DNA of 63,250 nt, from the NCBI GenBank assembly GCA_947303945.1, contig CAMYZS010000005.1, forward strand, positions 1-63,250. The letters run 5' to 3'. The notes beneath the pieces were generated by a model that saw nothing but the letters and a program-made list of their open reading frames with translations, made no database searches and was not told the origin of the DNA. Within the stretch, counting starts at the first letter, position 1. Every line of letters begins with the position of its first letter. Source of the stretch: an uncultured Candidatus Saccharibacteria bacterium. Its GTDB lineage: Bacteria; Patescibacteriota; Saccharimonadia; Saccharimonadales; Saccharimonadaceae. Both the position numbers and the translations under genes were made by a program. Positions 1 through 63,250 of the stretch are shown in pieces.

Positions 1-1413
1 TTCTTGTTTTTTACTCCGCCATTCAATTTCGTGAAGATTGGATGTTTCGACATAGAAATTTAGCTCATCTTTATCCTGCGTTCTTTCATCTATGTCATGC
101 AATAGGGAATCTAGATGCTGTAATTCTCTCTCTAAGTATTTCTTCTCCCGCTGATACGGTAGTTTTCCCTTATTGTCACCTGACCTTCCAATGAACCTCC
201 CTATATTATGAAGGTCTGGGTTTAGAATCTTTTGTCTCATTCCGCGGAATTGTCTTTGCACCCCATCGCCAAGCTGAGTCCACGCTACTGACTCATGGAA
301 TGAGGGTACTGAAGGTACTGCGAAACTGGATTCTGGGTCTTCGTCAGTATTGCAATATTCTGTTGAATCTGCAAAAACTCTGGCAGCTCTACGAACTGTT
401 ATGTATTCCAAGTCCTTTTCGCCTAGAGGTTGTTCTTTTCTGGCATTTCTTCTGGCAACTTTATCTGCAATTGCTCCATATTCGTCGATGATTGTCGCCC
501 ATGAGCCTATACTCGTATTAGTGATTTCGGACTGATAGCCGCTAATTTTCGGGAAATCAGGCGACATGTCCCAATTATTATCTCTCAGGATATCTGTCGC
601 CATTTTGTATGCGCCATATTCGGGTGTACCTATCATGGCTGATTTGAGAGATGCCCTATTTAGGCCGGTGAGAACGCTATCTATACTGGCATCAAATGGA
701 CTTAAAGGTTCTTGTACGTCAACATATTCATCCCCGCGTTGTTCTCGCCTCCATACTTTAGCGGTTCCATCTATGAAATCTTGTTGGAACTGCAGTTTGT
801 TCATGAAGCTGTCAAAATTTGCATAGCCGAAGTTGTCGCTACAAAAAAGCCTTACTTTGTCGGATAGTGAAGAGCTTAGGATAAACCTAAGTTGGTTTTT
901 CTTATCCGTGATTTGCTGATACTCTTCAAGTACACTTGGGTCACCCTCTGTGCTTTCGCCCAAATATTTAAATAATCTATTGTATTTCCTGAATACCTGT
1001 TCTGGCGAAAGAATCTGTCCATAGGAGTATTCAACATCGTCTGCATTATCTACGATATAGTCTTGAGAATAATCGATACCGTCTAGCTCATCTATGCTAG
1101 TTGCGCCATAACTTTGGAGTTCTTGCTGGATGGCTTGCCGAGATGTGGTTTTGGCGCGGATATTATATTTAGAAGTCTCCGCACGACCCGATTCTCGCTC
1201 AATTCTTCCATATTGCTGTTCGTACCGAGCCTCTGGCTCAGAGTGCATTCGGTCTTGCGCTATTTTCTCACTTCTTCTCGCTTTCCGCAGAGCGCGCGCT
1301 ACAAAAGCAGGTATAGATTTGGGTTCGCCATCCGTTAGATTTTCTGGGCTATATTCAGTCTCAAAGTTAGTATCTCTATTAGCATCTATGTTGAGACCCT
1401 TGGCACCTTCCAT
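1..1413 (-). CDS. Unknown hydrophilic protein, C-terminus beyond window edge
   Basis: Reading the minus strand from an ATG at 1413 gives 471 codons without a stop up to the first base of the window, so the gene is cut by the left edge. The product begins MEGAKGLNIDANRD and is highly charged, with many Arg, Glu, Asp and Gln residues and no obvious signal peptide or membrane segment. I do not recognise a family. A TATAAC box 9 nt before the ATG and the lack of a Shine-Dalgarno fit the leaderless pattern of the window. The gene is divergent from the one at 1641. The uninterrupted length makes coding nearly certain; the function is unknown. Confidence 0.8.
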   Translation of the reverse strand, partial: MEGAKGLNIDANRDTNFETEYSPENLTDGEPKSIPAFVARALRKARRSEKIAQDRMHSEPEARYEQQYGRIERESGRAETSKYNIRAKTTSRQAIQQELQSYGATSIDELDGIDYSQDYIVDNADDVEYSYGQILSPEQVFRKYNRLFKYLGESTEGDPSVLEEYQQITDKKNQLRFILSSSLSDKVRLFCSDNFGYANFDSFMNKLQFQQDFIDGTAKVWRREQRGDEYVDVQEPLSPFDASIDSVLTGLNRASLKSAMIGTPEYGAYKMATDILRDNNWDMSPDFPKISGYQSEITNTSIGSWATIIDEYGAIADKVARRNARKEQPLGEKDLEYITVRRAARVFADSTEYCNTDEDPESSFAVPSVPSFHESVAWTQLGDGVQRQFRGMRQKILNPDLHNIGRFIGRSGDNKGKLPYQREKKYLERELQHLDSLLHDIDERTQDKDELNFYVETSNLHEIEWRSKKQE

Positions 1414-1640
1414 ATATATATAGTTATAGCATAAAAGCTTTTGACACGAGAGGGATGCAAAGCTGTTTTTCTATACATACATTTCGCAACAATCCGCTAT
1501 CCCAAGTTTCAGGCAAATCTCTATTACTGTTTTGCGCGAATGGGTCGAAACGTTGCCTGCTTTTCTGAGTTCAGAACAAGTTATGCTACATGTGCACTAT
1601 GCTAAGATAAAAGCATTATGGAGCTAATTGAATCGAGAAA
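1414..1640. promoter_or_regulatory. Divergent intergenic region
   Basis: This gap separates two divergent genes. On the minus strand a TATAAC box (1423-1428) precedes the gene starting at 1413. On the plus strand TATGCTAAGAT near 1598 resembles the -10 boxes found just before other first genes here. No other structure was seen. Confidence 0.4.
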
Positions 1641-2096
1641 TTGCCAAGAATTCTAAATTATTATCATATAGCCAACCTAGAACTAATATTTGATGGCTTT
1701 GAGCATATTAACCCAAACGAGATGTTGTATTATTTTCATAATCCCAAAAATGGAGAATTATATGTAATTTTACTAGCTGATTATATTATGGAATCCGTTG
1801 GAGATACTAATCCTGGCCGCATTGCGGATGATTATTGGCCAGAACATGAATGTGATTGGGAAGTGCAAAAATGGATACCGCACAATAACCACTCTGCAGA
1901 CTTATCTGATTTTCGAAATTGGCTCTACAAGCCTGAATGTGGCGATAAATGCGCGGTCGCTAAAATAAATGCAGATATTTCGGCGCTCGGGGGGCGTATT
2001 TTGGAAAAGAATATGCCACATATAGACGAGGCCGAGATGGCTACCGGAAAGGCTCGGAGGAATAAATTGACCGTAATTGATTCGCGAGAGTTCTAG
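1641..2096 (+). CDS. Unknown 151-residue protein, TTG start or 5' frameshift
   Basis: The protein is acidic, with a Trp- and Cys-containing middle (HECDWEVQKW, YKPECGDKC) and no membrane segment. I do not recognise a family. An in-frame TGA at 1629 means the only usable start in this frame is TTG at 1641, with no clear Shine-Dalgarno. An ATG at 1618, well placed after a -10-like box, opens a different frame that stops after about 12 codons. The real N-terminus may therefore have been lost to a one-base frameshift. The gene converges on the CDF transporter gene. Confidence 0.55.
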   Translation: MPRILNYYHIANLELIFDGFEHINPNEMLYYFHNPKNGELYVILLADYIMESVGDTNPGRIADDYWPEHECDWEVQKWIPHNNHSADLSDFRNWLYKPECGDKCAVAKINADISALGGRILEKNMPHIDEAEMATGKARRNKLTVIDSREF

Positions 2097-2116
2097 TCTT
2101 TTTTATCTCGCTAGCC

Positions 2117-3229
2117 CTAATCGCTCGTATCAATATCTAATGCGATGTTGATCTTATAATCTTTAAACTCTTCCTGAATCTTGTTGTAAATATCCCGATA
2201 AGTCTTCTCGCGGTTATGTGCATTAAAATCAATGATAATGTCGAGACTGATCACTTTATCTTCTGTATCCTGATAAAAACCATGCATCTGCAAGACTTCT
2301 TTATGTGCAAATACAATCTCTTCGACTCTCTTTTTTGTCTTAATTACATCTTTATCCTTGGTATTTATCGAATAAACGCCGATCGTATGCAGGAGTATGC
2401 TATATTTCTTAAAAACTCGTTTGGTAATATTACGCGATATTTTATCAATATCGGCTACCGACAATGTGTCCGGAACTTCGATATGAATTGAACCTAAGTA
2501 TTTATTTGGGCCATAGTCAGTTAAAACTAAATCGAATGCGCCCTGAACTTTATCTTCCTTTAAGACCTCGCGCTTGATAGATTTGGACAAGCTGCTTTCG
2601 ATGCGTGCGCCGAGTACGCTATTGACGGACTCTTTAATTAGTTCAATACCTGTTTTTATGATAACTGCCGCCACCAATGCGCCGGCATATGCCTCAAGGT
2701 TTACTCGAAAAACTACATAAACCACTGCCGATGCCAGTACAGAAATAGATAGAATTGCATCATTAAAGGCGTCCGTACCACTCGCTATTAATGAGTCAGA
2801 TTTGACGTCGTGACCTTTTTTCTTGACATATAGCCCCAATGCAAACTTTACTAAAATACCAACAATCAAGATAGTTATTGTTGTTGTGCTGTAATTAACA
2901 TCTTCTGGAACGACTATTTTCTTGACCGATTCAATCAATGCTGTAATGCCGGCATAAAAAACGATAGCAGAGACAGTCAGGGAAGCAACATATTCGATAC
3001 GTCCGTGACCATAGGGATGATTGCGGTCTGGTGTCTTGTTGGCAAGCTTTGCGCCGACAATTGTAATAATACTCGACAAGACGTCGCTCAAATTATTGAT
3101 GGCATCTGTAATAATCGCGATTGAGTTTGATAAGAAGCCGACCGCCATCTTAAAACCAACTAGTATTATGTTGGCGCAAATGCTAACAATGCTAGTCTTA
3201 ATGATGATTCTCTCGCGTTTACTGTTCAT
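2117..3229 (-). CDS. Cation diffusion facilitator (CDF) metal exporter, probably Mn-type
   Basis: CDF transporters export divalent metals in exchange for protons across the cytoplasmic membrane. The 370-residue product has the family layout: about six membrane helices in the first 210 residues, TDAINNLSD at the end of helix 2 (N45, D49), the HPYGHGR signature near residue 71, and TDAFND in helix 5 (D153, D157). In E. coli YiiP the helix-5 position is His153. Asp there, combined with Asn45, matches manganese-type CDFs such as MntE, so Mn2+ is the best guess. The C-terminal ~160 residues form the cytosolic ferredoxin-like domain plus an extension. A TATACT box lies 7 nt before the ATG. Confidence 0.9.
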   Translation of the reverse strand: MNSKRERIIIKTSIVSICANIILVGFKMAVGFLSNSIAIITDAINNLSDVLSSIITIVGAKLANKTPDRNHPYGHGRIEYVASLTVSAIVFYAGITALIESVKKIVVPEDVNYSTTTITILIVGILVKFALGLYVKKKGHDVKSDSLIASGTDAFNDAILSISVLASAVVYVVFRVNLEAYAGALVAAVIIKTGIELIKESVNSVLGARIESSLSKSIKREVLKEDKVQGAFDLVLTDYGPNKYLGSIHIEVPDTLSVADIDKISRNITKRVFKKYSILLHTIGVYSINTKDKDVIKTKKRVEEIVFAHKEVLQMHGFYQDTEDKVISLDIIIDFNAHNREKTYRDIYNKIQEEFKDYKINIALDIDTSD

Positions 3230-3288
3230 GAATAAAAGTATACTTTATTTGCTTAGTTTCGTCTGCCATCATATTTGATGAATTATGT

Positions 3289-3294
3289 TATAAT
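3289..3294 (+). promoter_or_regulatory. -10 box of a small transcription unit
   Basis: TATAAT within TTATGTTATAATAG. A Shine-Dalgarno of unusual strength (AAGGAGGTGA, 3328-3337) follows about 35 nt downstream and a terminator ends the unit at about 3514. Confidence 0.6.
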
Positions 3295-3345
3295 AGTCGC
3301 GGAACTTTAGTGGCTCGTTTTTTGTCTAAGGAGGTGAGCTTGGTT

Positions 3346-3481
3346 ATGCGTTACTTCAATTACTTCCACTACTCAGAAAATCCGCAACCTGATTGCGCAG
3401 ACCGGCTTCAGCATCGCGCATTTTCACCACGAAGGTGGTGACAGCGGCAATAAATGGCTGGTTTTCGTACTGGAGAAATAA
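3346..3481 (+). pseudogene. Candidate small gene with a +1 frame discontinuity
   Basis: A promoter (3289), a perfect Shine-Dalgarno (3328-3337) and a terminator (3491-3514) bracket a very short unit. From the ATG at 3346, frame 0 gives 31 residues ending at a TGA (3439-3441). The +1 frame, open from a TGA just upstream, reads through to TAA at 3481 and gives a more protein-like C-terminus (KIRNLIAQTGFS, then GNKWLVFVLEK). A single +1 shift around TCAGAAAATCC (3373-3383) would join them into a peptide of about 44 residues. This may be a frameshifted gene, a programmed shift, a sequencing error, or a short peptide in frame 0 only. Confidence 0.4.
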
Positions 3482-3490
3482 TCATTAAAG

Positions 3491-3514
3491 ATCCCCTCAG
3501 CCGAGGGGATTTTG
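3491..3514 (+). terminator. Rho-independent terminator
   Basis: ATCCCCTC/GAGGGGAT stem with a 4-nt loop followed by TTTTG. It lies between convergent units and could also serve the minus-strand side poorly. Confidence 0.75.
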
Positions 3515-3515
3515 C

Positions 3516-4481
3516 TTATTTAATCTCTTCCAAAACTAACTGGTCATTGTCGAAATGGTATTTAAAATCAAGCTTTTTACCAGAATCGTCCTCTATCGAA
3601 AACTCATATTTGCCACCGCTATAGCCGTTTAACTTTAAATTATAGTATTCACCCGTGTCAAGTATTACTACTTCGCCTTGTTTTGTACCAGAGTAGTATT
3701 GTACATATGGCCCGTTTCCATACTCAAAGCCATAATCAGACAGCGATCGATATGTTTCATACATCTTGCCGCCACCAATAATAATCATGGCTGCCACTAG
3801 AGCGGCAATCGATAGTAAGAAAGTCGTAATTCTTGGCTCTTTCTTCGAGAATAGACTATATGCCATCACTGGAATAACTGCGAAACAGTAAATCGCGGAC
3901 AACAAATGATTTGGGAAAGATTGTGGGAAGCCGCTCACATAGCCTACGCCCGTTAAGATCAGAATTGCTGCCGCCACTGAGAAGATGATGCCAGCTACAA
4001 TGTTATCTTTCTTGATATACCAGCCCACGAATGCGCCAGGGAAAGTAAGTAAAGTAATCTTGAACCAATACGGATAGTAATTGAGAATTCCCCAACCGTA
4101 CGCATTAAACGGTACTTGCAGTAAATAAACCAACGGTTGCGAAATCAAGAAGAACACAAAAGTTTTAATTGCGGCCTCGAGCGGTTTCTTGCAGTTTGTA
4201 ATTATAATAATTGCCAACAATATCCAAGCTTCGACTGTTACAGCAATATCATGGAATGAATTTCCGTCTGGCACTAAAATTGCCATCAAGGCCGTATAAA
4301 TACCTGCCAGCACCGCAAAGATAATCAGACGCTTCCAGGTCATCTCGAAACCGCCAAATAATTTCTTAATTAAACCGCCCAGCGTGACCTTTTCTTTCTT
4401 TTCTTCCTTAGCTTTCTTAGTGGCTTTTGGATTTTTGCCTTCTTTTGACTCTTTCGCTTCTTTAGTTTCCTTTGCTGTCAT
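3516..4481 (-). CDS. Unknown multi-pass membrane protein with Lys-rich N-terminal tail
   Basis: The 321-residue product starts with about 35 residues made almost only of Lys, Glu, Ala and Thr, then has roughly seven to eight hydrophobic helices (residues ~50-225) and a C-terminal soluble domain of about 90 residues rich in Tyr and Gly. Such a tail would sit in the cytosol. No catalytic motif or family was recognised. A TACGAT box 6 nt before the ATG and no Shine-Dalgarno suggest a leaderless mRNA. It is divergent from nothing and follows the nitroreductase gene on the same strand at 30 nt. Confidence 0.8.
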   Translation of the reverse strand: MTAKETKEAKESKEGKNPKATKKAKEEKKEKVTLGGLIKKLFGGFEMTWKRLIIFAVLAGIYTALMAILVPDGNSFHDIAVTVEAWILLAIIIITNCKKPLEAAIKTFVFFLISQPLVYLLQVPFNAYGWGILNYYPYWFKITLLTFPGAFVGWYIKKDNIVAGIIFSVAAAILILTGVGYVSGFPQSFPNHLLSAIYCFAVIPVMAYSLFSKKEPRITTFLLSIAALVAAMIIIGGGKMYETYRSLSDYGFEYGNGPYVQYYSGTKQGEVVILDTGEYYNLKLNGYSGGKYEFSIEDDSGKKLDFKYHFDNDQLVLEEIK

Positions 4482-4511
4482 AAGATTATCGTACCCGATT
4501 ATTAACTCTGT

Positions 4512-5021
4512 TTATAGATATTCTACCAATTCCGAAATATCCTTGCGCTGGTCATGCATTTTACTGCCTTTGTCTTCTTCTGAACGGTAACCTAACGGCA
4601 AAACGCAAACTGGTTCAATTGTTTCCGGCAAACCAAATATATCCGCCAATTCCTGATTACCCCAGGCCCAAGTCCAAATATTATCTACGCTCAGATTTGT
4701 TGCTTCCAAAAGCATATGTGTCGCCACGATACTGGCATCGATCACGCCACTTTTATGGCCTTCGTCGCTCGCAAAGCCAGCGGCGTCGTCTGCACAAACC
4801 AACAAGGAAGTTGGCGCCCCGTAACGGCACGGATGCGTCTTGTCGAGTTTCCTAATCGCATCTTCGCTCTCAATTATGTAAATCTTGAAGTCTTGCGTAT
4901 TCTTAGCGGTTGGCGCAATGCGACCTGCTTCCAAAATTTTCTCGAGCTTTTCGCGCTCTAACTTTTTCTCGCTAAAACGCCGTGTTGAACTGCGTTCGCG
5001 AATGACTTTTTCAAATTCCAT
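4512..5021 (-). CDS. Nitroreductase family flavoprotein
   Basis: Members bind FMN and use NAD(P)H to reduce nitro groups, quinones or flavins in the cytosol. The 169-residue product has the family N-terminus (RSSTRRFSEKKLE, then AGRIAPTAKNTQ near residues 34-45, the FMN phosphate contact) and the late motif PVCVLPLGYRSEE. It is short, like other minimal nitroreductases. The ATG at 5021 was chosen over an upstream TTG because AAAGGAGAT lies 5 nt before it. The gene directly follows tRNA-Pro on the same strand (13 nt from the CCA end), so the two are probably cotranscribed. The substrate cannot be told. Confidence 0.85.
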   Translation of the reverse strand: MEFEKVIRERSSTRRFSEKKLEREKLEKILEAGRIAPTAKNTQDFKIYIIESEDAIRKLDKTHPCRYGAPTSLLVCADDAAGFASDEGHKSGVIDASIVATHMLLEATNLSVDNIWTWAWGNQELADIFGLPETIEPVCVLPLGYRSEEDKGSKMHDQRKDISELVEYL

Positions 5022-5033
5022 CAAATCTCCTTT

Positions 5034-5108
5034 TGGTCGGGGCTACCAGGATCGAACTGGCGACCTCACGTCCCCCAGACGTGCGCGCTACCGCTGCGCC
5101 AAGCCCCG
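5034..5108 (-). tRNA. tRNA-Pro (GGG), CCA encoded
   Basis: On the minus strand the acceptor stem CGGGGCT/AGCCCCG, D arm, anticodon stem CACGT/ACGTG with loop CTGGGGG, T arm with TTCGATC and discriminator A followed by CCA all fit. The anticodon is GGG. The anticodon loop is the normal 7 nt, in contrast to the tRNA-like elements inside the 23S gene. Confidence 0.95.
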
Positions 5109-5116
5109 ATATAATT

Positions 5117-5144
5117 ATTATATAAATAACCATTTATTCTTCAA
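5117..5144 (-). promoter_or_regulatory. Promoter of the tRNA-Pro/nitroreductase unit
   Basis: Minus-strand TTGAAG (5139-5144), 16-nt spacer, TATAAT (5117-5122). The -10 box ends 8 nt before the mature tRNA, so the primary transcript would have almost no 5' leader. Confidence 0.7.
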
Positions 5145-5151
5145 ATATTAG

Positions 5152-5286
5152 ATGCATATTGACCGTCTCTTGCCAAGGCTGGACCGTTCAGGATTTGACG
5201 ACGAAGACAGATATGTTCTATGGTATCCCAAATTCCGTCCAACGTCCGTGGTGGTATTAGTGGATAGCTTAAATATCATAGTATAA
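5152..5286 (+). CDS. Possible 44-residue small protein
   Basis: An ATG at 5152 opens a 44-codon frame (MHIDRLLPRLDRSGFDDEDR at the start, VVVLVDSLNIIV at the end) filling the gap between tRNA-Pro and queH. Composition is protein-like, but there is no Shine-Dalgarno and no convincing -10 box, and its stop overlaps the queH -10 box. No family was recognised. It may be a chance frame. Confidence 0.25.
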   Translation: MHIDRLLPRLDRSGFDDEDRYVLWYPKFRPTSVVVLVDSLNIIV

Positions 5287-5294
5287 TCATATCA

Positions 5295-5948
5295 ATGAAA
5301 CTTTTACTTCACACTTGTTGTGCGCCATGTAGCGTCTACTGTATTAAAACTTTGCGCAAGAATGGCATTGAGCCGACGCTGTACTGGTATAACCCTAATA
5401 TTCATCCATATCAGGAATATAAGGCGCGTCGTAATTGTTTGCGTGAGTATGCCAAAATCGTAAAAGTTAACCTGCTTGAAGACGATGCTTATGGTCTTGA
5501 TGAGTTTGTTTGCAATACTTACGATAAGCTTTCTACGCGCTGCCGAGATTACTGCTATCCAAAACGCCTCCGCCAAGCTTTTGAATTTGCCAAGAATAAT
5601 GGCTACGATACGATAACTACCACCCTACTTTACAGTATCTATCAACAACATGATGTTATTAAGCAATTAATGCAGGACCTCTCTGCAGAATATGGCATTA
5701 GTTTTTATTATTATGATTTTCGCGAAGGCTGGCGAGAAGGGCAGGAGGAGGCTCGTCGTATAGGCCTTTATATGCAAAAATACTGTGGTTGCGTCTTTTC
5801 TGAAGAAGAATCATTTCTCGGTCGCGAAGTTGCTCGTAAGATGCAAAAAGCCGGCATCTCGCCAACCAATGCCAATGTGCGCAAAGTTATCGAGAAGAGC
5901 AAGACAGACAATATTGTCATTCCAAGCAAAATGGCTGATAATATCTAA
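5295..5948 (+). CDS. queH: Epoxyqueuosine reductase QueH
   Basis: QueH (DUF208 family) carries out the last step of queuosine synthesis, reducing epoxyqueuosine to queuosine in the wobble position of GUN-anticodon tRNAs, and uses an iron-sulfur cluster. The 217-residue product has CCAPC at residues 8-12, a second Cys group (STRCRDYCYPKRL, ~78-90), TTTLLYSIYQ, and the late YCGCVFSEEES motif, all typical of the family and its length. A TATAAT box 7 nt before the ATG suggests a leaderless mRNA. No other queuosine genes are in the window, so the cell may salvage the precursor or encode the pathway elsewhere. Confidence 0.92.
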   Translation: MKLLLHTCCAPCSVYCIKTLRKNGIEPTLYWYNPNIHPYQEYKARRNCLREYAKIVKVNLLEDDAYGLDEFVCNTYDKLSTRCRDYCYPKRLRQAFEFAKNNGYDTITTTLLYSIYQQHDVIKQLMQDLSAEYGISFYYYDFREGWREGQEEARRIGLYMQKYCGCVFSEEESFLGREVARKMQKAGISPTNANVRKVIEKSKTDNIVIPSKMADNI

Positions 5949-5950
5949 AA

Positions 5951-5977
5951 AATATCTCCTTTGCGGGAGATATTTTT
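5951..5977. terminator. Terminator after queH, shared with the convergent gene
   Basis: AATATCTCC/GGGAGATATT stem followed by a T run. It lies between queH and the convergent ribosomal-type unit, so it may serve both strands. Confidence 0.75.
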
Positions 5978-5979
5978 AT

Positions 5980-6087
5980 TTAGCGACCATCTTTTAAGCT
6001 GTAATGCTTGCGCTTTTCGCTATGTTTGTGGTTATTATTGCGATTAAGCTTAGCGACTGGTACTTTGCACTTAACTTTACGTGCCAT
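5980..6087 (-). CDS. Small basic protein next to L31, probably ribosome-associated
   Basis: A 35-residue minus-strand frame begins MARKVKCKVPVAKLN, is very rich in Lys, Arg, Asn and His, and has the Shine-Dalgarno TTGGAGG 6-7 nt before its ATG. It lies 23 nt downstream of the L31 gene on the same strand, so the pair is probably one operon. Size, charge and context suggest a small ribosomal or RNA-binding protein, but I cannot match it to a named family. It has only one Cys, so it is not a zinc-ribbon protein such as L36. Confidence 0.7.
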   Translation of the reverse strand: MARKVKCKVPVAKLNRNNNHKHSEKRKHYSLKDGR

Positions 6088-6110
6088 CTTAAAACCTCCA
6101 AGTATACAAA

Positions 6111-6440
6111 TTATTTATCAGCCTTGGCAGCCTTTTTCTCGGCTTCCTTTTTGGCTTTTGCGACCTTATTGCCAAGTTGCGCTTTTAGCGCGGCAGCCTT
6201 CTTGGCGCGAGCCTTGAAGCGATCGACGCGACCTTCGGTATCGATAATCTTTTCCTCGCCAGTAAAGAATGGATGAGAAGCGCTCGAAATCTGCATTTTT
6301 ACGAGTGGATATTCATTGCCATCCTCCCACTTGATGGTTTCTTCCGACTTTGCGGTTGAGCGAGTCAAAAATGAAAAACCAGCTTGCTCATCGGCGAACA
6401 CCACAAAACGGTAATCTTTAGGTTGAATTGATTTTTTCAT
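6111..6440 (-). CDS. rpmE2: Ribosomal protein bL31, type B, with Lys/Ala tail
   Basis: bL31 bridges the ribosomal subunits. The first ~80 residues match the zinc-free type B form ([13 protein letters not shown], then [12 protein letters not shown] and the VDRF motif). The remaining ~30 residues are an Ala/Lys-rich extension, longer than usual. A TATAAT box 10 nt before the ATG marks a nearly leaderless transcript. The small basic protein gene at 5980 follows on the same strand. Confidence 0.92.
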
Positions 6441-6524
6441 AATTACGCTAATTATATCAGATTAATCACCGTTAGTAAAGTATCAAAACCGCCGAGCAGC
6501 ATGTCCGAGATGCTTCTTTTTTGG

Positions 6525-6547
6525 TATAATTAAACTTAAGCATAATT
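6525..6547 (+). promoter_or_regulatory. Promoter plus leader motif shared with 51698
   Basis: TATAAT followed by TAAACTTAAGCATAATT. Nearly the same string precedes the gene at 51735. Both genes encode single-pass membrane proteins with a large exported domain. Confidence 0.5.
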
Positions 6548-6558
6548 AGGAACAAAAA

Positions 6559-8808
6559 ATGAACCCAGAAGATTCGAATAGTCCTGGATTAAACACGCAT
6601 CCAGATTTTAGCTCTGTGCCATTACCAGAACCGACTCCAATCAAATCCCCATATGCGCCGATGGGCGGTACGCTTGGCGATATTGCCGATAGTGTTGCGA
6701 GTGATTCAGGCATGACCCCCCAGTCGCAGCCTATGCCTATACCAACGCCAGGAATCGCCTCTGATAATCCCGAATCGGCCAACTCCTCGACAACGCAGCC
6801 ATCTTCTCCAGTTGGGAAGAAGCCAAAAGCTAAAATTATTTTGCTCAGCATTAGTGCCGTAGCTGTAGTGGTTTGTGTATTTTTATTTCTAATTATCGCA
6901 AAGCCATTTAATGAGAATACGCCTATTGGCGGTAGTTCTTCTCAAAGTGGGCCGTTTTATGACGACAAGGCGTTTATTGTATCCTCGGAGGCGAGTGGTA
7001 AGAAGAGGTATGCCATCTATAACTCAAATGGTGAAGCAGTTACGGACTTTATCTATGATGGTAGTAGAACAACCTTCATCGGTGGTACAGTCTTAATGAA
7101 AAAAGACGGCAAATACGGCCTTGTCGGTCAAGACGGCAAAGAGGTAATTGAATTCGGTAAATATGGCAAAATTGTGGCTTATGGCGGCCTATATGGCCTA
7201 AATAGAGACGGTAAAGATATTCTTGTCAATAATAAAGGTGAAATGGTCACGGAGTATAATGTAGATGATTTTAGCCATTATAATGATTATACTGGTGGTC
7301 CAGAAACGGCCTATACGCTATTTCGTAAAGACAATCATTATGTCGTATTTAGTCCATATGGTGTAAAAGTGACAGAATTCGATAGCGTAATTACGCCAAC
7401 TATTTCCTCTCCAGATATGGGGAAGAATGACGGTCATACGATAGTCGTATATAGTGGCGGCGTTATCGTGTTCGACGATAAAGGTAATGAAACGCGCCGT
7501 CTTGATAAGAATATTACCAGGAAGATGTTCGGCATCTTCGCCTCAAAAGGTGGCAACATTATTGGGCTTTCTACGGTAAATATAAAGCTAATAGAGTCGC
7601 TGGGTCTTATTACTACGCCAAACGACCAACGCGATAACGCGCTTATTATGGGGGCGGCATATTATGAGTATAATCATAAAGACTGTGCTGGCTTATATTA
7701 TAATGATAGTTACACTGAAGGAGATGAAGACGGTTTTGTTCTCTGCATGAGGGGCGCTGACACTCGAACTATTACACGCGACGGATCGTTATCGCCAAGC
7801 GCTTATTATTACTTGACCGCCAAAATGAAACCAACGATCATGACGCTTCATGACGATATATTTCCAATAACTAATGACTCATATGCGACAATGACGAAAG
7901 AAGTAACAAAGGTCGATAACGTTAAGGCGTTTAGTATCTTCTATAAAGGCAAGAAGGTAACTAATATAGCTGATACTAAGGAGCTTCTAAAAACTGACAC
8001 TAAATCTTTTACGAAGACATCTACTAGGAATACATATAATCTCCTTGGCATGAATGATAGCTATATAATTCAACATGTTAATAGTAAAATGATTGATAAA
8101 TATGCAGATGGTTCTTTTTCGAAATTGGTCGAGAATAAAGGCGACGCGACGGGCGAGCTTATATATATGAGTAAGAAAGGTGAAAAAATATGCACGTTTG
8201 ATAAAGAAGGATATACCGCCACGACCGCAAAGTCATCAATGCTCTTTCCGGACCAGAAAAAAATCTATGACGTTAGCTCTACTGACGTTACTGGTTTCGT
8301 GAATGGCGTTGCTCTAGTCCGCAAAGTCGATAAGAACGGTTCATTCGATAAGAACGGCTACACTCGTATTAATGATAAATGTGAAGTAGTTAACGAAGAC
8401 GTATATTATGAGAGCCTTAAAAAAGTTGGTAGTCTTGCGATGCTTACAAGTAAAAAAGCGAATCGATATACGACCGAGCTAATAAATGAGGATGGCCAAA
8501 CTATCGCATCCGCCTCCGCTAATAATAGTGCTCCTAAAATTACAGAATACACAAACGGCTTCATCTCACTAGGAACTGAAAAAGCGAGTATTGTCGGTTA
8601 TGGCAAAGTATTGAAGCAAATAGACCACTTCTGTCATTTTGAATCTACGCTAGCAACTTTTGAACACTATGTCGAATTCACAACCGCAGGACCTTCGAAT
8701 ATATGCGATGATAAAGAGGCTGTCGGCGGCGAGCATTTCTACTACTTGCCAAGCGGTAAGGAGTTTTACCATTGGTCTGAACGTGATAATAAGACAGGAG
8801 GTAAGTGA
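6559..8808 (+). CDS. Membrane-anchored WG-type beta-repeat protein, copy 1
   Basis: The 749-residue product has a Pro/Ser-rich cytosolic N-terminus (~1-92), one membrane helix (~95-117), and a large exported region. The first part of that region holds short repeats of the form KDGKYGLVGQDGKEV, YGLNRDGKDI and LVNNKGEMV, which resemble WG repeats (beta-propeller or beta-solenoid folds of unknown ligand). It overlaps the next gene by one base. That gene encodes a paralogue of the same design, so the two probably act together at the cell surface, perhaps in host or neighbour contact. Function is inferred only from architecture. Confidence 0.8.
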   Translation: MNPEDSNSPGLNTHPDFSSVPLPEPTPIKSPYAPMGGTLGDIADSVASDSGMTPQSQPMPIPTPGIASDNPESANSSTTQPSSPVGKKPKAKIILLSISAVAVVVCVFLFLIIAKPFNENTPIGGSSSQSGPFYDDKAFIVSSEASGKKRYAIYNSNGEAVTDFIYDGSRTTFIGGTVLMKKDGKYGLVGQDGKEVIEFGKYGKIVAYGGLYGLNRDGKDILVNNKGEMVTEYNVDDFSHYNDYTGGPETAYTLFRKDNHYVVFSPYGVKVTEFDSVITPTISSPDMGKNDGHTIVVYSGGVIVFDDKGNETRRLDKNITRKMFGIFASKGGNIIGLSTVNIKLIESLGLITTPNDQRDNALIMGAAYYEYNHKDCAGLYYNDSYTEGDEDGFVLCMRGADTRTITRDGSLSPSAYYYLTAKMKPTIMTLHDDIFPITNDSYATMTKEVTKVDNVKAFSIFYKGKKVTNIADTKELLKTDTKSFTKTSTRNTYNLLGMNDSYIIQHVNSKMIDKYADGSFSKLVENKGDATGELIYMSKKGEKICTFDKEGYTATTAKSSMLFPDQKKIYDVSSTDVTGFVNGVALVRKVDKNGSFDKNGYTRINDKCEVVNEDVYYESLKKVGSLAMLTSKKANRYTTELINEDGQTIASASANNSAPKITEYTNGFISLGTEKASIVGYGKVLKQIDHFCHFESTLATFEHYVEFTTAGPSNICDDKEAVGGEHFYYLPSGKEFYHWSERDNKTGGK

Positions 8809-10505
8809 TGAATGATACTAAGCGAAGCAATAAAGCTAAAGTTGCTATAATAGTAGCTATTGTTCTGATTATAACTATTGCGGCCGTGGCCATCATCGTT
8901 ATTTTATTCGTAAAACATTCTAATCTACCATTACGTAATCGGAAAAATATCTATGATCATTATGCTTACTTCGTGCCAGAAAGCGCAAAAAGCGATACTA
9001 AGTATGCCCTAATCGATAAGGATGGCAAGGAACTGACAGAATATAATATTGAGAAGTTTGATCAATTTATTGATGGTTATACGATTGTTAAAACGACGGA
9101 AGGGTGGGGTATAATAAATGACTCCGGCGAAATGACCGTACCGCCAAATAAATATGATGCTCTCTCGCGCGTAGGTGGGCTCTATACGGCCCTCGAGCCA
9201 GGATTGCCAGAGCGCAAACTACTGCACGGCTCGGGTCACGTAGTTACAACTTACTCATCGACACTTAATGCTGACCTAAATAAGGAGAATTCTTACGGCA
9301 ACAAAAGAGCCGTTGCCGTCGCTATTAGGCGCGAGGATGACACATATGACATTTATGATGCTAGCGGCGAAAAGATAGAATCTATTAAATCAAAGACGAC
9401 ACCAGTCATTAGTGCGTCGAGTTCTTATTTAGGGATTCGCAATAATATTACTGCCGTCTCCTATGATAATGGCATAATTCTAATCTCGAACAGCGATTTA
9501 AAAGTGATATATCGCGCAAGCGAGATTAGCCGCAATTATCGCTTAATAAACGTCTCGTTCGACGGTGCTAGGATGACGTTTAAGGAAACGAAGAAGGACT
9601 CTAATTATGAAAAAATTAATCAGGCCTTTTATGCGAATGGAGTCTTTAAAGAAGTGGGTGATGAGTGTGGTCGTTTAGACATAATGAATTCGGAGCCAAG
9701 CCAGACGGGATATATAGCATGCAGTCTGACTAGCCATAATGGCTTCTATGACTCCCGCGGGAATCTTCGTTATTATGGCAATTTATACTCCGACAAGCAA
9801 TATGCCATAATTGATGCTAGCCATTATGCTACTTATTCTCGCAACGGTACTGCTATGATTGGCAATCACTCTATTAGTGCGGTTACGAACATTGAGGCGA
9901 TAGGGCAAAACTACATTGTAAAATCTGGCACTCGGTATTTCATCTATAGTGATGATGGCGTAAAAAAGTGTACATTGCCAAATAATTATATTTCGTTTGG
10001 TGGGTTCAATAATTATGGCGCCGCTATCTTAACAGTACGAAGTAATATAGATAGTAATAATAGCACCACTAAGCAGTATTTAATTGATCAATCCTGTAGC
10101 AAGATTTCTTCAAAGTACGACGCGCTCTCTACTTTAGGTAATAATTATTATGTCACCAAAACAAACATTTCCAACGTGACGACAAACTCGACCTATGCAT
10201 ATGAAGTTGGTTTAATCGACAAAACTGGAACTGAGAAAATCAAAACTGGGGAATTTGAAAGCATCTATGGCACAGGCAGCTTCGAGGGCGAATATAGGTT
10301 TATTATTGGTAGAAGAACAGATGGAGTAAGCATACTTTTTGACTCAAACCTTAATAAGATTGCTAAGTTTAAAGGATCCGCCATTTTCGACAATATCCAA
10401 ACCATGCTTAAAGTGTATGGTGAAAAACTTATTGCTTATTATTCACCAAATGGTACAGAGCTCCATTCGATTCCAGTCAGTGAGTGGTCGGTACCTCACA
10501 CTTAG
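8808..10505 (+). CDS. Membrane-anchored WG-type beta-repeat protein, copy 2
   Basis: The 565-residue product has a short basic N-terminus, one membrane helix (~10-37), then an exported region with the same repeat style (KYALIDKDGKELTEYNIE, GWGIINDSGEM, KYDALSRVGGLYTA). The ATG at 8808 was chosen over GTG at 8805: it overlaps the previous stop as TGATG and follows AGGAGG. It lacks the Pro-rich cytosolic segment of copy 1. The 3' end overlaps the convergent gene at 10502 by 4 nt. A tandem duplication followed by divergence is likely. Confidence 0.8.
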   Translation: MNDTKRSNKAKVAIIVAIVLIITIAAVAIIVILFVKHSNLPLRNRKNIYDHYAYFVPESAKSDTKYALIDKDGKELTEYNIEKFDQFIDGYTIVKTTEGWGIINDSGEMTVPPNKYDALSRVGGLYTALEPGLPERKLLHGSGHVVTTYSSTLNADLNKENSYGNKRAVAVAIRREDDTYDIYDASGEKIESIKSKTTPVISASSSYLGIRNNITAVSYDNGIILISNSDLKVIYRASEISRNYRLINVSFDGARMTFKETKKDSNYEKINQAFYANGVFKEVGDECGRLDIMNSEPSQTGYIACSLTSHNGFYDSRGNLRYYGNLYSDKQYAIIDASHYATYSRNGTAMIGNHSISAVTNIEAIGQNYIVKSGTRYFIYSDDGVKKCTLPNNYISFGGFNNYGAAILTVRSNIDSNNSTTKQYLIDQSCSKISSKYDALSTLGNNYYVTKTNISNVTTNSTYAYEVGLIDKTGTEKIKTGEFESIYGTGSFEGEYRFIIGRRTDGVSILFDSNLNKIAKFKGSAIFDNIQTMLKVYGEKLIAYYSPNGTELHSIPVSEWSVPHT

Positions 10506-10855
10506 TCGCGGCCGTACAGTTTCTTTGTAATATCTTCTAGCTTTTGGGTGCCATTTTCGAGTTGGTAATAATGGCGAATATAAAAAAGCGTCACGATTAG
10601 TAGAATCAAAGTAATAACACCAAGGCAAAATATAATCGGCAAACCAACATTATCAGGCAGGGATATAGCAGAAAACAGAAAAAGCGCAAAGAAAATAATT
10701 AAGAATAGCGCAAAGAACATCGTTACAATTAAATGAATCAATCTTTCGTGCTGAAACTGCGCCGTAATTGTTTTATGATAATTTATCAGTTCTGCCGACG
10801 GGTGCTTGCTAGCTTTTGTGATTTCTTCGATATAATTCTTAAGCTTTTTGTCCAT
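10502..10855 (-). CDS. Small two-helix membrane protein
   Basis: The 117-residue product has a charged N-terminal segment (~40 residues), two hydrophobic helices (~41-65 and ~70-93), and a charged C-terminal tail, so both ends are probably cytosolic. No family was recognised. A TAAAAT box 6 nt before the ATG and no Shine-Dalgarno suggest a leaderless mRNA. It is convergent with and slightly overlaps the WG-repeat gene. Confidence 0.75.
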   Translation of the reverse strand: MDKKLKNYIEEITKASKHPSAELINYHKTITAQFQHERLIHLIVTMFFALFLIIFFALFLFSAISLPDNVGLPIIFCLGVITLILLIVTLFYIRHYYQLENGTQKLEDITKKLYGRD

Positions 10856-10918
10856 ACCTATATTTTACCGCATTCATAACTAGCCACAACAGTTAATTGA
10901 TGTTAGAATAAACCATAT

Positions 10919-12220
10919 ATGTTAGATATAAACTACATCCGTGCGAATCGCCGTAAGGTAGAGGATGCAATTCGTAACAAGGGCTATACTATAGACCTCG
11001 ACGAAATCCTCAAACTCGACGACGAGCGTAAGAGTCTATCGCAGAAAATCGACGGCTTGCGTCAAGCACGCAACCAAATCTCTGCAAAGATGAAAAGTGG
11101 TAAACCAGACCAGGCTTTAATTAAAGAGGGGAAAGGCCTCAAGAAGGACTTATCCGAGCTCGAGCCGAAACTCACCGAAGTCGAGAAAGAATTTATCTCT
11201 AAGCTCAAGACTGTTCCAAACATTCCAGAGGATGATGTACCAATTGGTCTCTCGGAGGACGAAAACGAGGTTGCTGAAGTTGTTGGCGAGCCGCGCAAAT
11301 TCGATTTCGCGCCCAAAAACCACTACGAAATCGGTCAAGCACGTGGCTGGATCGATAAGGAGCGCGCTGCTAAGGTTTCTGGTGCTCGCTTTGCTTATAT
11401 CAAGGGTGATATGGTTAAGCTTCAAATGGCGATTGTTAACTTTGTTATGGATAGCTTGTCTGATGAGCGCGTTATTAAGGAAATCGTCGAGAAGAATGGT
11501 CTTGACGGTGTCTCTACTAAGCCATTTACGTTAGTCTTGCCGCCATTAATGCTTCGTACCGAGATATATGACGCTATGGATCGTCTCGAACCCCAAGAAG
11601 ACCGCTACAAGATCGAAGGCGACGAACTTTGGCTGCAGGGTAGCGCCGAGCATGTTCTAGGTTCCATGCATGCCAATGAGATTTTTGCCGAAAAAGAACT
11701 TCCAGTTCGCTATCTTGGCTACGCCACTTCCTTCCGCCAAGAGGCTGGTACCTATGGTAAAGATATGGAAGGTATCATTCGTATGCACCAATTCGACAAG
11801 CTCGAAATGGAGAGTTTCTCTACAAAAGAGACCAGCCGCAAGGAGCACGAACTCTTTGTTGCTATCCAGCGCTGGCTCCTCGAACAGCTTTTGCTTCCAT
11901 ACCGCGTAATTCGCAAATGCACTTTTGATATTGGCAAGCCTGACGCCCGCGGTATCGACATGGAAGTTTGGCTCCCGGGCCAAGATAAGTATCGTGAAAC
12001 GCATACTGCAGATTACATGACGGATTATCAATCGCGTCGCCTTAATACGCGCGTTCGTCGCGAAAATGGCGAGGTAGAATTGGTCCACACCAATGATGCT
12101 ACCGCTTTTGCGTTGGGGCGCATTATGATAGCCGTTATCGAGAACAATCAGAACGAAGATATGACCGTTCGTGTTCCTGAAGTCTTGCGCAAATATTTGA
12201 ATGGAAAGGAGATCTTGTAA
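10919..12220 (+). CDS. serS: Seryl-tRNA synthetase
   Basis: This class II synthetase charges tRNA-Ser with serine. The 433-residue length is typical. The N-terminal ~110 residues form the coiled-coil arm that grips the long variable arm of tRNA-Ser. The catalytic core shows class II motif 2 (SFRQEAGTYGKDMEG with FDKLEM) and motif 3 (ALGRIMIAVIENNQ). A TAGAAT box lies 9 nt before the ATG with no Shine-Dalgarno. It is the first gene of a serS-hpf unit, overlapping hpf by one base. Confidence 0.97.
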   Translation: MLDINYIRANRRKVEDAIRNKGYTIDLDEILKLDDERKSLSQKIDGLRQARNQISAKMKSGKPDQALIKEGKGLKKDLSELEPKLTEVEKEFISKLKTVPNIPEDDVPIGLSEDENEVAEVVGEPRKFDFAPKNHYEIGQARGWIDKERAAKVSGARFAYIKGDMVKLQMAIVNFVMDSLSDERVIKEIVEKNGLDGVSTKPFTLVLPPLMLRTEIYDAMDRLEPQEDRYKIEGDELWLQGSAEHVLGSMHANEIFAEKELPVRYLGYATSFRQEAGTYGKDMEGIIRMHQFDKLEMESFSTKETSRKEHELFVAIQRWLLEQLLLPYRVIRKCTFDIGKPDARGIDMEVWLPGQDKYRETHTADYMTDYQSRRLNTRVRRENGEVELVHTNDATAFALGRIMIAVIENNQNEDMTVRVPEVLRKYLNGKEIL

Positions 12221-12576
12221 TGATCGAAAATATTGATATTAGTGGCTCTAATTACGACGTCGAAGAGAGCCTTCAAAAGTACGTTCAGAAACGTATTGGT
12301 AAGCTTGACCGCTATCTACCGCGCCAAAACCGTAAGGATCTAGTTGCTAAGGTAGTAGTTACGCAAGTAAATCGCGATCATGGCAACAAGTATGAAATCT
12401 CCGCTACGCTAGATATTCCAGGCGGCAAAGTTCTCAATGCTAAAGATGAAGCCTCCAATGTTTTTGCGGGCGTCGATATTCTTGAAGCGAAGTTAACTGG
12501 TCAGATTCGTCGCTTTAAAACCGAGAAAACTAATTACGACAAGAAAGGATTCCTCAAGCGCTTCTTAAAGAAGTAA
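12220..12576 (+). CDS. hpf: Ribosome hibernation factor, short HPF/RaiA type
   Basis: Factors of this family bind the 30S decoding region and silence idle ribosomes. The 118-residue product is only the N-terminal beta-alpha-beta domain (ENIDISGSNYDVEESLQ, then YEISATLDIPGGKV and an acidic/Ala stretch), with a basic tail. It lacks the C-terminal dimerisation domain of long HPF. Its ATG overlaps the serS stop (TAATG) and has AAAGGAGA upstream, so translation is coupled to serS. Confidence 0.9.
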   Translation: MIENIDISGSNYDVEESLQKYVQKRIGKLDRYLPRQNRKDLVAKVVVTQVNRDHGNKYEISATLDIPGGKVLNAKDEASNVFAGVDILEAKLTGQIRRFKTEKTNYDKKGFLKRFLKK

Positions 12577-12597
12577 GCTGCGTGATATACTGGTACG

Positions 12598-15495
12598 ATG
12601 AAAGAGAAGAGGTCAGAAGAGAAGCAGAAAAGGGTGGAAGAAAAAACCAAAAAGACCAAAAAAGCTCCAAAAGAAAAGAAGCCGACTGACAAGCTTGCCG
12701 ACAAATCTGGTACGACCAAATTTTTGCAACATATTTTTGGCGATGCGCAAAAACGCACCCTTCGTCGCCTCGGTCGCCGCGTTGATGAAATTAATAAACT
12801 TGGCGCCAAGTATTCCGAAATGTCTGACGAAGAGCTTAAGGCTCAAACCGAAAAGCTCAAAAAACGTCTCGCAAAATTAACCAAGCAAGAACAAGCTCGA
12901 CTTGCTCTCGAGAAAGTTAAGGCCGAGAAGGCTAAAAAAGACAACAAGAAGTCCAACAAGCAGAGTAAGAAAGATAAGAAGTCCAAGAAAAAGCCGGTTC
13001 AAGACGACGCCAAGGCACTCGATGCTATCTTGCCAGATGCTTTCGCACTCGTGCGCGAGGCTAGCGACCGCGTCCTCAAGCTCCGCCCATTCGACGTTCA
13101 GCTAATTGGCGGTATTGCACTTCACGAAGGCAACGTAGCCGAGATGAAGACCGGTGAAGGTAAAACCCTCGTGGCAACTCTTCCGGTTTATCTCAACGCT
13201 TTGACTGGTCGTGGTGTTCACGTCGTTACCGTTAACGATTATCTCGCGCAGCGCGACGCCGGCTGGATGGGTGAGCTCTATAACTGGCTCGGCCTTACTG
13301 TTGGCGTAATTATTAATGAAGCTAGCTTCTGCTATGATCCAGAATATACTAATGAAGACCATGACGACGAGCGTATGCGCCATCTCAGGCCATGCACTCG
13401 CAAAGAAGCTTACAACTGCGATATCACTTATGGTACCAACAACGAGTTTGGCTTCGATTATCTTCGCGACAATATGGTTAAGGATGCTCAATATCTTCGC
13501 CAGCGCGAACTTAATTTCGCCATCGTCGACGAGGTTGACTCTATCTTAATCGACGAAGCGCGTACCCCTCTTATTATTTCTGCTCCAGCTGCTGATAATC
13601 CAGAAAGCTATTATCAGTTTGCCAAGGTTTGCTCGCAACTCGCTAGTGAAGATTATGTCGTTGACGAAAAGCGCCGCACGGTTGCTCTCACTGATGAAGG
13701 AGTCGAAAAGGTCCAAAAAATCCTCGGCATCGACACGCTCTATTCGACCGATAATACTCGTATTGTTTATCACCTTGAGCAAGCTCTTCGTGCCGAAACT
13801 CTTTTCCATCGCGACAAGGACTATGTTGTTACTAATTCTGGCGAAGTTATTATTGTCGATGAGCATACCGGCCGTCTTATGCAGGGTCGTCGTTACAATG
13901 AAGGCCTCCACCAGGCCATCGAGGCTAAGGAGGGTGTTTTGGTTCGCCAGGAATCTACTACTCTCGCAACCATCTCCTTCCAGAATTTCTTTCGCCTCTA
14001 TCGTAAACTCTCTGGCATGACTGGTACTGCGTTTACTGAGGCTGAGGAATTTCAACAGATTTATGCGCTTGATGTAATCCAGATTCCGCCGAATAAGCCA
14101 ATCGTTCGCGTCGATAAAGACGATCTTATTTATCGCACTACCGCCGCCAAACTCAAAGCAATTGCAGGTGAGGTTAAGCGATACCATGAAAAAGGCCAGC
14201 CGGTCCTGATCGGCTCTGACTCTATCGAAAACAACGAAATGATTGCCGCCTATCTCCAAAAAGAAGGCATTCCATTTGAAATCTTGAACGCAAAGAATAA
14301 TGAGCGTGAAGCTGCAATTATCGCTAAGGCTGGTGAAAAAGGTGCCGTTACTCTTGCTACCAATATGGCTGGCCGTGGCACCGATATTAAGCTCGCTCCA
14401 GGCGTTGCCGAACTTGGTGGTCTCGTCGTGATTGGCACAGCTCGCCATGATTCGCGCCGTGTTGATAACCAGCTCCGCGGTCGCGGCGGTCGCCAGGGTG
14501 ATCCAGGTACCACTCAATTCTTTGTGTCTTGCGAAGATGACCTTATGCGCATTTTTCAGGGCGATCGCATTGCTATTTTAATGCAGCGTCTCGGTATTGA
14601 TGACGATATGCCGATCCGTAACCGCACTATTAGTAAAACTCTCGAGCAGGCCCAGAAACGTGTTGAAGGCTTTAACTTTGATTCTCGCAAGAACGTCGTG
14701 CAGTACGATAATGTCATTAATCGCCATCGCAAAGTCGTCTACACTATGCGTCGCAAGATTCTCGAAGGTGATAATATTCGCCCAGAAATCAGTCGTCTCT
14801 ATAAAGAGGAAGTTGCCGAGCTGGTCCAGTTTAGCTCTCGCGTCAACAAAAAGTTTGCCGAGAACTTCAAGCGCGTCTTTGAGCTCGATGACGATCTTAT
14901 TGATACTATCGGTTTAACTCGTAATGAAAAAGACCGCAATCGTCTCGCCCTTGCCGCAGTCGAGGAGATGTATCATGACAAGGAACTTGAATTTGGCGAA
15001 GAAACCATGCGCAAGATTGAGCGCGAGGTATATCTCAATGTTCTTGACACTCTTTGGATGCAACACCTCGAAAACATGCAACATCTCCGTGAAGGTATTC
15101 ACTGGCGCTCCGTTGGCCAACGTGACCCGCTCGTAGAGTATCGCTCCGAATCTCAGAAGCTCTTTGATGGCCTTCAGCGTGCTTTACGTGAAGAGGTTAT
15201 GCATATTCTGCTCTCAATTCGCCCACAAGACGTTGCTGAAGTTTCCGACGATAAATACGAGACCGAGCTCACTAAGATGGCTGATTCTGCTACCGAAAAG
15301 GGCGTAAACGAAATCTCTGCTGGCGAAAAAAATCTTGACGACGAGTTTACGAAAGATGAGCAAGGTATTAGTCAGGCATCAGAACATCACGCCTCAACAA
15401 GCATCGGTAAGAACTCTAATCGCAACGCTAAGCGTAATCAAGCTCGCAAGAGCAAGAAGAAGGCGCGTCAGAACAAGAAAAAAAGTCGTCGTTAG
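12598..15495 (+). CDS. secA: SecA preprotein translocase ATPase with Lys-rich extensions
   Basis: SecA drives secretory proteins through SecYEG. The 965-residue product has the DEAD-type motor: MKTGEGKTLVATLP (Walker A), VDEVDSILIDEARTPLIIS, the VTNSGEVIIVDEHTGR preprotein-binding region, TNMAGRGTDIKL and QLRGRGGRQGDPG. Three unusual parts stand out: a charged N-terminal extension of ~45 residues, a Lys-rich insertion around residues 105-135 in the N-terminal helical region, and a Lys/Arg-rich C-terminus with no Cys zinc-binding motif. A TATACT box 6 nt before the ATG suggests its own leaderless transcript despite following hpf closely. Confidence 0.97.
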   Translation: MKEKRSEEKQKRVEEKTKKTKKAPKEKKPTDKLADKSGTTKFLQHIFGDAQKRTLRRLGRRVDEINKLGAKYSEMSDEELKAQTEKLKKRLAKLTKQEQARLALEKVKAEKAKKDNKKSNKQSKKDKKSKKKPVQDDAKALDAILPDAFALVREASDRVLKLRPFDVQLIGGIALHEGNVAEMKTGEGKTLVATLPVYLNALTGRGVHVVTVNDYLAQRDAGWMGELYNWLGLTVGVIINEASFCYDPEYTNEDHDDERMRHLRPCTRKEAYNCDITYGTNNEFGFDYLRDNMVKDAQYLRQRELNFAIVDEVDSILIDEARTPLIISAPAADNPESYYQFAKVCSQLASEDYVVDEKRRTVALTDEGVEKVQKILGIDTLYSTDNTRIVYHLEQALRAETLFHRDKDYVVTNSGEVIIVDEHTGRLMQGRRYNEGLHQAIEAKEGVLVRQESTTLATISFQNFFRLYRKLSGMTGTAFTEAEEFQQIYALDVIQIPPNKPIVRVDKDDLIYRTTAAKLKAIAGEVKRYHEKGQPVLIGSDSIENNEMIAAYLQKEGIPFEILNAKNNEREAAIIAKAGEKGAVTLATNMAGRGTDIKLAPGVAELGGLVVIGTARHDSRRVDNQLRGRGGRQGDPGTTQFFVSCEDDLMRIFQGDRIAILMQRLGIDDDMPIRNRTISKTLEQAQKRVEGFNFDSRKNVVQYDNVINRHRKVVYTMRRKILEGDNIRPEISRLYKEEVAELVQFSSRVNKKFAENFKRVFELDDDLIDTIGLTRNEKDRNRLALAAVEEMYHDKELEFGEETMRKIEREVYLNVLDTLWMQHLENMQHLREGIHWRSVGQRDPLVEYRSESQKLFDGLQRALREEVMHILLSIRPQDVAEVSDDKYETELTKMADSATEKGVNEISAGEKNLDDEFTKDEQGISQASEHHASTSIGKNSNRNAKRNQARKSKKKARQNKKKSRR

Positions 15496-15507
15496 CTAGA
15501 ATTAACT

Positions 15508-15534
15508 AGAACGCGGCTAAAAAAGCCGCATTCT
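15508..15534 (+). terminator. Possible terminator after secA
   Basis: GCGGCT/AGCCGC stem flanked by AGAA/TTCT pairs, with only a weak T tract. Confidence 0.45.
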
Positions 15535-15588
15535 GGCGATGTCTACATTATACCATACTTTGCAAAATAAGTCAAGCATAACCATTCT

Positions 15589-16866
15589 ATGAAACACTCC
15601 ATCGAAGAAGTACGCCTCAAAAACGGCGCCCGTGGGCTTTTAATTGACGCTCCAGGGTCTGCCGTCATCAATATTAAGATTATTTTTCGTGCTGGTAATA
15701 AGTTTGTTAAAAAGCCAGAAATCTATGAGGTTGCGCATCTTATGGAGCATATGGCTTTTGGTCGCAATGCTGAATTTAAAGACGAGCAAGCTTACGAATC
15801 GGAGTTTACTAAGAATGGCGCCTATCATAACGCTTGGACCTCAGACAACTTCATTGCCTATGAGGCTGAATGTGCTGATTTTGAGTGGAAGCGTATTTTG
15901 GAGCTTCAAGAGTTAGCTATTGCTAAACCAAGGTTTAATGAGGAAGAATTAAATAGCGAGAAGGGTAATGTCCGCTCCGAGCTAACTGGCTACCAAAATG
16001 ATTATTCGCGTTTGATATGGCCAAAGCTTCAGCAGGAACTTGGCGAGTCGGTTTTAACCTATGCCGAGCGTCTCAAAACTATCGGCAATATCGAACTCAA
16101 AGACGTACGCGAACACCACCGTCGTACCCATACTGCTGCTAATATGCAGTTTATTATCACTGGTAGCCTTCGAGGTCGCAAGCGCAAAATCATAAGCATG
16201 CTTGAAGACTGGGGTCTCAAGCCTGGCGAAAAGATGGAAGTCCCGATTAGTACTTATGTTGGCACTAATCCAGTTCTCATTCGCCGCAAGGATGCCGCAA
16301 ATGTTAGTTTTGGCTTCTCGTTTATTATTCAGCGTCCACTCATTCCGAAAGAACAGTATGCTATGGGCTGCCTTAACCACATTCTTAATGGCACGATGAG
16401 TAGTAAGATATTTGGCGCCGCTCGCAAACGTGGCATAGTTTACGGCATTGGTTCGAATACCGATAATGACAAATGGAGCAGTACTTGGGATTTTGATGGC
16501 GAAGTCAACTCCGAGAATGCCAATGAACTCTTTGATCTTATTGCTGTTGAGCTTGCTAGGGTTATTAATGGCGATATTAGCGAAGGGGACATTGCGGCCG
16601 CTAAGACTTATGCGCTTGGCCGTCATCAAATGTTGGCCCAGACCGCCGATCAAATCAGTAGTTATTATATGCGCGAGTATATTACTACTAATACTTATGA
16701 GCCGCTCAGTGAGGCCCCGAAAATGATTGACGCTATTGACAAGGGAACTATCGTGAGTCTTGCGCGCGAATTTATGCAGTCGGGCATCTCTGGTCTTGCT
16801 ACGGTCGGTAATATGAATAAATCTGTTGTCGACGAACTCTGGTCGCGCGTTTTGGGTGCTATCTGA
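15589..16866 (+). CDS. M16 family zinc metallopeptidase
   Basis: M16 peptidases (insulinase/processing-peptidase type) degrade peptides in a clam-shell chamber. The 425-residue product is a half-size form that would dimerise. The inverted zinc motif HLMEH lies near residue 50, and the third ligand is the Glu in LNSEKGNVRSEL about 75 residues later. The C-terminal domain has the usual RRKDAANVSFGF and YGIGSN segments. All active-site residues are present, so this is probably the catalytic type. It ends 13 nt before the next gene, which has its own -10 box. Confidence 0.92.
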   Translation: MKHSIEEVRLKNGARGLLIDAPGSAVINIKIIFRAGNKFVKKPEIYEVAHLMEHMAFGRNAEFKDEQAYESEFTKNGAYHNAWTSDNFIAYEAECADFEWKRILELQELAIAKPRFNEEELNSEKGNVRSELTGYQNDYSRLIWPKLQQELGESVLTYAERLKTIGNIELKDVREHHRRTHTAANMQFIITGSLRGRKRKIISMLEDWGLKPGEKMEVPISTYVGTNPVLIRRKDAANVSFGFSFIIQRPLIPKEQYAMGCLNHILNGTMSSKIFGAARKRGIVYGIGSNTDNDKWSSTWDFDGEVNSENANELFDLIAVELARVINGDISEGDIAAAKTYALGRHQMLAQTADQISSYYMREYITTNTYEPLSEAPKMIDAIDKGTIVSLAREFMQSGISGLATVGNMNKSVVDELWSRVLGAI

Positions 16867-16879
16867 TATACTAATCTCA

Positions 16880-17464
16880 ATGAACAAAGATAATAAAGAT
16901 ATTAAACTTGTTGCTATTGTTGGCATGTGTGGCAGTGGTAAATCTACTGCAATTGAATACTTAACGGAGCGCGGTATTCCGAAGGTATATTTTGGCGGCG
17001 TAATCTATAAAGCTATGGCCGAGGCGGGTATCGAACGGACAGAGGATGGAGAGAGTGAAAAAAGGTTTCGAGAGGAAATTCGCCAAAAAGAAGGAAAAGA
17101 TTTCGTAGTTAAACGAGCAATACGAGAGGCAAAGAAGCTAATTGAGGCCGGACAAAAACATATTGTGCTTGACGGAGTTTATAGTTGGACCGAATATAAA
17201 ATTCTCCGCAAAGAGTGGCCTACCGAGATGACAGTAATTGCTATTGTTGCGCCAAAGGCGCTACGTCGTAAGCGTGTTGCTGAGCGCCCCGATCGTCCTT
17301 TTGACGCTCAGGCGGTCGCCGAACGCGATCGCGCCGAAATCGAAAACCTCGAAAAAGGTGGTCCAATCGCCATCGCGGATTATTATGTCGACAATTCTGG
17401 GACGGTAGAAGAATTTCATGAGGCCTTCGGTAAGCTCATGAGAGATATTAAGTTTATTGAATAA
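16880..17464 (+). CDS. P-loop kinase of the dephospho-CoA/nucleotide kinase type
   Basis: The ~194-residue product has a Walker A motif (VGMCGSGKSTA, ~12-22), FGGVIYKAMAEAG where CoaE and UPF0200 kinases bind substrate, a basic lid (RRKRVAERPDRPFD) and ADYYVDNSGTVEEF near the end. This layout is shared by dephospho-CoA kinase and related nucleotide kinases. The exact substrate is open. I chose the ATG at 16880 because TATACT lies 7 nt before it; the longer frame from 16826 would overlap the M16 gene. It lies upstream of the methyltransferase gene, one nucleotide apart. Confidence 0.8.
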   Translation: MNKDNKDIKLVAIVGMCGSGKSTAIEYLTERGIPKVYFGGVIYKAMAEAGIERTEDGESEKRFREEIRQKEGKDFVVKRAIREAKKLIEAGQKHIVLDGVYSWTEYKILRKEWPTEMTVIAIVAPKALRRKRVAERPDRPFDAQAVAERDRAEIENLEKGGPIAIADYYVDNSGTVEEFHEAFGKLMRDIKFIE

Positions 17465-17465
17465 T

Positions 17466-18047
17466 ATGAGTAATCCGCAAATATCCATGCGCGAGACAGA
17501 TGTTATTTTAGCGCAACTCGCAAAAGTAATCACGCTTCCTGGCGACGTGGTGGAATTTGGCTGCTATACAGGTGACACTTCTGTGCGTCTTGCTGAGATA
17601 CTTCAGCGGGCTCCAAACAAATGGCTTTATCTCTACGACTCTTTTGAGGGGTTACCAGAGAAGACTGCCGAAGATCAGACTGCGGCCGGTTGGCGCTTTC
17701 GAGCGGGCGAGCTTAAGGCTTCTCCAGGAACCGTTGCTCATAAGTTTAAGAAACTCGGTCTTCCGGAACCAGTGATTATTAAAAAATGGTTCAATCAACT
17801 TGACGACGCTGATTTACCTAGTCAAATTTCCTTCGCTCTCCTAGACGGGGATTATTACATGTCTATCAAAACTAGCTTCGAAAAAGTCGTTCCGCGCCTT
17901 GTTGCTGGCGGAATAATTATTGTCCATGATTATCGCAATACTGAGCTGCCAGGTGTCGCTAGGGCAGTCAATGAATTTATCGACGCAAATGCGAAGTATT
18001 ATGATTTTCAGCTCATCTCTGGGCTTGCTGTGTTAGTGAAGAAATAG
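17466..18047 (+). CDS. TylF-type SAM-dependent O-methyltransferase
   Basis: The family (macrocin O-methyltransferase) transfers methyl groups to sugar hydroxyls, though many members are of unknown substrate. The 193-residue product has the SAM-binding GDVVEFGCYTGDTSVRLAE, YLYDSFEGLPEKT and the metal-binding acidic run FALLDGDYYMS plus IIVHDYRN. The ATG at 17466 starts one nt after the previous stop; an in-frame TTG at 17457 is less likely. The 3' end overlaps the convergent TraX-like gene by 15 nt. Confidence 0.85.
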   Translation: MSNPQISMRETDVILAQLAKVITLPGDVVEFGCYTGDTSVRLAEILQRAPNKWLYLYDSFEGLPEKTAEDQTAAGWRFRAGELKASPGTVAHKFKKLGLPEPVIIKKWFNQLDDADLPSQISFALLDGDYYMSIKTSFEKVVPRLVAGGIIIVHDYRNTELPGVARAVNEFIDANAKYYDFQLISGLAVLVKK

Positions 18048-18710
18048 CTGCCGAACTGCAAAGATTGCAAGCAGATGTGCTGGATAAAAAATGTAGCCGA
18101 ACCACTTTGGTAGTCTTCGTCCGAGTTTACCGTTATATAAAATAATCGGAATAATCGCTATTAGAGAAAAAAGCTGCATAAGGTTATATTTTGCGACAAC
18201 ATATATTGCCGTGCTAGTAAAAAAGAGTATCGTATAGGCCAGCCAACGCCAAAGCTGATATTTTTTCTTCTTGAAAACCCTGGACGCCAAATAAAAACCG
18301 AGAATCATTGCAATTCCGTAGGCGCCGTAATCCATATGGAGATATTCCGCCAGGATAAATACGATCGGTAAGTAAATCACGCCGTAGCCGCCATACTCAA
18401 TTAATGTCATCGCGGCAAAGCCGGTAAATAAAGTGAATAGCACATTTAAATGTATGTATCCTCCTCCAGAATTGCGAAGCAGGTCATATGGTAATTGTGA
18501 AATTAAGGCAAACAATACTAAACGGCCAAAATATTGCCATCGTTTTCCTTTTGTATGTAAGAAGCCTTCTGAGAGCATAAAGCAGAATAGCGGCATCGCG
18601 AGACGGCCAATCATGCGCATGCTGATATCGTTATTGCATAAAAAAGCACCAATATGATCGATCAACATCGTAACGATTGCGATCAACTGTAAATTCGCCG
18701 AAGTAAGCAT
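18033..18710 (-). CDS. TraX-like membrane protein (putative acyltransferase)
   Basis: TraX proteins are multi-pass membrane proteins; the F-plasmid member acetylates pilin and others are unstudied. The 225-residue product has about eight hydrophobic helices and the family N-terminus (IAIVTMLIDHIGAFL, MRMIGRLAMPLFCFMLSEGF) and a late FYPAHLLAIF. Its chromosomal relatives occur in many Firmicutes and CPR genomes. A TAAGAT box 8 nt before the ATG and divergent orientation to the gene at 18756 suggest closely spaced leaderless promoters. Confidence 0.85.
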   Translation of the reverse strand: MLTSANLQLIAIVTMLIDHIGAFLCNNDISMRMIGRLAMPLFCFMLSEGFLHTKGKRWQYFGRLVLFALISQLPYDLLRNSGGGYIHLNVLFTLFTGFAAMTLIEYGGYGVIYLPIVFILAEYLHMDYGAYGIAMILGFYLASRVFKKKKYQLWRWLAYTILFFTSTAIYVVAKYNLMQLFSLIAIIPIILYNGKLGRRLPKWFGYIFYPAHLLAIFAVRQLFLH

Positions 18711-18755
18711 ATATACCTATCTTATCATGTCAATTGTGTTAGAATATGGGCAGAA

Positions 18756-19343
18756 ATGGATAAGGCTCGACGTATTATTTTAGTTGCAATTAAGCTTTCT
18801 TTGCTAACATATGCTGTTTTGGTCGGTATCCGCTGCGTTGTAGACCCTATGTATAGCAAGTATGGCGGCTTCATCGCTGGATTAGTCTTGCCGTTTTTGC
18901 CAGAATTCGTAAGTAAACTTTTTAAATGCAAGTTTGCTTTTCGGCTTCAGCTTATCTACTACATTTTCCTCTTTGTTGCATTAGATATGGGAATCTGCAT
19001 GGACTTATACAAAACTGTTCCATATTTTGATAAGGTTGTTCATTTCTTCTCGGGAGTCTTTACGGCGCTGGTGGGGCATTATGCGCTCGTCTACTTTAAA
19101 GTCAATAAAAGCCCAATCCTGTTTAAAGCAATGTTTATTATGTTCTTTTCGATGGCGATTGCTGTACTCTGGGAATTCTTCGAGTTTGGCTGCGACAAGC
19201 TACTAGGACAGAGTATGCAACAGCTAGTTTCTATTGGCGTAGATGACACCATGTATGACCTTCTATGTGCTACGGTCGGTGCTGGTCTTGGCGGCTATCT
19301 GCTAACGGTCCCAAATCTTGTTGAGTTTCTTGAAGAATTATAA
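18756..19343 (+). CDS. YjdF-like (DUF2238) membrane protein
   Basis: The 195-residue product has about five to six membrane helices. It carries the signature pattern of this uncharacterised family: YFDKVVHFFSGVFTAL, WEFFEFGCDKLLG and VDDTMYDLLCATVGAGLGG, with His, Glu and Asp buried near helices. The function of the family is not known. A TAGAAT box lies 10 nt before the ATG. The next gene downstream is dnaK, with its own promoter. Confidence 0.75.
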   Translation: MDKARRIILVAIKLSLLTYAVLVGIRCVVDPMYSKYGGFIAGLVLPFLPEFVSKLFKCKFAFRLQLIYYIFLFVALDMGICMDLYKTVPYFDKVVHFFSGVFTALVGHYALVYFKVNKSPILFKAMFIMFFSMAIAVLWEFFEFGCDKLLGQSMQQLVSIGVDDTMYDLLCATVGAGLGGYLLTVPNLVEFLEEL

Positions 19344-19374
19344 AAAATCATCAAACCACCCCTGTTTGGCAGAC

Positions 19375-19403
19375 TTGACAGTGGAGTGCTAACGCGCTAC
19401 AAT
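19375..19403 (+). promoter_or_regulatory. Sigma-70 promoter of dnaK
   Basis: TTGACA (19375-19380), 17-nt spacer, TACAAT (19398-19403). The spacer contains a half-site GAGTGCTAA (19384-19392) identical to the right arm of the CIRCE element downstream. Confidence 0.85.
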
Positions 19404-19412
19404 AAGTTTAAA

Positions 19413-19439
19413 TTAGCACTCGCATGGTCAGAGTGCTAA
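19413..19439 (+). promoter_or_regulatory. CIRCE operator (HrcA binding site)
   Basis: TTAGCACTC, nine bases, GAGTGCTAA: a perfect match to the CIRCE inverted repeat. It lies just after the dnaK -10 box, the classic position for repression by HrcA, released on heat or unfolded protein. hrcA itself is not in the window. Confidence 0.97.
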
Positions 19440-19478
19440 AACATAAAATCGTCTATAATTCAAGGAGGATAAATCCAA

Positions 19479-21365
19479 ATGAGTAAAATTATTGGTATCG
19501 ATCTCGGCACCACCAACTCGGCATTTGCTTATATGGTGGCTGGCAAGCCAGAAGTTATCACGAATAGCGAGGGCGACCGCACTACGCCGTCGGTCGTAGC
19601 AGTCACAAAAAAAGGCGACCGCCTAGTTGGCAAAGTTGCGCAACGTCAGCGCGTCACTAACCCAGAAAACACGATTTATGGCATCAAGCGTCTGATTGGC
19701 CGTAAATACGACGATAAAGAAGTCCAAGACGACCTTAAAATTTTGCCATATAAGATTGTCAAGAAAGGCGCTGGTGTGGCTGTCAAGCTTGGCGATGACG
19801 AAATGACTCCGGAAAAGATTTCCGCCATGATTCTCTCCAAAATCAAAGCTGACGCCGAAGCTTTCTTGGGTGAAAAAGTTACCGAAGCTATCATTACCGT
19901 TCCTGCTTATTTCGACGACTCTCAGCGACAAGCAACTAAGGATGCTGGTAAGATTGCTGGCCTAGAAGTCAAGCGCATTATTCCAGAGCCGACCGCCGCC
20001 GCTTTGGCTTACGGCCTCGAAAAGAGTAGCGATCAGAAGATTGTCGTCTTCGATCTTGGTGGCGGTACTTTTGATGTCTCTGTTCTCGAACTTGGCGATG
20101 GTGTCTTTGAAGTAAAATCTACAAATGGCGACACTCATCTGGGCGGTGAGGATTTTGATAATAAAATCGTCGACTATATCTTGGCGGAGTTTGAAAAAGA
20201 GAATAATATCGATTTGCGCAAGGATGCCGCCGCAATGCAGCGTATCAAAGACGAAGCGGAGAAGGCTAAAAAGGAGCTATCTAGCGCTACTGAAACCGAT
20301 ATTAATCTTCCATACATTACTGCTGATGCTGATGGTCCAAAGCATCTTGAGCTGACGCTTACTCGTGCCAAACTTGAAGAGCTTGTTGCACCTTTGCTTG
20401 ATCGCCTCGATGGCCCAGTAAATAAGGCTCTTAAAGACGCTAAGCTCAGCACTAGTGACATCGCCGACGTCGTAATGGTGGGCGGCATGACTCGTATGCC
20501 AGCCGTTGTTGAGCGCGTCAAGAAGCTCTTTGGCAAAGATCCAATGCAGGGCGTAAACCCAGACGAGGTAGTTGCTGTTGGTGCCGCAATCCAAGGCGGC
20601 GTATTGCAGGGTGACGTTAAAGATATCCTCCTTCTCGATGTTACTCCGCTCACGCTCGGTATAGAAACCATGGGCGGCGTGCGCACTCCACTTATCGACC
20701 GCAACACTACGATTCCTACTAGCAAGTCCGAAGTTTTTTCGACCGCATCAGATAATCAGCCTCAGGTAGAAATCAACGTTCTTCAGGGTGAGCGTGAATT
20801 TGCTAAGGATAATAAATCTCTTGGTCGCTTCATTCTTGACGGCATTGCACCAGCTCCACGCGGTATTCCGCAAATCGAAGTTACCTTTAACCTCGATGCT
20901 AATGGTATTCTGAATGTTACTGCTAAGGATAAAGGTACCGGCAAAGAGCAGAGTATTACGATTCAGAACTCTGGCAACATGAGCAAAGATGATATTGAAA
21001 AAGCTCAACGCGAAGCTGAAGCTTATGCCGAAGAAGATAAGAAGAAAAAGGAAGCTATCGAAGCTAAGAATCATCTCGAGAACACAATCTATAACGCCGA
21101 AAAAATGCCAGACGAATATAAGGATAAGATTTCCGACGAGGATAAAGAGACCGTCAAAAAAGCCGTCGCTGAGGCTAAAGAGGCTCTCGAAAAGAATGGC
21201 GACGACAAGGATAAGCTTGAAGAAGCTACAAAGGCTCTCAACGATGCCATCATGCCAATTGGTGCCAAGATGTACCAACAAGCGTCCGATGACGCCAAAA
21301 CGGACGATAAAAAGTCCGACAATAAGGATGGCGACACTGTAGAAGGTGAAGTTGTCGATAAATAA
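19479..21365 (+). CDS. dnaK: Chaperone DnaK (Hsp70)
   Basis: DnaK folds and disaggregates proteins in the cytosol with DnaJ and GrpE. The 628-residue product has all Hsp70 signatures: [14 protein letters not shown] at the N-terminus, [15 protein letters not shown] (~190), [20 protein letters not shown] (~330) and the [14 protein letters not shown] substrate-domain start. The C-terminal lid ends in an acidic, Lys/Asp-rich tail. The ATG has CAAGGAGGA upstream. It is a monocistronic unit closed by a terminator; grpE and dnaJ are not adjacent, unlike in many CIRCE operons. Confidence 0.98.
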
Positions 21366-21384
21366 ATAGTGCGGCTATTCAAAA

Positions 21385-21416
21385 AATACCCCCTATTCGC
21401 GTGGGGGTATTTTTTA
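21385..21416 (+). terminator. Terminator after dnaK
   Basis: TACCCCC/GGGGGTA stem followed by seven T residues. Confidence 0.9.
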
Positions 21417-21432
21417 TTGTATAATAATGCTT

Positions 21433-22521
21433 ATGGATGGCTTGGTAATCATATTTATCGTAGTGTTGATTGTTGTATTTTTAACAACGGTCGTTATTAT
21501 AATGCGTCAATTAAATAATCTTTCGCGCACACTCGATGACAAAATTGACAGAGAAAATAAGCGTACGCAAGACAAAATCGACCGCATGAATGAAATAGTC
21601 AACCGTAAGATCGATTTTAATAATTCGCGCGTTCAAGACTCTATCTCTCGTCAGCTTACCGAATCTGGAAAACAGATGCGTGATAGCAAGGCGGCGATTG
21701 CTGAAATATCCGAGCGCCTCGCTACTATAAATGAGACCAACAAGCATGTCGAGTCGGTTGCAGATGAGCTCAAGACTCTTCAGTCTGTCCTCCAAAACCC
21801 TAAGCAGCGCGGTGTTTTTGGTGAATACTACCTAGACACGGTACTTGGCAACGTTCTACCAGTCGGCTCATACTCGCTGCAATATAAGTTTAAGGACGGT
21901 GAGATTGTTGACGCGGTTGTCTATCTTGATAAAGGTAAGATTTTACCAATCGACTCTAAATTCTCGCTCGAAAACTACAATCGTATGGTTGCCGCAAGAG
22001 ATAAAGCCGAGCGCAGCAATTACGCCAAGAAAGTGCGCGATGATCTCAAGGGGCGCATTGATGAAACATCTAAGTATATTCGTCCTTCCGAAAAAACTAT
22101 GGAATTTGCTTTCATGTTCATTCCGTCCGAAAGCCTCTATTACGACCTCTTAATTAATAAAGTTGGCACTACTGCATCGGAACGCGACTTAATTGAATAT
22201 GCTTATCGCGATAAAAAAGTAATCATTGTTAGTCCGACTAGTTTTATGGCCTATCTGCAGACTATCCTTCAGGGCTTGCGTAGCCTCGAAATTGAAAAAG
22301 ATACTGCTGAAATCCAAGCGCGCGTCGCTAAGCTTGGTCAACATATCACTGCTTTTGATACCTATATGGGAAAACTTGGCTCATCGCTCAGTACAACGGT
22401 GAACCATTATAATACCGCCTATAAATCACTTTCTCAAATCGATAAGGATGTTGTGAAAATCACAACAGGAGAAGCAAAAATCGAACCCACTCTTATTGAC
22501 CGCCCACAGTTAGAAGAATAA
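21433..22521 (+). CDS. rmuC: RmuC family DNA recombination protein
   Basis: RmuC-type proteins limit inversions at short repeats and carry a predicted nuclease-like fold. The 362-residue product has an N-terminal membrane helix (~3-23), a coiled coil (~25-115), then the family core: KQRGVFGEYYLDTVLGNVL, PIDSKFSLENYNRM and FMFIPSESLYYDLL. The second ATG (21433) is preferred because TATAAT (21420-21425) ends 7 nt before it, matching the spacing at other leaderless starts; ATG 21427 is nearly inside the box. Confidence 0.92.
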   Translation: MDGLVIIFIVVLIVVFLTTVVIIMRQLNNLSRTLDDKIDRENKRTQDKIDRMNEIVNRKIDFNNSRVQDSISRQLTESGKQMRDSKAAIAEISERLATINETNKHVESVADELKTLQSVLQNPKQRGVFGEYYLDTVLGNVLPVGSYSLQYKFKDGEIVDAVVYLDKGKILPIDSKFSLENYNRMVAARDKAERSNYAKKVRDDLKGRIDETSKYIRPSEKTMEFAFMFIPSESLYYDLLINKVGTTASERDLIEYAYRDKKVIIVSPTSFMAYLQTILQGLRSLEIEKDTAEIQARVAKLGQHITAFDTYMGKLGSSLSTTVNHYNTAYKSLSQIDKDVVKITTGEAKIEPTLIDRPQLEE

Positions 22522-23163
22522 TTAGAATAATCTAATTCCAGTAAAAGGGAAAATCCTACTAGCGACCGGACCAATCACGCGACAATATGGTACAGTACCA
22601 AGGCCGTTGCGCGAGTCGTAGGAATTTGACCCCTCGCGGTTATCGCCCGAAACGAATAACTCTCCTTCTGGCACAATTGTGTTGACGGAACCAGAAATCT
22701 CAGTTTTTGGTCCATCCGTATTAGACTTGCGAGTATCCAAATCGGGGTTAAAGCCCTCTGGATGTTCTTCGTTATATACAGTCAAAATACCATTTTCTAT
22801 CATAACGCGCTCGCCTGGAAACGCGATTACGCGCTTGATTATATACTGGTCGGCGATGCCGTCGAGCGGTTCGCAATTTGTATAATTGCCATTGCCGCCA
22901 TTCGCAAAGACAATAATTTGCCCACGTTCTGGCACATATTCCTCTTCTTTAAAATGCGCAATGCTAACAGGGATGCGATTTACGATCACGCGATCACCAG
23001 AATGGAGAGTGTTTTCCATACTGCCGCCAACTACGTTGTAACTTCGAAAGATAAAGTTATTCAAGATGAATGTGCCCAATGCAACGGCACCCACAAAAGC
23101 AAGAAAACTCAAAATATCTTTGAGGGCTGGATATTTTTGTCCAAAAGTTGGTTTTTGTTCCAT
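22522..23163 (-). CDS. lepB: Signal peptidase I
   Basis: It cleaves signal peptides from exported proteins at the outer face of the membrane. The 213-residue product has one N-terminal membrane helix (~18-38), the catalytic Ser in GGSMENTLHSGD (S48), the Lys base in YIIKRVIAFPGE (K110), and the late GDNREGSNSYDSR box. Start choice: an ATG at 23172 exists, but the TAAAAT -10 box (plus 23171-23176) overlaps it and lies 7 nt before the ATG at 23163. The gene abuts rmuC convergently and is divergent from 23224. Confidence 0.95.
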   Translation of the reverse strand: MEQKPTFGQKYPALKDILSFLAFVGAVALGTFILNNFIFRSYNVVGGSMENTLHSGDRVIVNRIPVSIAHFKEEEYVPERGQIIVFANGGNGNYTNCEPLDGIADQYIIKRVIAFPGERVMIENGILTVYNEEHPEGFNPDLDTRKSNTDGPKTEISGSVNTIVPEGELFVSGDNREGSNSYDSRNGLGTVPYCRVIGPVASRIFPFTGIRLF

Positions 23164-23223
23164 ACAAATCATTTTAACATAAGTGGCGAGAATGTGCCGT
23201 TTCGTGCTAAAATAAACAAAGCT
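23164..23223. promoter_or_regulatory. Divergent leaderless promoters
   Basis: The minus-strand TAAAAT (23171-23176) serves lepB and the plus-strand TAAAAT (23208-23213) serves the gene at 23224. No Shine-Dalgarno is present on either side. Confidence 0.6.
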
Positions 23224-24036
23224 ATGGCAGATTATGTCGCACTACGCCGTGGGCGCAATGCTATCAGCACGGCGACACATATTATCCTGAATATCGGTTT
23301 AGCGCTTGCTACAACAATATTAACCGTAGTGAGTACTAACTGGGTTTTTGCCGTGTTGTTGGTTATTCTCTCGAAATGGCGTGTCTTTGCGGTTCGTCCA
23401 CGTTATTGGTGGCTAAATATTAAGGCTAATCTCGTAGATTTTATTGTCGGTATTAGTATTGTACTGTTAGTATTTCTAGCGAGCCCATCTGGTGGTGTGC
23501 CAAATATTTGGCAAATGATACTTACTATTATCTACATTGTTTGGCTCATCGGCATTAAGCCGCGCAGTACTACGTATGCCACTGAAGTACAGGCACTATT
23601 TGCTGTTTTCTTCGGCACCTTTGCCTTATCTCTCGCCACGGCTAGTGTTGATCCTGTTGTGGGGGTGATATTTAGCTTTATTATTGGCTACGGCGCAACG
23701 CGTCATGTTTTAACGCAGAGTGACGATCGCGATTTTACGATAGCTACTTTTATTTTTGGTATGGTAATATCTGAGCTGTATTGGATTTTTTATCACTGGA
23801 CAATTACCTATGCGCTCGGTCATATGTTCGGAGACGACTTTGTTGCCAGTTTTGCTATTCCTCAGTTTCCGATCGTATCCGCGATTGTATTATTTGTTTT
23901 TTCGCGCGGCTACAAATCTGCCATTCGCCATGATGGCAAGATTCGCATCGATGACATTTTGGCGCCAGTAATATTTTCAGCTTTAGTTATGATTTTGATG
24001 ATATTTTTCTATTCGGTACCTAATTTTAATATTTAA
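23224..24036 (+). CDS. Unknown multi-pass membrane protein
   Basis: The 270-residue product is about 70% hydrophobic with roughly eight membrane helices, a basic N-terminus (ADYVALRRGRN) and conserved-looking charged pairs (KWRVFAVRPRYWW, DDRDFT). No family was recognised; the pattern suggests a structural or transporter-like lineage protein. The frame extends upstream to 22762 through the antisense of lepB, but the ATG at 23224 is favoured by the TAAAAT box 10 nt before it. The htrA gene follows at 14 nt with its own Shine-Dalgarno, so the two are likely cotranscribed. Confidence 0.8.
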   Translation: MADYVALRRGRNAISTATHIILNIGLALATTILTVVSTNWVFAVLLVILSKWRVFAVRPRYWWLNIKANLVDFIVGISIVLLVFLASPSGGVPNIWQMILTIIYIVWLIGIKPRSTTYATEVQALFAVFFGTFALSLATASVDPVVGVIFSFIIGYGATRHVLTQSDDRDFTIATFIFGMVISELYWIFYHWTITYALGHMFGDDFVASFAIPQFPIVSAIVLFVFSRGYKSAIRHDGKIRIDDILAPVIFSALVMILMIFFYSVPNFNI

Positions 24037-24050
24037 ACAAAGGAGGATTG

Positions 24051-25316
24051 ATGGAAGGTGGGGATTCAAATAACGTTAATAGTGATGTAGATTCTGCCAA
24101 ACCAACACAAAACGATTGGCGCAATTATCGCCCAAATCCGCGGCAGACCGGAACACCAGCCGTAAATATACCATCTAATAAAGACAATAACGGTACGGCC
24201 GTCGGCATTGCTGTATTTGGTATTGTAATCGGCCTTATTGGCTGTACGATTGGCGGATTTGCCCTCTATAGATCACTTCAGCAGCCGACCGTTATTTCAA
24301 CAACCTCCGCCGAAGGCTACTATACTGGTAATTCCGTCGAATTTGAATCAACTTCTGTTGCTTCGATTGTTAGCAAAGTCACACCTGCCGTCGTCTCCAT
24401 TGTTAGTGAGGGCTATAAGAGTAGTTATTATGGCATTGGTAGTACTACGCAATCTGCCGGTACGGGCATGATTGTCTCGAAGGACGGTTATGTTATTACC
24501 AATAAGCATGTCGTCAATGGCTCGCGTAAGATTCAAGTCATCACTGATGACGGTACTACCTATAATGACGTAAAACTGCTCGGCACTGATCCGCTTAATG
24601 ATGTAGCCTATCTCAAGATACCTGATGTAAATAATCTCCCTACTATTACGCTTGGTGATTCTAAAACGATTGCGGTCGGTCAACCAGTGCTCGCTATCGG
24701 TAACGCACTAGGCGCTTATCAGAACAGTGTGACGCAAGGTATTATTGGTGGTACGGGCCGTTCTATAACCGCTGGCGACTCTAGCGGCGGATCGGTTGAA
24801 TATTTAGCCGACTTACTGCAAACGGATGCTGCAATCAATCCGGGAAACTCTGGTGGTCCGCTTGTGAATGCGGCTGGTGACGTCATTGGCATCAATACGG
24901 CTACGTCTACTTCCGCCGAAGGGCTCGGTTTCGCAATCCCAATTTCCGCCGTCAAGGGTATGCTTAGGCGCATTCAGGAAGACGGCAAAGCAGAACGTGC
25001 GTATTTAGGACTCAGTTATATTACAATTACCGCCGAAGTCGCTAAGGAATATGACTTGCCCGTTAAACAAGGCGCGTATGTTTACTCGGAAGGCGCTACG
25101 AGTGGTAGTGCTATCGTAAAAGATGGCCCAGCCGATAAAGCTGGTATCAAAAACAAAGATATAATTACTAAGGTTGGCAACATTGAAGTTGGTCGCGCTG
25201 GCTCTATCTCTACTCTGATTGGCGAATATAAGGTAGGCGACACTATTCAGCTTACTATACTTCGCGACAGTAAAGAGCAAGTTATTAATGTTACTTTAGA
25301 AGCATACGAAGAATAG
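24051..25316 (+). CDS. HtrA/DegP-like S1C serine protease with PDZ domain
   Basis: It is a membrane-anchored envelope protease for misfolded proteins. The 421-residue product has a ~45-residue cytosolic tail, one membrane helix (~49-72), a trypsin-like domain with the triad His (TNKHVVNG), Asp (PLNDVAYLKI) and Ser (NPGNSGGPLVNAAG), and one C-terminal PDZ domain (LGLSYITI to IGEYKVGDTIQLTI). All catalytic residues are intact. AAAGGAGGA lies 4-5 nt before the ATG. A hairpin follows the stop. Confidence 0.95.
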   Translation: MEGGDSNNVNSDVDSAKPTQNDWRNYRPNPRQTGTPAVNIPSNKDNNGTAVGIAVFGIVIGLIGCTIGGFALYRSLQQPTVISTTSAEGYYTGNSVEFESTSVASIVSKVTPAVVSIVSEGYKSSYYGIGSTTQSAGTGMIVSKDGYVITNKHVVNGSRKIQVITDDGTTYNDVKLLGTDPLNDVAYLKIPDVNNLPTITLGDSKTIAVGQPVLAIGNALGAYQNSVTQGIIGGTGRSITAGDSSGGSVEYLADLLQTDAAINPGNSGGPLVNAAGDVIGINTATSTSAEGLGFAIPISAVKGMLRRIQEDGKAERAYLGLSYITITAEVAKEYDLPVKQGAYVYSEGATSGSAIVKDGPADKAGIKNKDIITKVGNIEVGRAGSISTLIGEYKVGDTIQLTILRDSKEQVINVTLEAYEE

Positions 25317-25336
25317 ATATTATCAATCATAGAAAT

Positions 25337-25364
25337 AGCCGCCCCGTAGAGAATGGGGCGGCTT
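25337..25364 (+). terminator. Hairpin terminator after htrA
   Basis: GCCGCCCC/GGGGCGGC stem with a 9-nt loop. The T tract is poor, so termination may be inefficient. Confidence 0.55.
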
Positions 25365-25375
25365 CTGAGAGAGCG

Positions 25376-25804
25376 TCAATTGCTACTAAGAGTATCGTCG
25401 ATAAAGTCTTCGGCGACATTCAGTGCTTCGTCGAGCTCAGCGATTTTGGTAGAAATAGTCTCGGACGCCGTTGTTCTGTCAATTGCATCAAGCAGATTTC
25501 TTGCAGTTCTACTTAGCTCTTCTACTACACCAGTGTAGTTGCCTATTAAGTCGAGGGCGTCGTCTAATTCTCCCTGCACGGTTTTTAGCTGGCGCGATTT
25601 AAGGTTACGATCCTTAAGTATCTCCAGTATTAAAGCGCTCGGAATCTGGAGACGACTACCATAATTGCACAATAGACTACGTAAGCGATTAGTCATTAAA
25701 GCACCCGACTTCGTGCGGATTGATATTAGCTTATCGCGGGAACCTCTCGCAACCGCTTTGGGCACTTTCGCTAAAATTACAATACCCGTATGCTTTGTCT
25801 TCAT
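25376..25804 (-). CDS. Unknown 142-residue coiled-coil protein
   Basis: The N-terminal half is basic (Arg/Lys-rich up to ~residue 72) and the C-terminal half is an acidic helix with heptad-like Leu/Ile spacing (VQGELDDALDLIGNYTG onward), suggesting a DNA- or RNA-binding head with an oligomerisation helix. This is inference from composition; no family was recognised. GAGGT lies 5-6 nt before the ATG, and a TATAAT box about 50 nt upstream (plus 25854-25859) is the probable promoter, so this gene has a normal leader. Confidence 0.75.
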   Translation of the reverse strand: MKTKHTGIVILAKVPKAVARGSRDKLISIRTKSGALMTNRLRSLLCNYGSRLQIPSALILEILKDRNLKSRQLKTVQGELDDALDLIGNYTGVVEELSRTARNLLDAIDRTTASETISTKIAELDEALNVAEDFIDDTLSSN

Positions 25805-25909
25805 TTTTTACCTCATTTCTAAAAGATCAAGACTTCCGCAACAACTTTAGAATTATATCATAATAACGAGCAATTTCAATATAGGCCATTCGGTGCTATG
25901 CAAATTAGA

Positions 25910-25987
25910 CAAGATATGTTAGAATAGTAAAGTAAATAAATTTAATGAAGCAGCTCGTAGGAGTTACGAGCGAAGGAGAAAGGTATC
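25910..25987 (+). promoter_or_regulatory. rpsB promoter and leader hairpin
   Basis: TTAGAAT near 25918 is the -10 box. The leader holds a perfect 7-bp hairpin GCTCGTA/TACGAGC (25953-25971, loop GGAGT) immediately before the Shine-Dalgarno GAAGGAG. A GGAG in the loop next to the real one could support translational control by S2, as happens for rpsB in other bacteria. Confidence 0.55.
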
Positions 25988-26686
25988 ATGCCTGTACAAG
26001 CAGATATTAAGGAGCTTCTTGCCGCTGGTGCGCATTTTGGTCACAAGACCAGCCGTTGGCACCCGAAAATGGCTCCATACATTCACAGTAAGCGTCAAGG
26101 CGCTCATATTATTAACCTCGAAAAGACTGTCGAAGCTCTCGATAGGGCGCTCCCAGAAATTAGCCGTCGCGTAGCTGGTGGTAAAAAGGTTCTTTTCGTT
26201 GGTACTAAAAAGCAAATGAAAGACACCGTTAAAGAAATCGCCGAGTCCGTCGATATGCCATATGTGACAGTCCGCTGGGTTGGCGGTATGCTTACTAATG
26301 TCGAAACCATCAATAAGCAAATTCGTAAGCTTAAAGACCTCGAGCGCCGTATGGCTTCTGGTGAGCTCGAGAAGCGTTATAATAAGCTCGAAGTCCAACG
26401 TTTCCAAGAAGAAATCGATGATCTTAATGAGCGCTACGGCGGTATCAAGGATATGACCGAGCAGCCAGTTGCTATTATTGTTGCTGATACGATTCAGGAT
26501 AAAAACGCTATCAAGGAAGCTCAGAGCCTCAATATTCCAGTATTTGCTATTGCTGACACTAATAGTGATCCAACAGGTATTGATTATCCGATTCCGGCCA
26601 ACGACGATGCGATCAAATCCGTTAAGCTAGTTCTTGGCTACTTTGCTACCGCCATCAAAGAAGGTAAAGCTAAAACGAATAAATAA
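25988..26686 (+). CDS. rpsB: Ribosomal protein uS2
   Basis: uS2 binds the 30S subunit near the mRNA exit. The 232-residue length is typical. Family signatures: AGAHFGHKTSRWHPKMAPYI at the start, VLFVGTKKQMKDTVKE, RWVGGMLTNVETI and the late ADTNSDPTGIDYPIPANDDA. The gene has the strong Shine-Dalgarno GAAGGAG and forms the usual rpsB-tsf operon. Confidence 0.98.
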   Translation: MPVQADIKELLAAGAHFGHKTSRWHPKMAPYIHSKRQGAHIINLEKTVEALDRALPEISRRVAGGKKVLFVGTKKQMKDTVKEIAESVDMPYVTVRWVGGMLTNVETINKQIRKLKDLERRMASGELEKRYNKLEVQRFQEEIDDLNERYGGIKDMTEQPVAIIVADTIQDKNAIKEAQSLNIPVFAIADTNSDPTGIDYPIPANDDAIKSVKLVLGYFATAIKEGKAKTNK

Positions 26687-26709
26687 TTAACATTAAAAGG
26701 AGTCAAAAA

Positions 26710-27306
26710 ATGGCTGATATCAAAATTGAAGATATCAAAAAACTAAAAGAACTTTCCGGTGTTGGCTTAACTGATGCGAAAAAAGCTCTCGTCGAAGCTA
26801 AAGGTGATTTCGATAAAGCCCTTGCTGCTATGCGCAAGAAAGGTCTCACCAAGGCTGAGAAGCGTGGCGATCGCGAAACTCGCGAGGGTATCATCGAGTC
26901 TTATGTTCATAGTGGTCGTATTGGTGCTATTGTTGAAGTTAACTGCGAAACCTCATTTGTGGCTAAGACTGACGAATTTAAAGATCTTGCCCATAAACTT
27001 GCCATGCAGGTTGCTAGCATGAATCCGCAGTGGGTTTCTGAAGCTGACATTCCAGCCGCCAAAATGGAAGAGGCTAAGAAAGAAGCTGAAGCTACTCTTT
27101 CCGGCAAAGAGCCAGCCGATAAGAAGGAGCAAATTATTTCCTCCAAAGTAACCAAGGCTTTCGCTGATCGTGTTTTAATGAATCAACCATACATTTTCGA
27201 TGATAAAAAGACGGTCGCCGATTTAATAAAAGAAACTATCGCAAAAACTGGCGAAAACATTAATGTTAAGCAGTTTAAACGCATCGAACTCGGTGTCACT
27301 GAGTAG
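26710..27306 (+). CDS. tsf: Elongation factor Ts, short form
   Basis: EF-Ts exchanges GDP for GTP on EF-Tu. The 198-residue product has the UBA-like start (KKLKELSGVGLTDAKKALVE), the contact motif in AAMRKKGLTKAEKR, EVNCETSFVAKTDEF and the LMNQPYIFDDKKTV segment. It is shorter than the ~280-residue E. coli form, like Thermus EF-Ts with a single core subdomain. AAAAGGAG lies upstream. The operon ends at a terminator. Confidence 0.97.
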   Translation: MADIKIEDIKKLKELSGVGLTDAKKALVEAKGDFDKALAAMRKKGLTKAEKRGDRETREGIIESYVHSGRIGAIVEVNCETSFVAKTDEFKDLAHKLAMQVASMNPQWVSEADIPAAKMEEAKKEAEATLSGKEPADKKEQIISSKVTKAFADRVLMNQPYIFDDKKTVADLIKETIAKTGENINVKQFKRIELGVTE

Positions 27307-27316
27307 TTTTAGCTTG

Positions 27317-27347
27317 CAAAATACCCCTTAAATGGGGTATTTTTTTG
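27317..27347 (+). terminator. Terminator of rpsB-tsf
   Basis: AATACCCC/GGGGTATT stem with loop TTAAAT followed by a T run. Confidence 0.9.
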
Positions 27348-27350
27348 TGG

Positions 27351-27470
27351 CTATTTTTTCATAAGCTTCAAGTTGCCATGCAATGAGGCTACTCCCCATC
27401 CCTTTAGCTCATCGCGGTAGGGTTCGTAAATCTCGTTCAGTAAATAAATCTTTTTATTGAATCGCTTCAA
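27351..27470 (-). pseudogene. Possible gene remnant (C-terminal fragment)
   Basis: A minus-strand frame from TTG at 27470 to TAG at 27351 encodes 39 residues (KRFNKKIYLLNEIYEPYRDE, ending LHGNLKLMKK). The sequence looks like the end of a real protein, but there is no ATG, no Shine-Dalgarno at a useful distance, and the frame is closed by TAG upstream. It probably remains from a deleted gene, or is a small protein with a TTG start. I cannot name the parent family. Confidence 0.4.
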
Positions 27471-27488
27471 AACTATTACATTTAAAAT

Positions 27489-27627
27489 CCCCCTGCGCTG
27501 AAACGCAGGGGGAAGGAGGAAAAGGTACAGACAATATATGTCAAAGACGCGCCATGGCTACGCGCCTTCATGAATCGTTTTTTAATCTTTTGGGTTAATC
27601 CCAATATAGCCCCCTTTAAGGTGCAGT
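27489..27627 (-). ncRNA. Candidate small non-coding RNA
   Basis: This lies in a 410-base gap without a secure gene. A consensus minus-strand promoter (27634-27662) would start a transcript near 27627. It ends about 140 nt later at a GC-rich hairpin (27489-27512, nine perfect pairs CGCAGGGGG/CCCCCTGCG) followed by ATTTTAAAT. Inside are a small hairpin TTGGG/CCCAA and two direct copies of GGCGCGT. A 29-codon frame also exists without a Shine-Dalgarno. It does not match the conserved cores of tmRNA, RNase P or SRP RNA that I know. A leader of a lost gene is an alternative. Confidence 0.4.
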
Positions 27628-27633
27628 AACATA

Positions 27634-27662
27634 ATTATAGCACGTTCGGTATAAATAGTCAA
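27634..27662 (-). promoter_or_regulatory. Strong minus-strand promoter in gap
   Basis: TTGACT (27657-27662), 17-nt spacer, TGC-TATAAT (27634-27639). It is one of the few complete -35/-10 pairs in the window and has no clear protein gene behind it. Confidence 0.7.
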
Positions 27663-27666
27663 CTAT

Positions 27667-27703
27667 AAAAATATCTCAGACCTAAATCTGAGATATTTTT
27701 TAT
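27667..27703 (-). terminator. Terminator of the aquaporin gene
   Basis: AATATCTCAGA/TCTGAGATATT stem with A and T runs on the two sides, so it can act in both directions. Confidence 0.85.
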
Positions 27704-27716
27704 GTTTTAGACGAGG

Positions 27717-28745
27717 CTAGTTCGCAAGTTCTTTACCGCTAAGCTTAGAAGCAAAATCGGACAGATAGAAGCCGATAATACCGCCAAGCATTGGGAAAAT
27801 AACGTAAGTAACAAGCATTGGCATTAAAGCATTCATTAATGCGTCGAATCCTTCTGCACTACCTGGAAGTAGGCCAAATACGAAAGCGGTTGCTGGATTC
27901 AATACGAAAATATTATCCTGAATGCCAAGATAAGTGCTACTAATGACGACCGCAAAGAGCATTGCTACGAAGACGCCAGCTGCGATTGTAATCGCAAAAG
28001 TAAATGGGCTACGTTTGTAGACTAGCGCGCGCGCAAAGAAGAATGCGAGAATAATTGCGCCTATGAACTCTATCATCGTAATTGCCCAAAAGAAGCTAAA
28101 GCCTTCCGTTGTGGCCGTTATCTCACTAGCTGGGGTTAATGTAGGGAGGGTTGTAGTGTCGGCGACAATATTACCGGAAGCGATACCAGCATTATAGAAG
28201 CCGTTAACGACTAGGAAGCCTAACCACGCACCAATAACCTGCGCGACTATATAGAGCACGCCGCGAATTACTGAGACGCGACGACTCGCCATCATGCCAA
28301 CCGTGATGGCTGGGTTTAGGTGAGCGCCAGATAGTGCAAATACGGCAAGCGTAACGCCGAGATATCCGAAGATTAAATATAGCGGATTAAATAATCCAAG
28401 GGTTAATGCAATCCCAGTAATTAAACCCGTACCAATAATCTCGCCGATAATTGCTCCGATAATTTTAGTATCTTTGAAAATAGTTAAAATATTTTCCGAC
28501 GCATCAAACTTACGAGCGAAGAATTCCTTTATAGGATGTGTTTTTTCGGATATTACTTTAACTTTTTCCTCCGCTACCTTGTCTGCCTTTTTTTCAACCT
28601 TATCCACCTTGGTAACTTTGGCTTTTTTGGTAGTTTTGGCTTCAACTGCTTTGACAGTTTTTGGCTTTGAAGCTGCGACCTTTGACTTTGTGGAAGTCTT
28701 TTTGGCGTTAGGCTTTTTGGCCGATTTGGCTTTGGTTGTTGCCAT
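27717..28745 (-). CDS. MIP family aquaporin/glycerol facilitator with Lys-rich tail
   Basis: MIP channels conduct water or small polyols. The core (residues ~95-342) has six membrane helices and the two half-helix motifs HLNPAITV and LNPATAFVFG. The second normally reads NPAR, but here Arg is replaced by Thr, so the selectivity-filter arginine may be missing and selectivity is uncertain. The first ~90 residues are almost purely Lys, Ala, Thr, Val and Glu, resembling histone H1 tails, and would be cytosolic. The ATG at 28745 has AAGGAGAGG upstream; the longer frame from 28775 runs through it. Confidence 0.9.
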   Translation of the reverse strand: MATTKAKSAKKPNAKKTSTKSKVAASKPKTVKAVEAKTTKKAKVTKVDKVEKKADKVAEEKVKVISEKTHPIKEFFARKFDASENILTIFKDTKIIGAIIGEIIGTGLITGIALTLGLFNPLYLIFGYLGVTLAVFALSGAHLNPAITVGMMASRRVSVIRGVLYIVAQVIGAWLGFLVVNGFYNAGIASGNIVADTTTLPTLTPASEITATTEGFSFFWAITMIEFIGAIILAFFFARALVYKRSPFTFAITIAAGVFVAMLFAVVISSTYLGIQDNIFVLNPATAFVFGLLPGSAEGFDALMNALMPMLVTYVIFPMLGGIIGFYLSDFASKLSGKELAN

Positions 28746-28874
28746 TTTACCTCTCCTTAATTTTTTATAAAACAATCATATCATATTATAGATAGAATAC
28801 CCAATAAATCATATTATTTTAGAGTAAGCACTATGTGCTACAATAATAAAAGTTCAACAAAAAAGGAGGTAGAC

Positions 28875-29108
28875 GTGGGAATAATGGTAGAGGGAAATGG
28901 AGAGCAATCCAAATTACAAGAGCGTATTTCTGCGGATTTGCGTACCCGTTCACACGCTAATTCCAAAGACGAAGATGTTAATGTTGACCTTGTTGAAGAT
29001 TCAGAATATCTAAAAGGTACCGCTAAGACCAGCCGCTTTAGTTGGTTTTGGTTTATTTTAATAGCTCTTGCCGCTATCGCGCTCGTTATTATCTTTGTAT
29101 TAAAATAG
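28875..29108 (+). CDS. Small tail-anchored membrane protein
   Basis: The ~77-residue product is polar and acidic up to ~residue 52, followed by a single C-terminal helix (WFWFILIALAAIALVIIFVL). No family was recognised. The start is taken as GTG at 28875 because AAGGAGGT lies 4 nt before it; ATG 28884 is the alternative, and the ATG at 28833 falls right at the -10 box TACAAT. It precedes pheS, which has its own TAAAAT box. Confidence 0.65.
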   Translation: MGIMVEGNGEQSKLQERISADLRTRSHANSKDEDVNVDLVEDSEYLKGTAKTSRFSWFWFILIALAAIALVIIFVLK

Positions 29109-29144
29109 TCAACAGATAAGAGATATGCTAAAATACTAGGTATC

Positions 29145-30113
29145 ATGCCTAGTATTTCGGAATTAAAAGCAGAGCTAAAAAAGCTCAACGCAGAATATGC
29201 CAAGATCAAAGACATGCCGGCTGAAAAGCGGGCTGATTTTGGTCGCGAATTAAATGTCAAAAAACAAAATATTATGCAGCAAATTGCCGATGCCGAAAAC
29301 GCTGTTCAGGACGCAGATGTTGTACCGCTCGATATTACTGCTTCGCGCGATATTAATGCTGATACGCCAGAATTCCTCACTGCAGATTTTGGTAGCAAAC
29401 ATCCACTTATGACTGAACTCGACCGCGTCATTAATATTTATCAAAGTATGGGTTTCGATATTATGGAATCTGTTCAGCTCGACGATGAGTTTCATATGTT
29501 TGATAGTCTCAACTTCGCCAAAGGCCATCCTGCGCGCGACGGCTACGATACCTTTCGTACTGAAGAAGGCTTTATTCCGCCAGCCCACACTAGCACGATG
29601 CAGAATCGCGTATTAAAAACCTATAAGCATAAACTCGACGAAGGTTGCGCTATCGCCGTTGCAGTTCCTGGTCGCACTTATCGCAACGAAGATGTTGATG
29701 CTACGCATGAGCATACTTTCTATCAATGCGAAGGTGTTTATGTTTCTAAAGATTGCACGCTCGGTAATATGCTCGGCATTTTGCGTGAATTTTTCGAAAA
29801 ATACTATGGCCAAAAACTAAATATCAAAACCCAACCAGGCTATTTTCCATTCACGGAGCCGAGCCTCGAATTCTTGATCGAAAAGCCAGCTGCGCTTGGC
29901 GGCAAAGGTAAGGGCGGCGACTGGCTCGAGATGCTTGGCTGTGGCATGATTCACCCAAATGTTCTCAAAATGGCCGGCATTGATCCAACTAAATATCAGG
30001 GCTTCGCGTGGGGTGGCGGTATTGATCGTCTCGTTATGTTGCGCTATGGCCTTAGTGATGTTCGTAACTTCGAAGCCGCCAAACTTGATTTTTTGAAGGA
30101 GTTCACATGTTAA
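29145..30113 (+). CDS. pheS: Phenylalanyl-tRNA synthetase alpha chain
   Basis: PheS holds the catalytic site of the alpha2-beta2 enzyme that charges tRNA-Phe. The 322-residue product has the short N-terminal coiled coil, motif 2 region (HTSTMQNRVLK) and the late GGGIDRLVMLRYGLSDVR (motif 3), with the substrate-binding EPSLEF. A TAAAAT box lies 10 nt before the ATG. It overlaps pheT by 7 nt, giving coupled translation. Confidence 0.97.
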   Translation: MPSISELKAELKKLNAEYAKIKDMPAEKRADFGRELNVKKQNIMQQIADAENAVQDADVVPLDITASRDINADTPEFLTADFGSKHPLMTELDRVINIYQSMGFDIMESVQLDDEFHMFDSLNFAKGHPARDGYDTFRTEEGFIPPAHTSTMQNRVLKTYKHKLDEGCAIAVAVPGRTYRNEDVDATHEHTFYQCEGVYVSKDCTLGNMLGILREFFEKYYGQKLNIKTQPGYFPFTEPSLEFLIEKPAALGGKGKGGDWLEMLGCGMIHPNVLKMAGIDPTKYQGFAWGGGIDRLVMLRYGLSDVRNFEAAKLDFLKEFTC

Positions 30114-32542
30114 TATCATTAAATTGGATTAAAAAATACGTCAATATTGATATTCCAAACGAGGAACTTATTAAATTGATTGGCGCTCGCTTAGTCGAAG
30201 TTGAGGAGGCTATTGATGAAACGCATAAATACGACACGATCTATGCTGTCGAAGTTGTGCGTGCCGAGAAAATCCCCAACACGCATCTTTCGCTTTGCGA
30301 AATTGACGATGGCGGAAAGGCAAAGGATGTTGTACGTGATAAAGATGGCTACGTCCAAGTTATGTGCGGAGCGCCAAATGTCCATAAGGGCATGATGGCG
30401 GTCTGGATTGCGCCAGGCGCAATTGTCCCAACTACCTATCATGATGCAGAGCCATTCGTCATCGGTATGCGTAAAATGCTTAAGCAATATGATTCATATG
30501 GCATGTTGGCGGGTGCCGACGAACTTGCAATTGGCGACGATCATTCTGGTATTGTTGAACTCGATCCCGCTACCGCAAAGCCAGGTGATGAATTTGCGGA
30601 ATTATTTAATCTGAACGATATTATTCTCGACATTGAAAATAAATCACTCACACATCGCCCAGACACTTTTGGTATTCTTGGCTTTGCGCGTGAGGTTGCC
30701 GGTATCTTGGGGCAACCGTTTAAAACTGATGATTGGTATTCTTGCAATGAAGTTAACTTTAAGATTGATAAAAACATTAAACTTGATATTAAAATCGATG
30801 AGAAGCTTTGTCCGCGTTATACCGCTATTGTGCTTTCGTCGAAAGCTGAGAATGGCCCAAAGTATCTCACTTTGCAAGATACGTTATTGGCACGTTCTGG
30901 CATGCGTTCAATCGATCCGGTCGTTGATCTAACTAATATTTTGATGCTTATTTCTGGCCAACCACTGCATGCTTTTGACTATGATAAGTTCGTCAAAGTT
31001 GGCGACTCGAAGAATCCAAAAATTATCGTACGTGCTGCTAGGCAAGGTGAAAAACTAACATTGCTTGACGGTAAAGAAATTGAAATGAATCCTGACGATA
31101 TCGCTATTACCAGTAACGATATTCCGGTTGCACTTGCCGGAGCAATGGGTGGCGCCAATACAGAAATCGATTCGAATACCAAACGTATTATTCTCGAATC
31201 TGCGACTTTTAGCTTATATAATTTACGTAAAACCCAAATGGCGCACGGGGTGTTTTCTGAAGCTATCACGCGCTTTACGAAGGGGCAGCCAGCTGGCCAA
31301 ACTTTGCCAGTTGCCTTGCGCTTTGCTGAACAGGCTAAGACTCTCGGTTATGAGCCGCTTGCTGTTTTTGATAGCCAAAAGTCCGTACCAAAAGCTGAAG
31401 TTGTCGAATTGCCAATGGTGCAACTTAATAATTTGCTAGGTACCAGTTTCGACACTGCGACGGCGCAGGAAATTCTTCAAAATGTCGAGTTTGAAGTCGA
31501 AGCAAAGAACGATACGTTGGTTGTTACTGTACCATTCTGGCGTACCGACATTCATATTCCAGAAGATGTCATCGAAGAGGTCGGGCGCCTTTCTGGCTAT
31601 GATAATATTGCGCCAGTTTTGCCACTCCATGCAACATCTGATCCAAACGAAATGTTCGCGCTCAAGACTACTATACGCAATCACTTGGCTGCGCGCGGCG
31701 CCAACGAAGTTTTAACATACTCGTTTGTTCACGGTGATTTACTCAAGAAAGTTTGTCAAAATCTAGATAACTCATATAGAATCGTTAATTCAATTTCGCC
31801 AGATTTACAGTATATTCGCCAAAATATCGTACCAAGTTTGCTAGATAAGTCTTATGCTAATTTGCGTGCTGGCCACAAAAAGTTCGCGCTATTCGAAATA
31901 AACCAGGTCTATCCGCGCACGGCCGGTTTTGATAAAGATGGCGTTCCTCGAAATCGGTTCGAACTTGGCTTTGTCCTAGTTTCACAAGATAAAAAAACTG
32001 GCTACTATCTCGCCAAAAAATACGCTCAATCAATTTTAGATGCCCTTGGCATCGCTTATGAAATAGAGCCGTTTCTTGAAGCGAAAGATAAAACAAACGC
32101 CTATTATGAGCCAAAACGTAGCGCAAATATCGAAACGAAAGACGGTAAGCTTATTGGTTATATTGGCGAAATTAAGCAACGCATTTCTCGCAACTTTAAG
32201 CTTCCAGTTGATACGGCCGCATTTGAATTAGATTTGCGAGCGCTCCTTGAACTTCAGGGCACTAGCGCGAAAGATTTTAGTTTTAGCCAGTATCCTTCGG
32301 TCGCGCGCGACTTGACACTAACTTTGCCACTTGACTACCCTGCTGGCGAGATTGAAAAACGCATTTGCGAAGTGCTTCATCAGCGTCACCTTATTAATCG
32401 GGTAGAATGTACTTCAATTTACCAAGCCAAAGGCTCCGCAACGAAGAATCTCAGTTTTCATCTCAACTTTGCTAGAACCGACAAAACCTTAGAAAAAGCC
32501 GAGATTCAGGCTATAATGAAAACATTGGAAAAAATAAAGTAA
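30107..32542 (+). CDS. pheT: Phenylalanyl-tRNA synthetase beta chain
   Basis: The 811-residue product has the full set of domains: B1, the EMAP-like tRNA-binding domain (MCGAPNVHKGMMAVWIAPG), the B3/B4 editing domain (~210-390), the B5 helix-turn-helix region, the catalytic-like core (EEVGRLSGYDNI) and the C-terminal anticodon-binding fold (SQYPSVARDLTLTLP). It is full-length and shows no defect. The start overlaps the pheS stop. Confidence 0.97.
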   Translation: MLISLNWIKKYVNIDIPNEELIKLIGARLVEVEEAIDETHKYDTIYAVEVVRAEKIPNTHLSLCEIDDGGKAKDVVRDKDGYVQVMCGAPNVHKGMMAVWIAPGAIVPTTYHDAEPFVIGMRKMLKQYDSYGMLAGADELAIGDDHSGIVELDPATAKPGDEFAELFNLNDIILDIENKSLTHRPDTFGILGFAREVAGILGQPFKTDDWYSCNEVNFKIDKNIKLDIKIDEKLCPRYTAIVLSSKAENGPKYLTLQDTLLARSGMRSIDPVVDLTNILMLISGQPLHAFDYDKFVKVGDSKNPKIIVRAARQGEKLTLLDGKEIEMNPDDIAITSNDIPVALAGAMGGANTEIDSNTKRIILESATFSLYNLRKTQMAHGVFSEAITRFTKGQPAGQTLPVALRFAEQAKTLGYEPLAVFDSQKSVPKAEVVELPMVQLNNLLGTSFDTATAQEILQNVEFEVEAKNDTLVVTVPFWRTDIHIPEDVIEEVGRLSGYDNIAPVLPLHATSDPNEMFALKTTIRNHLAARGANEVLTYSFVHGDLLKKVCQNLDNSYRIVNSISPDLQYIRQNIVPSLLDKSYANLRAGHKKFALFEINQVYPRTAGFDKDGVPRNRFELGFVLVSQDKKTGYYLAKKYAQSILDALGIAYEIEPFLEAKDKTNAYYEPKRSANIETKDGKLIGYIGEIKQRISRNFKLPVDTAAFELDLRALLELQGTSAKDFSFSQYPSVARDLTLTLPLDYPAGEIEKRICEVLHQRHLINRVECTSIYQAKGSATKNLSFHLNFARTDKTLEKAEIQAIMKTLEKIK

Positions 32543-32560
32543 CGGGTGGATGGAGGTAAT

Positions 32561-33322
32561 ATGATTAAAAATGACGATGTTAAAACGTCTCCTAGGCAGC
32601 GTCTGCTCATTATAGTAATAACAATTTTTATGTTCATCTCGACTTTTGCGCTATATGCCGGAATTGTTCTTAATTATAGTGAGCCATCTACTGGCAATTT
32701 AACTACCGAAGAGCAGGCTCGTTACAATAAGTTAATGGACGAGTATAATCAACAAGTCTCAGCTCAAACCAAAGAGCTTTCCGATAAGTATTTCGAGCAG
32801 CTAAAGAGCTACAGAGACAAGGTAAAGTCATATAACGCCGCTAGCGTAGACAACCTAAAGACCGAGGATCTTAAAATTGGTACCGGCAAGGAAATTGCCG
32901 ATAAAGATTTCTCAGATTATTCTGCTTATTATATTGGTTGGCTTAGCGACGAAACTGTCTTCGACTCGTCTTTTGACGATTATGATAATCCAACTTCATT
33001 AAAAGCTCCACTCTCGGGCCAAACATCATTAATCGAAGGATGGGTACGCGGCATTGTTGGTATGAAAGTTGGCGGCGTTCGTCTCGTTACAATCCCGTCT
33101 GCGCTCGGTTACGGCGAACAGGGGAGCGACCCGATTCCGGCCAATGCGCCGCTCAAGTTTATTATTATGACAATCGATCCACCAGTCGCCATCCAGCCAA
33201 GCGACGAGTTGACGCAGTTGTATTATAAGTCGCTTGGCGTTAATCAGGACGCTGCCGAAGAAGTCAAAGAAGAATCGGACCAAGAAACGGATAAAACCGA
33301 AGAAGGCGATACTTCTAAATAG
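32561..33322 (+). CDS. Membrane-anchored FKBP-type peptidyl-prolyl isomerase
   Basis: FKBPs catalyse proline isomerisation during folding. The ~253-residue product has one N-terminal helix (~15-37), an exported helical linker (~45-100), an FKBP domain (~110-215: VFDSSFDDYDNPT, LIEGWVRGIVGMKVGG, IPSALGYGEQG) and an acidic tail. It probably assists folding of exported proteins alongside HtrA. The ATG at 32561 has GGAGGT upstream, making it better than GTG at 32546. It follows pheT at 18 nt. Confidence 0.9.
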   Translation: MIKNDDVKTSPRQRLLIIVITIFMFISTFALYAGIVLNYSEPSTGNLTTEEQARYNKLMDEYNQQVSAQTKELSDKYFEQLKSYRDKVKSYNAASVDNLKTEDLKIGTGKEIADKDFSDYSAYYIGWLSDETVFDSSFDDYDNPTSLKAPLSGQTSLIEGWVRGIVGMKVGGVRLVTIPSALGYGEQGSDPIPANAPLKFIIMTIDPPVAIQPSDELTQLYYKSLGVNQDAAEEVKEESDQETDKTEEGDTSK

Positions 33323-33364
33323 CCCAGAATCGAAAATAAGTCATGGGGGCTCCTATGGGTAGTA

Positions 33365-33393
33365 TTGACTTTCATAGTAATGTGTGATATAAT
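33365..33393 (+). promoter_or_regulatory. Sigma-70 promoter upstream of 33543
   Basis: TTGACT (33365-33370), 17-nt spacer, TATAAT (33388-33393). The start codon lies about 145 nt further on, so the mRNA has a long leader, unusual for this window. Confidence 0.8.
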
Positions 33394-33464
33394 CATGATG
33401 CTGACTTTTTATATATAAGGAGTCTAGTACGTCAAAAAATAGATGCATGATTTACTCTTCTCTG

Positions 33465-33523
33465 GAAACATTTCTGCGTTTTTGTCTGCTATTTTTTAGC
33501 CGGCAGAAATGCGGAAATGTTTC
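33465..33523 (+). promoter_or_regulatory. Long leader hairpin before the gene at 33543
   Basis: A 25-position inverted repeat (33465-33489 with 33499-33523) has 20 Watson-Crick pairs, four G-U pairs and one mismatch, around a 9-nt T-rich loop. It ends 4-8 nt before the Shine-Dalgarno AAAAGGAGGG. The four wobble positions suggest selection at the RNA level. It may be an RNase III site, an attenuator or a translation switch. Confidence 0.6.
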
Positions 33524-33542
33524 TATAAAAGGAGGGATAAAA

Positions 33543-34142
33543 ATGTTTAAAATGATAATAGCATTCGTAGCATTAGTTGTCGTTGTGCCGTATGTATTTG
33601 GCGCACTTTCAGTGAGGCTTGTCGACAGGCTCAGACCCAAAAGGGCTAGACGGAGCTATTTGATAGCTCCGCCCAAGAGGGGCAAGAGTGGTAGTACGCT
33701 TGCACGTCGTCTCAGAGAGCGCTTTGCGAAAAGAAACGCAAACTCGGAGCGCACTAAAACGGAAAGCATAATATCGCTTCCTAGCGGGACATTTAATGCC
33801 GCAGTTGCGGTAGTTGTGGCGGCGGAATTTACTACGTTGCTCCTAAAGTTCTGTAACTTTGGGCGCATCGAAGACGAGTCTTTCGCAATAGCATTGGCGG
33901 CGTTGGTTTCATTGTGTTCGCTGATGTGCACGGTGAATGTGGCAAGCGAAACTATCCTCATCGCGGAAGAGAAGAAGGCGATGAGAATCGCTACCCGCCG
34001 CGCCTTTAAGGGGAGGACGGTCGTCTTCGCACAGCGCCCGGAGATCGAAGATATCGGCAGGTATATTGGCTGGGCAGTCAAAGAGGCTGTAGCCGAGGCT
34101 AAAGAGGCTGTAGCCGAGGCTAAGGCGAAAAAGAAGGAGTAA
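33543..34142 (+). CDS. Unknown membrane protein with EAVAEAK repeats
   Basis: The 199-residue product has an N-terminal helix (~3-22), a strongly basic segment (~23-65), two further hydrophobic helices (~80-135) and an Ala/Glu/Lys C-terminus with a tandem 7-residue repeat. No family was recognised. The ATG at 33543 has AAAAGGAGGG upstream. The same frame is open back to 33447 through the leader hairpin, so an N-terminally longer form cannot be excluded. It is a single-gene unit with its own promoter and terminator. Confidence 0.7.
   Translation: MFKMIIAFVALVVVVPYVFGALSVRLVDRLRPKRARRSYLIAPPKRGKSGSTLARRLRERFAKRNANSERTKTESIISLPSGTFNAAVAVVVAAEFTTLLLKFCNFGRIEDESFAIALAALVSLCSLMCTVNVASETILIAEEKKAMRIATRRAFKGRTVVFAQRPEIEDIGRYIGWAVKEAVAEAKEAVAEAKAKKKE
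34081..34122 (+). repeat. Perfect 21-nt tandem repeat, two copies
   Basis: Positions 34081-34101 and 34102-34122 are identical and encode two EAVAEAK-like heptads near the C-terminus. Perfect identity suggests a recent slippage duplication. Confidence 0.9.
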
Positions 34143-34150
34143 TCATGCAC

Positions 34151-34188
34151 AAAAGGTCGGACAAAATCTCTGCAAGTCCGACCTTTTT
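34151..34188 (+). terminator. Terminator after 33543 gene
   Basis: AAAAGGTCGGAC/GTCCGACCTTTT stem with a 13-nt loop and a T run. Confidence 0.9.
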
Positions 34189-34204
34189 CTCGTTCATCAT
34201 CATT

Positions 34205-34231
34205 TAAAAAGACCGCTCCATATGGGCGGTC
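34205..34231 (-). terminator. Minus-strand terminator for the gene at 34315
   Basis: On the minus strand GACCGC/GCGGTC pairs and is followed by TTTTT. Confidence 0.6.
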
Positions 34232-34314
34232 AATTTGTTTCTGAAATCTTCCGACGATTACTCGCTAATCTTCGTCTTCCTGTTCCTCGCCGCGCACCCG
34301 TCAGTACAGTTTTC

Positions 34315-34500
34315 TTATCTGTTTTCTTGCCCAGATAATACTGTCAGGAGTGCCTTCTGACACCCAACAAAAAAGTAGAAGCCACACATAAGAGCGATAA
34401 GTAGAAGAATTATAATATCGGTCGAGTTTAGCATTGCGTCTCTTGCTCCTATGGGGCACTGTCCGATTTTTGTGAGCATAAAATGTGAAATAAGGTACAT
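34315..34500 (-). CDS. Small single-helix membrane protein
   Basis: The 61-residue product has a polar N-terminus with one Cys (KIGQCPIGARD) and a C-terminal hydrophobic helix (DIIILLLIALMCGFYFFVG). The ATG at 34500 follows AAAGGTGAT at about 8 nt; a longer frame to 34596 lacks a signal. No family was recognised. Size and single helix are compatible with a small regulator or a type I-toxin-like peptide, but there is no evidence for an antitoxin RNA. Confidence 0.5.
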   Translation of the reverse strand: MYLISHFMLTKIGQCPIGARDAMLNSTDIIILLLIALMCGFYFFVGCQKALLTVLSGQENR

Positions 34501-34625
34501 GGCGATAATCACCTTTCTTTTTAGTGCTAGTATATATGCGATATAAAATACATACAATATAACTTTATCGCAAACTATTACTCTAGATGAAATCATTAGT
34601 CGGATAATTATGGTAAGATGTCTTT

Positions 34626-35987
34626 ATGAATCCAGAGCAGACATTTTTCTTCTATGATTTAGAAACTTCAGGCTTAAATCCACGCGAGGATCGAATAATG
34701 CAATTTGCTGGTATTCGTACGGATATGAACCTCAGGCAAATTGGTAATCCTATCAATATCCTAGTTAAGCTTAGTGAAGATACTCTGCCAAGCCCATATG
34801 CTATCATGGTGACCAAGATTACTCCGCAGTCAACTTTAATGGATGGCTTTACGGAAGCGGAGTTTTGCAAGTTTGCTATGGATGAAATATTCATCCCTGG
34901 CACGATTGCAATGGGGTATAACTCGGTGCGTTTTGATGACGAATTTATGCGCCACATTTTTTGGCGTAGTTTTTATGACCCTTACGAGTGGCAATGGCAG
35001 GATGGCCGTAGTAAATGGGATTTGCTTGATGTCGTACGAATGACGCGTGCGCTTCGTCCAGAGGGAATTGAATGGCCGATTAGCGATGATGGGAAGGCTA
35101 CCAATCGCCTCGAGTTAATTACCAAGTGCAATAATATCTCACATGAACATGCGCATGATGCGCTTTCGGATGTCGAAGCGCTCATTTCTGTAACGCGCTT
35201 AATTAAAACAAAGCAACCGCAGCTCTACGATTGGCTGTTTAAAATGCGTGACAAAAAAGCCGTTCAGAGGCTCATTAATCTCGACAAGCCAGTACCTTTT
35301 GTTTATAGCTCTGGGCGTTACTCATCAGAATTCGAGAAGACTACGGTTGCCTTACCAATTGCTCCTGCTAAGAATGGCAACGTGTTGGTATTCGACCTTC
35401 GTCAGAATCTTGACGACTTGCTTGCGCAGGCAGAGCCAAAGTTCTTTCCGGTCGTCAAGGAACTTAAATATAATCATTGTCCAGCCGTAGCGCCAATTGG
35501 TGTGTTGGAGCAGGGTAGTGGTTGGGAGAAAATCCAACTCACAAAAGAGCAAATCGAAAACAATCTTAAATCCTTATTGGCGCACCCAGATTTTATTGAG
35601 AAGATGCGCACCGAAAATGAAGAACGCGAAGAATTCCCGCCAGCTACCGACCCAGAGTCTGCGCTATACGATGGCTTTTTGGATAATACGGATAAAACTC
35701 GTTGCGCCGCGGTGCGTCGCGCCACGATAAATGAGCTTGCGGACTTCCATCCAGATTTTCACGATTCACGTCTGCCAGATTTATTACTCCACTATAAGGC
35801 TCGCAACTTTGAAAATACGCTTTCCGATTCCGAGCATAAGAAATGGGAGGATTACCGTATGCGGCGTATTAAATCTCATCAAAACGCATATATTAAAGCG
35901 ATTCAGGAAATTGCCACTCGTCCCGACGCTGACCAGTATATTCTGCAAGAATTGCAGCTTTGGTATCAATCGCTATTGCCATACTAA
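34626..35987 (+). CDS. sbcB: Exonuclease I
   Basis: ExoI degrades single-stranded DNA 3' to 5' in recombination and mismatch repair. The 453-residue product has the DnaQ-like exonuclease motifs: FYDLETSGLNPREDRI (ExoI), GYNSVRFDDEFMRHIFWR (ExoII) and HEHAHDALSDVEALI (ExoIII, His-Asp), then the ExoI-specific SH3-like and C-terminal helical domains. Catalytic acids are intact. A TAAGAT box lies 6 nt before the ATG. Confidence 0.95.
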   Translation: MNPEQTFFFYDLETSGLNPREDRIMQFAGIRTDMNLRQIGNPINILVKLSEDTLPSPYAIMVTKITPQSTLMDGFTEAEFCKFAMDEIFIPGTIAMGYNSVRFDDEFMRHIFWRSFYDPYEWQWQDGRSKWDLLDVVRMTRALRPEGIEWPISDDGKATNRLELITKCNNISHEHAHDALSDVEALISVTRLIKTKQPQLYDWLFKMRDKKAVQRLINLDKPVPFVYSSGRYSSEFEKTTVALPIAPAKNGNVLVFDLRQNLDDLLAQAEPKFFPVVKELKYNHCPAVAPIGVLEQGSGWEKIQLTKEQIENNLKSLLAHPDFIEKMRTENEEREEFPPATDPESALYDGFLDNTDKTRCAAVRRATINELADFHPDFHDSRLPDLLLHYKARNFENTLSDSEHKKWEDYRMRRIKSHQNAYIKAIQEIATRPDADQYILQELQLWYQSLLPY

Positions 35988-36033
35988 TTTGCTTATACTC
36001 GCGCATGTCTGAAAATATTATTATAATCTATAT

Positions 36034-37872
36034 ATGCAATGGCTGACGGGTATCAACTCAATTAGATTTTTTGCAATTATTTTAATCGTCGCCTATCATC
36101 TATTTCGCAATATCTTGCCAGGCGGTTTTATTGCTGTTGATATTTTTTTTGCGATATCTGGCTTTCTGGTTGTTAGTAAATTAATTCGCGAATCAGCCCT
36201 TGGCAATATTAAGTATCACAACTTTGTCCTAAACCGTTTATTGCGCCTCTTCCCAGCATTGTTCATCAGCGTCTTATTAACGCTAATATTAGCACTCTTC
36301 GTGCATCCAGATATTCTTGCCGGCATGCGTCAAAACACTATTGCGGCACTAACATTTACGACTAACATTGTGCAATTATTTATTGGTGGTAGCTATGAAA
36401 ATACAATCTCGCCAAACTTATTCCAACACACTTGGTTCTTAGCGCTCGAAATGCAACTATGTTTATTAGCTCCATTGCTCGTAAAGGCTTTTCTAAGAAT
36501 ATCCAAAAATCACCACCTAGCCGTGCGACGGCTCGGTATAGCATTTCTTATTTTGGCCACTATTTCTGAGGTACTTTTAATGATTTATGGGGGACTAATG
36601 GAGCAGGCTGACCGCGCTTACTTTGCGGTCGACTCGCATATGGGCGCTTTTTGCTTGGGGGCAGCTTTTGCGGCATTTAATTATCTTGTCCCCCGTACGC
36701 CGCGTACGCCAAAAACTATACCAGTAATTGGTGTCGTATTGTCTCTCACGATCGTGCTAGTGTTATCATTTAAGCTGAACTATCACAGTCCAATGACGTA
36801 CTATTTTGGCCTTCCGTTCACTGGGCTTGTAACAATTATTATGCTTCTATGTGTTATTAAGCTTCAGCCAAACACAAGTATCACTCGCCACAAGACCTTG
36901 AACTTTATTCGGGTGGCAGAACGGCTCGGCGCTTTGTCATTTGGCTTTTATCTTGTTCATTATCCACTTTATTTATTGTTGCCCAATATGATGCCGGTCA
37001 GTATGCCAATTTGGGCTTATGCGTTAGCTGACATAGTTATAAGTTTTGTTTTGGCCGATATTTTTAATCGGACGCTACATGCAGAGCGTAGGCTTAAAAT
37101 GCTCCTATACGACAAGAGGCGACGTCTGGCCTATGCGGCGGTTATTATTGCGATGCTTATGCCAGCTATAATTAGCTTTATTCGTATACCGACAACATCT
37201 AGTATCGCTGAGCAGCTACGGAGCGTGGCAGTACAAGACGAGCAAGAAGATAATAATGAAGCAGTTAAATATTTCGGTCTCGAGGAGCTCTTGGCGACAA
37301 CGAAGGAAACTATGGCAGCGCAATTTAAAGTCGCGGCTAGTTCTTCCGCTCGGCCGAAAATATCATTTGGTGCGGGTGCAAAAAATATTAATTCCGCTAG
37401 CGTCTTAATATTGGGCGACTCGGTAACTTTAGGCGCCAAACAGGCGCTTGAAAGCGTAATTCCTGGCGCCTATGTTGACGCGAAAGAGTCGCGCTCAATT
37501 ATTACGGCGACCAGTATTATTTCTAGATACTCCGCCAAAGGAAAACTGCCAGACACTATCGTTATTAGTCTTGCTACGAACGAATATAATATTACTGATT
37601 CGCTACTTCAGAGTATTATGAATTCTGCCGGTCGAGACAAGAGCTTCGTCTTTGTTACGGCCTATGCTGGGCCGCAACAACCACGCGAAAAGCAAAATGC
37701 TACCCTCAAAAACTATGCGGCTAAGCACGATAACGTCTATATTGCGGATTGGTGGGAAATCGCGCATAGCAATTGGTCATTAATGTATGCCGATCACGTC
37801 CATCTTAACCCAGATGGGCGCATTGCTTACGCGAATATAGTTTACGGCGCAATACGGAGCTCGCAGCGATGA
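36034..37872 (+). CDS. OatA-like membrane O-acyltransferase with SGNH domain
   Basis: Enzymes of this design move acetyl groups across the membrane and attach them to peptidoglycan or other cell-wall sugars. The 612-residue product has an acyltransferase-3 domain (~1-370) with the catalytic His in IILIVAYHLFRN and about ten helices, then an exported SGNH domain with its Ser (ILGDSVTLG, ~455), Asn (SLATNEYN) and the Asp-x-x-His pair (YADHVHLNPDG). All catalytic elements are present. A TATAAT box lies 6 nt before the ATG. It overlaps the next gene by 4 nt. Confidence 0.92.
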   Translation: MQWLTGINSIRFFAIILIVAYHLFRNILPGGFIAVDIFFAISGFLVVSKLIRESALGNIKYHNFVLNRLLRLFPALFISVLLTLILALFVHPDILAGMRQNTIAALTFTTNIVQLFIGGSYENTISPNLFQHTWFLALEMQLCLLAPLLVKAFLRISKNHHLAVRRLGIAFLILATISEVLLMIYGGLMEQADRAYFAVDSHMGAFCLGAAFAAFNYLVPRTPRTPKTIPVIGVVLSLTIVLVLSFKLNYHSPMTYYFGLPFTGLVTIIMLLCVIKLQPNTSITRHKTLNFIRVAERLGALSFGFYLVHYPLYLLLPNMMPVSMPIWAYALADIVISFVLADIFNRTLHAERRLKMLLYDKRRRLAYAAVIIAMLMPAIISFIRIPTTSSIAEQLRSVAVQDEQEDNNEAVKYFGLEELLATTKETMAAQFKVAASSSARPKISFGAGAKNINSASVLILGDSVTLGAKQALESVIPGAYVDAKESRSIITATSIISRYSAKGKLPDTIVISLATNEYNITDSLLQSIMNSAGRDKSFVFVTAYAGPQQPREKQNATLKNYAAKHDNVYIADWWEIAHSNWSLMYADHVHLNPDGRIAYANIVYGAIRSSQR

Positions 37873-38657
37873 AACAGGGGCTAATTGAATATCGACGTAC
37901 GCGCCGCGAAATCCGTAAGATTAATCGCGAGACTCGTGTCGACCAGAAGTCTCATTGTCGCATAATAACGTTGATAGCTTTAATACTTTGTGCGGCAATC
38001 TTTATAGTGTTTGAAGTTTTTAGCATACTTCAGGCGAAACGTATTCGCAGCCAAGAACTAGCTAGTGGTCTAGCGGACGAGATAACGGTAGAGCTTAGCC
38101 AAATTAATACTAGCTTCATCTCGGGTGACCAAACTTTGTTTAAAGATACATATCTACGATATCGGAATTCTTTATCGGAACTTAATTCAAATGATTATGT
38201 CAAAAACAACCAGGCGGAACTACTTAAACGACTCAATGCTTATGGGCAGATTCTTGCTGAGGAAGAGGAAGACGCGCACTTAATCAAACTCCGCACTGCA
38301 ATCACTATGTTGCGAAAAGAACTCGATGATATAGATTTAAAAAATACTAGCGTTAAATTGATGGTGGAGATAAAAGAGTCATTTGAGGATTTTCGCAATA
38401 GTCTCGACCAGCTCCAAGATGAGCGCTTTCAAAACCTTATTACGGAATTAATCAGCTACAGCGATGAGATTATTCCTATTATCGATAAAGCCGCTGCCTG
38501 TATTGGAACTTGTGTTGAAAAAAACATTCGGGCACGCAGTCAAGAGCTAGATGACATTCATGCTAAGTATCAAGAAGTGTTTATTGAACTTGACGCTCGG
38601 ATGTCCGCCTACTATAGTCCAGCCGAGCTTATAGAATTGCTAAAAATGCTACAATAA
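37869..38657 (+). CDS. Unknown membrane-anchored coiled-coil protein
   Basis: The 262-residue product has a basic cytosolic N-terminus (~30 residues), one membrane helix (~32-53), and an exported, all-helical region with heptad-like Leu/Ile spacing. One Cys pair (ACIGTC) lies near residue 217. It overlaps the acyltransferase gene by 4 nt, so the two are translationally coupled and may act together in cell-wall modification. The gene at 42797 has the same design. No family was recognised. Confidence 0.75.
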   Translation: MKQGLIEYRRTRREIRKINRETRVDQKSHCRIITLIALILCAAIFIVFEVFSILQAKRIRSQELASGLADEITVELSQINTSFISGDQTLFKDTYLRYRNSLSELNSNDYVKNNQAELLKRLNAYGQILAEEEEDAHLIKLRTAITMLRKELDDIDLKNTSVKLMVEIKESFEDFRNSLDQLQDERFQNLITELISYSDEIIPIIDKAAACIGTCVEKNIRARSQELDDIHAKYQEVFIELDARMSAYYSPAELIELLKMLQ

Positions 38658-38661
38658 TTAT

Positions 38662-39447
38662 ATGCACAAAATTCTATTTCCCGAAGCTAATAATAAGTAT
38701 ATTAAAACCGCCGCTACTAAGCTTAGCGAGCATGGGGTTTGCGAGCCAATTCTAGACCAGTGCGACATAGCGACTGCCAGTCGGAAAGTTGCTAATGGTG
38801 AAGTAGATGCGATGGTTGCTGGTATAGACTCATCCTCCCGCGACATAATTTTGGCTTGCCGTGATCAAATTGGCATTGCAGGGCAGGGCAGTTCGAAAGA
38901 AAAGAAGACCTTCTCAAGCTTGTTTGTAGCAGCTCTTCCAGATGGTCGCCGTTATATTATTTCCGATGGCGCAACTTGTAAGAATCCCACCGCGGAACAA
39001 CTTGCGGATATTGTAGCTCTAGTTAACGATGCGGCTACTAAGATTCTCAATGAGCCGCCACTCGTTGCGATGCTCTCGTTTTCGACATTTGGCTCTGGCG
39101 GTAAGGATCCATCGATGGATAGGATTGCGAAGGCAATCGAACTCATCCACGAGCGCCGCCCTGAAATTATAGTTGATGGAGAAATGCAGCTCGATGCGGC
39201 CGTTAATGAACGTATTGGAGAGAAAAAATCACCACATAACTCAAAAGTTGCTGGCCATGCTAACGTTTTGATTACTCCAGATATTAACTCTGGCAACATT
39301 CTCTATAAATCACTTGAGCAATTCGCTAGCGCCAAATTAGCTGGTCCAATTTTACTTGGTTTTAATCGGCCAGTTTCCGATCTCTCCCGCGGTTCTACTG
39401 CCGAGGATATAGTTTTTACGACCGAATGTTTAGTTAAGCTCGTATAG
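38662..39447 (+). CDS. pta: Phosphate acetyltransferase
   Basis: Pta interconverts acetyl-phosphate and acetyl-CoA in the cytosol. The 261-residue product is the PTA_PTB domain only, shorter than the usual ~330 residues. It keeps family motifs: LFPEANNKY, MVAGIDSSSRDI, LFVAALPDGRRYIISDGA, MLSFSTFGSGGKDPSMDRI and DGEMQLDAAVNER. With the phosphoketolase and acetate kinase at 53.8-57.2 kb it links acetyl-phosphate to CoA. A TACAAT box lies 6 nt before the ATG, although the previous gene ends only 4 nt upstream. Confidence 0.9.
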   Translation: MHKILFPEANNKYIKTAATKLSEHGVCEPILDQCDIATASRKVANGEVDAMVAGIDSSSRDIILACRDQIGIAGQGSSKEKKTFSSLFVAALPDGRRYIISDGATCKNPTAEQLADIVALVNDAATKILNEPPLVAMLSFSTFGSGGKDPSMDRIAKAIELIHERRPEIIVDGEMQLDAAVNERIGEKKSPHNSKVAGHANVLITPDINSGNILYKSLEQFASAKLAGPILLGFNRPVSDLSRGSTAEDIVFTTECLVKLV

Positions 39448-39468
39448 TGCTTATGCTATAATAAAGCT

Positions 39469-39879
39469 ATGAAGAATAAAAGAACTAAAACTACGACAAA
39501 AGTTAGATTTAATACGGCGCTGTTTGTGCTCGCTGCTCTCATTTTTGCAGCCATATCATTTGCTAGTGCTTTATATATTAATAATGCCAATAATAACTTG
39601 CGTTTGACAATTCATAATACTCCTCATGTATGCTTTGATGAAAAAGACTATTCAGTCGAAGAAGGACATCAGTATATTGAAAACGCTTACCTCTGCGGTG
39701 TTGGAGAAGAGAAGATATCCGACCTTAGCCAGCTCGGCTTATATGTCAATAGTGTGGCTGAACTTAATGAATCATTACTTCAAGAAGCGGTTGGTTGGGG
39801 CGTCCTTGTTATTGGCGGCATGCTTACGATTGCTAGCTTCTTCGGTGCGGTTATTTATTGGAACCACAATAGAAATTAA
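39469..39879 (+). CDS. Small two-helix membrane protein
   Basis: The 136-residue product has a basic start, helix 1 (~15-35), an exported loop of ~70 residues with two Cys residues (VCFDEKDYS and AYLCGVGEEK) that could form a disulfide, and helix 2 (~105-128) ending AVIYWNHNRN. The model leaderless start: TATAAT (39457-39462), six bases, ATG. No family was recognised. A degenerate copy of its C-terminus lies just downstream at 39999. Confidence 0.75.
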   Translation: MKNKRTKTTTKVRFNTALFVLAALIFAAISFASALYINNANNNLRLTIHNTPHVCFDEKDYSVEEGHQYIENAYLCGVGEEKISDLSQLGLYVNSVAELNESLLQEAVGWGVLVIGGMLTIASFFGAVIYWNHNRN

Positions 39880-39890
39880 CTTAATAGTTC

Positions 39891-39922
39891 AAAGATATCT
39901 CTTAATAAGGGGATATCTTTTT
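39891..39922 (+). terminator. Terminator after 39469 gene
   Basis: AAAGATATC/GATATCTTT stem followed by a T run. Confidence 0.85.
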
Positions 39923-39998
39923 TGTTCTTCTTTTTTTAGCCTTCGGTTGTGTACGCTGAGCATCATTCTAACCCGCCTTGGTGTGCCATATTTAAAGC

Positions 39999-40100
39999 AT
40001 GAGTATCAATAAAATAAAATTTATTGTCGGTCTTATGTTTATGATTACTAGCCGTACGAGCGCCGTTATATATTGGAATCATAACAAGATTAAGCAATAA
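39999..40100 (+). pseudogene. Decayed duplicate of the C-terminus of the 39469 gene
   Basis: A 33-residue frame ends AVIYWNHNKIKQ, matching AVIYWNHNRN at the end of the upstream protein. The DNA is also alike (GTTATATATTGGAATCATAA against GTTATTTATTGGAACCACAA). The rest of the gene is missing and there is no Shine-Dalgarno. It is probably what remains of a tandem duplication. Confidence 0.6.
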
Positions 40101-40110
40101 AACATTGATA

Positions 40111-40141
40111 AAAATACCTCCCCTTACAAGGGGAGGTATTT
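40111..40141. terminator. Bidirectional terminator
   Basis: AATACCTCCCC/GGGGAGGTATT stem with A and T runs, between the remnant and the convergent GH57 gene. Confidence 0.85.
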
Positions 40142-40155
40142 CAATAACTATCTCT

Positions 40156-41367
40156 TTATTCTTTTGTTTTATGGACGCTAGCACGCCCACGCATGTCACG
40201 TATAGCATTCATAAAGTATAAGAACGCATCGAATGGTGAGTCGTATGGCGAGAAATAGGCATGTACACCACCGTCGTTTAGATGCTTAGTGCTCATATAA
40301 TAAAGATGGTCAGAAGTAAGCAGGCGACGCCAGTCGGTAACCAAATCTTCGTCATTGCTAGCTAATACGCTTTCCTTCAAATCATAGACTGCCCTGAGAG
40401 CTTCATGCTGCATCGAGTTTCCTAACCAAGCACTCAAATCCCGCTCCGTATCAGCCCAGGTTACGGTCCATGGCATAGAAATTGAATCGTCCGGCTCAAA
40501 ACTATCACATGCTTCCGAAACGGTCATAAAACCACAATTCTCACGATTGCTCCAACGATGCATTAAGTCGTCAAAGAATTCAAATATACCAGTGTCCTTC
40601 CAGATATTCTCACCAAAGGTTTCAAAATCCATAAATAGGTTGATAATTGGACCTTGCATAGCTCCATTGTCGAGCCAACGTAGGTATTTATCTACGGTCA
40701 GCGGCCATTCATTCCAGCTTTTATCTGGAAAACGAAACGCAATATCGTCAGACAAGCGATAGTTTTTTGCTAATAGTTTAATTGAGTTACAACCATCGGC
40801 ACGATAAACTCTGTTTGGCGTACGGTGCTCCAGAATCTTGTCCCACCCTTCGACAAGCACACCCTTAAAACCAGATTTCTCTGCCCAATGCGCGAGATCG
40901 TTATTGTAGGCTAACTCCGTATTGCGAAATACTTGCGTCTGTACACCGAATAACTCGCGAATTTTATCCTGATGTAAGCGAACTTCAGCCTCAAATTCGT
41001 CGCGATCAATAAAGAAAGATAGAGAATGATTGTAGGTTTCTGCGACAATTTCTACGCGGCCAGAAGCGACTAGTTTATGGATGCTCTCGATAATATCTGG
41101 CGCCCATTCCTCGGCTTGCTCTAAGAATGTGCCAGTCATTGAAAGGGAAAACTTAAAGCTTGAAGTCGTATTAATCAATTTGGCTAGATGTTCAAGTGTT
41201 GGGCGATAGGACTTCTCGGCCACTTTTTTGAATACGCGCTCGTTATTAGCGCCAGTATACCAATCTTTATCAGTCCAATAATCGTGATCATGATCTACCG
41301 AAAAAATACTATAATGCTTCACGCGATACGGTTGATGCATGTGCAAATATAGTACAATCGACTTCAT
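40156..41367 (-). CDS. Glycoside hydrolase family 57 (alpha-amylase-like)
   Basis: GH57 enzymes act on alpha-glucans (amylases, branching enzymes, pullulanases). The 403-residue product has the five-motif pattern: YLHMHQPYR at the start (motif 1), the nucleophile Glu in FRNTELAYNN and the acid/base Asp in FMDFETFGEN. All key residues are present. The ATG at 41367 has GGAGGTGAT upstream, which sits inside the longer frame. It follows the GT4 gene by 25 nt in the same unit, pointing to synthesis and breakdown of a storage glucan. Confidence 0.93.
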   Translation of the reverse strand: MKSIVLYLHMHQPYRVKHYSIFSVDHDHDYWTDKDWYTGANNERVFKKVAEKSYRPTLEHLAKLINTTSSFKFSLSMTGTFLEQAEEWAPDIIESIHKLVASGRVEIVAETYNHSLSFFIDRDEFEAEVRLHQDKIRELFGVQTQVFRNTELAYNNDLAHWAEKSGFKGVLVEGWDKILEHRTPNRVYRADGCNSIKLLAKNYRLSDDIAFRFPDKSWNEWPLTVDKYLRWLDNGAMQGPIINLFMDFETFGENIWKDTGIFEFFDDLMHRWSNRENCGFMTVSEACDSFEPDDSISMPWTVTWADTERDLSAWLGNSMQHEALRAVYDLKESVLASNDEDLVTDWRRLLTSDHLYYMSTKHLNDGGVHAYFSPYDSPFDAFLYFMNAIRDMRGRASVHKTKE

Positions 41368-41392
41368 CCTATGATCACCTCCGTCCATTTGT

Positions 41393-42616
41393 TTAGAAAC
41401 GATTTCTTTTATGTTTGCTTACTTCATCATACACCTGAATACATTTCGCCGCAACGTCATCCCAAGAAATACGCGTATACTCATGACGAATACCGTCTTG
41501 TAAAATATGAGTTAAAGCTGGACTCTCGGCAATATTTACCAGTGCGCCAGCCAGCTTATCTTCGTCCCAAAAATCATAGCGAACGATAGATTGGAGCACT
41601 TCGCCGACGCCGGACTGTTTTGTGATAACTAGAGCATTGCCGTGATGCGCCGCTTCGAGCGCAGTCAAGCCGAATGGTTCGGATACAGAACTCATTACAA
41701 AGATATCGGAAATGCTATAAATGTCGCGTAGTTGTTTGCCACGAATAAAACCAGTAAATATAACGTTCTCGGAAATGCCTAAATCGGCCGACATTCGCAT
41801 TAGTTGGTCCTTTTGCTCTCCGTCGCCCGCAAACAAGAAAACCATTTTGGGATGAATCTGAATTGCTCGTGCCGCGGCGCGCATTAAATGGAATAGGCCC
41901 TTCTGCAAAGTAAAGCGACCAACCGTGGAAACTATAGTGTAACCATCTTTCTTTAGCCCCTCAAGATACTGGTAGCTTGAGCCATCGTAATAGTAATCGT
42001 CATTAGTTGGAGCCTCGAAGCCATTATAGGCAACATCGATTTTCTCCGGCGGAATACCATATTTTTCAACAATAATATTTTTGGTTGCCTGGCTTACGGC
42101 GATGATTCTGTCCGCCCAAACCAATCCTTCGTATTCGATTTGATGAATCAATGGATTTCCGCCATCTAGGCCGCCACGGTCAAACTCTGTGGCATGTACG
42201 TGAGCAACAAGGGGAATGCCGAAATTCTTCTTCGCTAAGATTCCAGCCTCGTAGGTTAGCCAATCATGTGCATGCACGAGATCGGGCTTAAATTCCATCA
42301 GGTACTTCTCGACAAAGTTGCAGTAGTTTTTCTGAATATCTCGCATTGAGAACATCTCTTTTGCGGCGCCTTCTTTGAAACGTTTTTCTTCAATGCCAGC
42401 GGATTCATAGGCTGATCCTTTATAAATCTGCTCCGGATCAAAGTGTCCAGCGGAAAGAACATTCATGTAGTCGAAATGATGCTCGGCTTCGTATGGAACA
42501 ACAAAATCAATGTCTGCGCCAAGTTTGGCCAAAGACTTCGAAAGGTGTAAACAAGCCACGCCTAAACCGCCACTGTTGTGCGGAGGAAGCTCCCATCCTA
42601 GCATCAAAATCTTCAT
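41393..42616 (-). CDS. GT4 glycosyltransferase, glycogen-synthase-like
   Basis: The 407-residue product has a GT-B fold. The N-terminal half begins KILMLGWELPPHNSGGLGVA, as in starch/glycogen synthases and related GT4 enzymes, with VHAHDWLTYEAG. The C-terminal half has STVGRFTLQKGL and the nucleotide-sugar Glu motif SVSEPFGLTALEAAHHG. Its pairing with a GH57 enzyme suggests an alpha-glucan product, but sucrose-synthase or other GT4 roles are possible. A TATACT box lies 8 nt before the ATG. Confidence 0.9.
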   Translation of the reverse strand: MKILMLGWELPPHNSGGLGVACLHLSKSLAKLGADIDFVVPYEAEHHFDYMNVLSAGHFDPEQIYKGSAYESAGIEEKRFKEGAAKEMFSMRDIQKNYCNFVEKYLMEFKPDLVHAHDWLTYEAGILAKKNFGIPLVAHVHATEFDRGGLDGGNPLIHQIEYEGLVWADRIIAVSQATKNIIVEKYGIPPEKIDVAYNGFEAPTNDDYYYDGSSYQYLEGLKKDGYTIVSTVGRFTLQKGLFHLMRAAARAIQIHPKMVFLFAGDGEQKDQLMRMSADLGISENVIFTGFIRGKQLRDIYSISDIFVMSSVSEPFGLTALEAAHHGNALVITKQSGVGEVLQSIVRYDFWDEDKLAGALVNIAESPALTHILQDGIRHEYTRISWDDVAAKCIQVYDEVSKHKRNRF

Positions 42617-42749
42617 CTATATCTAGTATAGCACTTATGCTTCGAAGCGCAAGCAAAATAGTCTGGATAATTTCTGAAAATAACAGAGATATTTGTAAAA
42701 TTGTGAAATAATGTTCTACTAGAAAATCAAAAGATAAGCTAGTCAACAT

Positions 42750-42781
42750 AAAAGACCACCTCTGTTTTGGTAGTCTTCTTT
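42750..42781. terminator. Terminator between 42797 gene and GT4 gene
   Basis: AAGACCACC/GGTAGTCTT stem with an A run and a T-rich flank; on the minus strand it ends the gene at 42797. Confidence 0.6.
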
Positions 42782-42796
42782 GTGTAGACGGTATTA

Positions 42797-43525
42797 TTAA
42801 TTATAGGCAACTTTTTCGAGAATTTTTGTGTATTGGCTAGAAGTGTTATTGTCTTTAAACTCAAGCCGCCCGTTCATAACTTTCCAATCTGAACGGTGAT
42901 TTTTTAAGAATTCGACTGCCTCAATCTCGACTTTAATTGAGCTCTGAAGCAATGATAGCGTATTGCTATAATCGTCATGCAGGCTTTTATCATCGTAGAA
43001 CATTTTCGCGTTTTCGATAAACAGGCTAGTATAGTTTTCTGCTAGGTTCTTGTCATCTATATAGGCTTTTACGGATTTTTCATCATATAACTTCTTTGCG
43101 TCTTCGGCTAGAACATCTGTTCTCTTTGAGGCTTCCGTTAATATAGCAATCGTATCGTCGAGTCTCTCGGCATTCTTAGCTAAGTACTCTCCTTCCAATG
43201 AATTATAGACGGCTTCATTATTGGCTATTTCTTCAATGCCATTGATATTTTTGACTAAGTCGTTTACGTAGTTCTTCAGGCTAGTTTCTACCTTGGCATA
43301 ATCGCCTGTACTAACGGTGCGACCTAAGACTTCATTAATCTTTTGTGCGTCACCGCTCGAAAAAGCATCATTAATTGCGGTGATCTCATTTTCGAAGCGC
43401 GTTCCTGCGGTTGCGTTATTAATTAATAACCCCACAAAAACAGCTGCTATTAAGCCTAGCACGCAAGAAATAACCATCACCTTGTTTGAACGACTGCGCA
43501 CGCGTTGCTCTTGTTGTTTCTTCAT
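42797..43525 (-). CDS. Unknown membrane-anchored helical protein
   Basis: The 242-residue product has a basic N-terminus (KKQQEQRVRSRSNK), one membrane helix (~19-38) and an exported all-helical region with no Cys. The design matches the protein at 37869, though I could not align them convincingly. The ATG at 43525 has GGAGGAGTG upstream, within a longer frame from 43561. It follows the ABC exporter genes on the same strand at 47 nt, so it may belong to their operon. Confidence 0.7.
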   Translation of the reverse strand: MKKQQEQRVRSRSNKVMVISCVLGLIAAVFVGLLINNATAGTRFENEITAINDAFSSGDAQKINEVLGRTVSTGDYAKVETSLKNYVNDLVKNINGIEEIANNEAVYNSLEGEYLAKNAERLDDTIAILTEASKRTDVLAEDAKKLYDEKSVKAYIDDKNLAENYTSLFIENAKMFYDDKSLHDDYSNTLSLLQSSIKVEIEAVEFLKNHRSDWKVMNGRLEFKDNNTSSQYTKILEKVAYN

Positions 43526-43572
43526 TCCAAAACACTCCTCCACGAATGTTGATTTATTCAAATTATAGCAGA

Positions 43573-45597
43573 TTATAGAGCAAACTGCGAATTGTAGAGA
43601 TCGGCATAAAGACCGCCTTTTTTCATTAACTGAACATGATTGCCAGTTTCTATAATATTGCCGTCATTCATAACTAGGATTAAGTCAGCATTTTTAATAG
43701 TTGATAGGCGATGCGCAATAATAAATGATGTGCGCCCTTCCGTTAACTTATCCATAGCCTTCTGTACTAGCTCTTCGGTGCGTGTGTCGACATTTGAAGT
43801 TGCTTCGTCGAGTATTAAAAACGGCGCGTCTTCGACCATACCTCGCGCAATTGTAATTAGTTGCTTTTGGCCAGCAGAGATCGATTCACTTTCGCTCATG
43901 TCTGTATCCAGACCATTCGGGAGAGTCTTAATGAAATGGCTGAGTCCGACGGTATCACAAATCTTCATGATTTGCTCATCACTTACACTTTTGTGGTTAT
44001 AGGCTATATTCTCGCGTACGGTTCCACTAAATGTCCAAGTGTCCTGTAATACCATTGTAAATAGGGAATGGATGTCCGCCCGCGTCATCTTCTTCGTCGA
44101 GGCTCCGTCTATGCGAATGTCGCCATCCTTAATCTCGTAAAATTTCATTAATAGATTAACCATTGTTGTCTTACCTGCACCAGTAGGGCCCACAATTGCA
44201 ATCTTCTGGCCAGCTTTTACTTCGGCGGAAAAATCTTTAATAATAGCCTTATTCTTATCGTAGCCGAATTTTACGTGGTCGAATACGATATTTCCTCGTA
44301 TAACAGACTTATCTATATGGCTATTAATATGCTGCTCGTCGGACATCTCTTCTTCGTCGATAAACTCAAAGACGCGTTCGCTCGCAGCCGCCGCTGGCTG
44401 TAGGTTGCCGACAGCTTGCGCAATGCGTGATAGTGGTGATGAGAAGAGGCGCGCGTAGCTTATAAAAGCGATAATTACACCAAAACTAATCGCCCCATTT
44501 ATTGTCAAAATAGCTCCAGTTACACAAACCGCGACATACCCGAGATTGCCCGTAAATGCCATAATTGGATGCATGAGGCCAGACAGAAATTGACTATGTA
44601 GATTAGCGTTGCGAATCTTCTTGTTTAACTTATTAAATTTCTTATCCGCAGTTTCTTTGCCGTCGTATGCTTTAACTACTGCTATGCCAGAATATATCTC
44701 TTCAATATGTGCGTTCATGTTCCCCAGCTCAATTTGTCGCTCGGCGAAGTACTTTTGCGATTTCTTTAGAATTGTCGCCATAAAAACGAATCCAAACAAG
44801 CTTGAGGCTATTGCTACTAGGGCCATAACCCAATTTGTGATTAACATCATTATAAGCGAGCCAATCAAGAGGAGGCCGTCGCCAATGATTATGCCAAACG
44901 AGTTATCAATACTACTCGATACAGAATCCACATCATTCGTCACACGTGAAAGCGTATCGCCGATTTGGTTCTGGTCGAAGTATCGCAGTGGCAGCATATT
45001 AATTTTATGCGAAATGCGATTGCGTAAATCTCGAGCAAAGCCAGACGTAACTCGCGCCATTATGAATCCCTCTAAGTATTCGAGGGTTGCGGATAGTACA
45101 TATAGAATTGCCATTAGTAGTGCTAGATTTCGAATGGCATCATGGTTCATTTTTGGTTTAATTACTTCCCGAATCGACTCCGGCAACTCGTCGATTTTCT
45201 GATAAATCATTACAGCGTCTTCGCCTGAAAGCTTGGTCAAACTACTCGTCTCCGATCGTAGCTCTTTTATTATATTGACGAATGCTTCTTTGTCTTCCGG
45301 GGATATTACTACATTATCAATCACGCTTTCGGTCAGTGGATCTCTCGATAATTCATTGGTGATATCATTGATTTTGTTTTGATCAAGTGCTAATCCGGCC
45401 GCAATCTCGTCCGTTATATTCGCCAACTTGTTTGGCGCAATTACACTAATGGCGGAAGTAGCTATCGACATAATCATTGCAATCGTGATTAAGGCATAAT
45501 ATTTGCGCATTTCTGCGAGCATGCGCTTAATAGCCTTGCCGAAGTTCTTTACCTTTTCCGGGCCGCCACGACGGCCGCCTGATCCTCCATTAAACAT
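43573..45597 (-). CDS. ABC exporter half-transporter, catalytically complete subunit
   Basis: It is a fused membrane-ATPase half of a drug/lipid exporter. The 674-residue product has six membrane helices (~35-400), with an insertion of ~90 polar residues between helices 1 and 2, then the ATPase domain: GPTGAGKTTMVNLL (Walker A), ISAGQKQLITIARG (signature, with Ala for the second Gly region) and FLILDEATSNVDTR with the catalytic Glu. It overlaps the next upstream gene by 8 nt; the two form a heterodimer. Confidence 0.93.
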   Translation of the reverse strand: MFNGGSGGRRGGPEKVKNFGKAIKRMLAEMRKYYALITIAMIMSIATSAISVIAPNKLANITDEIAAGLALDQNKINDITNELSRDPLTESVIDNVVISPEDKEAFVNIIKELRSETSSLTKLSGEDAVMIYQKIDELPESIREVIKPKMNHDAIRNLALLMAILYVLSATLEYLEGFIMARVTSGFARDLRNRISHKINMLPLRYFDQNQIGDTLSRVTNDVDSVSSSIDNSFGIIIGDGLLLIGSLIMMLITNWVMALVAIASSLFGFVFMATILKKSQKYFAERQIELGNMNAHIEEIYSGIAVVKAYDGKETADKKFNKLNKKIRNANLHSQFLSGLMHPIMAFTGNLGYVAVCVTGAILTINGAISFGVIIAFISYARLFSSPLSRIAQAVGNLQPAAAASERVFEFIDEEEMSDEQHINSHIDKSVIRGNIVFDHVKFGYDKNKAIIKDFSAEVKAGQKIAIVGPTGAGKTTMVNLLMKFYEIKDGDIRIDGASTKKMTRADIHSLFTMVLQDTWTFSGTVRENIAYNHKSVSDEQIMKICDTVGLSHFIKTLPNGLDTDMSESESISAGQKQLITIARGMVEDAPFLILDEATSNVDTRTEELVQKAMDKLTEGRTSFIIAHRLSTIKNADLILVMNDGNIIETGNHVQLMKKGGLYADLYNSQFAL

Positions 45598-47347
45598 TTA
45601 GCTCCTCCTTTGTCAGCTGCGAAAGCGCAATTTCTCGGTATACTTCACAATTCCGCATCAATTCCTGGTGTGTACCATGGCCTACGCAGTAACCCCTATC
45701 TAATACTATAATTTGGTCGGCGTGCATAATTGTGCCAATGCGCTGCGCTACGATTAATGAAGTTGCATCTTTTGTATATTCTTTGAGAGCTTTTCTAAGC
45801 GCCGCATCGGTTTTATAGTCGAGTGCCGAGAAGCTATCGTCGAAGATATATATTTCTGGATCTCGCACTATTGCCCGTGCAATTGCTAGGCGCTGTTTCT
45901 GTCCTCCCGAGATATTTGTACCAGATTGTGCGATATGTGAGTTATACTGCTTATCTAGCTTCTCGATAAAGCTCTTTGCTTGCGCTACTTTTGCCGCCGT
46001 CTGAATCTTTCGCTCGTTTGGCTTCTTTTTACCACTGTCACCGTAAGCTATATTACTAGCTACGGTTCCGCTAAATATTACTGCTTTTTGCGGTATGTAA
46101 CCAAGCTTCTTATGTAATGCTTTTTGGTTGTAGTCGCGTACATTTACGCCATCTACAAAAACCGCGCCTTCAGTAACGTCATAGAAACGCGGAATTAGGT
46201 TTATTAACGTCGACTTGCCAGATCCAGTTGAGCCGATAAAGGCTACCGTTTGACCCTTTTCGGCGCGAAATGAAATATCCTTTAATAAATACTCCTCTGC
46301 ATCAGGATATTTAAACGAGACATTGCGAAATTCGACTGTCCCAATCTCGGCTGTATCGTCATCAAACAGTCCATCTTTAATGGTGATTTCTTTGTCTAGT
46401 ACTTCGTTTATACGTTCGGCCGATACTTGTGCACGCGGGATTATCATAAAAATCATAGCCAACATTAGAAAGCTAAATATTACGTGCACTGCATAGGTTG
46501 AGAAAACGACCATATCGCTAAAAAGTGTCAGTTTATTCGCCATTACGGATTGGCTAATCAATGCGGCACCGATTAAATATATTGCCAAAGTGATACTATT
46601 TAGAACTAGATTCATTGTTGGCGACATGATACTTAATACGCGATCGACAAAGCGCGTAGTATCGGCAACCTCGGTATTTGGGATGTCGAATTTCTTTTCC
46701 TGGTATCTTTCCGCATTAAAAGCGCGCACGACGCGTATGCCCTTTAGACTTTCCTGTGTGACACCATTAAGTCTATCGGTAAGTTTCTGAATTAACTTGA
46801 AGCGTGGTATGACGAGTGTCATTATTGTAATAATTGTTGCAAGAATAATCACGACCGCCACTCCAGTCGCCGTACTCCACTGCCAACTTTTGCCAGATAT
46901 TTTTATAATCGCCCATGTTGCACTAAGCGGTGCCCTAATTAGCATGTTTGCTCCCATTGTTATTACCATCCGCACCTGCGTGACGTCATTTGTTGTTCTC
47001 GTGATTAGGGAAGCGGTTGAAAAACGTTTAATATCATCAACGCTAAGCTCTTCGACTTTGTCGAATATCTTTTTTTTCACAATAAAGGTGAAATCCGCCC
47101 CCACATTTGCTACAAACCAGCCCGCTATAATAGTCGAAACTAGGCTTCCAAAAGCGCAGAGGAGCATTAGTGCGCCATTATGCAAGATTTCGCCCATTTC
47201 GCTACCTTCGGTCCGTACTAGAACCGTAATATTTGACATATATTCGGGCATTTTTAATTCAAGCACAACTTGACCGGCAATAAACAGAACAGCTAAAGCT
47301 ATAAATAGCCAGTCTTTCCTCTTTAAGTTTCTGAATAGTTTAAACAT
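45590..47347 (-). CDS. ABC exporter half-transporter, partner with degenerate Walker B
   Basis: The 585-residue product has six membrane helices (~15-310) and an ATPase domain with GSTGSGKSTLINLI (Walker A), ISGGQKQRLAIARAI (signature) and IYIFDDSFSALD. Asp replaces the catalytic Glu after Walker B. This asymmetry matches heterodimeric exporters such as TM287/288 and BmrCD, where one site is non-hydrolytic. AGAGGAAA lies about 12 nt before the ATG. The substrate is unknown. Confidence 0.93.
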   Translation of the reverse strand: MFKLFRNLKRKDWLFIALAVLFIAGQVVLELKMPEYMSNITVLVRTEGSEMGEILHNGALMLLCAFGSLVSTIIAGWFVANVGADFTFIVKKKIFDKVEELSVDDIKRFSTASLITRTTNDVTQVRMVITMGANMLIRAPLSATWAIIKISGKSWQWSTATGVAVVIILATIITIMTLVIPRFKLIQKLTDRLNGVTQESLKGIRVVRAFNAERYQEKKFDIPNTEVADTTRFVDRVLSIMSPTMNLVLNSITLAIYLIGAALISQSVMANKLTLFSDMVVFSTYAVHVIFSFLMLAMIFMIIPRAQVSAERINEVLDKEITIKDGLFDDDTAEIGTVEFRNVSFKYPDAEEYLLKDISFRAEKGQTVAFIGSTGSGKSTLINLIPRFYDVTEGAVFVDGVNVRDYNQKALHKKLGYIPQKAVIFSGTVASNIAYGDSGKKKPNERKIQTAAKVAQAKSFIEKLDKQYNSHIAQSGTNISGGQKQRLAIARAIVRDPEIYIFDDSFSALDYKTDAALRKALKEYTKDATSLIVAQRIGTIMHADQIIVLDRGYCVGHGTHQELMRNCEVYREIALSQLTKEELNV

Positions 47348-47503
47348 ATATTACCTATTTCCTCTTTTTCTTTTCGTAGAGACATATGCTAAAAGGTATA
47401 CTCAACTCTTTAGCTACATATGCGGTTCAAAGGGTGATTAATACTTATTAATTCTATTAGCCCACAATCGAACGGTCAATAGTGTCGATAAGCTATCGAT
47501 AGG

Positions 47504-49792
47504 CTAGTCCCTCATAGCGTGATAGATATAATTTAAGAAAGTATCGCGTTTTTCGGCGTTAATATTTCGTAATAAAATTACCTTAAACCTTGCTTTAGTT
47601 AAGGCTGTATAGAATATTTTCCGATCTTCAACAAAACTCGCAACTTCTTCTTTGGGCGTATCCACAAAAAGCCGCAAAAGCCAAAAAGTCGAGCGTGTCT
47701 TGCTTGGAGGATACAAATTTTGACCTACGATTATTACCCAATCCGCTTTTATGTCTTTGCTTCTTTTAGTGGTGGCGGCATCGAATTTGTAGCTAGGTAA
47801 TTCTGTCAGCGATACTTTAGTATCGGAGCCTTCTTTGAAGCCAGCCTTAGATTTCATCATTGTTTTGAGTATAGTATTTGTGCGCGCTAATACTAAAATT
47901 CGGTCACTCGGCCTTTGGCGATGTATGTTTAAAATGGCTTGTTTCGCTTGACTAAACTCATCCTCCATCGATTTACTGTCGCCATTAAAATTTAAGAACA
48001 CAAAAGGATCATTGAAATACCCTAGCGTGCATTTACGTTCTTTGCGAATTTGGTTTAGCTTTTCCATAATAAAATCGCCGGCGACATTAGCGGGAGACGG
48101 CTGACTATCGTGTGCGCTTGCAATCTTAAAAGTTTTGGCATTTTTAAGGCAATCGCGAAAGCCGTAAATTTGTTCAATTCTTGCTTTGGTGAATGAATGA
48201 ATTGTTTGCCAATCGTTACCAACAACTATTAGTTTTATCTTATTGCGCTCTACTAGCTTGCGCATGAGGTCAAAACAGCCCGATGAAATGTCTTGGTATT
48301 CGTCAATTAAGATGTATTTATAATGGAAAATGCTATTTTCTGTACGACTTACGAGAAACTTAGCGTAATAAATTACGTCCGCTATATCAAAGCTTGGCTC
48401 ATCGGCGCCACGGTGGATAGCGGCGTTATAGAAAAGATAAAAATCACGAATATATTTATACTGCTTTTCGGCTATGATACGTTCATTAAGACTCTTGATG
48501 TCTCCTAAATGGCTTTTGATTGTTTTGTCGAAGCAATCGCGACACGAGGAAGTTTTTATAACATCAATAGTTTCATAAAACAGTGTTTCCAACTTACGAA
48601 ACTCCACGAGTGGATTATGACGCAGGATAGCTTCATATATACTTTTCGCATTTCGTTCGTGCGGTAAACGTACGCCGAACTCTTCGAGCTTAGTGCGTAA
48701 TGTTTTGAGATAGCTGTTGTTTGGCTCGTAATGTAACGGAATAAAGTTGGTGTGATTTTTGCGATGGAACGATTCTTTTGTCTCGCGGATTTTATCATGA
48801 CTACCTATTCGGTAATCATTATTCTGCTCGTAGTATTCGATATAGAACTTTTGCCCACCTATATACAAGGTAAAATTTGGCCGATAGTCATTCGCGTCTG
48901 GTAATAATTCGTCAAAAGCCTGCCTATATGTATAGCTAATTGAATGACGGAATAACCAGTTTGCAATCATAGCTTCACCCTTAGACCTTACTCGTTCACC
49001 CATTAATGTGCGCGGTATATCGGCGTTTATGCTTGTAGCGATACTTCTTTTTAATAATGAATCAAAATTATTAACCTCTTTAAGACGGTATTTGATAAGA
49101 CTCTCGAAATAATCGTCGAAATTCCGAAAGTCGCCACGATTTTTCAGGTAATAATCGTCAATTAAGCCTCTGCGGCCAGTAGTATTTACATTAAAGCAAT
49201 CAATGAAATCATCGACCGTATCAGGATTAGCTAAGATGTGTCTTTTAAGGTAGTTCAGAAAAATCTCGTCTCGTTCTTTTTCATTAATGACGCGGCAATC
49301 TTTGTAACGCATAGTTTGTTTGATGTATTTGTAACCCAACGAATAAAAAGAAGTCACGCTAACTGGAATATTTAACATCTCGTTAATGTCTTCTTGCATC
49401 TTTTCTATTGTTCGTTCGGGGCCGCCTATTACTAATATGTCTTCCGGGGCGACATTCTTTTTTTCGACAAGATATTTTATTTTCGCAATTATAATATTTA
49501 TTTTCTCAGTATCCGTGCCAGCAATCACTAATGATCGATTTTCGTCTGCCAGAATGGCTCGTATTTGTTCGCTATTTAGCTCGATACTTGAATCAATATC
49601 ATCAAGAAGGTGACAAAAATAATCTTTAAGTTTAGCATGTTCGACTTCTAAAATTCTGCTGTTATATTCGTCTAGATTAAACTGTTTTGGGACTTGTTCA
49701 GGTGCACGTTTCTGGACCTTATCAAAGAAGGAAGCGGAAATATATTGTCGCTTAGCTAGTTTTCTTTCAAAGTCCAACAAAATGCTGCCCAT
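47504..49792 (-). CDS. Helicase IV-like SF1 protein with decayed active sites
   Basis: The 762-residue product aligns with the helicase IV/UvrD layout: Q motif (LNSEQIRAIL), motif II YILIDEYQDIS, motif III VGNDWQTIHSFTKA, and late FYTALTKARFKVILL. The Walker A site reads AGTDTEKIN instead of AGxxxGKT: Gly before the Lys is Glu and the following Thr is Ile. The inserted PD-(D/E)XK-type domain (~260-345, RSKGEAMIANWLF) has PNF where PDF is expected. The protein may bind DNA without normal ATPase or nuclease activity. A TATAAT box lies 10 nt before the ATG. Confidence 0.85.
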   Translation of the reverse strand: MGSILLDFERKLAKRQYISASFFDKVQKRAPEQVPKQFNLDEYNSRILEVEHAKLKDYFCHLLDDIDSSIELNSEQIRAILADENRSLVIAGTDTEKINIIIAKIKYLVEKKNVAPEDILVIGGPERTIEKMQEDINEMLNIPVSVTSFYSLGYKYIKQTMRYKDCRVINEKERDEIFLNYLKRHILANPDTVDDFIDCFNVNTTGRRGLIDDYYLKNRGDFRNFDDYFESLIKYRLKEVNNFDSLLKRSIATSINADIPRTLMGERVRSKGEAMIANWLFRHSISYTYRQAFDELLPDANDYRPNFTLYIGGQKFYIEYYEQNNDYRIGSHDKIRETKESFHRKNHTNFIPLHYEPNNSYLKTLRTKLEEFGVRLPHERNAKSIYEAILRHNPLVEFRKLETLFYETIDVIKTSSCRDCFDKTIKSHLGDIKSLNERIIAEKQYKYIRDFYLFYNAAIHRGADEPSFDIADVIYYAKFLVSRTENSIFHYKYILIDEYQDISSGCFDLMRKLVERNKIKLIVVGNDWQTIHSFTKARIEQIYGFRDCLKNAKTFKIASAHDSQPSPANVAGDFIMEKLNQIRKERKCTLGYFNDPFVFLNFNGDSKSMEDEFSQAKQAILNIHRQRPSDRILVLARTNTILKTMMKSKAGFKEGSDTKVSLTELPSYKFDAATTKRSKDIKADWVIIVGQNLYPPSKTRSTFWLLRLFVDTPKEEVASFVEDRKIFYTALTKARFKVILLRNINAEKRDTFLNYIYHAMRD

Positions 49793-49822
49793 ATTACTTA
49801 TGATTATACTAGTATTTGACGT

Positions 49823-49852
49823 AAAAAAGAACCCGAGACGACATCGGGTCCT
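49823..49852. terminator. Terminator after 49861 gene
   Basis: ACCCGA/TCGGGT stem; on the minus strand it is followed by TTCTTTTTT. Confidence 0.75.
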
Positions 49853-49860
49853 TGAATTAA

Positions 49861-50310
49861 TTAATCTTGATCTAGCGTACGAATGATACCAATCAGGGCA
49901 TCAATTAAACGATTCTTCCGATAGAGGCTATCGCGTATCTTATCTAATTCGTCGTATGCAAGGTCCGGATCGAACTCAGGCCCCCTCCTCTTGATGGTAA
50001 TATTGTCTTCCTCTTTATCCATGCGTATTATTAGGTCGTTGCGCTCTTTTCGAGAGCTCTCCAGGAGCTGTTTGGTTGTATTTAAATAGTTTGCGAGCTC
50101 TGGCGCTAGCTCGGACGGGGTCGTAGCGGGCCCCGATGTCGTACTAGCCTCGTTGTTCTGGCTGAACTCTTGGTTTGGCGCTGGGGCTTTCTCGGCTTCA
50201 ATCGGCTTCTCTTCGACGGCAGGAGCAGCAGGAGTAGTGTCTATCGAGTCTTGATAGTAGCCGTTTGTATCGTTTGATTGTGGTTGATTATAGTTTGTAA
50301 AATCTTGCAT
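49861..50310 (-). CDS. Unknown soluble protein, disordered N-terminus and coiled coil
   Basis: The 149-residue product has an N-terminal ~85 residues rich in Asn, Gln, Pro, Ala and Glu (probably disordered) and a C-terminal charged helix region (KERNDLIIRMDKEED, then FDPDLAYDELDKIRDSLYRK). No family was recognised. The ATG at 50310 is chosen because AAGGGTGAG precedes it and the TTAAAAT box overlaps the upstream ATG at 50343. It follows the helicase gene divergently by distance only. Confidence 0.7.
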   Translation of the reverse strand: MQDFTNYNQPQSNDTNGYYQDSIDTTPAAPAVEEKPIEAEKAPAPNQEFSQNNEASTTSGPATTPSELAPELANYLNTTKQLLESSRKERNDLIIRMDKEEDNITIKRRGPEFDPDLAYDELDKIRDSLYRKNRLIDALIGIIRTLDQD

Positions 50311-50398
50311 TATCTCACCCTTGTTGAATTTCTTTACTTTCATTTTAACATAAGAACTATGATATAATGCAAGAAACTAACGGATTCTAAAAGAGAAT

Positions 50399-50959
50399 AT
50401 GCCAAAGACTACTAAAACTCCTAAAAATCATAAAATAATAAATGGCAGCACTTTGCCGAAAGACGATAAGGCCTGTGCACGCCTTCGTCTTATGGGGATA
50501 CTTATGGCGCTCGCAAGCGTCCTGATGGCATTGTTACCAATGATATACTCGGGCGTTTATCGCTATGTTGCTAAATATTCGGGTGCATATATGACGGACT
50601 TTGCTATAACGAGTATGATCATTACGGGCTTCGTAGTTGCTTTACTTTATTTTCTACTTGGGCTGTATGTTATTATGGCGAGCGAACGTAATACGCGCCT
50701 CGTGCGTGCAGTATATCAGATGAATGTTATCCTGACTTTCTTAGCTGTTGTTGCAGGTATTCTGTTATTCATGCCTTGGCCTGTTCCTACTTTTCGACTC
50801 ATGATGACGCATTTGGCTACTGCTAATTATATTGAGCAGGGTATCACACCGATGTTTATCATGCTATTTGTTGATATGTCGTTAATAATTGGCCTAGTCG
50901 CATCTGTAACCGGTATTACTTATACTTGCTTAATCGATAAAGAGACGAAAACGAAGTAG
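50399..50959 (+). CDS. Four-helix membrane protein, unknown
   Basis: The 186-residue product has a basic N-terminus of ~32 residues and four hydrophobic helices (~33-55, 65-95, 102-125, 150-178), with a short basic tail. No family was recognised. A TATAAT box (50361-50366) lies about 32 nt upstream and there is a weak AAGAGAA before the ATG. The next gene follows within 28 nt, so the two are probably one unit. Confidence 0.75.
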   Translation: MPKTTKTPKNHKIINGSTLPKDDKACARLRLMGILMALASVLMALLPMIYSGVYRYVAKYSGAYMTDFAITSMIITGFVVALLYFLLGLYVIMASERNTRLVRAVYQMNVILTFLAVVAGILLFMPWPVPTFRLMMTHLATANYIEQGITPMFIMLFVDMSLIIGLVASVTGITYTCLIDKETKTK

Positions 50960-50987
50960 ATTATTATTCGTATTGTGGCACAGAAAG

Positions 50988-51530
50988 ATGGCTAAGGAGA
51001 ATAAAAACAAACTTGGCAAAGGTCTTATCGTTGTAGTTTTATTAGCTATTTTAACGATTTTGGCTGGTGTTGCGAGTGTAGTTTTACTTAGTCGCAATAT
51101 TTCAATTGTCCAGCTTTTTGGTGGTATTGATAATGTTTATGAGAGCGCACGTTTGGAAAAGTTAACTATTAATGGCTATAGGGTGGGTGACAAAATTAGC
51201 GACTCTGCAAAAGAGTATCAAGTAATAGATTCCGATTTCGATTACTATTATGACGAAGTGGCGTTTTGGGTCAAAGATGATAATATTTTCGGAATCGGCT
51301 TTTATACTTTTAACTCCGGCCTCGAAACTAGTATCAATGATGCGAAAATAATATACGAGAAACAACGCCTCGTAACGCTCGACGACTTCGAGGAGACGTT
51401 CGGCCTTGGTGAGGAGAAAAGTGAGCAAGATAATAAAACTATTATTTATCGGCAAGACGAATACACATTGACTGTCGAAGCATACAAAGGCGTTGTTCAG
51501 AATGTTATTTTGCTAAAAAATACTAATTAA
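50988..51530 (+). CDS. Single-pass membrane protein, unknown
   Basis: The 180-residue product has a short basic N-terminus, one helix (~12-36) and an exported domain of ~140 residues with alternating beta-like and acidic segments (DSDFDYYYDEVAFWVKDDN, GFYTFNSGLETS). No family was recognised. The ATG at 50988 is preferred over an in-frame TTG at 50973; no strong Shine-Dalgarno is seen. It is the last gene before a terminator. Confidence 0.7.
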   Translation: MAKENKNKLGKGLIVVVLLAILTILAGVASVVLLSRNISIVQLFGGIDNVYESARLEKLTINGYRVGDKISDSAKEYQVIDSDFDYYYDEVAFWVKDDNIFGIGFYTFNSGLETSINDAKIIYEKQRLVTLDDFEETFGLGEEKSEQDNKTIIYRQDEYTLTVEAYKGVVQNVILLKNTN

Positions 51531-51532
51531 AA

Positions 51533-51558
51533 AATCTGGCCATCTGCCAGTTTTTTTA
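51533..51558 (+). terminator. Terminator after 50988 gene
   Basis: CTGGC/GCCAG stem with a 5-nt loop, followed by seven T residues. Confidence 0.9.
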
Positions 51559-51559
51559 A

Positions 51560-51635
51560 TGGCAGGGGCGGCAAGACTCGAACTCGCGACACCTGGTTTT
51601 GGAGACCAGTGCTCTACCAACTGAGCTACGCCCCT
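51560..51635 (-). tRNA. tRNA-Trp (CCA), CCA end encoded
   Basis: Minus-strand acceptor AGGGGCG/CGCCCCT, D arm, anticodon stem CTGGT/ACCAG with loop CTCCAAA, T loop TTCGAGT, discriminator G and encoded CCA. A TATAAT box (plus 51651-51656) lies about 15 nt upstream. Confidence 0.96.
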
Positions 51636-51697
51636 AACTTATTCGTCAATTATAGCACAATTGGAACAAAAAACACTCCATCGACGCTAAATAGTGT

Positions 51698-51719
51698 TAT
51701 AATTAAACATAAGCATAAT
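51698..51719 (+). promoter_or_regulatory. Promoter plus leader motif shared with 6525
   Basis: TATAAT followed by TAAACATAAGCATAAT, one substitution different from the string at 6525 over the shared 22 positions. The gene start lies 15 nt further on with AAGGTGGG. Confidence 0.5.
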
Positions 51720-51734
51720 AATTAAGGTGGGTAA

Positions 51735-52751
51735 ATGGACGCACAATCGCTTCATAGACAAATACAGAGTTCAACAAAGCAACGCATTCATGCAAAACCT
51801 TCCAGTAATTCTTCTAGTTCGCAACCTTTTATAAACGAGGATATTATAAATGCAGAATTACATAAAGAGGAGTTTGATCGCGACGGCGATGGTATTGTGT
51901 CTCTCATGGAAGAATTGAGCAGTGTAGATAGCGTAAGAGAAACTGCTAATCGCGCTGCCGAAAAAATCAATAACGAACAGAGTAGCAAGAATCGGGATAC
52001 TGAATCAAAAAGCGACGAAACCCTGCCGCACGCGGCGATTTTGACTATGCATCAAGAGGCTACGCCAAGTTTTAATGCCTTCTCGTCCCATCACGCCTCC
52101 GCTCCGGTACCACGACAGAATCGACAAGCGCCCATAGCAGAGGCGAAACCCGTTAAGGATAATACGAATGCAATCATTATGATTCTACTAATCGCAATTT
52201 TAATAATTGCAGTTGCGATTTTTGGAGTCATCGTTGCCGGTGAACGCCGTAATGACCAGGAGCAAGCAGCTAATCAATCGCGCAGTGCGCTCAGTATTAC
52301 CGATAATAGCCAAAAACAGCAAGAAGAAGAGCAGGCTAAGAAGTATGAATACGATTTTTCTAAGATTGTCGGCAAATGGACCGCACTGGGCGACAATGCT
52401 GCATGTATAAATATTAGTAAGGACAGTAAGGTTGTTTGGTACCAAAAATGTGACAGTACGAAAGATGATTATTATTCCGGTATCGCCAATATTATCAGTG
52501 GCCAAGACGCCATTGATGGACTCGGTATTACCGCGAAACGTGTCGCTCGCATGGTTGGCATTGCGGAAGCCAAAGTATCCATCAATCGTGTTTTTGCCAT
52601 TACGGTAACTCCTGATGAATATTTTGTTCAGGATAATGTGAGTGCTCAAAAACCGAAAGAGATAAAACTCCTTGTTGTCAAAGCTGACGACGGCGAAATA
52701 AATATTTACGACTATCACTACGGTCAATTAAGCATATATTCTACTAACTAG
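51735..52751 (+). CDS. Membrane-anchored protein with an EF-hand-like loop
   Basis: The 338-residue product has a long cytosolic part (~1-142) with a calcium-loop pattern FDRDGDGIVSLMEEL (~47-61: Asp at 1, 3, 5, Gly at 6, Glu at 12), a Pro/Ala/His-rich linker, one membrane helix (~145-170), a coiled segment and an exported C-terminal domain (~205-338) with two Cys (AACINIS, WYQKCDS). The loop may bind Ca2+, but a single loop is weak evidence. AAGGTGGG precedes the ATG. Confidence 0.75.
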   Translation: MDAQSLHRQIQSSTKQRIHAKPSSNSSSSQPFINEDIINAELHKEEFDRDGDGIVSLMEELSSVDSVRETANRAAEKINNEQSSKNRDTESKSDETLPHAAILTMHQEATPSFNAFSSHHASAPVPRQNRQAPIAEAKPVKDNTNAIIMILLIAILIIAVAIFGVIVAGERRNDQEQAANQSRSALSITDNSQKQQEEEQAKKYEYDFSKIVGKWTALGDNAACINISKDSKVVWYQKCDSTKDDYYSGIANIISGQDAIDGLGITAKRVARMVGIAEAKVSINRVFAITVTPDEYFVQDNVSAQKPKEIKLLVVKADDGEINIYDYHYGQLSIYSTN

Positions 52752-52789
52752 CTCCTCTTACAACATCTCGTGCTAAAATTAAATGCAAG

Positions 52790-53773
52790 ATGTATGACAA
52801 GTTTTCAAATTTCATTCAAGACAAAAAACACATTTGTGTAATTCAGGCCGAAAATCCCGACGGCGATTCCTTAGGTTCCGCACTAGCGCTTGAGGAAGCT
52901 CTAGCGGACAAGGAAGTGTCACTCTATTGCCCAGTCGATATTCCAAAATACATGCGCTACTTTGAAGGGTGGAGTAGGGTAGATATCGAATTTGCATACA
53001 AGGCGGACGCTTTTATTATTGTCGATACGGCTAGCTCGACATTACTTTCAAAACTTCTAGATGATGCTGCAATCCGTAATTGTCTCTACACCGCGCCAGT
53101 TTTAGTGATTGACCATCACGAAACGGCACCAGATTTAGATTTTGACCACGAGGAAATAATTGAAGCCACCTCAAGCTGCTGCTCGCTTCTTTATCGTATT
53201 TTTAATAGCCAAAAAATATCAATCAGTGCGCAATGTGCTGAGAATTTGCTCTATGGTATTCTTTCAGATACGCTTGGCCTTACTTCGCAATCGACAACGT
53301 CTGAAGATTATCGAATTTCTGCGGAACTAATAGATGCTGGTGCGAAAGTTGCAGAAATGGAAGAGCATCGCCGCGATTTCATGAAGAAGTCCGCGCGAAT
53401 TTTGGACTATAAGGCTGACTTAATTAAGCGCGTCGAATATCATCTTGATGGTAAACTTGCCACAGTCCTAATTCCTTTTGAAGATATTCGAGAGTATTCC
53501 GATGAATATAATCCAAATGTGCTAATTCTCGAAGAACTGCGCTTTGTTGAGGGCGTGGAGGTTGCAGTTGCAATTAAAACTTATCCAGACGGTAAATTGA
53601 CAGGGAAAATCCGCAGCGCCAAGCCTATCGCTGATCAAATCGCTGGTTATTTTGGCGGTGGCGGTCATCCATATGCGGCTGGCTTCCGTATTTACGAAGA
53701 TTATACCGAGACTTTGCCAGAATTAATCAGTGCAACTATGAAACTACTCGACCAACTTCCGCAAGACAATTAA
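52790..53773 (+). CDS. DHH/DHHA1 phosphoesterase, NrnA-like
   Basis: NrnA enzymes degrade short oligoribonucleotides and dephosphorylate pAp. The 327-residue product has the DHH motifs: QAENPDGDSLGSALALEEA (~19-37), a second Asp in AFIIVDTASS, DHHETAPDLDF, and the DHHA1 end motif YFGGGGHPYAAGFRI. Metal ligands are intact. A TAAAAT box lies 10 nt before the ATG. It is followed at 25 nt by the phosphoketolase gene, which has its own -10 box. Confidence 0.9.
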   Translation: MYDKFSNFIQDKKHICVIQAENPDGDSLGSALALEEALADKEVSLYCPVDIPKYMRYFEGWSRVDIEFAYKADAFIIVDTASSTLLSKLLDDAAIRNCLYTAPVLVIDHHETAPDLDFDHEEIIEATSSCCSLLYRIFNSQKISISAQCAENLLYGILSDTLGLTSQSTTSEDYRISAELIDAGAKVAEMEEHRRDFMKKSARILDYKADLIKRVEYHLDGKLATVLIPFEDIREYSDEYNPNVLILEELRFVEGVEVAVAIKTYPDGKLTGKIRSAKPIADQIAGYFGGGGHPYAAGFRIYEDYTETLPELISATMKLLDQLPQDN

Positions 53774-53798
53774 ATTGCGTTTATGCTAAAATGGAGTT

Positions 53799-54746
53799 AT
53801 GCATATTCATGGGTTGGGCGTTGACGTACGCAATATCGAAAAACGAATCCGTTTCTGCAATTATCTCTCGGTCGCTCAGATTTTTTTGCAAGACAACATC
53901 TTATTAAGCCGTCCGTTAAGCTTTTCGGATATTAAACCTCGTCTTCTCGGCCACTGGGGTTCATGTCCTGGTATCAATATTGCTTACGCAAACCTCAAAG
54001 CGCGCTATCCGCAGATGCAATTTATTTTGGGGCCTGGCCATGGTTTTCCTGCCTTGCAGGCTAATATGTTTTACGACGGCGACTTAGCAGAGTATTATCC
54101 AGAAGCTACCCCAAATCTTCATGGTCTCGAGTATCTATGTAAAAAGTTTTCTTGGCCATATGGCTTTCCGAGCCATGCCAGCCCCGCCACTCCGGGCGTA
54201 ATTGCTGAGGGTGGCGAATTGGGTTACTCGCTTGCAACCGCTTACGGCGCAGCACTTGGCCGTCCTGGTAAGATTATTGTCGTATTAATCGGCGATGGTG
54301 AACTCGAAACCGCTACGGCAGTTAGCAGCCTCAATTTAAATAAGATACTCAACTCTAAACATAATGGTCGCGTCCTCCCGATTTTGCATCTTAATGGATA
54401 TAAAATTTCTGCGCCAACTATTTATGGTCGCAGTAGTGAACGTGAATTAATGAACTTGTTCCGCGGTTTTGGTTACTATCCGACTATTGTGGATGGCACA
54501 AATACGGAAGAATTCCAAATGGCACTCGGAGAGCTAAAGCGGAACTCATTTATCATTATGAAGACGCCAAAAGGCTATACTGGACCACGAGAACTCGACG
54601 GTAAGAAGCTTGAGGGTAACTGCGCCTCGCATCAAGTTCCACTACCGAAAGCTAAAACTGACGAAAAGCAACTTAGAATATTGCAGGAGTGGCTAGAATC
54701 ATATAAGTTTAAGGAGCTATACGATGAATTTACCAACGAGCGTTGA
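53799..54746 (+). CDS. Phosphoketolase, N-terminal subunit (ThDP pyrophosphate domain)
   Basis: Phosphoketolase (Xfp) splits xylulose-5-P or fructose-6-P with phosphate to give acetyl-phosphate. This 315-residue protein covers only the N-terminal domain: LGHWGSCPGINIAYA, GPGHGFPALQA, FPSHASPATPGVIAEGGELG and the ThDP-Mg site GDGELETATA with LNLNK, ending near QEWLESYKFKELYD. Known Xfp is a single chain of ~800 residues. Here a stop is followed by a second gene for the rest. The N-terminus is also ~20 residues shorter. A TAAAAT box lies 6 nt before the ATG. Confidence 0.92.
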   Translation: MHIHGLGVDVRNIEKRIRFCNYLSVAQIFLQDNILLSRPLSFSDIKPRLLGHWGSCPGINIAYANLKARYPQMQFILGPGHGFPALQANMFYDGDLAEYYPEATPNLHGLEYLCKKFSWPYGFPSHASPATPGVIAEGGELGYSLATAYGAALGRPGKIIVVLIGDGELETATAVSSLNLNKILNSKHNGRVLPILHLNGYKISAPTIYGRSSERELMNLFRGFGYYPTIVDGTNTEEFQMALGELKRNSFIIMKTPKGYTGPRELDGKKLEGNCASHQVPLPKAKTDEKQLRILQEWLESYKFKELYDEFTNER

Positions 54747-55893
54747 GCAGCCAGGTGCTGAAGAATATTCCATCGCTAAGGTGTTTGGTGAAGGCCTAGC
54801 AGAGGAGTTAAGAAAACACGAAGATTTTTATTTCTTCTCGCCAGACGAAACTACTTCTAATCGTCTAAGTAGTGTATTTGAGTCATCTGGCCGCGCTTGG
54901 CAGTTGCCGATTGAGCCATGGGATGTAGGCTTGGCTAAAGATGGACATATTATCGAAATGCTTTCTGAAAATGTTCTATTTGCTACCATGGCGGGACATA
55001 TTCTCAGCGGGGGTCGAGCTTGTCTAGCTTCATACGAAGCATTCTTGCCGATTATATCGTCTCAGTTGGATCAGCATCTTAAATTTCTTAAGCAAGCAAA
55101 AGAAACCTCTTGGCACCCACGTTATTGGGCATTAAATATTCTTTCGACTTCTTGTTGGCAACGTCAAGACCATAACGGCTACACGCATCAGAATCCAGCT
55201 TTAATATCAAATCTCCTTGCTAAGCCAAGCAATGAAGTAAACTGTCTATTTCCGATTGACGATGTAGCGGCTGCGGCGGCTTGGGAATTTATGACTCGCA
55301 CCAAGAATGTTGTGAATTTGACAACTTTTAATAAAATCGAGGTGCCACGCTGGATAGATATTAATCATGCTCGTTTTCAACTGACGAATGGCGGGGCTTC
55401 CATTTTTCAGTTTGCATCTGATGATAATCCAGAAATAATTGTCGCGGGCATTGGTGATATTCCGACTATCGAAGCACTCGAAGGTATTAAGCTTGCTAAG
55501 CAGGAAGCGCCAGATTTGCGCGTTCGCTTTATTGGTGTAGCGGCGCTTTCGTATGGCGCCATTGGTACAACTGAAAATAAACTCAGGCCCAACGATTTTA
55601 ACGATTATTTTACGCCCGATAAGCCAATCGTCGTAAACTTCCATGGTTACCCAGAAACGGCATTTGGCATCTTTGCGCACTATGCTGCCCCGTATCGACT
55701 CAATATTCATGGCTATCAAGATCAAGGCTCGACTACTTCTCCGATGGATGAGTTGGCTCGCAACTCGTGTTCGCGATACGATATAGCCGCTAGCATACTC
55801 GAACGTTCTGGTCGTTATGGCTTTATGCGAAAATTCCGAGACATTAAAGTCGAAAACGCCAATTACGCTAGCCAATTCGGCGTTGATCAATAG
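54724..55893 (+). CDS. Phosphoketolase, C-terminal subunit
   Basis: This 389-residue protein matches the middle and C-terminal domains of Xfp: FSPDETTSNRLSSVFE, GGRACLASYEAFL, WQRQDHNGYTHQNPAL (substrate and ThDP contacts) and GYQDQGSTTSPMDELARNS. It starts with its own ATG after AAGGAG (54712-54717, 7 nt spacing), overlapping the N-terminal gene by 23 nt in another frame. The overlap and Shine-Dalgarno show a genuine split gene rather than a recent frameshift. The usual C-terminal extension is missing. The two chains should associate, like split transketolases. Confidence 0.92.
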   Translation: MNLPTSVEQPGAEEYSIAKVFGEGLAEELRKHEDFYFFSPDETTSNRLSSVFESSGRAWQLPIEPWDVGLAKDGHIIEMLSENVLFATMAGHILSGGRACLASYEAFLPIISSQLDQHLKFLKQAKETSWHPRYWALNILSTSCWQRQDHNGYTHQNPALISNLLAKPSNEVNCLFPIDDVAAAAAWEFMTRTKNVVNLTTFNKIEVPRWIDINHARFQLTNGGASIFQFASDDNPEIIVAGIGDIPTIEALEGIKLAKQEAPDLRVRFIGVAALSYGAIGTTENKLRPNDFNDYFTPDKPIVVNFHGYPETAFGIFAHYAAPYRLNIHGYQDQGSTTSPMDELARNSCSRYDIAASILERSGRYGFMRKFRDIKVENANYASQFGVDQ

Positions 55894-55924
55894 ATATTTG
55901 TTTGTTGAATGGTATAATACCACC

Positions 55925-57154
55925 ATGAGTAAATTAATCCTTATCACTAATCCAGGTAGCGCCAGCCGTAAATATGCCCTCTATGATGGCGAAGAACTAA
56001 TGGCGCAATTCCACTTTGAGTACGAAGGTAAAAAAGTTGTCTGCACAATCAAAGATGTTGACGATGGAAAAAAGAAGATTAAACCAGAAATTGACACTTT
56101 GAATGATGCTATTACGATTTTGCCAAAAATTTTAGCTGACGAACAGTATGTTACTGGACAACATAAGCTCGAGGCGGTCGTAGTCCGCATCGTTGCACCA
56201 GGCGACTATTTCACCGAGGATCATATTGTTGACGAAGAGTATATGAAACAGCTCAAAGAAGCAGAGAAGCGCAACCCTGTTCACGTTCCAACCACCGCTA
56301 ACGAAATTCGCGGCATTCGAAAGTGCTTCAAAGACGTTAAAATAATCTCCATTTCCGACTCAGCTTTCCATTGGGAAAAGCCAGATACTTATAAATATTA
56401 CAGCTTTGATACTGAGCTAGCCGATAAATACGAAATCAAACGTTATGGTTACCATGGTCTGAGCTATGCGTACATTTCTCGCTACATGAAAGAGCAGGGA
56501 ATCTTGCCAGAAAAGTTAGTTGTTATGCATCTCGGCTCTGGATCGAGTGTTTCAGCCATCCTTAAAGGCAAAGCTATGGATAACTCAATGGGCTACACTC
56601 CACTTGAGGGGCTCGCTATGTCTACACGCGTTGGTACGATTGATGCCGCCGCTGCGCTCAATCTTAAGAAAGCACTCAAGATATCATCAGACGAAGAATT
56701 CTTACTCTATCTCAATAAAAAATGCGGTTTGCTTGGCCTTTCTGGTATTTCTGACGATATGCGTGAGGTTATTCAGGCTCGCGACGAAGGCGACCTTCGC
56801 GCCAGCCTTGCGCATTCAATCTTTGTTTATCGCATTCAGAGTTATGTTGGACAAATGACTGCTACGCTTGGTGGCATAGACGCGCTTGTATTTGCTGGTA
56901 CAATCGGCGAACGTTCGGATGAGATTCGTCGCTTCGTAACACAGAAGATGGGCTATCTCGGATTCAAGCTTGATGAAGACAAGAACTTAGCACCGGAATT
57001 CACTGGTCGCCATGCGCTTATCTCGACCAACGACTCCAAGCCAATCTATATCGTATTTACCGACGAAACCGCACAGATGATTTATCGTGCGCAAAAGTTT
57101 CTTAAAGGTAAGACGAGCGGCCTAGAAGAAAATATTGAGCTCGAAGAGGAATAG
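55925..57154 (+). CDS. ackA: Acetate kinase
   Basis: AckA converts acetyl-phosphate and ADP to acetate and ATP, the step after phosphoketolase. The 409-residue length is typical. Motifs are somewhat divergent: NPGSASRKYALYDG (usually NxGSSSLK), YGYHGLSYAYIS, HLGSGSSVSAI, STRVGTIDAAAA (usually TRSGDLDP) and FAGTIGERSDEIR (usually FTGGIGENS). Catalytic Arg and Glu positions appear to be kept. A TATAAT box (55913-55918) lies 6 nt before the ATG, so the longer frame from 55817 is not the start. A terminator follows. Confidence 0.93.
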   Translation: MSKLILITNPGSASRKYALYDGEELMAQFHFEYEGKKVVCTIKDVDDGKKKIKPEIDTLNDAITILPKILADEQYVTGQHKLEAVVVRIVAPGDYFTEDHIVDEEYMKQLKEAEKRNPVHVPTTANEIRGIRKCFKDVKIISISDSAFHWEKPDTYKYYSFDTELADKYEIKRYGYHGLSYAYISRYMKEQGILPEKLVVMHLGSGSSVSAILKGKAMDNSMGYTPLEGLAMSTRVGTIDAAAALNLKKALKISSDEEFLLYLNKKCGLLGLSGISDDMREVIQARDEGDLRASLAHSIFVYRIQSYVGQMTATLGGIDALVFAGTIGERSDEIRRFVTQKMGYLGFKLDEDKNLAPEFTGRHALISTNDSKPIYIVFTDETAQMIYRAQKFLKGKTSGLEENIELEEE

Positions 57155-57159
57155 GAGCA

Positions 57160-57188
57160 TTAAAAGAGCCCTAAAAAGGGCTCTTTTT
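57160..57188 (+). terminator. Terminator after ackA
   Basis: AAGAGCCCT/AGGGCTCTT stem with a short A loop and a T run. Confidence 0.9.
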
Positions 57189-57202
57189 GTTACACTTAAT
57201 AT

Positions 57203-59575
57203 ATGGAGAGATTTTTGAATTATTTTGTCCCATCACACTATGATTTGGACCTACGTATTAATAGCGAAAAGACATCGATAATCGCCACTGCTATAATCTA
57301 CGGCAACGCAATAACAGATAATATTAAACTGCATGCCGTGAAGCTTGATATTCAGAATGTGACGCTTGACGGTGTGTCGGTCGAAGATTATTTATATCTT
57401 GACGATGTGCTACAAATTCATAACATTACACCAGGTAACCATGAATTAATTATTAAATATATCGCACCAATTACGCCGGATATGGAGGGTGTATATCTTT
57501 CGACCTATGAGGCTGATGGTAAAACCGAAAAAATAGTCGCTACCCAATTTGAATCTCATTACGCACGTCAATGTTTTCCGTGCATAGACGAGCCAGCCGC
57601 GAAGGCGACCTTTACGCTCCGAGTATCGTCCGCCGACAAGTCGGATATGATTATTTCAAATATGCCAATTGCGTCCGAGAGTATCAATGGTAGCTATAAA
57701 GAAGTTCAATTTGTCGAGACGCCAAAGGTGTCGACATATTTGATTGCTTTCGCACTCGGTCATTTCGTGTCATATGAGACCATTTCGAAACATGGGGTTA
57801 AAATTACTGCTTATGCTGGCATTCACCAGCGGGTCGATGATTTGAAATATGCTGGGATTTTTGCTGCAGATGTATTAGATTATTATGATGATTGTTTCGG
57901 AACTCCTTTTCCTCTGCCTAAAATGGACCTTTTGGCCTTACCAGATTTTGAATCTGGCGCAATGGAAAACTGGGGGCTTGTCACTTTCCGTGAAATTTGC
58001 CTTCTTTGCAATGAGCGTTCATCGCTAGATGTGAAGCGATATGTCGCTATCGTGGTTGCGCACGAGCTATCGCATATGTGGTTCGGTGATTTAGTTACTA
58101 TGGAGTGGTGGGACGATCTTTGGCTTAATGAATCATTTGCTAACATGATGGAGGTGTATTCGACCGATAAAGTTCGTCCAGAGTTACGCGCCTGGGAAGA
58201 TTTTTACCTTACGGCCATCTTGCACTCCTTGCAGCGCGATAGCCTTCCAGGTGTTCAGCCAGTCAAGGTTGACGTAAATAATGTCGAGGATATTTCTAAT
58301 ATATTTGATAGCGCCATCGTGTATGGGAAGGGCTCGCATCTACTACTAATGCTAATGCGCTCTATGGGCGAAACGAACTTTTTTGCTGGCCTCAAGGACT
58401 ACTTCGTAGCGCATCAATATGGCAATACGACCGCAAATGATCTTTGGGATGCATTAACCCCGCATGCAAACTTCGATGTGCGTGAGTTTATGACTCCATG
58501 GCTAACGCAGCCGGGTTTTCCAGTTATTAATCGTAGCTCGCAGACACGCTTCTTACTTACCGGCGAGACAGATAATTTGCAATATCCAATTATGAATCAA
58601 AGCGATGACTTATCGGGTCATTACATTATTAATCTAAGCAACGAGGAGCTCGAGACTAAAATTAGTCAGATTCCTACTATGAGCCAGGAGCAAAAGCTTC
58701 GCCTCCTAATCGATCGGCGCATGCTTGCAAAAACCGATTTTGTCCCAAGCGTTTCACTATTACCGCTCGCTAAGGCTTTCGCTAGTGAAACTGATTCCTG
58801 CGTCTGGGGGCTACTTAGCTCTATTATTTCAGACCTGAAAGTATTCTTTGACCCTAAAACCAAAGAGGAGATTCAGTTTAAAAAATTTGTGCGCGATTTA
58901 GCCATGCCGAATTACCAGCGCTTAGGCGTATTGCCACGTGTGGACGATAAATATGATGACATCGAATTGCGTTCGATCATCATGAGTATGATGCTATATT
59001 CTGATGATGCTGAGTTTATTAAGGTAGTCGAATCTACCTATTTAGATAAAGACATTGAAGCGGTATATTCTGATTTACGCTGGATTGTCGGCGCTACTTT
59101 AATAAAGAACCACGACGAACTCTGCGAGTCGTACTTCGAAAAATATAAAACCGTCGTCGATTCTGCATTAAAGCGTGACTTGGTTGATGCTATTTCTGCA
59201 ACAAAGAATCGCCACACTGCGTTAAGTCTATTTAGTCACCTCAAAGATGGTACGGTACGCACTCAGGATCGTCTCTCTTTCTATCTCCGTCTATTGCGCA
59301 ATCATCTTGTGAGGCGTGAAGCTTTTGACTGGCTATACCAAAACTGGGATTGGCTCTATGAAGACGAAGGTGATAAGACAATTCCTGAGTATCCGCGCTA
59401 TGCCGCAGGTTTTATTCGTAAGCCGGAGGAGGCAGATAAGTTTAAAGAGTTCTTTAATCAGCATAAAGAAGAAAAAATTCTCGCTCGCGACGTGGCGATT
59501 GCTTACTCCGAGATTGAAGCGCGACTAAAACTTATCGCCACTGATCAAGCTGCAATTTTTGATTTTTTGAAATAA
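57203..59575 (+). CDS. M1 family zinc aminopeptidase
   Basis: M1 enzymes remove N-terminal residues from peptides. The 790-residue product has the N-terminal beta saddle, the exopeptidase motif GAMENWGLVTF (~250), the zinc site VAHELSHMWFGD with the third Glu in WLNESFANMMEV, and the ERAP-type C-terminal helical domain. All active-site residues are present. Peptide uptake and degradation would suit an organism that relies on external amino acids. TACACT 6 nt before the ATG is a weak -10 box; no Shine-Dalgarno. Confidence 0.95.
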   Translation: MERFLNYFVPSHYDLDLRINSEKTSIIATAIIYGNAITDNIKLHAVKLDIQNVTLDGVSVEDYLYLDDVLQIHNITPGNHELIIKYIAPITPDMEGVYLSTYEADGKTEKIVATQFESHYARQCFPCIDEPAAKATFTLRVSSADKSDMIISNMPIASESINGSYKEVQFVETPKVSTYLIAFALGHFVSYETISKHGVKITAYAGIHQRVDDLKYAGIFAADVLDYYDDCFGTPFPLPKMDLLALPDFESGAMENWGLVTFREICLLCNERSSLDVKRYVAIVVAHELSHMWFGDLVTMEWWDDLWLNESFANMMEVYSTDKVRPELRAWEDFYLTAILHSLQRDSLPGVQPVKVDVNNVEDISNIFDSAIVYGKGSHLLLMLMRSMGETNFFAGLKDYFVAHQYGNTTANDLWDALTPHANFDVREFMTPWLTQPGFPVINRSSQTRFLLTGETDNLQYPIMNQSDDLSGHYIINLSNEELETKISQIPTMSQEQKLRLLIDRRMLAKTDFVPSVSLLPLAKAFASETDSCVWGLLSSIISDLKVFFDPKTKEEIQFKKFVRDLAMPNYQRLGVLPRVDDKYDDIELRSIIMSMMLYSDDAEFIKVVESTYLDKDIEAVYSDLRWIVGATLIKNHDELCESYFEKYKTVVDSALKRDLVDAISATKNRHTALSLFSHLKDGTVRTQDRLSFYLRLLRNHLVRREAFDWLYQNWDWLYEDEGDKTIPEYPRYAAGFIRKPEEADKFKEFFNQHKEEKILARDVAIAYSEIEARLKLIATDQAAIFDFLK

Positions 59576-59600
59576 CACAAAGCTGGCTAAGGTAAAAGAT

Positions 59601-61088
59601 ATGATAGATAGAAAACTAAGAAAATATATCGAAAAAAACATATTGCCGCTTTATGATGACAACTATATTGGAGATGGGGCAGATAGAGTTCAATATGTCA
59701 TTAATCGTAGCCGCAAAATAATTAAAGATAATAACCTTGATATAGATTGGAATATCCTATATACCGCAATATGCTATCACGACATTCGGACTAGCAATAA
59801 AGAAGCGGATCACGAATCGGTCAGTGCAAAAATAATGTATAGCGATAAGTTCTTAAAGTCTTTTTTCGATAACAAAGAACGACTATTAATTAAAGAAGCA
59901 ATCGAGGACCAGAGGGCGAAGCTAGCGAACGAGCCAAGAAGCATTTATGGAAAAATTCTGTCTTCAGCATCAAGAAACTCTTCGATAGAGCAATGCTTTA
60001 AACGGTCATATGACTATGGAAAAAAGAAGCATCCCAATGCGACGGATGAAGAAATATTCGAAGGCGCCTATAACGCTCTTCTTGATAAGTACGGGAAAAA
60101 CGGTAAAGCGAACTTCTTTTTCAAAGACGCTGTCTATGAACGCTTTTTACGCGATATTCGAGAGCTGTTATCTGACAAGGATAAATTTATAGAAGCGCAG
60201 AAGAGATACATAAATGCAGATAAAAGAAAAAATAAGCTAAAGCTAACCTTTGGCGACATAAAAAAGCGCAATCCAAAAATGTCGCTAGACGAAGTTTTAT
60301 ATGCGGTCTTCAATGAAGTGAAGGGCGATTACGATAAGCCATTTGATGTATTAAGAAATATGATACTAGAGGCAAATGGAATTAATGAATTAGAATACTA
60401 TACTAAAAATGTCAGGCAAGATTTAAAGGATTATATTGCTGAACATATATTCCCTGAATACGATAAAAATGATGGTGGTCATAATATTGCGCATATTTTA
60501 GAGGTTATTAGAAGAAGCTTTGCATTAAATGATACTTTTAAATTAGAGCTAGATGACAATATGATATACGCAATAGCATCTTGTCATGATTGGGGAAAGT
60601 ATGAAAACCATGAGACTCATCATTTAATTGCGGCCAGAAATTTTATGAACGATGAAGGTATGAGGCAATTCTTTTCTGAGAGTGAAAGAAAAACCATAAA
60701 GGAAGCAATCGAAGACCATCGTTCTTCAAAAGAAGATGAGCCTAGGAGTGTATATGGCAAACTTATTTCGTCAGCAGATAGAAATACGAGGATAGAAATA
60801 GTATTTATTAGAAGTTTCTTTGTCGCTCACGAAAGAATGCCAGATGCAATTATTGAAGAGTATTTGGACTATACAATTAAAAGGCTCTCTAAGAGATATG
60901 CCGAAGAGAACCCAGAAAACATGCTTTTCGAGGACGAAACGTATAAAATATTCATTCAAGACATGAGAAATTTACTAAAAAAAGAGGACGACTTTAAAGA
61001 TAGGTATTGCAAAGTGAATCATATATCATCAAGGCAACATATGGTTCGAGACGAGCAAGGTGAAGTTGCCTACCTAAAAGCTTTTTAA
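59601..61088 (+). CDS. Tandem HD-domain protein, first copy degenerate
   Basis: HD domains are metal-dependent phosphohydrolases for nucleotides and related compounds. The 495-residue product holds two copies of an HD module. The second (~275-490) is complete: GGHNIAHILEVIRRS, SCHDWGKYENHETHH and EAIEDHRSSKEDEPRS. The first (~1-215) aligns but has DRVQYVINRS where the first His belongs and EDQRAKLANEPRS where the late His belongs, keeping only CYHD and DHES. The first copy may be structural. It lies just upstream of the 23S gene on the same strand. The substrate is unknown. Confidence 0.85.
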   Translation: MIDRKLRKYIEKNILPLYDDNYIGDGADRVQYVINRSRKIIKDNNLDIDWNILYTAICYHDIRTSNKEADHESVSAKIMYSDKFLKSFFDNKERLLIKEAIEDQRAKLANEPRSIYGKILSSASRNSSIEQCFKRSYDYGKKKHPNATDEEIFEGAYNALLDKYGKNGKANFFFKDAVYERFLRDIRELLSDKDKFIEAQKRYINADKRKNKLKLTFGDIKKRNPKMSLDEVLYAVFNEVKGDYDKPFDVLRNMILEANGINELEYYTKNVRQDLKDYIAEHIFPEYDKNDGGHNIAHILEVIRRSFALNDTFKLELDDNMIYAIASCHDWGKYENHETHHLIAARNFMNDEGMRQFFSESERKTIKEAIEDHRSSKEDEPRSVYGKLISSADRNTRIEIVFIRSFFVAHERMPDAIIEEYLDYTIKRLSKRYAEENPENMLFEDETYKIFIQDMRNLLKKEDDFKDRYCKVNHISSRQHMVRDEQGEVAYLKAF

Positions 61089-61106
61089 AAATCTTCAAAA
61101 AAACCC

Positions 61107-61135
61107 TTGCATTGGTCTGAAATATGCGCTAATAT
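61107..61135 (+). promoter_or_regulatory. Promoter of the 23S rRNA gene
   Basis: TTGCAT (61107-61112), 17-nt spacer, TAATAT (61130-61135). A promoter here, with a protein gene immediately upstream, means that this 23S gene is not preceded by 16S. Confidence 0.65.
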
Positions 61136-61232
61136 AAGGACAGTTTTTGTTCATGTTCGTTTTGAACCTCTGAAATTAGTCTGATAAACTGCGAGAAATA
61201 GAAAAACACTCTATTTTCTTCGCGCCAAATTT

Positions 61233-61247
61233 ATCTTTTAACAATTT
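61233..61247 (+). promoter_or_regulatory. boxA-like antitermination element
   Basis: ATCTTTTAACAATTT closely resembles the rRNA boxA of E. coli (GCTCTTTAACAATTT). It lies in the leader about 110 nt before the 23S start and would recruit Nus factors. Confidence 0.7.
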
Positions 61248-62678
61248 GAATTAGACAACGAAAGAAATTTAATTGACGGCATAGCGAGAAATCGCATGCA
61301 CTAGTATTTGAAAATCAATTACTAGTTAAGTCAATGCATAAAAAGGTACATAAGGGCACTGATAGTGGATGCCTTGACATTTGCAACCGATGAAGGACGT
61401 AGAACTCTGCGATAAGCTTCGGGTAGCTGAGAACAAGCTTTTAATCCGGAGATTTCCGAATGGGGAAACCTAATTCAAGTCATGTTGAATTGCCGTTAGC
61501 TGAACACATAGGGTAATGAGACGGGAACCAGCCGAACTGAATCATCTTAGTAGGTTGAGGAAAAGAAAGTAACCAACGATTCCGAAAGTAGTGGCGAGCG
61601 AAATTGGAATAGTCTAAACCTCAAGATAACCTTACGGGTTAACGCCCAGAGTTATTAGGGGTGTTGCGTGTTTGCACAATTTTTATGCTGAGCAGTTAAG
61701 CTTGCTTGACCGTTCGGCATAAAAACCAACAGCGTTAACTGAGTGGATAAGTATCGTAGTTGTTAGCGGAAGCGTTTGAATGGCGCGCCAAAGATGGTGA
61801 AAGCCCAGTATGCGAAAACAACTATTGAACTTATATGTGTTTTCACAAGTAGGACGGGGCACGAGAAACCCTGTTTGAATCCGGCAGGACCACCTGCCAA
61901 GACTAAATATTGCAAATGATCGATAGCGAACTAGTACAGTGATGGAAAGGTGAAAAGAACCCCGGGAGGGGAGTGAAATAGATCCTGAAACTCAGTGCCT
62001 ACAAGGTGTCGGAGCAGCTTCGGCTGTGACGGCGTGCTTTTTGTAGAACGATCCAGCGAGTTAATTTTGTCGGCGAGGCTAAGTCAGATGATGGAGCCAC
62101 AGTGAAAGCGAGCCTGAATAGGGCGTCAAGTCGGCAGGATTAGACCCGAAACCGGGTGACCTAACCATGAGCAGGTTGAAGCTGCGGTAACACGCAGTGG
62201 AGGACCGAACCAGGGTACGCAGTAAAGTGCTTGGATGACTTGTGGTTAGCGGTGAAATGCCAATCGAACTCGGAGATAGCTGGTTCTCCTCGAAATAGCT
62301 TTAGGGCTAGCGTTGTGTAGTAGCATTTGGGGGTAGAGCTCTGAAAAGGTCTGGGGCCGGCAACGGTACCCATCCTTATCAAACTACGAATACCAAATGT
62401 GTAATCATGGCAGTCAGAACGGCGGGGCTAAGCTCGTCGCTCAAAAGGGAAACAGCCCAGACCATCGTCTAAGGTCCCTAATTAACACTAAGTGGGAAAC
62501 AAGGTGAGATTTCTTAAACAGCTAGGATGTTGGCTTAGAAGCAGCCATTCATTTAAAGAGTGCGTAACAGCTCACTAGTCAAGAGATTTTGCGTGGAAAA
62601 TGTAACGGGGCTCAAGTGTTAAACCGAAGACATGGATTATGTATCGAAAACTAAGCCTATAATCATAAATAGACTATT

Positions 62679-62743
62679 GCGAGTTTGAGAGGTCTGCGTA
62701 GAGGTATGCCTTTACGTTGCGGGTTCGACTCCCGCCACTCGCT
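62679..62743 (+). tRNA. tRNA-like element 1, D arm missing
   Basis: Sixty-five nt with acceptor GCGAGT/ACTCGC, T arm GCGGG-TTCGACT-CCCGC and a central stem GTAGA/TTTAC with an 8-nt loop GGTATGCC. Only 12 nt lie between acceptor and central stem, too few for a D arm. The apparent anticodon is unclear (ATG if read like element 2). The discriminator is T and no CCA is encoded. It is tRNA-shaped but probably not a normal tRNA. Confidence 0.6.
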
Positions 62744-62746
62744 TAG

Positions 62747-62819
62747 GGGTATATAGCTCAGCGGTTAGAGCGACTGGCCTGATGGCCGGTGGTCTGGGGT
62801 TCGACTCCCCATATGTCCT
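62747..62819 (+). tRNA. tRNA-like element 2, Ile(GAT)-like
   Basis: Acceptor GGGTATA/TATGTCC (two G-U pairs), D stem GCTC/GAGC with loop AGCGGTTA, central stem ACTGG/CCGGT with an 8-nt loop CCTGATGG, T arm TGGGG-TTCGACT-CCCCA. The anticodon reads GAT after a T at position 33, with one extra base 5' in the loop and a 4-nt variable region. Loop bases CC and GG could also pair and hide the anticodon. Discriminator T instead of the A usual for Ile; no CCA. Confidence 0.75.
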
Positions 62820-62875
62820 TAGCCATACGATGAGCGGATACTTGGTATCGTAGGTTTTATTCCTACTATGGCTAA
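62820..62875 (+). tRNA. tRNA-like element 3, minimal
   Basis: A perfect 8-bp acceptor-like stem TAGCCATA/TATGGCTA and a perfect T-arm stem GTAGG/CCTAC with a 7-nt loop TTTTATT. Between them only ~22 nt remain, holding a hairpin GATAC-TTG-GTATC with a 3-nt loop. There is no D arm and no usable anticodon loop. It abuts element 2 directly. Probably a structural relic or mimic. Confidence 0.5.
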
Positions 62876-62880
62876 AAAAT

Positions 62881-62953
62881 GCGGACGTAGCGCAATTGGC
62901 AGCGCGCCGGATCTTTAATCCGATGGTTACGGGTTCGAGTCCCGCCGCCCGCT
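62881..62953 (+). tRNA. tRNA-like element 4, Lys(TTT)-like
   Basis: Acceptor GCGGACG/CGCCCGC (one A-C mismatch), D stem GCGC/GCGC with AATTGGCA, anticodon region CCGGA-TCTTTAA-TCCGA, T arm CGGG-TTCGAGT-CCCG (with an A-C pair at its base). Alignment with bacterial tRNA-Lys puts TTT at the anticodon but C at position 33 in place of the nearly universal T. CTT with a shifted loop is possible. Discriminator T; no CCA. Confidence 0.75.
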
Positions 62954-62956
62954 TAT

Positions 62957-63030
62957 AGATGTGTAGCTAAGATGGTTAAAGCAGCCGACCAGAAAATCGG
63001 CCATCCTGGGTTCGAGTCCCAGCGCATCTG
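62957..63030 (+). tRNA. tRNA-like element 5, Phe(GAA)-like
   Basis: Acceptor AGATGTG/CGCATCT, short D stem GCT/AGC, perfect central stem GCCGA/TCGGC with an 8-nt loop CCAGAAAA, 4-nt variable region, T arm CTGGG-TTCGAGT-CCCAG. Aligned to tRNA-Phe the anticodon is GAA, with an extra base 5' of it and A at position 33. Discriminator G; no CCA. The body is otherwise well paired, so this is one of the better-preserved members. Confidence 0.75.
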
Positions 63031-63058
63031 TCGTTTATAAATAGCCAATTATAAACGA
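63031..63058 (+). other. Perfect hairpin in the 23S insertion
   Basis: TCGTTTATAA/TTATAAACGA, ten pairs with an 8-nt loop ATAGCCAA, directly after tRNA-like element 5. Confidence 0.85.
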
Positions 63059-63071
63059 ATTGTACCTTGCA

Positions 63072-63103
63072 GTCGGGCGGCACTCCTACTAGTGCTGCCC
63101 GAC
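63072..63103 (+). other. GC-rich hairpin in the 23S insertion
   Basis: GTCGGGCGGCACT/AGTGCTGCCCGAC, thirteen pairs (one G-U) with a 6-nt loop CCTACT. There is no T run after it, so it is not a terminator. Confidence 0.85.
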
Positions 63104-63250
63104 ATATTCAAGATTATAGCTTTAGTTTTCGATACATAGTGGTAGAGGAGCGTTGATATTGCAGTGAAGTTAGATTGTAAAGTCTAGTGGAGCGGTATCA
63201 AGTGAGAATGCTGGAATCAGTAACCTTAAGACAGGTGAGAATCCTGTCGG

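Follow-up and report, generated by a model that had tools for sequence, protein, structure and literature searches.

What role, if any, is left to a helicase whose motor motifs have degenerated while its reading frame remains intact? The question is raised by a gene at positions 47504-49792, on the minus strand, of the 63,250-nucleotide stretch analyzed here (the window; contig CAMYZS010000005.1 of an uncultured Candidatus Saccharibacteria bacterium, assembly GCA_947303945.1). Automatic annotation would label this gene an ATP-dependent DNA helicase. We propose that its product is a pseudo-helicase, a helicase-nuclease of the UvrD/helicase IV type with an inactivated motor, which has been kept for a non-motor role in DNA handling, and we put the probability of this reading at about 0.62.

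The window gene and its helicase motifs

The gene is a 762-codon open reading frame with an ATG start, a TAG stop and zero internal stops, bearing out the intact 762-residue frame reported in the initial annotation. We assigned the 762-aa product (47504-49792, minus strand, as are all features of the locus given below) as a motor-dead UvrD/helicase IV-like protein with an embedded nuclease-like domain from its Pfam and NCBIfam matches, a structure model and a fold search. The top Pfam match was the UvrD helicase N-terminal domain (PF00580; 83.3 bits against a cut-off of 23) over residues 72-546, and the C-terminal helicase domain reached only 9.6 bits, under the Pfam cut-off; the canonical orthologue L005 scored 129.9 (N-terminal) and 58.1 bits (C-terminal) on the same two domains. 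DNA helicase IV (NF008276) was the top NCBIfam model at 133.5 bits (8.8e-39), well under its curated cut-off of 543 bits, and the window protein differs from that family by the embedded nuclease-like domain and the dead motor. The N-terminal helical region (residues 1-70; 49583-49792), modeled with helices at residues 2-13, 20-29 and 40-54, is 80% identical to L005, compared with 62% for the whole protein. An alternative genetic code was ruled out: RF2 is encoded, TGA serves as the terminator of 4 of the 44 window ORFs, and the gene studied here is free of internal stops.

The helicase motifs were read directly from the DNA. Walker A (the P-loop; residues 91-98, 49499-49522) reads AGTDTEKI in place of the canonical AGAGTGKT: Lys97 is retained, Gly94, Gly96 and Thr98 are gone, and the consensus GxxGxGK[ST] is not matched in the window protein. 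The earlier description of a Walker A lacking its Gly-Lys-Thr ending thus holds as to degeneracy, but the lysine is present and Glu-Lys-Ile replaces Gly-Lys-Thr. Motif II (Walker B; DEYQD, 48290-48304) is intact. Motif III (48206-48220) is GNDWQ for GDDWQ, with Asp to Asn at residue 526, and motif VI (47588-47623) is RKIFYTALTKAR for RRVFYVALTRAR, with Arg to Lys at residues 725 and 733, so that of motifs II, III and VI, all described as kept, only the first is unaltered. The initial annotation had also missed the loss of motif IV (AHDSQP for TYRNSQ; 48098-48115) and motif V (KRSKD for HKSKG; 47753-47767).

We scored the extent of this loss with 27 helicase signature residues of our own choice, taken from canonical orthologues. 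The window copy retains 15 of the 27 (0/4 in motif IV, 1/3 in motif V and 3/5 in motif VI), and two sister copies described below retain 13 (L007, in genome G020) and 8 (L009, in genome G004). Gln76, Lys97, Asp497, Glu498, Gln500 and Asp501 remain in the window copy; Lys97 is absent from both sisters.

Relatives of the window protein

The only full-length match in the window's own genome was the gene itself, followed, with 29% identity, by a canonical helicase IV-like paralogue. A search of the genus gave matches at 1e-60 or better in 10 of 45 genomes. Among the genus matches, L011 is partial and has no Walker A region; the nine copies that cover this region comprise six canonical and three degenerate ones (the window copy, L007 and L009). 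A wider set of 89 loci was aligned with the clade, namely the best 80 of 515 from named genome records (six of which duplicate genus copies already counted), four belonging to another genus of the family and five of the 39 viral-contig loci. In this set, which includes the best 80 of the 515 genome-record loci, a P-loop could be read in 88 of the 89, and 87 of these 88 carried AGAGxGK[ST]. The sole exception was L049, a second record of the sister copy L007. Since the search patterns were made from the nuclease helix and a loosened form of motif II, with no Walker A, this count was not built into the search. The altered P-loop of the window copy is thus no product of chance. Only three motor-dead copies are known.

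An assembly or sequencing artefact was ruled out, the degenerate motifs being found in three separate genomes, with one copy recurring in a second record (L049). We also rejected the idea of a virus-specific gene: the 39 loci from viral contigs were all distant, and the five aligned were all canonical.

The genomic locus

The gene occupies one syntenic site, with further flanking genes in common, in five genomes: that of the window (G000), G001, G007, G020 and G004. The copies at this site are canonical in G001 and G007 and motor-dead in the other three. The canonical orthologues (L005 in G001; L006/L047 in G007) share the locus, length and domain order of the window protein, at 62% and 58% identity, and differ from it in having an intact PDF/EYFG nuclease motif and a full set of intact helicase motifs. 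The initial annotation had reasoned that canonical relatives at this locus would point to decay in a single strain. Such relatives do exist, but the motor loss is common to three genomes that group together and is not a strain defect. With active, motor-dead and empty-site relatives all at one locus, the conversion of a motor into a non-motor protein is open to direct study.

Downstream lies an ABC transporter pair (45590-47347 and 43573-45597; together 43573-47347), which served as the syntenic anchor for the locus comparison. Upstream, on the same strand, is a conserved small gene (49861-50343); it was ruled out as a tied partner of the helicase because it occurs at sites without one. Indeed, five genomes of the genus (G067, G005, G026, G036 and G031) have both flanking genes about 480-490 bp apart and no helicase between them, so that the helicase gene is cargo the site can dispense with. 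Among the adjacent listed window ORFs, neither GajA nor a reverse transcriptase was recognized by eye.

The gap between the ABC transporter and the helicase carries differing extra ORFs, of 246 aa in G001 (L038, 5739-6476) and 1304 aa in G020 (L040, 4640-8551), a pattern reminiscent of an insertion hot spot. Elsewhere, in G006 (L041, 3361-5161) and G023 (L044, 9420-11220), a canonical relative of the helicase adjoins a type II DNA methyltransferase and a small unmatched ORF. The methyltransferase of G006 matched the PADLOC profile MTase_II at 1.2e-105, and this neighbor suggests that the active form of the helicase keeps company with restriction or defence genes.

One inactivation or two

The three motor-dead copies could descend from a single inactivation or from two. 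In the helicase gene tree the window copy groups with L007 and L009, and joining it instead to the canonical L005 and L006 was rejected by the AU test in iqtree (p 0.0016 for protein, 0.0043 for DNA). The dead copies evolve much faster than the canonical ones; the branch to the window copy measures 0.41 substitutions per site. Since all three are fast, long-branch attraction is a real worry in this tree. As an independent check, a seven-gene concatenation with outgroups also placed G000 with (G020, G004), apart from all others, with a support of 100. Two independent inactivations had been favored by a five-taxon unrooted tree of neighboring genes, which put G000 with G001/G007; rooting with outgroups in the seven-gene tree regrouped the genomes, and single genes still disagree. 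By identity, the window gene at 50399-50959 places G000 nearer to G001 than to G020/G004, as does the aminopeptidase (81% with G001, 72-74% with G020/G004). Shared derived residues, at 7 versus 5 columns, were not decisive for single versus double inactivation. Because the gene tree and the seven-gene tree both group the dead copies, one inactivation in the ancestor of the three sampled species is the simplest and most likely account.

Selection after motor loss

If the gene had become useless, it would be a pseudogene in waiting whose frame has stayed open by chance. Such slow decay is consistent with the faster evolution of all three dead copies and with the second motor domain being modeled at lower confidence; it also agrees with the dispensability of the helicase, which five other genomes of the genus lack at this site. 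dN/dS was estimated over the gene-tree topology, one omega being fitted to the canonical branches and another to those after inactivation; synonymous sites are saturated, which makes the values rough, and the omega of the ancestral branch ran to extreme values and was excluded.

Omega = 1 was rejected in every partition (2dL 34.7 to 337.1), including the non-motor (337.1) and motor (199.8) regions, against decay. In the motor half, omega was 0.097 in dead and 0.040 in canonical copies (2dL 48.1); in the non-motor half the values were 0.100 and 0.075 (2dL 2.7, not significant). Residues 1-70 (61 codons) were relaxed, at 0.202 compared with 0.082 (2dL 6.3), despite the 80% identity of window copy and L005 in this region. 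Residues invariant among canonical copies survived at a higher rate in the non-motor than in the motor half: 62/78 non-motor versus 82/127 motor residues in the window copy (p 0.028), 57/78 versus 62/126 in L007 (p 0.0008) and 56/76 versus 55/126 in L009 (p 3.9e-5).

Neutral substitution on the window branch would have been expected to produce about 16 stops, and none was seen; nor was there any stop or frameshift in any of the three dead copies, two of which also keep their nuclease tetrad intact. The faster evolution of the dead copies is looser constraint, and purifying selection persists after motor loss, with near-normal constraint outside the motor. Decay is thus an unlikely explanation. 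The notion of a repurposed, non-motor protein, already put forward in the initial annotation, fits better, because the loss is common to three grouped genomes and the gene has remained under purifying selection.

The nuclease-like insert

Residues 263-375 (48668-49006) form a PD-(D/E)XK-like insert. Its PADLOC profile matches, obtained with the whole protein as query, were the candidate defence profile PDC-S69 (residues 260-375, 2.1e-11) and, more weakly, HEAT_CxxC_PDDEXK (1.2e-4). We take residues 273, 306, 319 and 339 to be catalytic from their conservation and by analogy with the PD-(D/E)XK superfamily. The window copy retains Glu273, Glu319 and Lys339, and the catalytic Asp of the PD motif is absent from it: the segment reads RPNF (residues 304-307; 48872-48883), with Asn306 encoded by AAT, as first noted from the DNA alone. 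In addition, EYYE replaces EYFG. Both sisters thus have the tetrad EDEK where the window copy has ENEK, and every one of the 88 relatives in which the site is covered, L049 among them, has Asp, in a collection containing the best 80 of 515 genome-record loci. The description of both sites as degenerate therefore applies to the window copy but not to the whole clade, as the sisters keep the Asp, Glu and Lys.

With its tetrad intact, the protein of the sister species may still cut DNA. In the window species the change of Asp306 to Asn has probably removed cutting, leaving binding or structure. A further explanation would be that the clade encodes a nuclease independent of both ATP and translocation; the window copy would then be a recent exception or still cut with Asn306. 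E273, D306, E319 and K339 are all present in L007 and L009 even though 14 and 19 of the 27 helicase residues are gone, and omega in the insert (0.083 in dead versus 0.047 in canonical copies; 2dL 2.9) does not differ significantly. The Asn306 and EYYE of the window copy speak against this account, as does the assignment of the catalytic residues by conservation and superfamily analogy, and we consider it decidedly unlikely.

Predicted structure

An AlphaFold2 model of the window protein was built from a 44-sequence alignment and had a mean pLDDT of 84.2 and a pTM of 0.76, compared with 89.3 and 0.83 for the model of a canonical orthologue. Confidence dropped most in the second motor domain, with blocks of 51-57 at residues 561-590 versus 83-87 in the canonical model. 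The helix that follows the P-loop starts at residue 94 in the window model and at residue 97 in the canonical one, the P-loop being absorbed into the helix. The fold matches (VIA Z) were PcrA, UvrD and Rep at 21-23, with PcrA/UvrD at about 23, followed by AdnB (about 21), AddA (about 18), GajB (17.3) and AddB (15.3). The prediction is thus of an SF1 helicase fold in which the nucleotide pocket is not normal. That Lys97 and the intact DEYQD might bind nucleotide without productive hydrolysis, so that ATP would gate DNA affinity, draws on the six retained residues named above (Gln76, Lys97 and those of motif II), but it is very improbable given the loss of Gly94, Gly96 and Thr98, the absorbed P-loop of the model and the sisters' lack of Lys97.

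Proposed role and comparison with known systems

For a pseudo-helicase retained in DNA handling, we envisage the following course. A helicase-nuclease of the UvrD/helicase IV type is carried as dispensable cargo between the ABC transporter pair and the small gene in one Saccharibacteria genus, and its ATPase motor was most likely inactivated once, in the ancestor of the three sampled species. ATP hydrolysis would then no longer be coupled to translocation, while the protein would still fold as a helicase-nuclease. The product would act in static, ATP-independent DNA handling, either binding DNA or serving as a scaffold, perhaps within a larger complex for repair or defence; sister species may have kept DNA cutting at this stage, which the window species probably gave up through Asn306. 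We consider a static role the most likely because motor coupling appears to be gone and the accessory and nuclease regions are under near-normal constraint.

The window protein shares its fold with UvrD and PcrA (SF1A) but differs from them in Walker A, in motifs IV, V and VI and in the nuclease insert. It can be compared with RecC (of RecBCD) and AddB (of AddAB), likewise relatives of helicase-nucleases that have lost catalysis and serve as DNA-handling subunits. The helicase parts of both are inactive. The likeness to the degenerate helicase core of the window protein is one of sequence; the fold search pointed to nothing specific to AddB or RecC over and above the general SF1 fold, AddB matched below the active helicases, and the nuclease-like domain is C-terminal in RecC and AddB and inserted in the window protein. 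The window protein may thus be compared with RecC and AddB by analogy, and we claim no membership. Enzymes that have lost catalysis but are still selected for illustrate how structural subunits are added to the machines of repair and defence. The classic case is RecC, which is reported to carry an inactivated nuclease-like domain (PMC1185551).

Among the defence systems of PADLOC, the helicase core matched RTasHel of DRT (3.6e-17) and GajB of Gabija (7e-17). GajB and RTasHel helicases are not known to be motor-dead. Titles and abstracts in the literature, mostly open-access, yielded no description of a pseudo-helicase in Saccharibacteria, nor of a UGA-bearing paralogue of the kind described below.

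A UGA-bearing helicase IV-like paralogue

The canonical helicase IV-like paralogue of the window genome lies outside the window (G000:C21:14954-16894; L002, L206, L229), and the paralogue carries in-frame TGA at conserved Trp codons in most of its copies in the genus. We aligned 27 genus copies; two further loci outside the genus had no usable frame, and the N-terminal part of the alignment is ragged. Past column 160, in the alignment body, there are 29 TGA, 25 of them in five columns that are otherwise mostly Trp and four elsewhere. Column 449, for example, has 12 TGG, 12 TGA and 1 Phe, and the Trp of motif III (GDDWQ) is encoded by 25 TGG and 2 TGA. Neither TAA nor TAG was found inside the genus matches of the paralogue, TGA being the only stop codon there. 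As a control, the aminopeptidase gene, whose window copy contains 13 Trp codons, was free of in-frame TGA in 43 of the 43 genomes matched (45 searched). RF2 is encoded in the window genome, and the tRNA-Trp anticodon is CCA only, among the tRNAs read from this genome. The TGA-free aminopeptidase, the RF2 and the single tRNA-Trp anticodon make the in-frame TGA look specific to the paralogue gene, in which UGA is likely read through as Trp and may possibly have a regulatory role.

The paralogue (L002, L012-L027) is a mirror image of the window protein: its motor motifs are kept, and in most copies the nuclease PDF is eroded to PSF, PTF, PHF and the like, the Asp being retained in L013 (PDF) and L025 (ADF). 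It is highly improbable, in spite of these complementary losses, that the two proteins form a split RecBCD/AddAB-like pair whose assembly would depend on UGA being read as Trp.

Other features of the window

Two further features of the window were observed. A 23S rRNA gene (61340-63250) encloses three tRNA or tRNA-like genes (62746-63032), of which one is for Lys (TTT) and the other two have unusual anticodon loops. The Rfam match to the rRNA gene takes up 1911 bp for 1336 model positions and reaches the contig end, which suggests a tRNA-bearing insert in the 23S rRNA gene. The phosphoketolase at 53799-55893 is divided between two ORFs that overlap in separate frames, first XFP_N (315 aa) and then XFP + XFP_C (389 aa). 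The same split occurs in G001, G007 and G020, and it is therefore not a local error.
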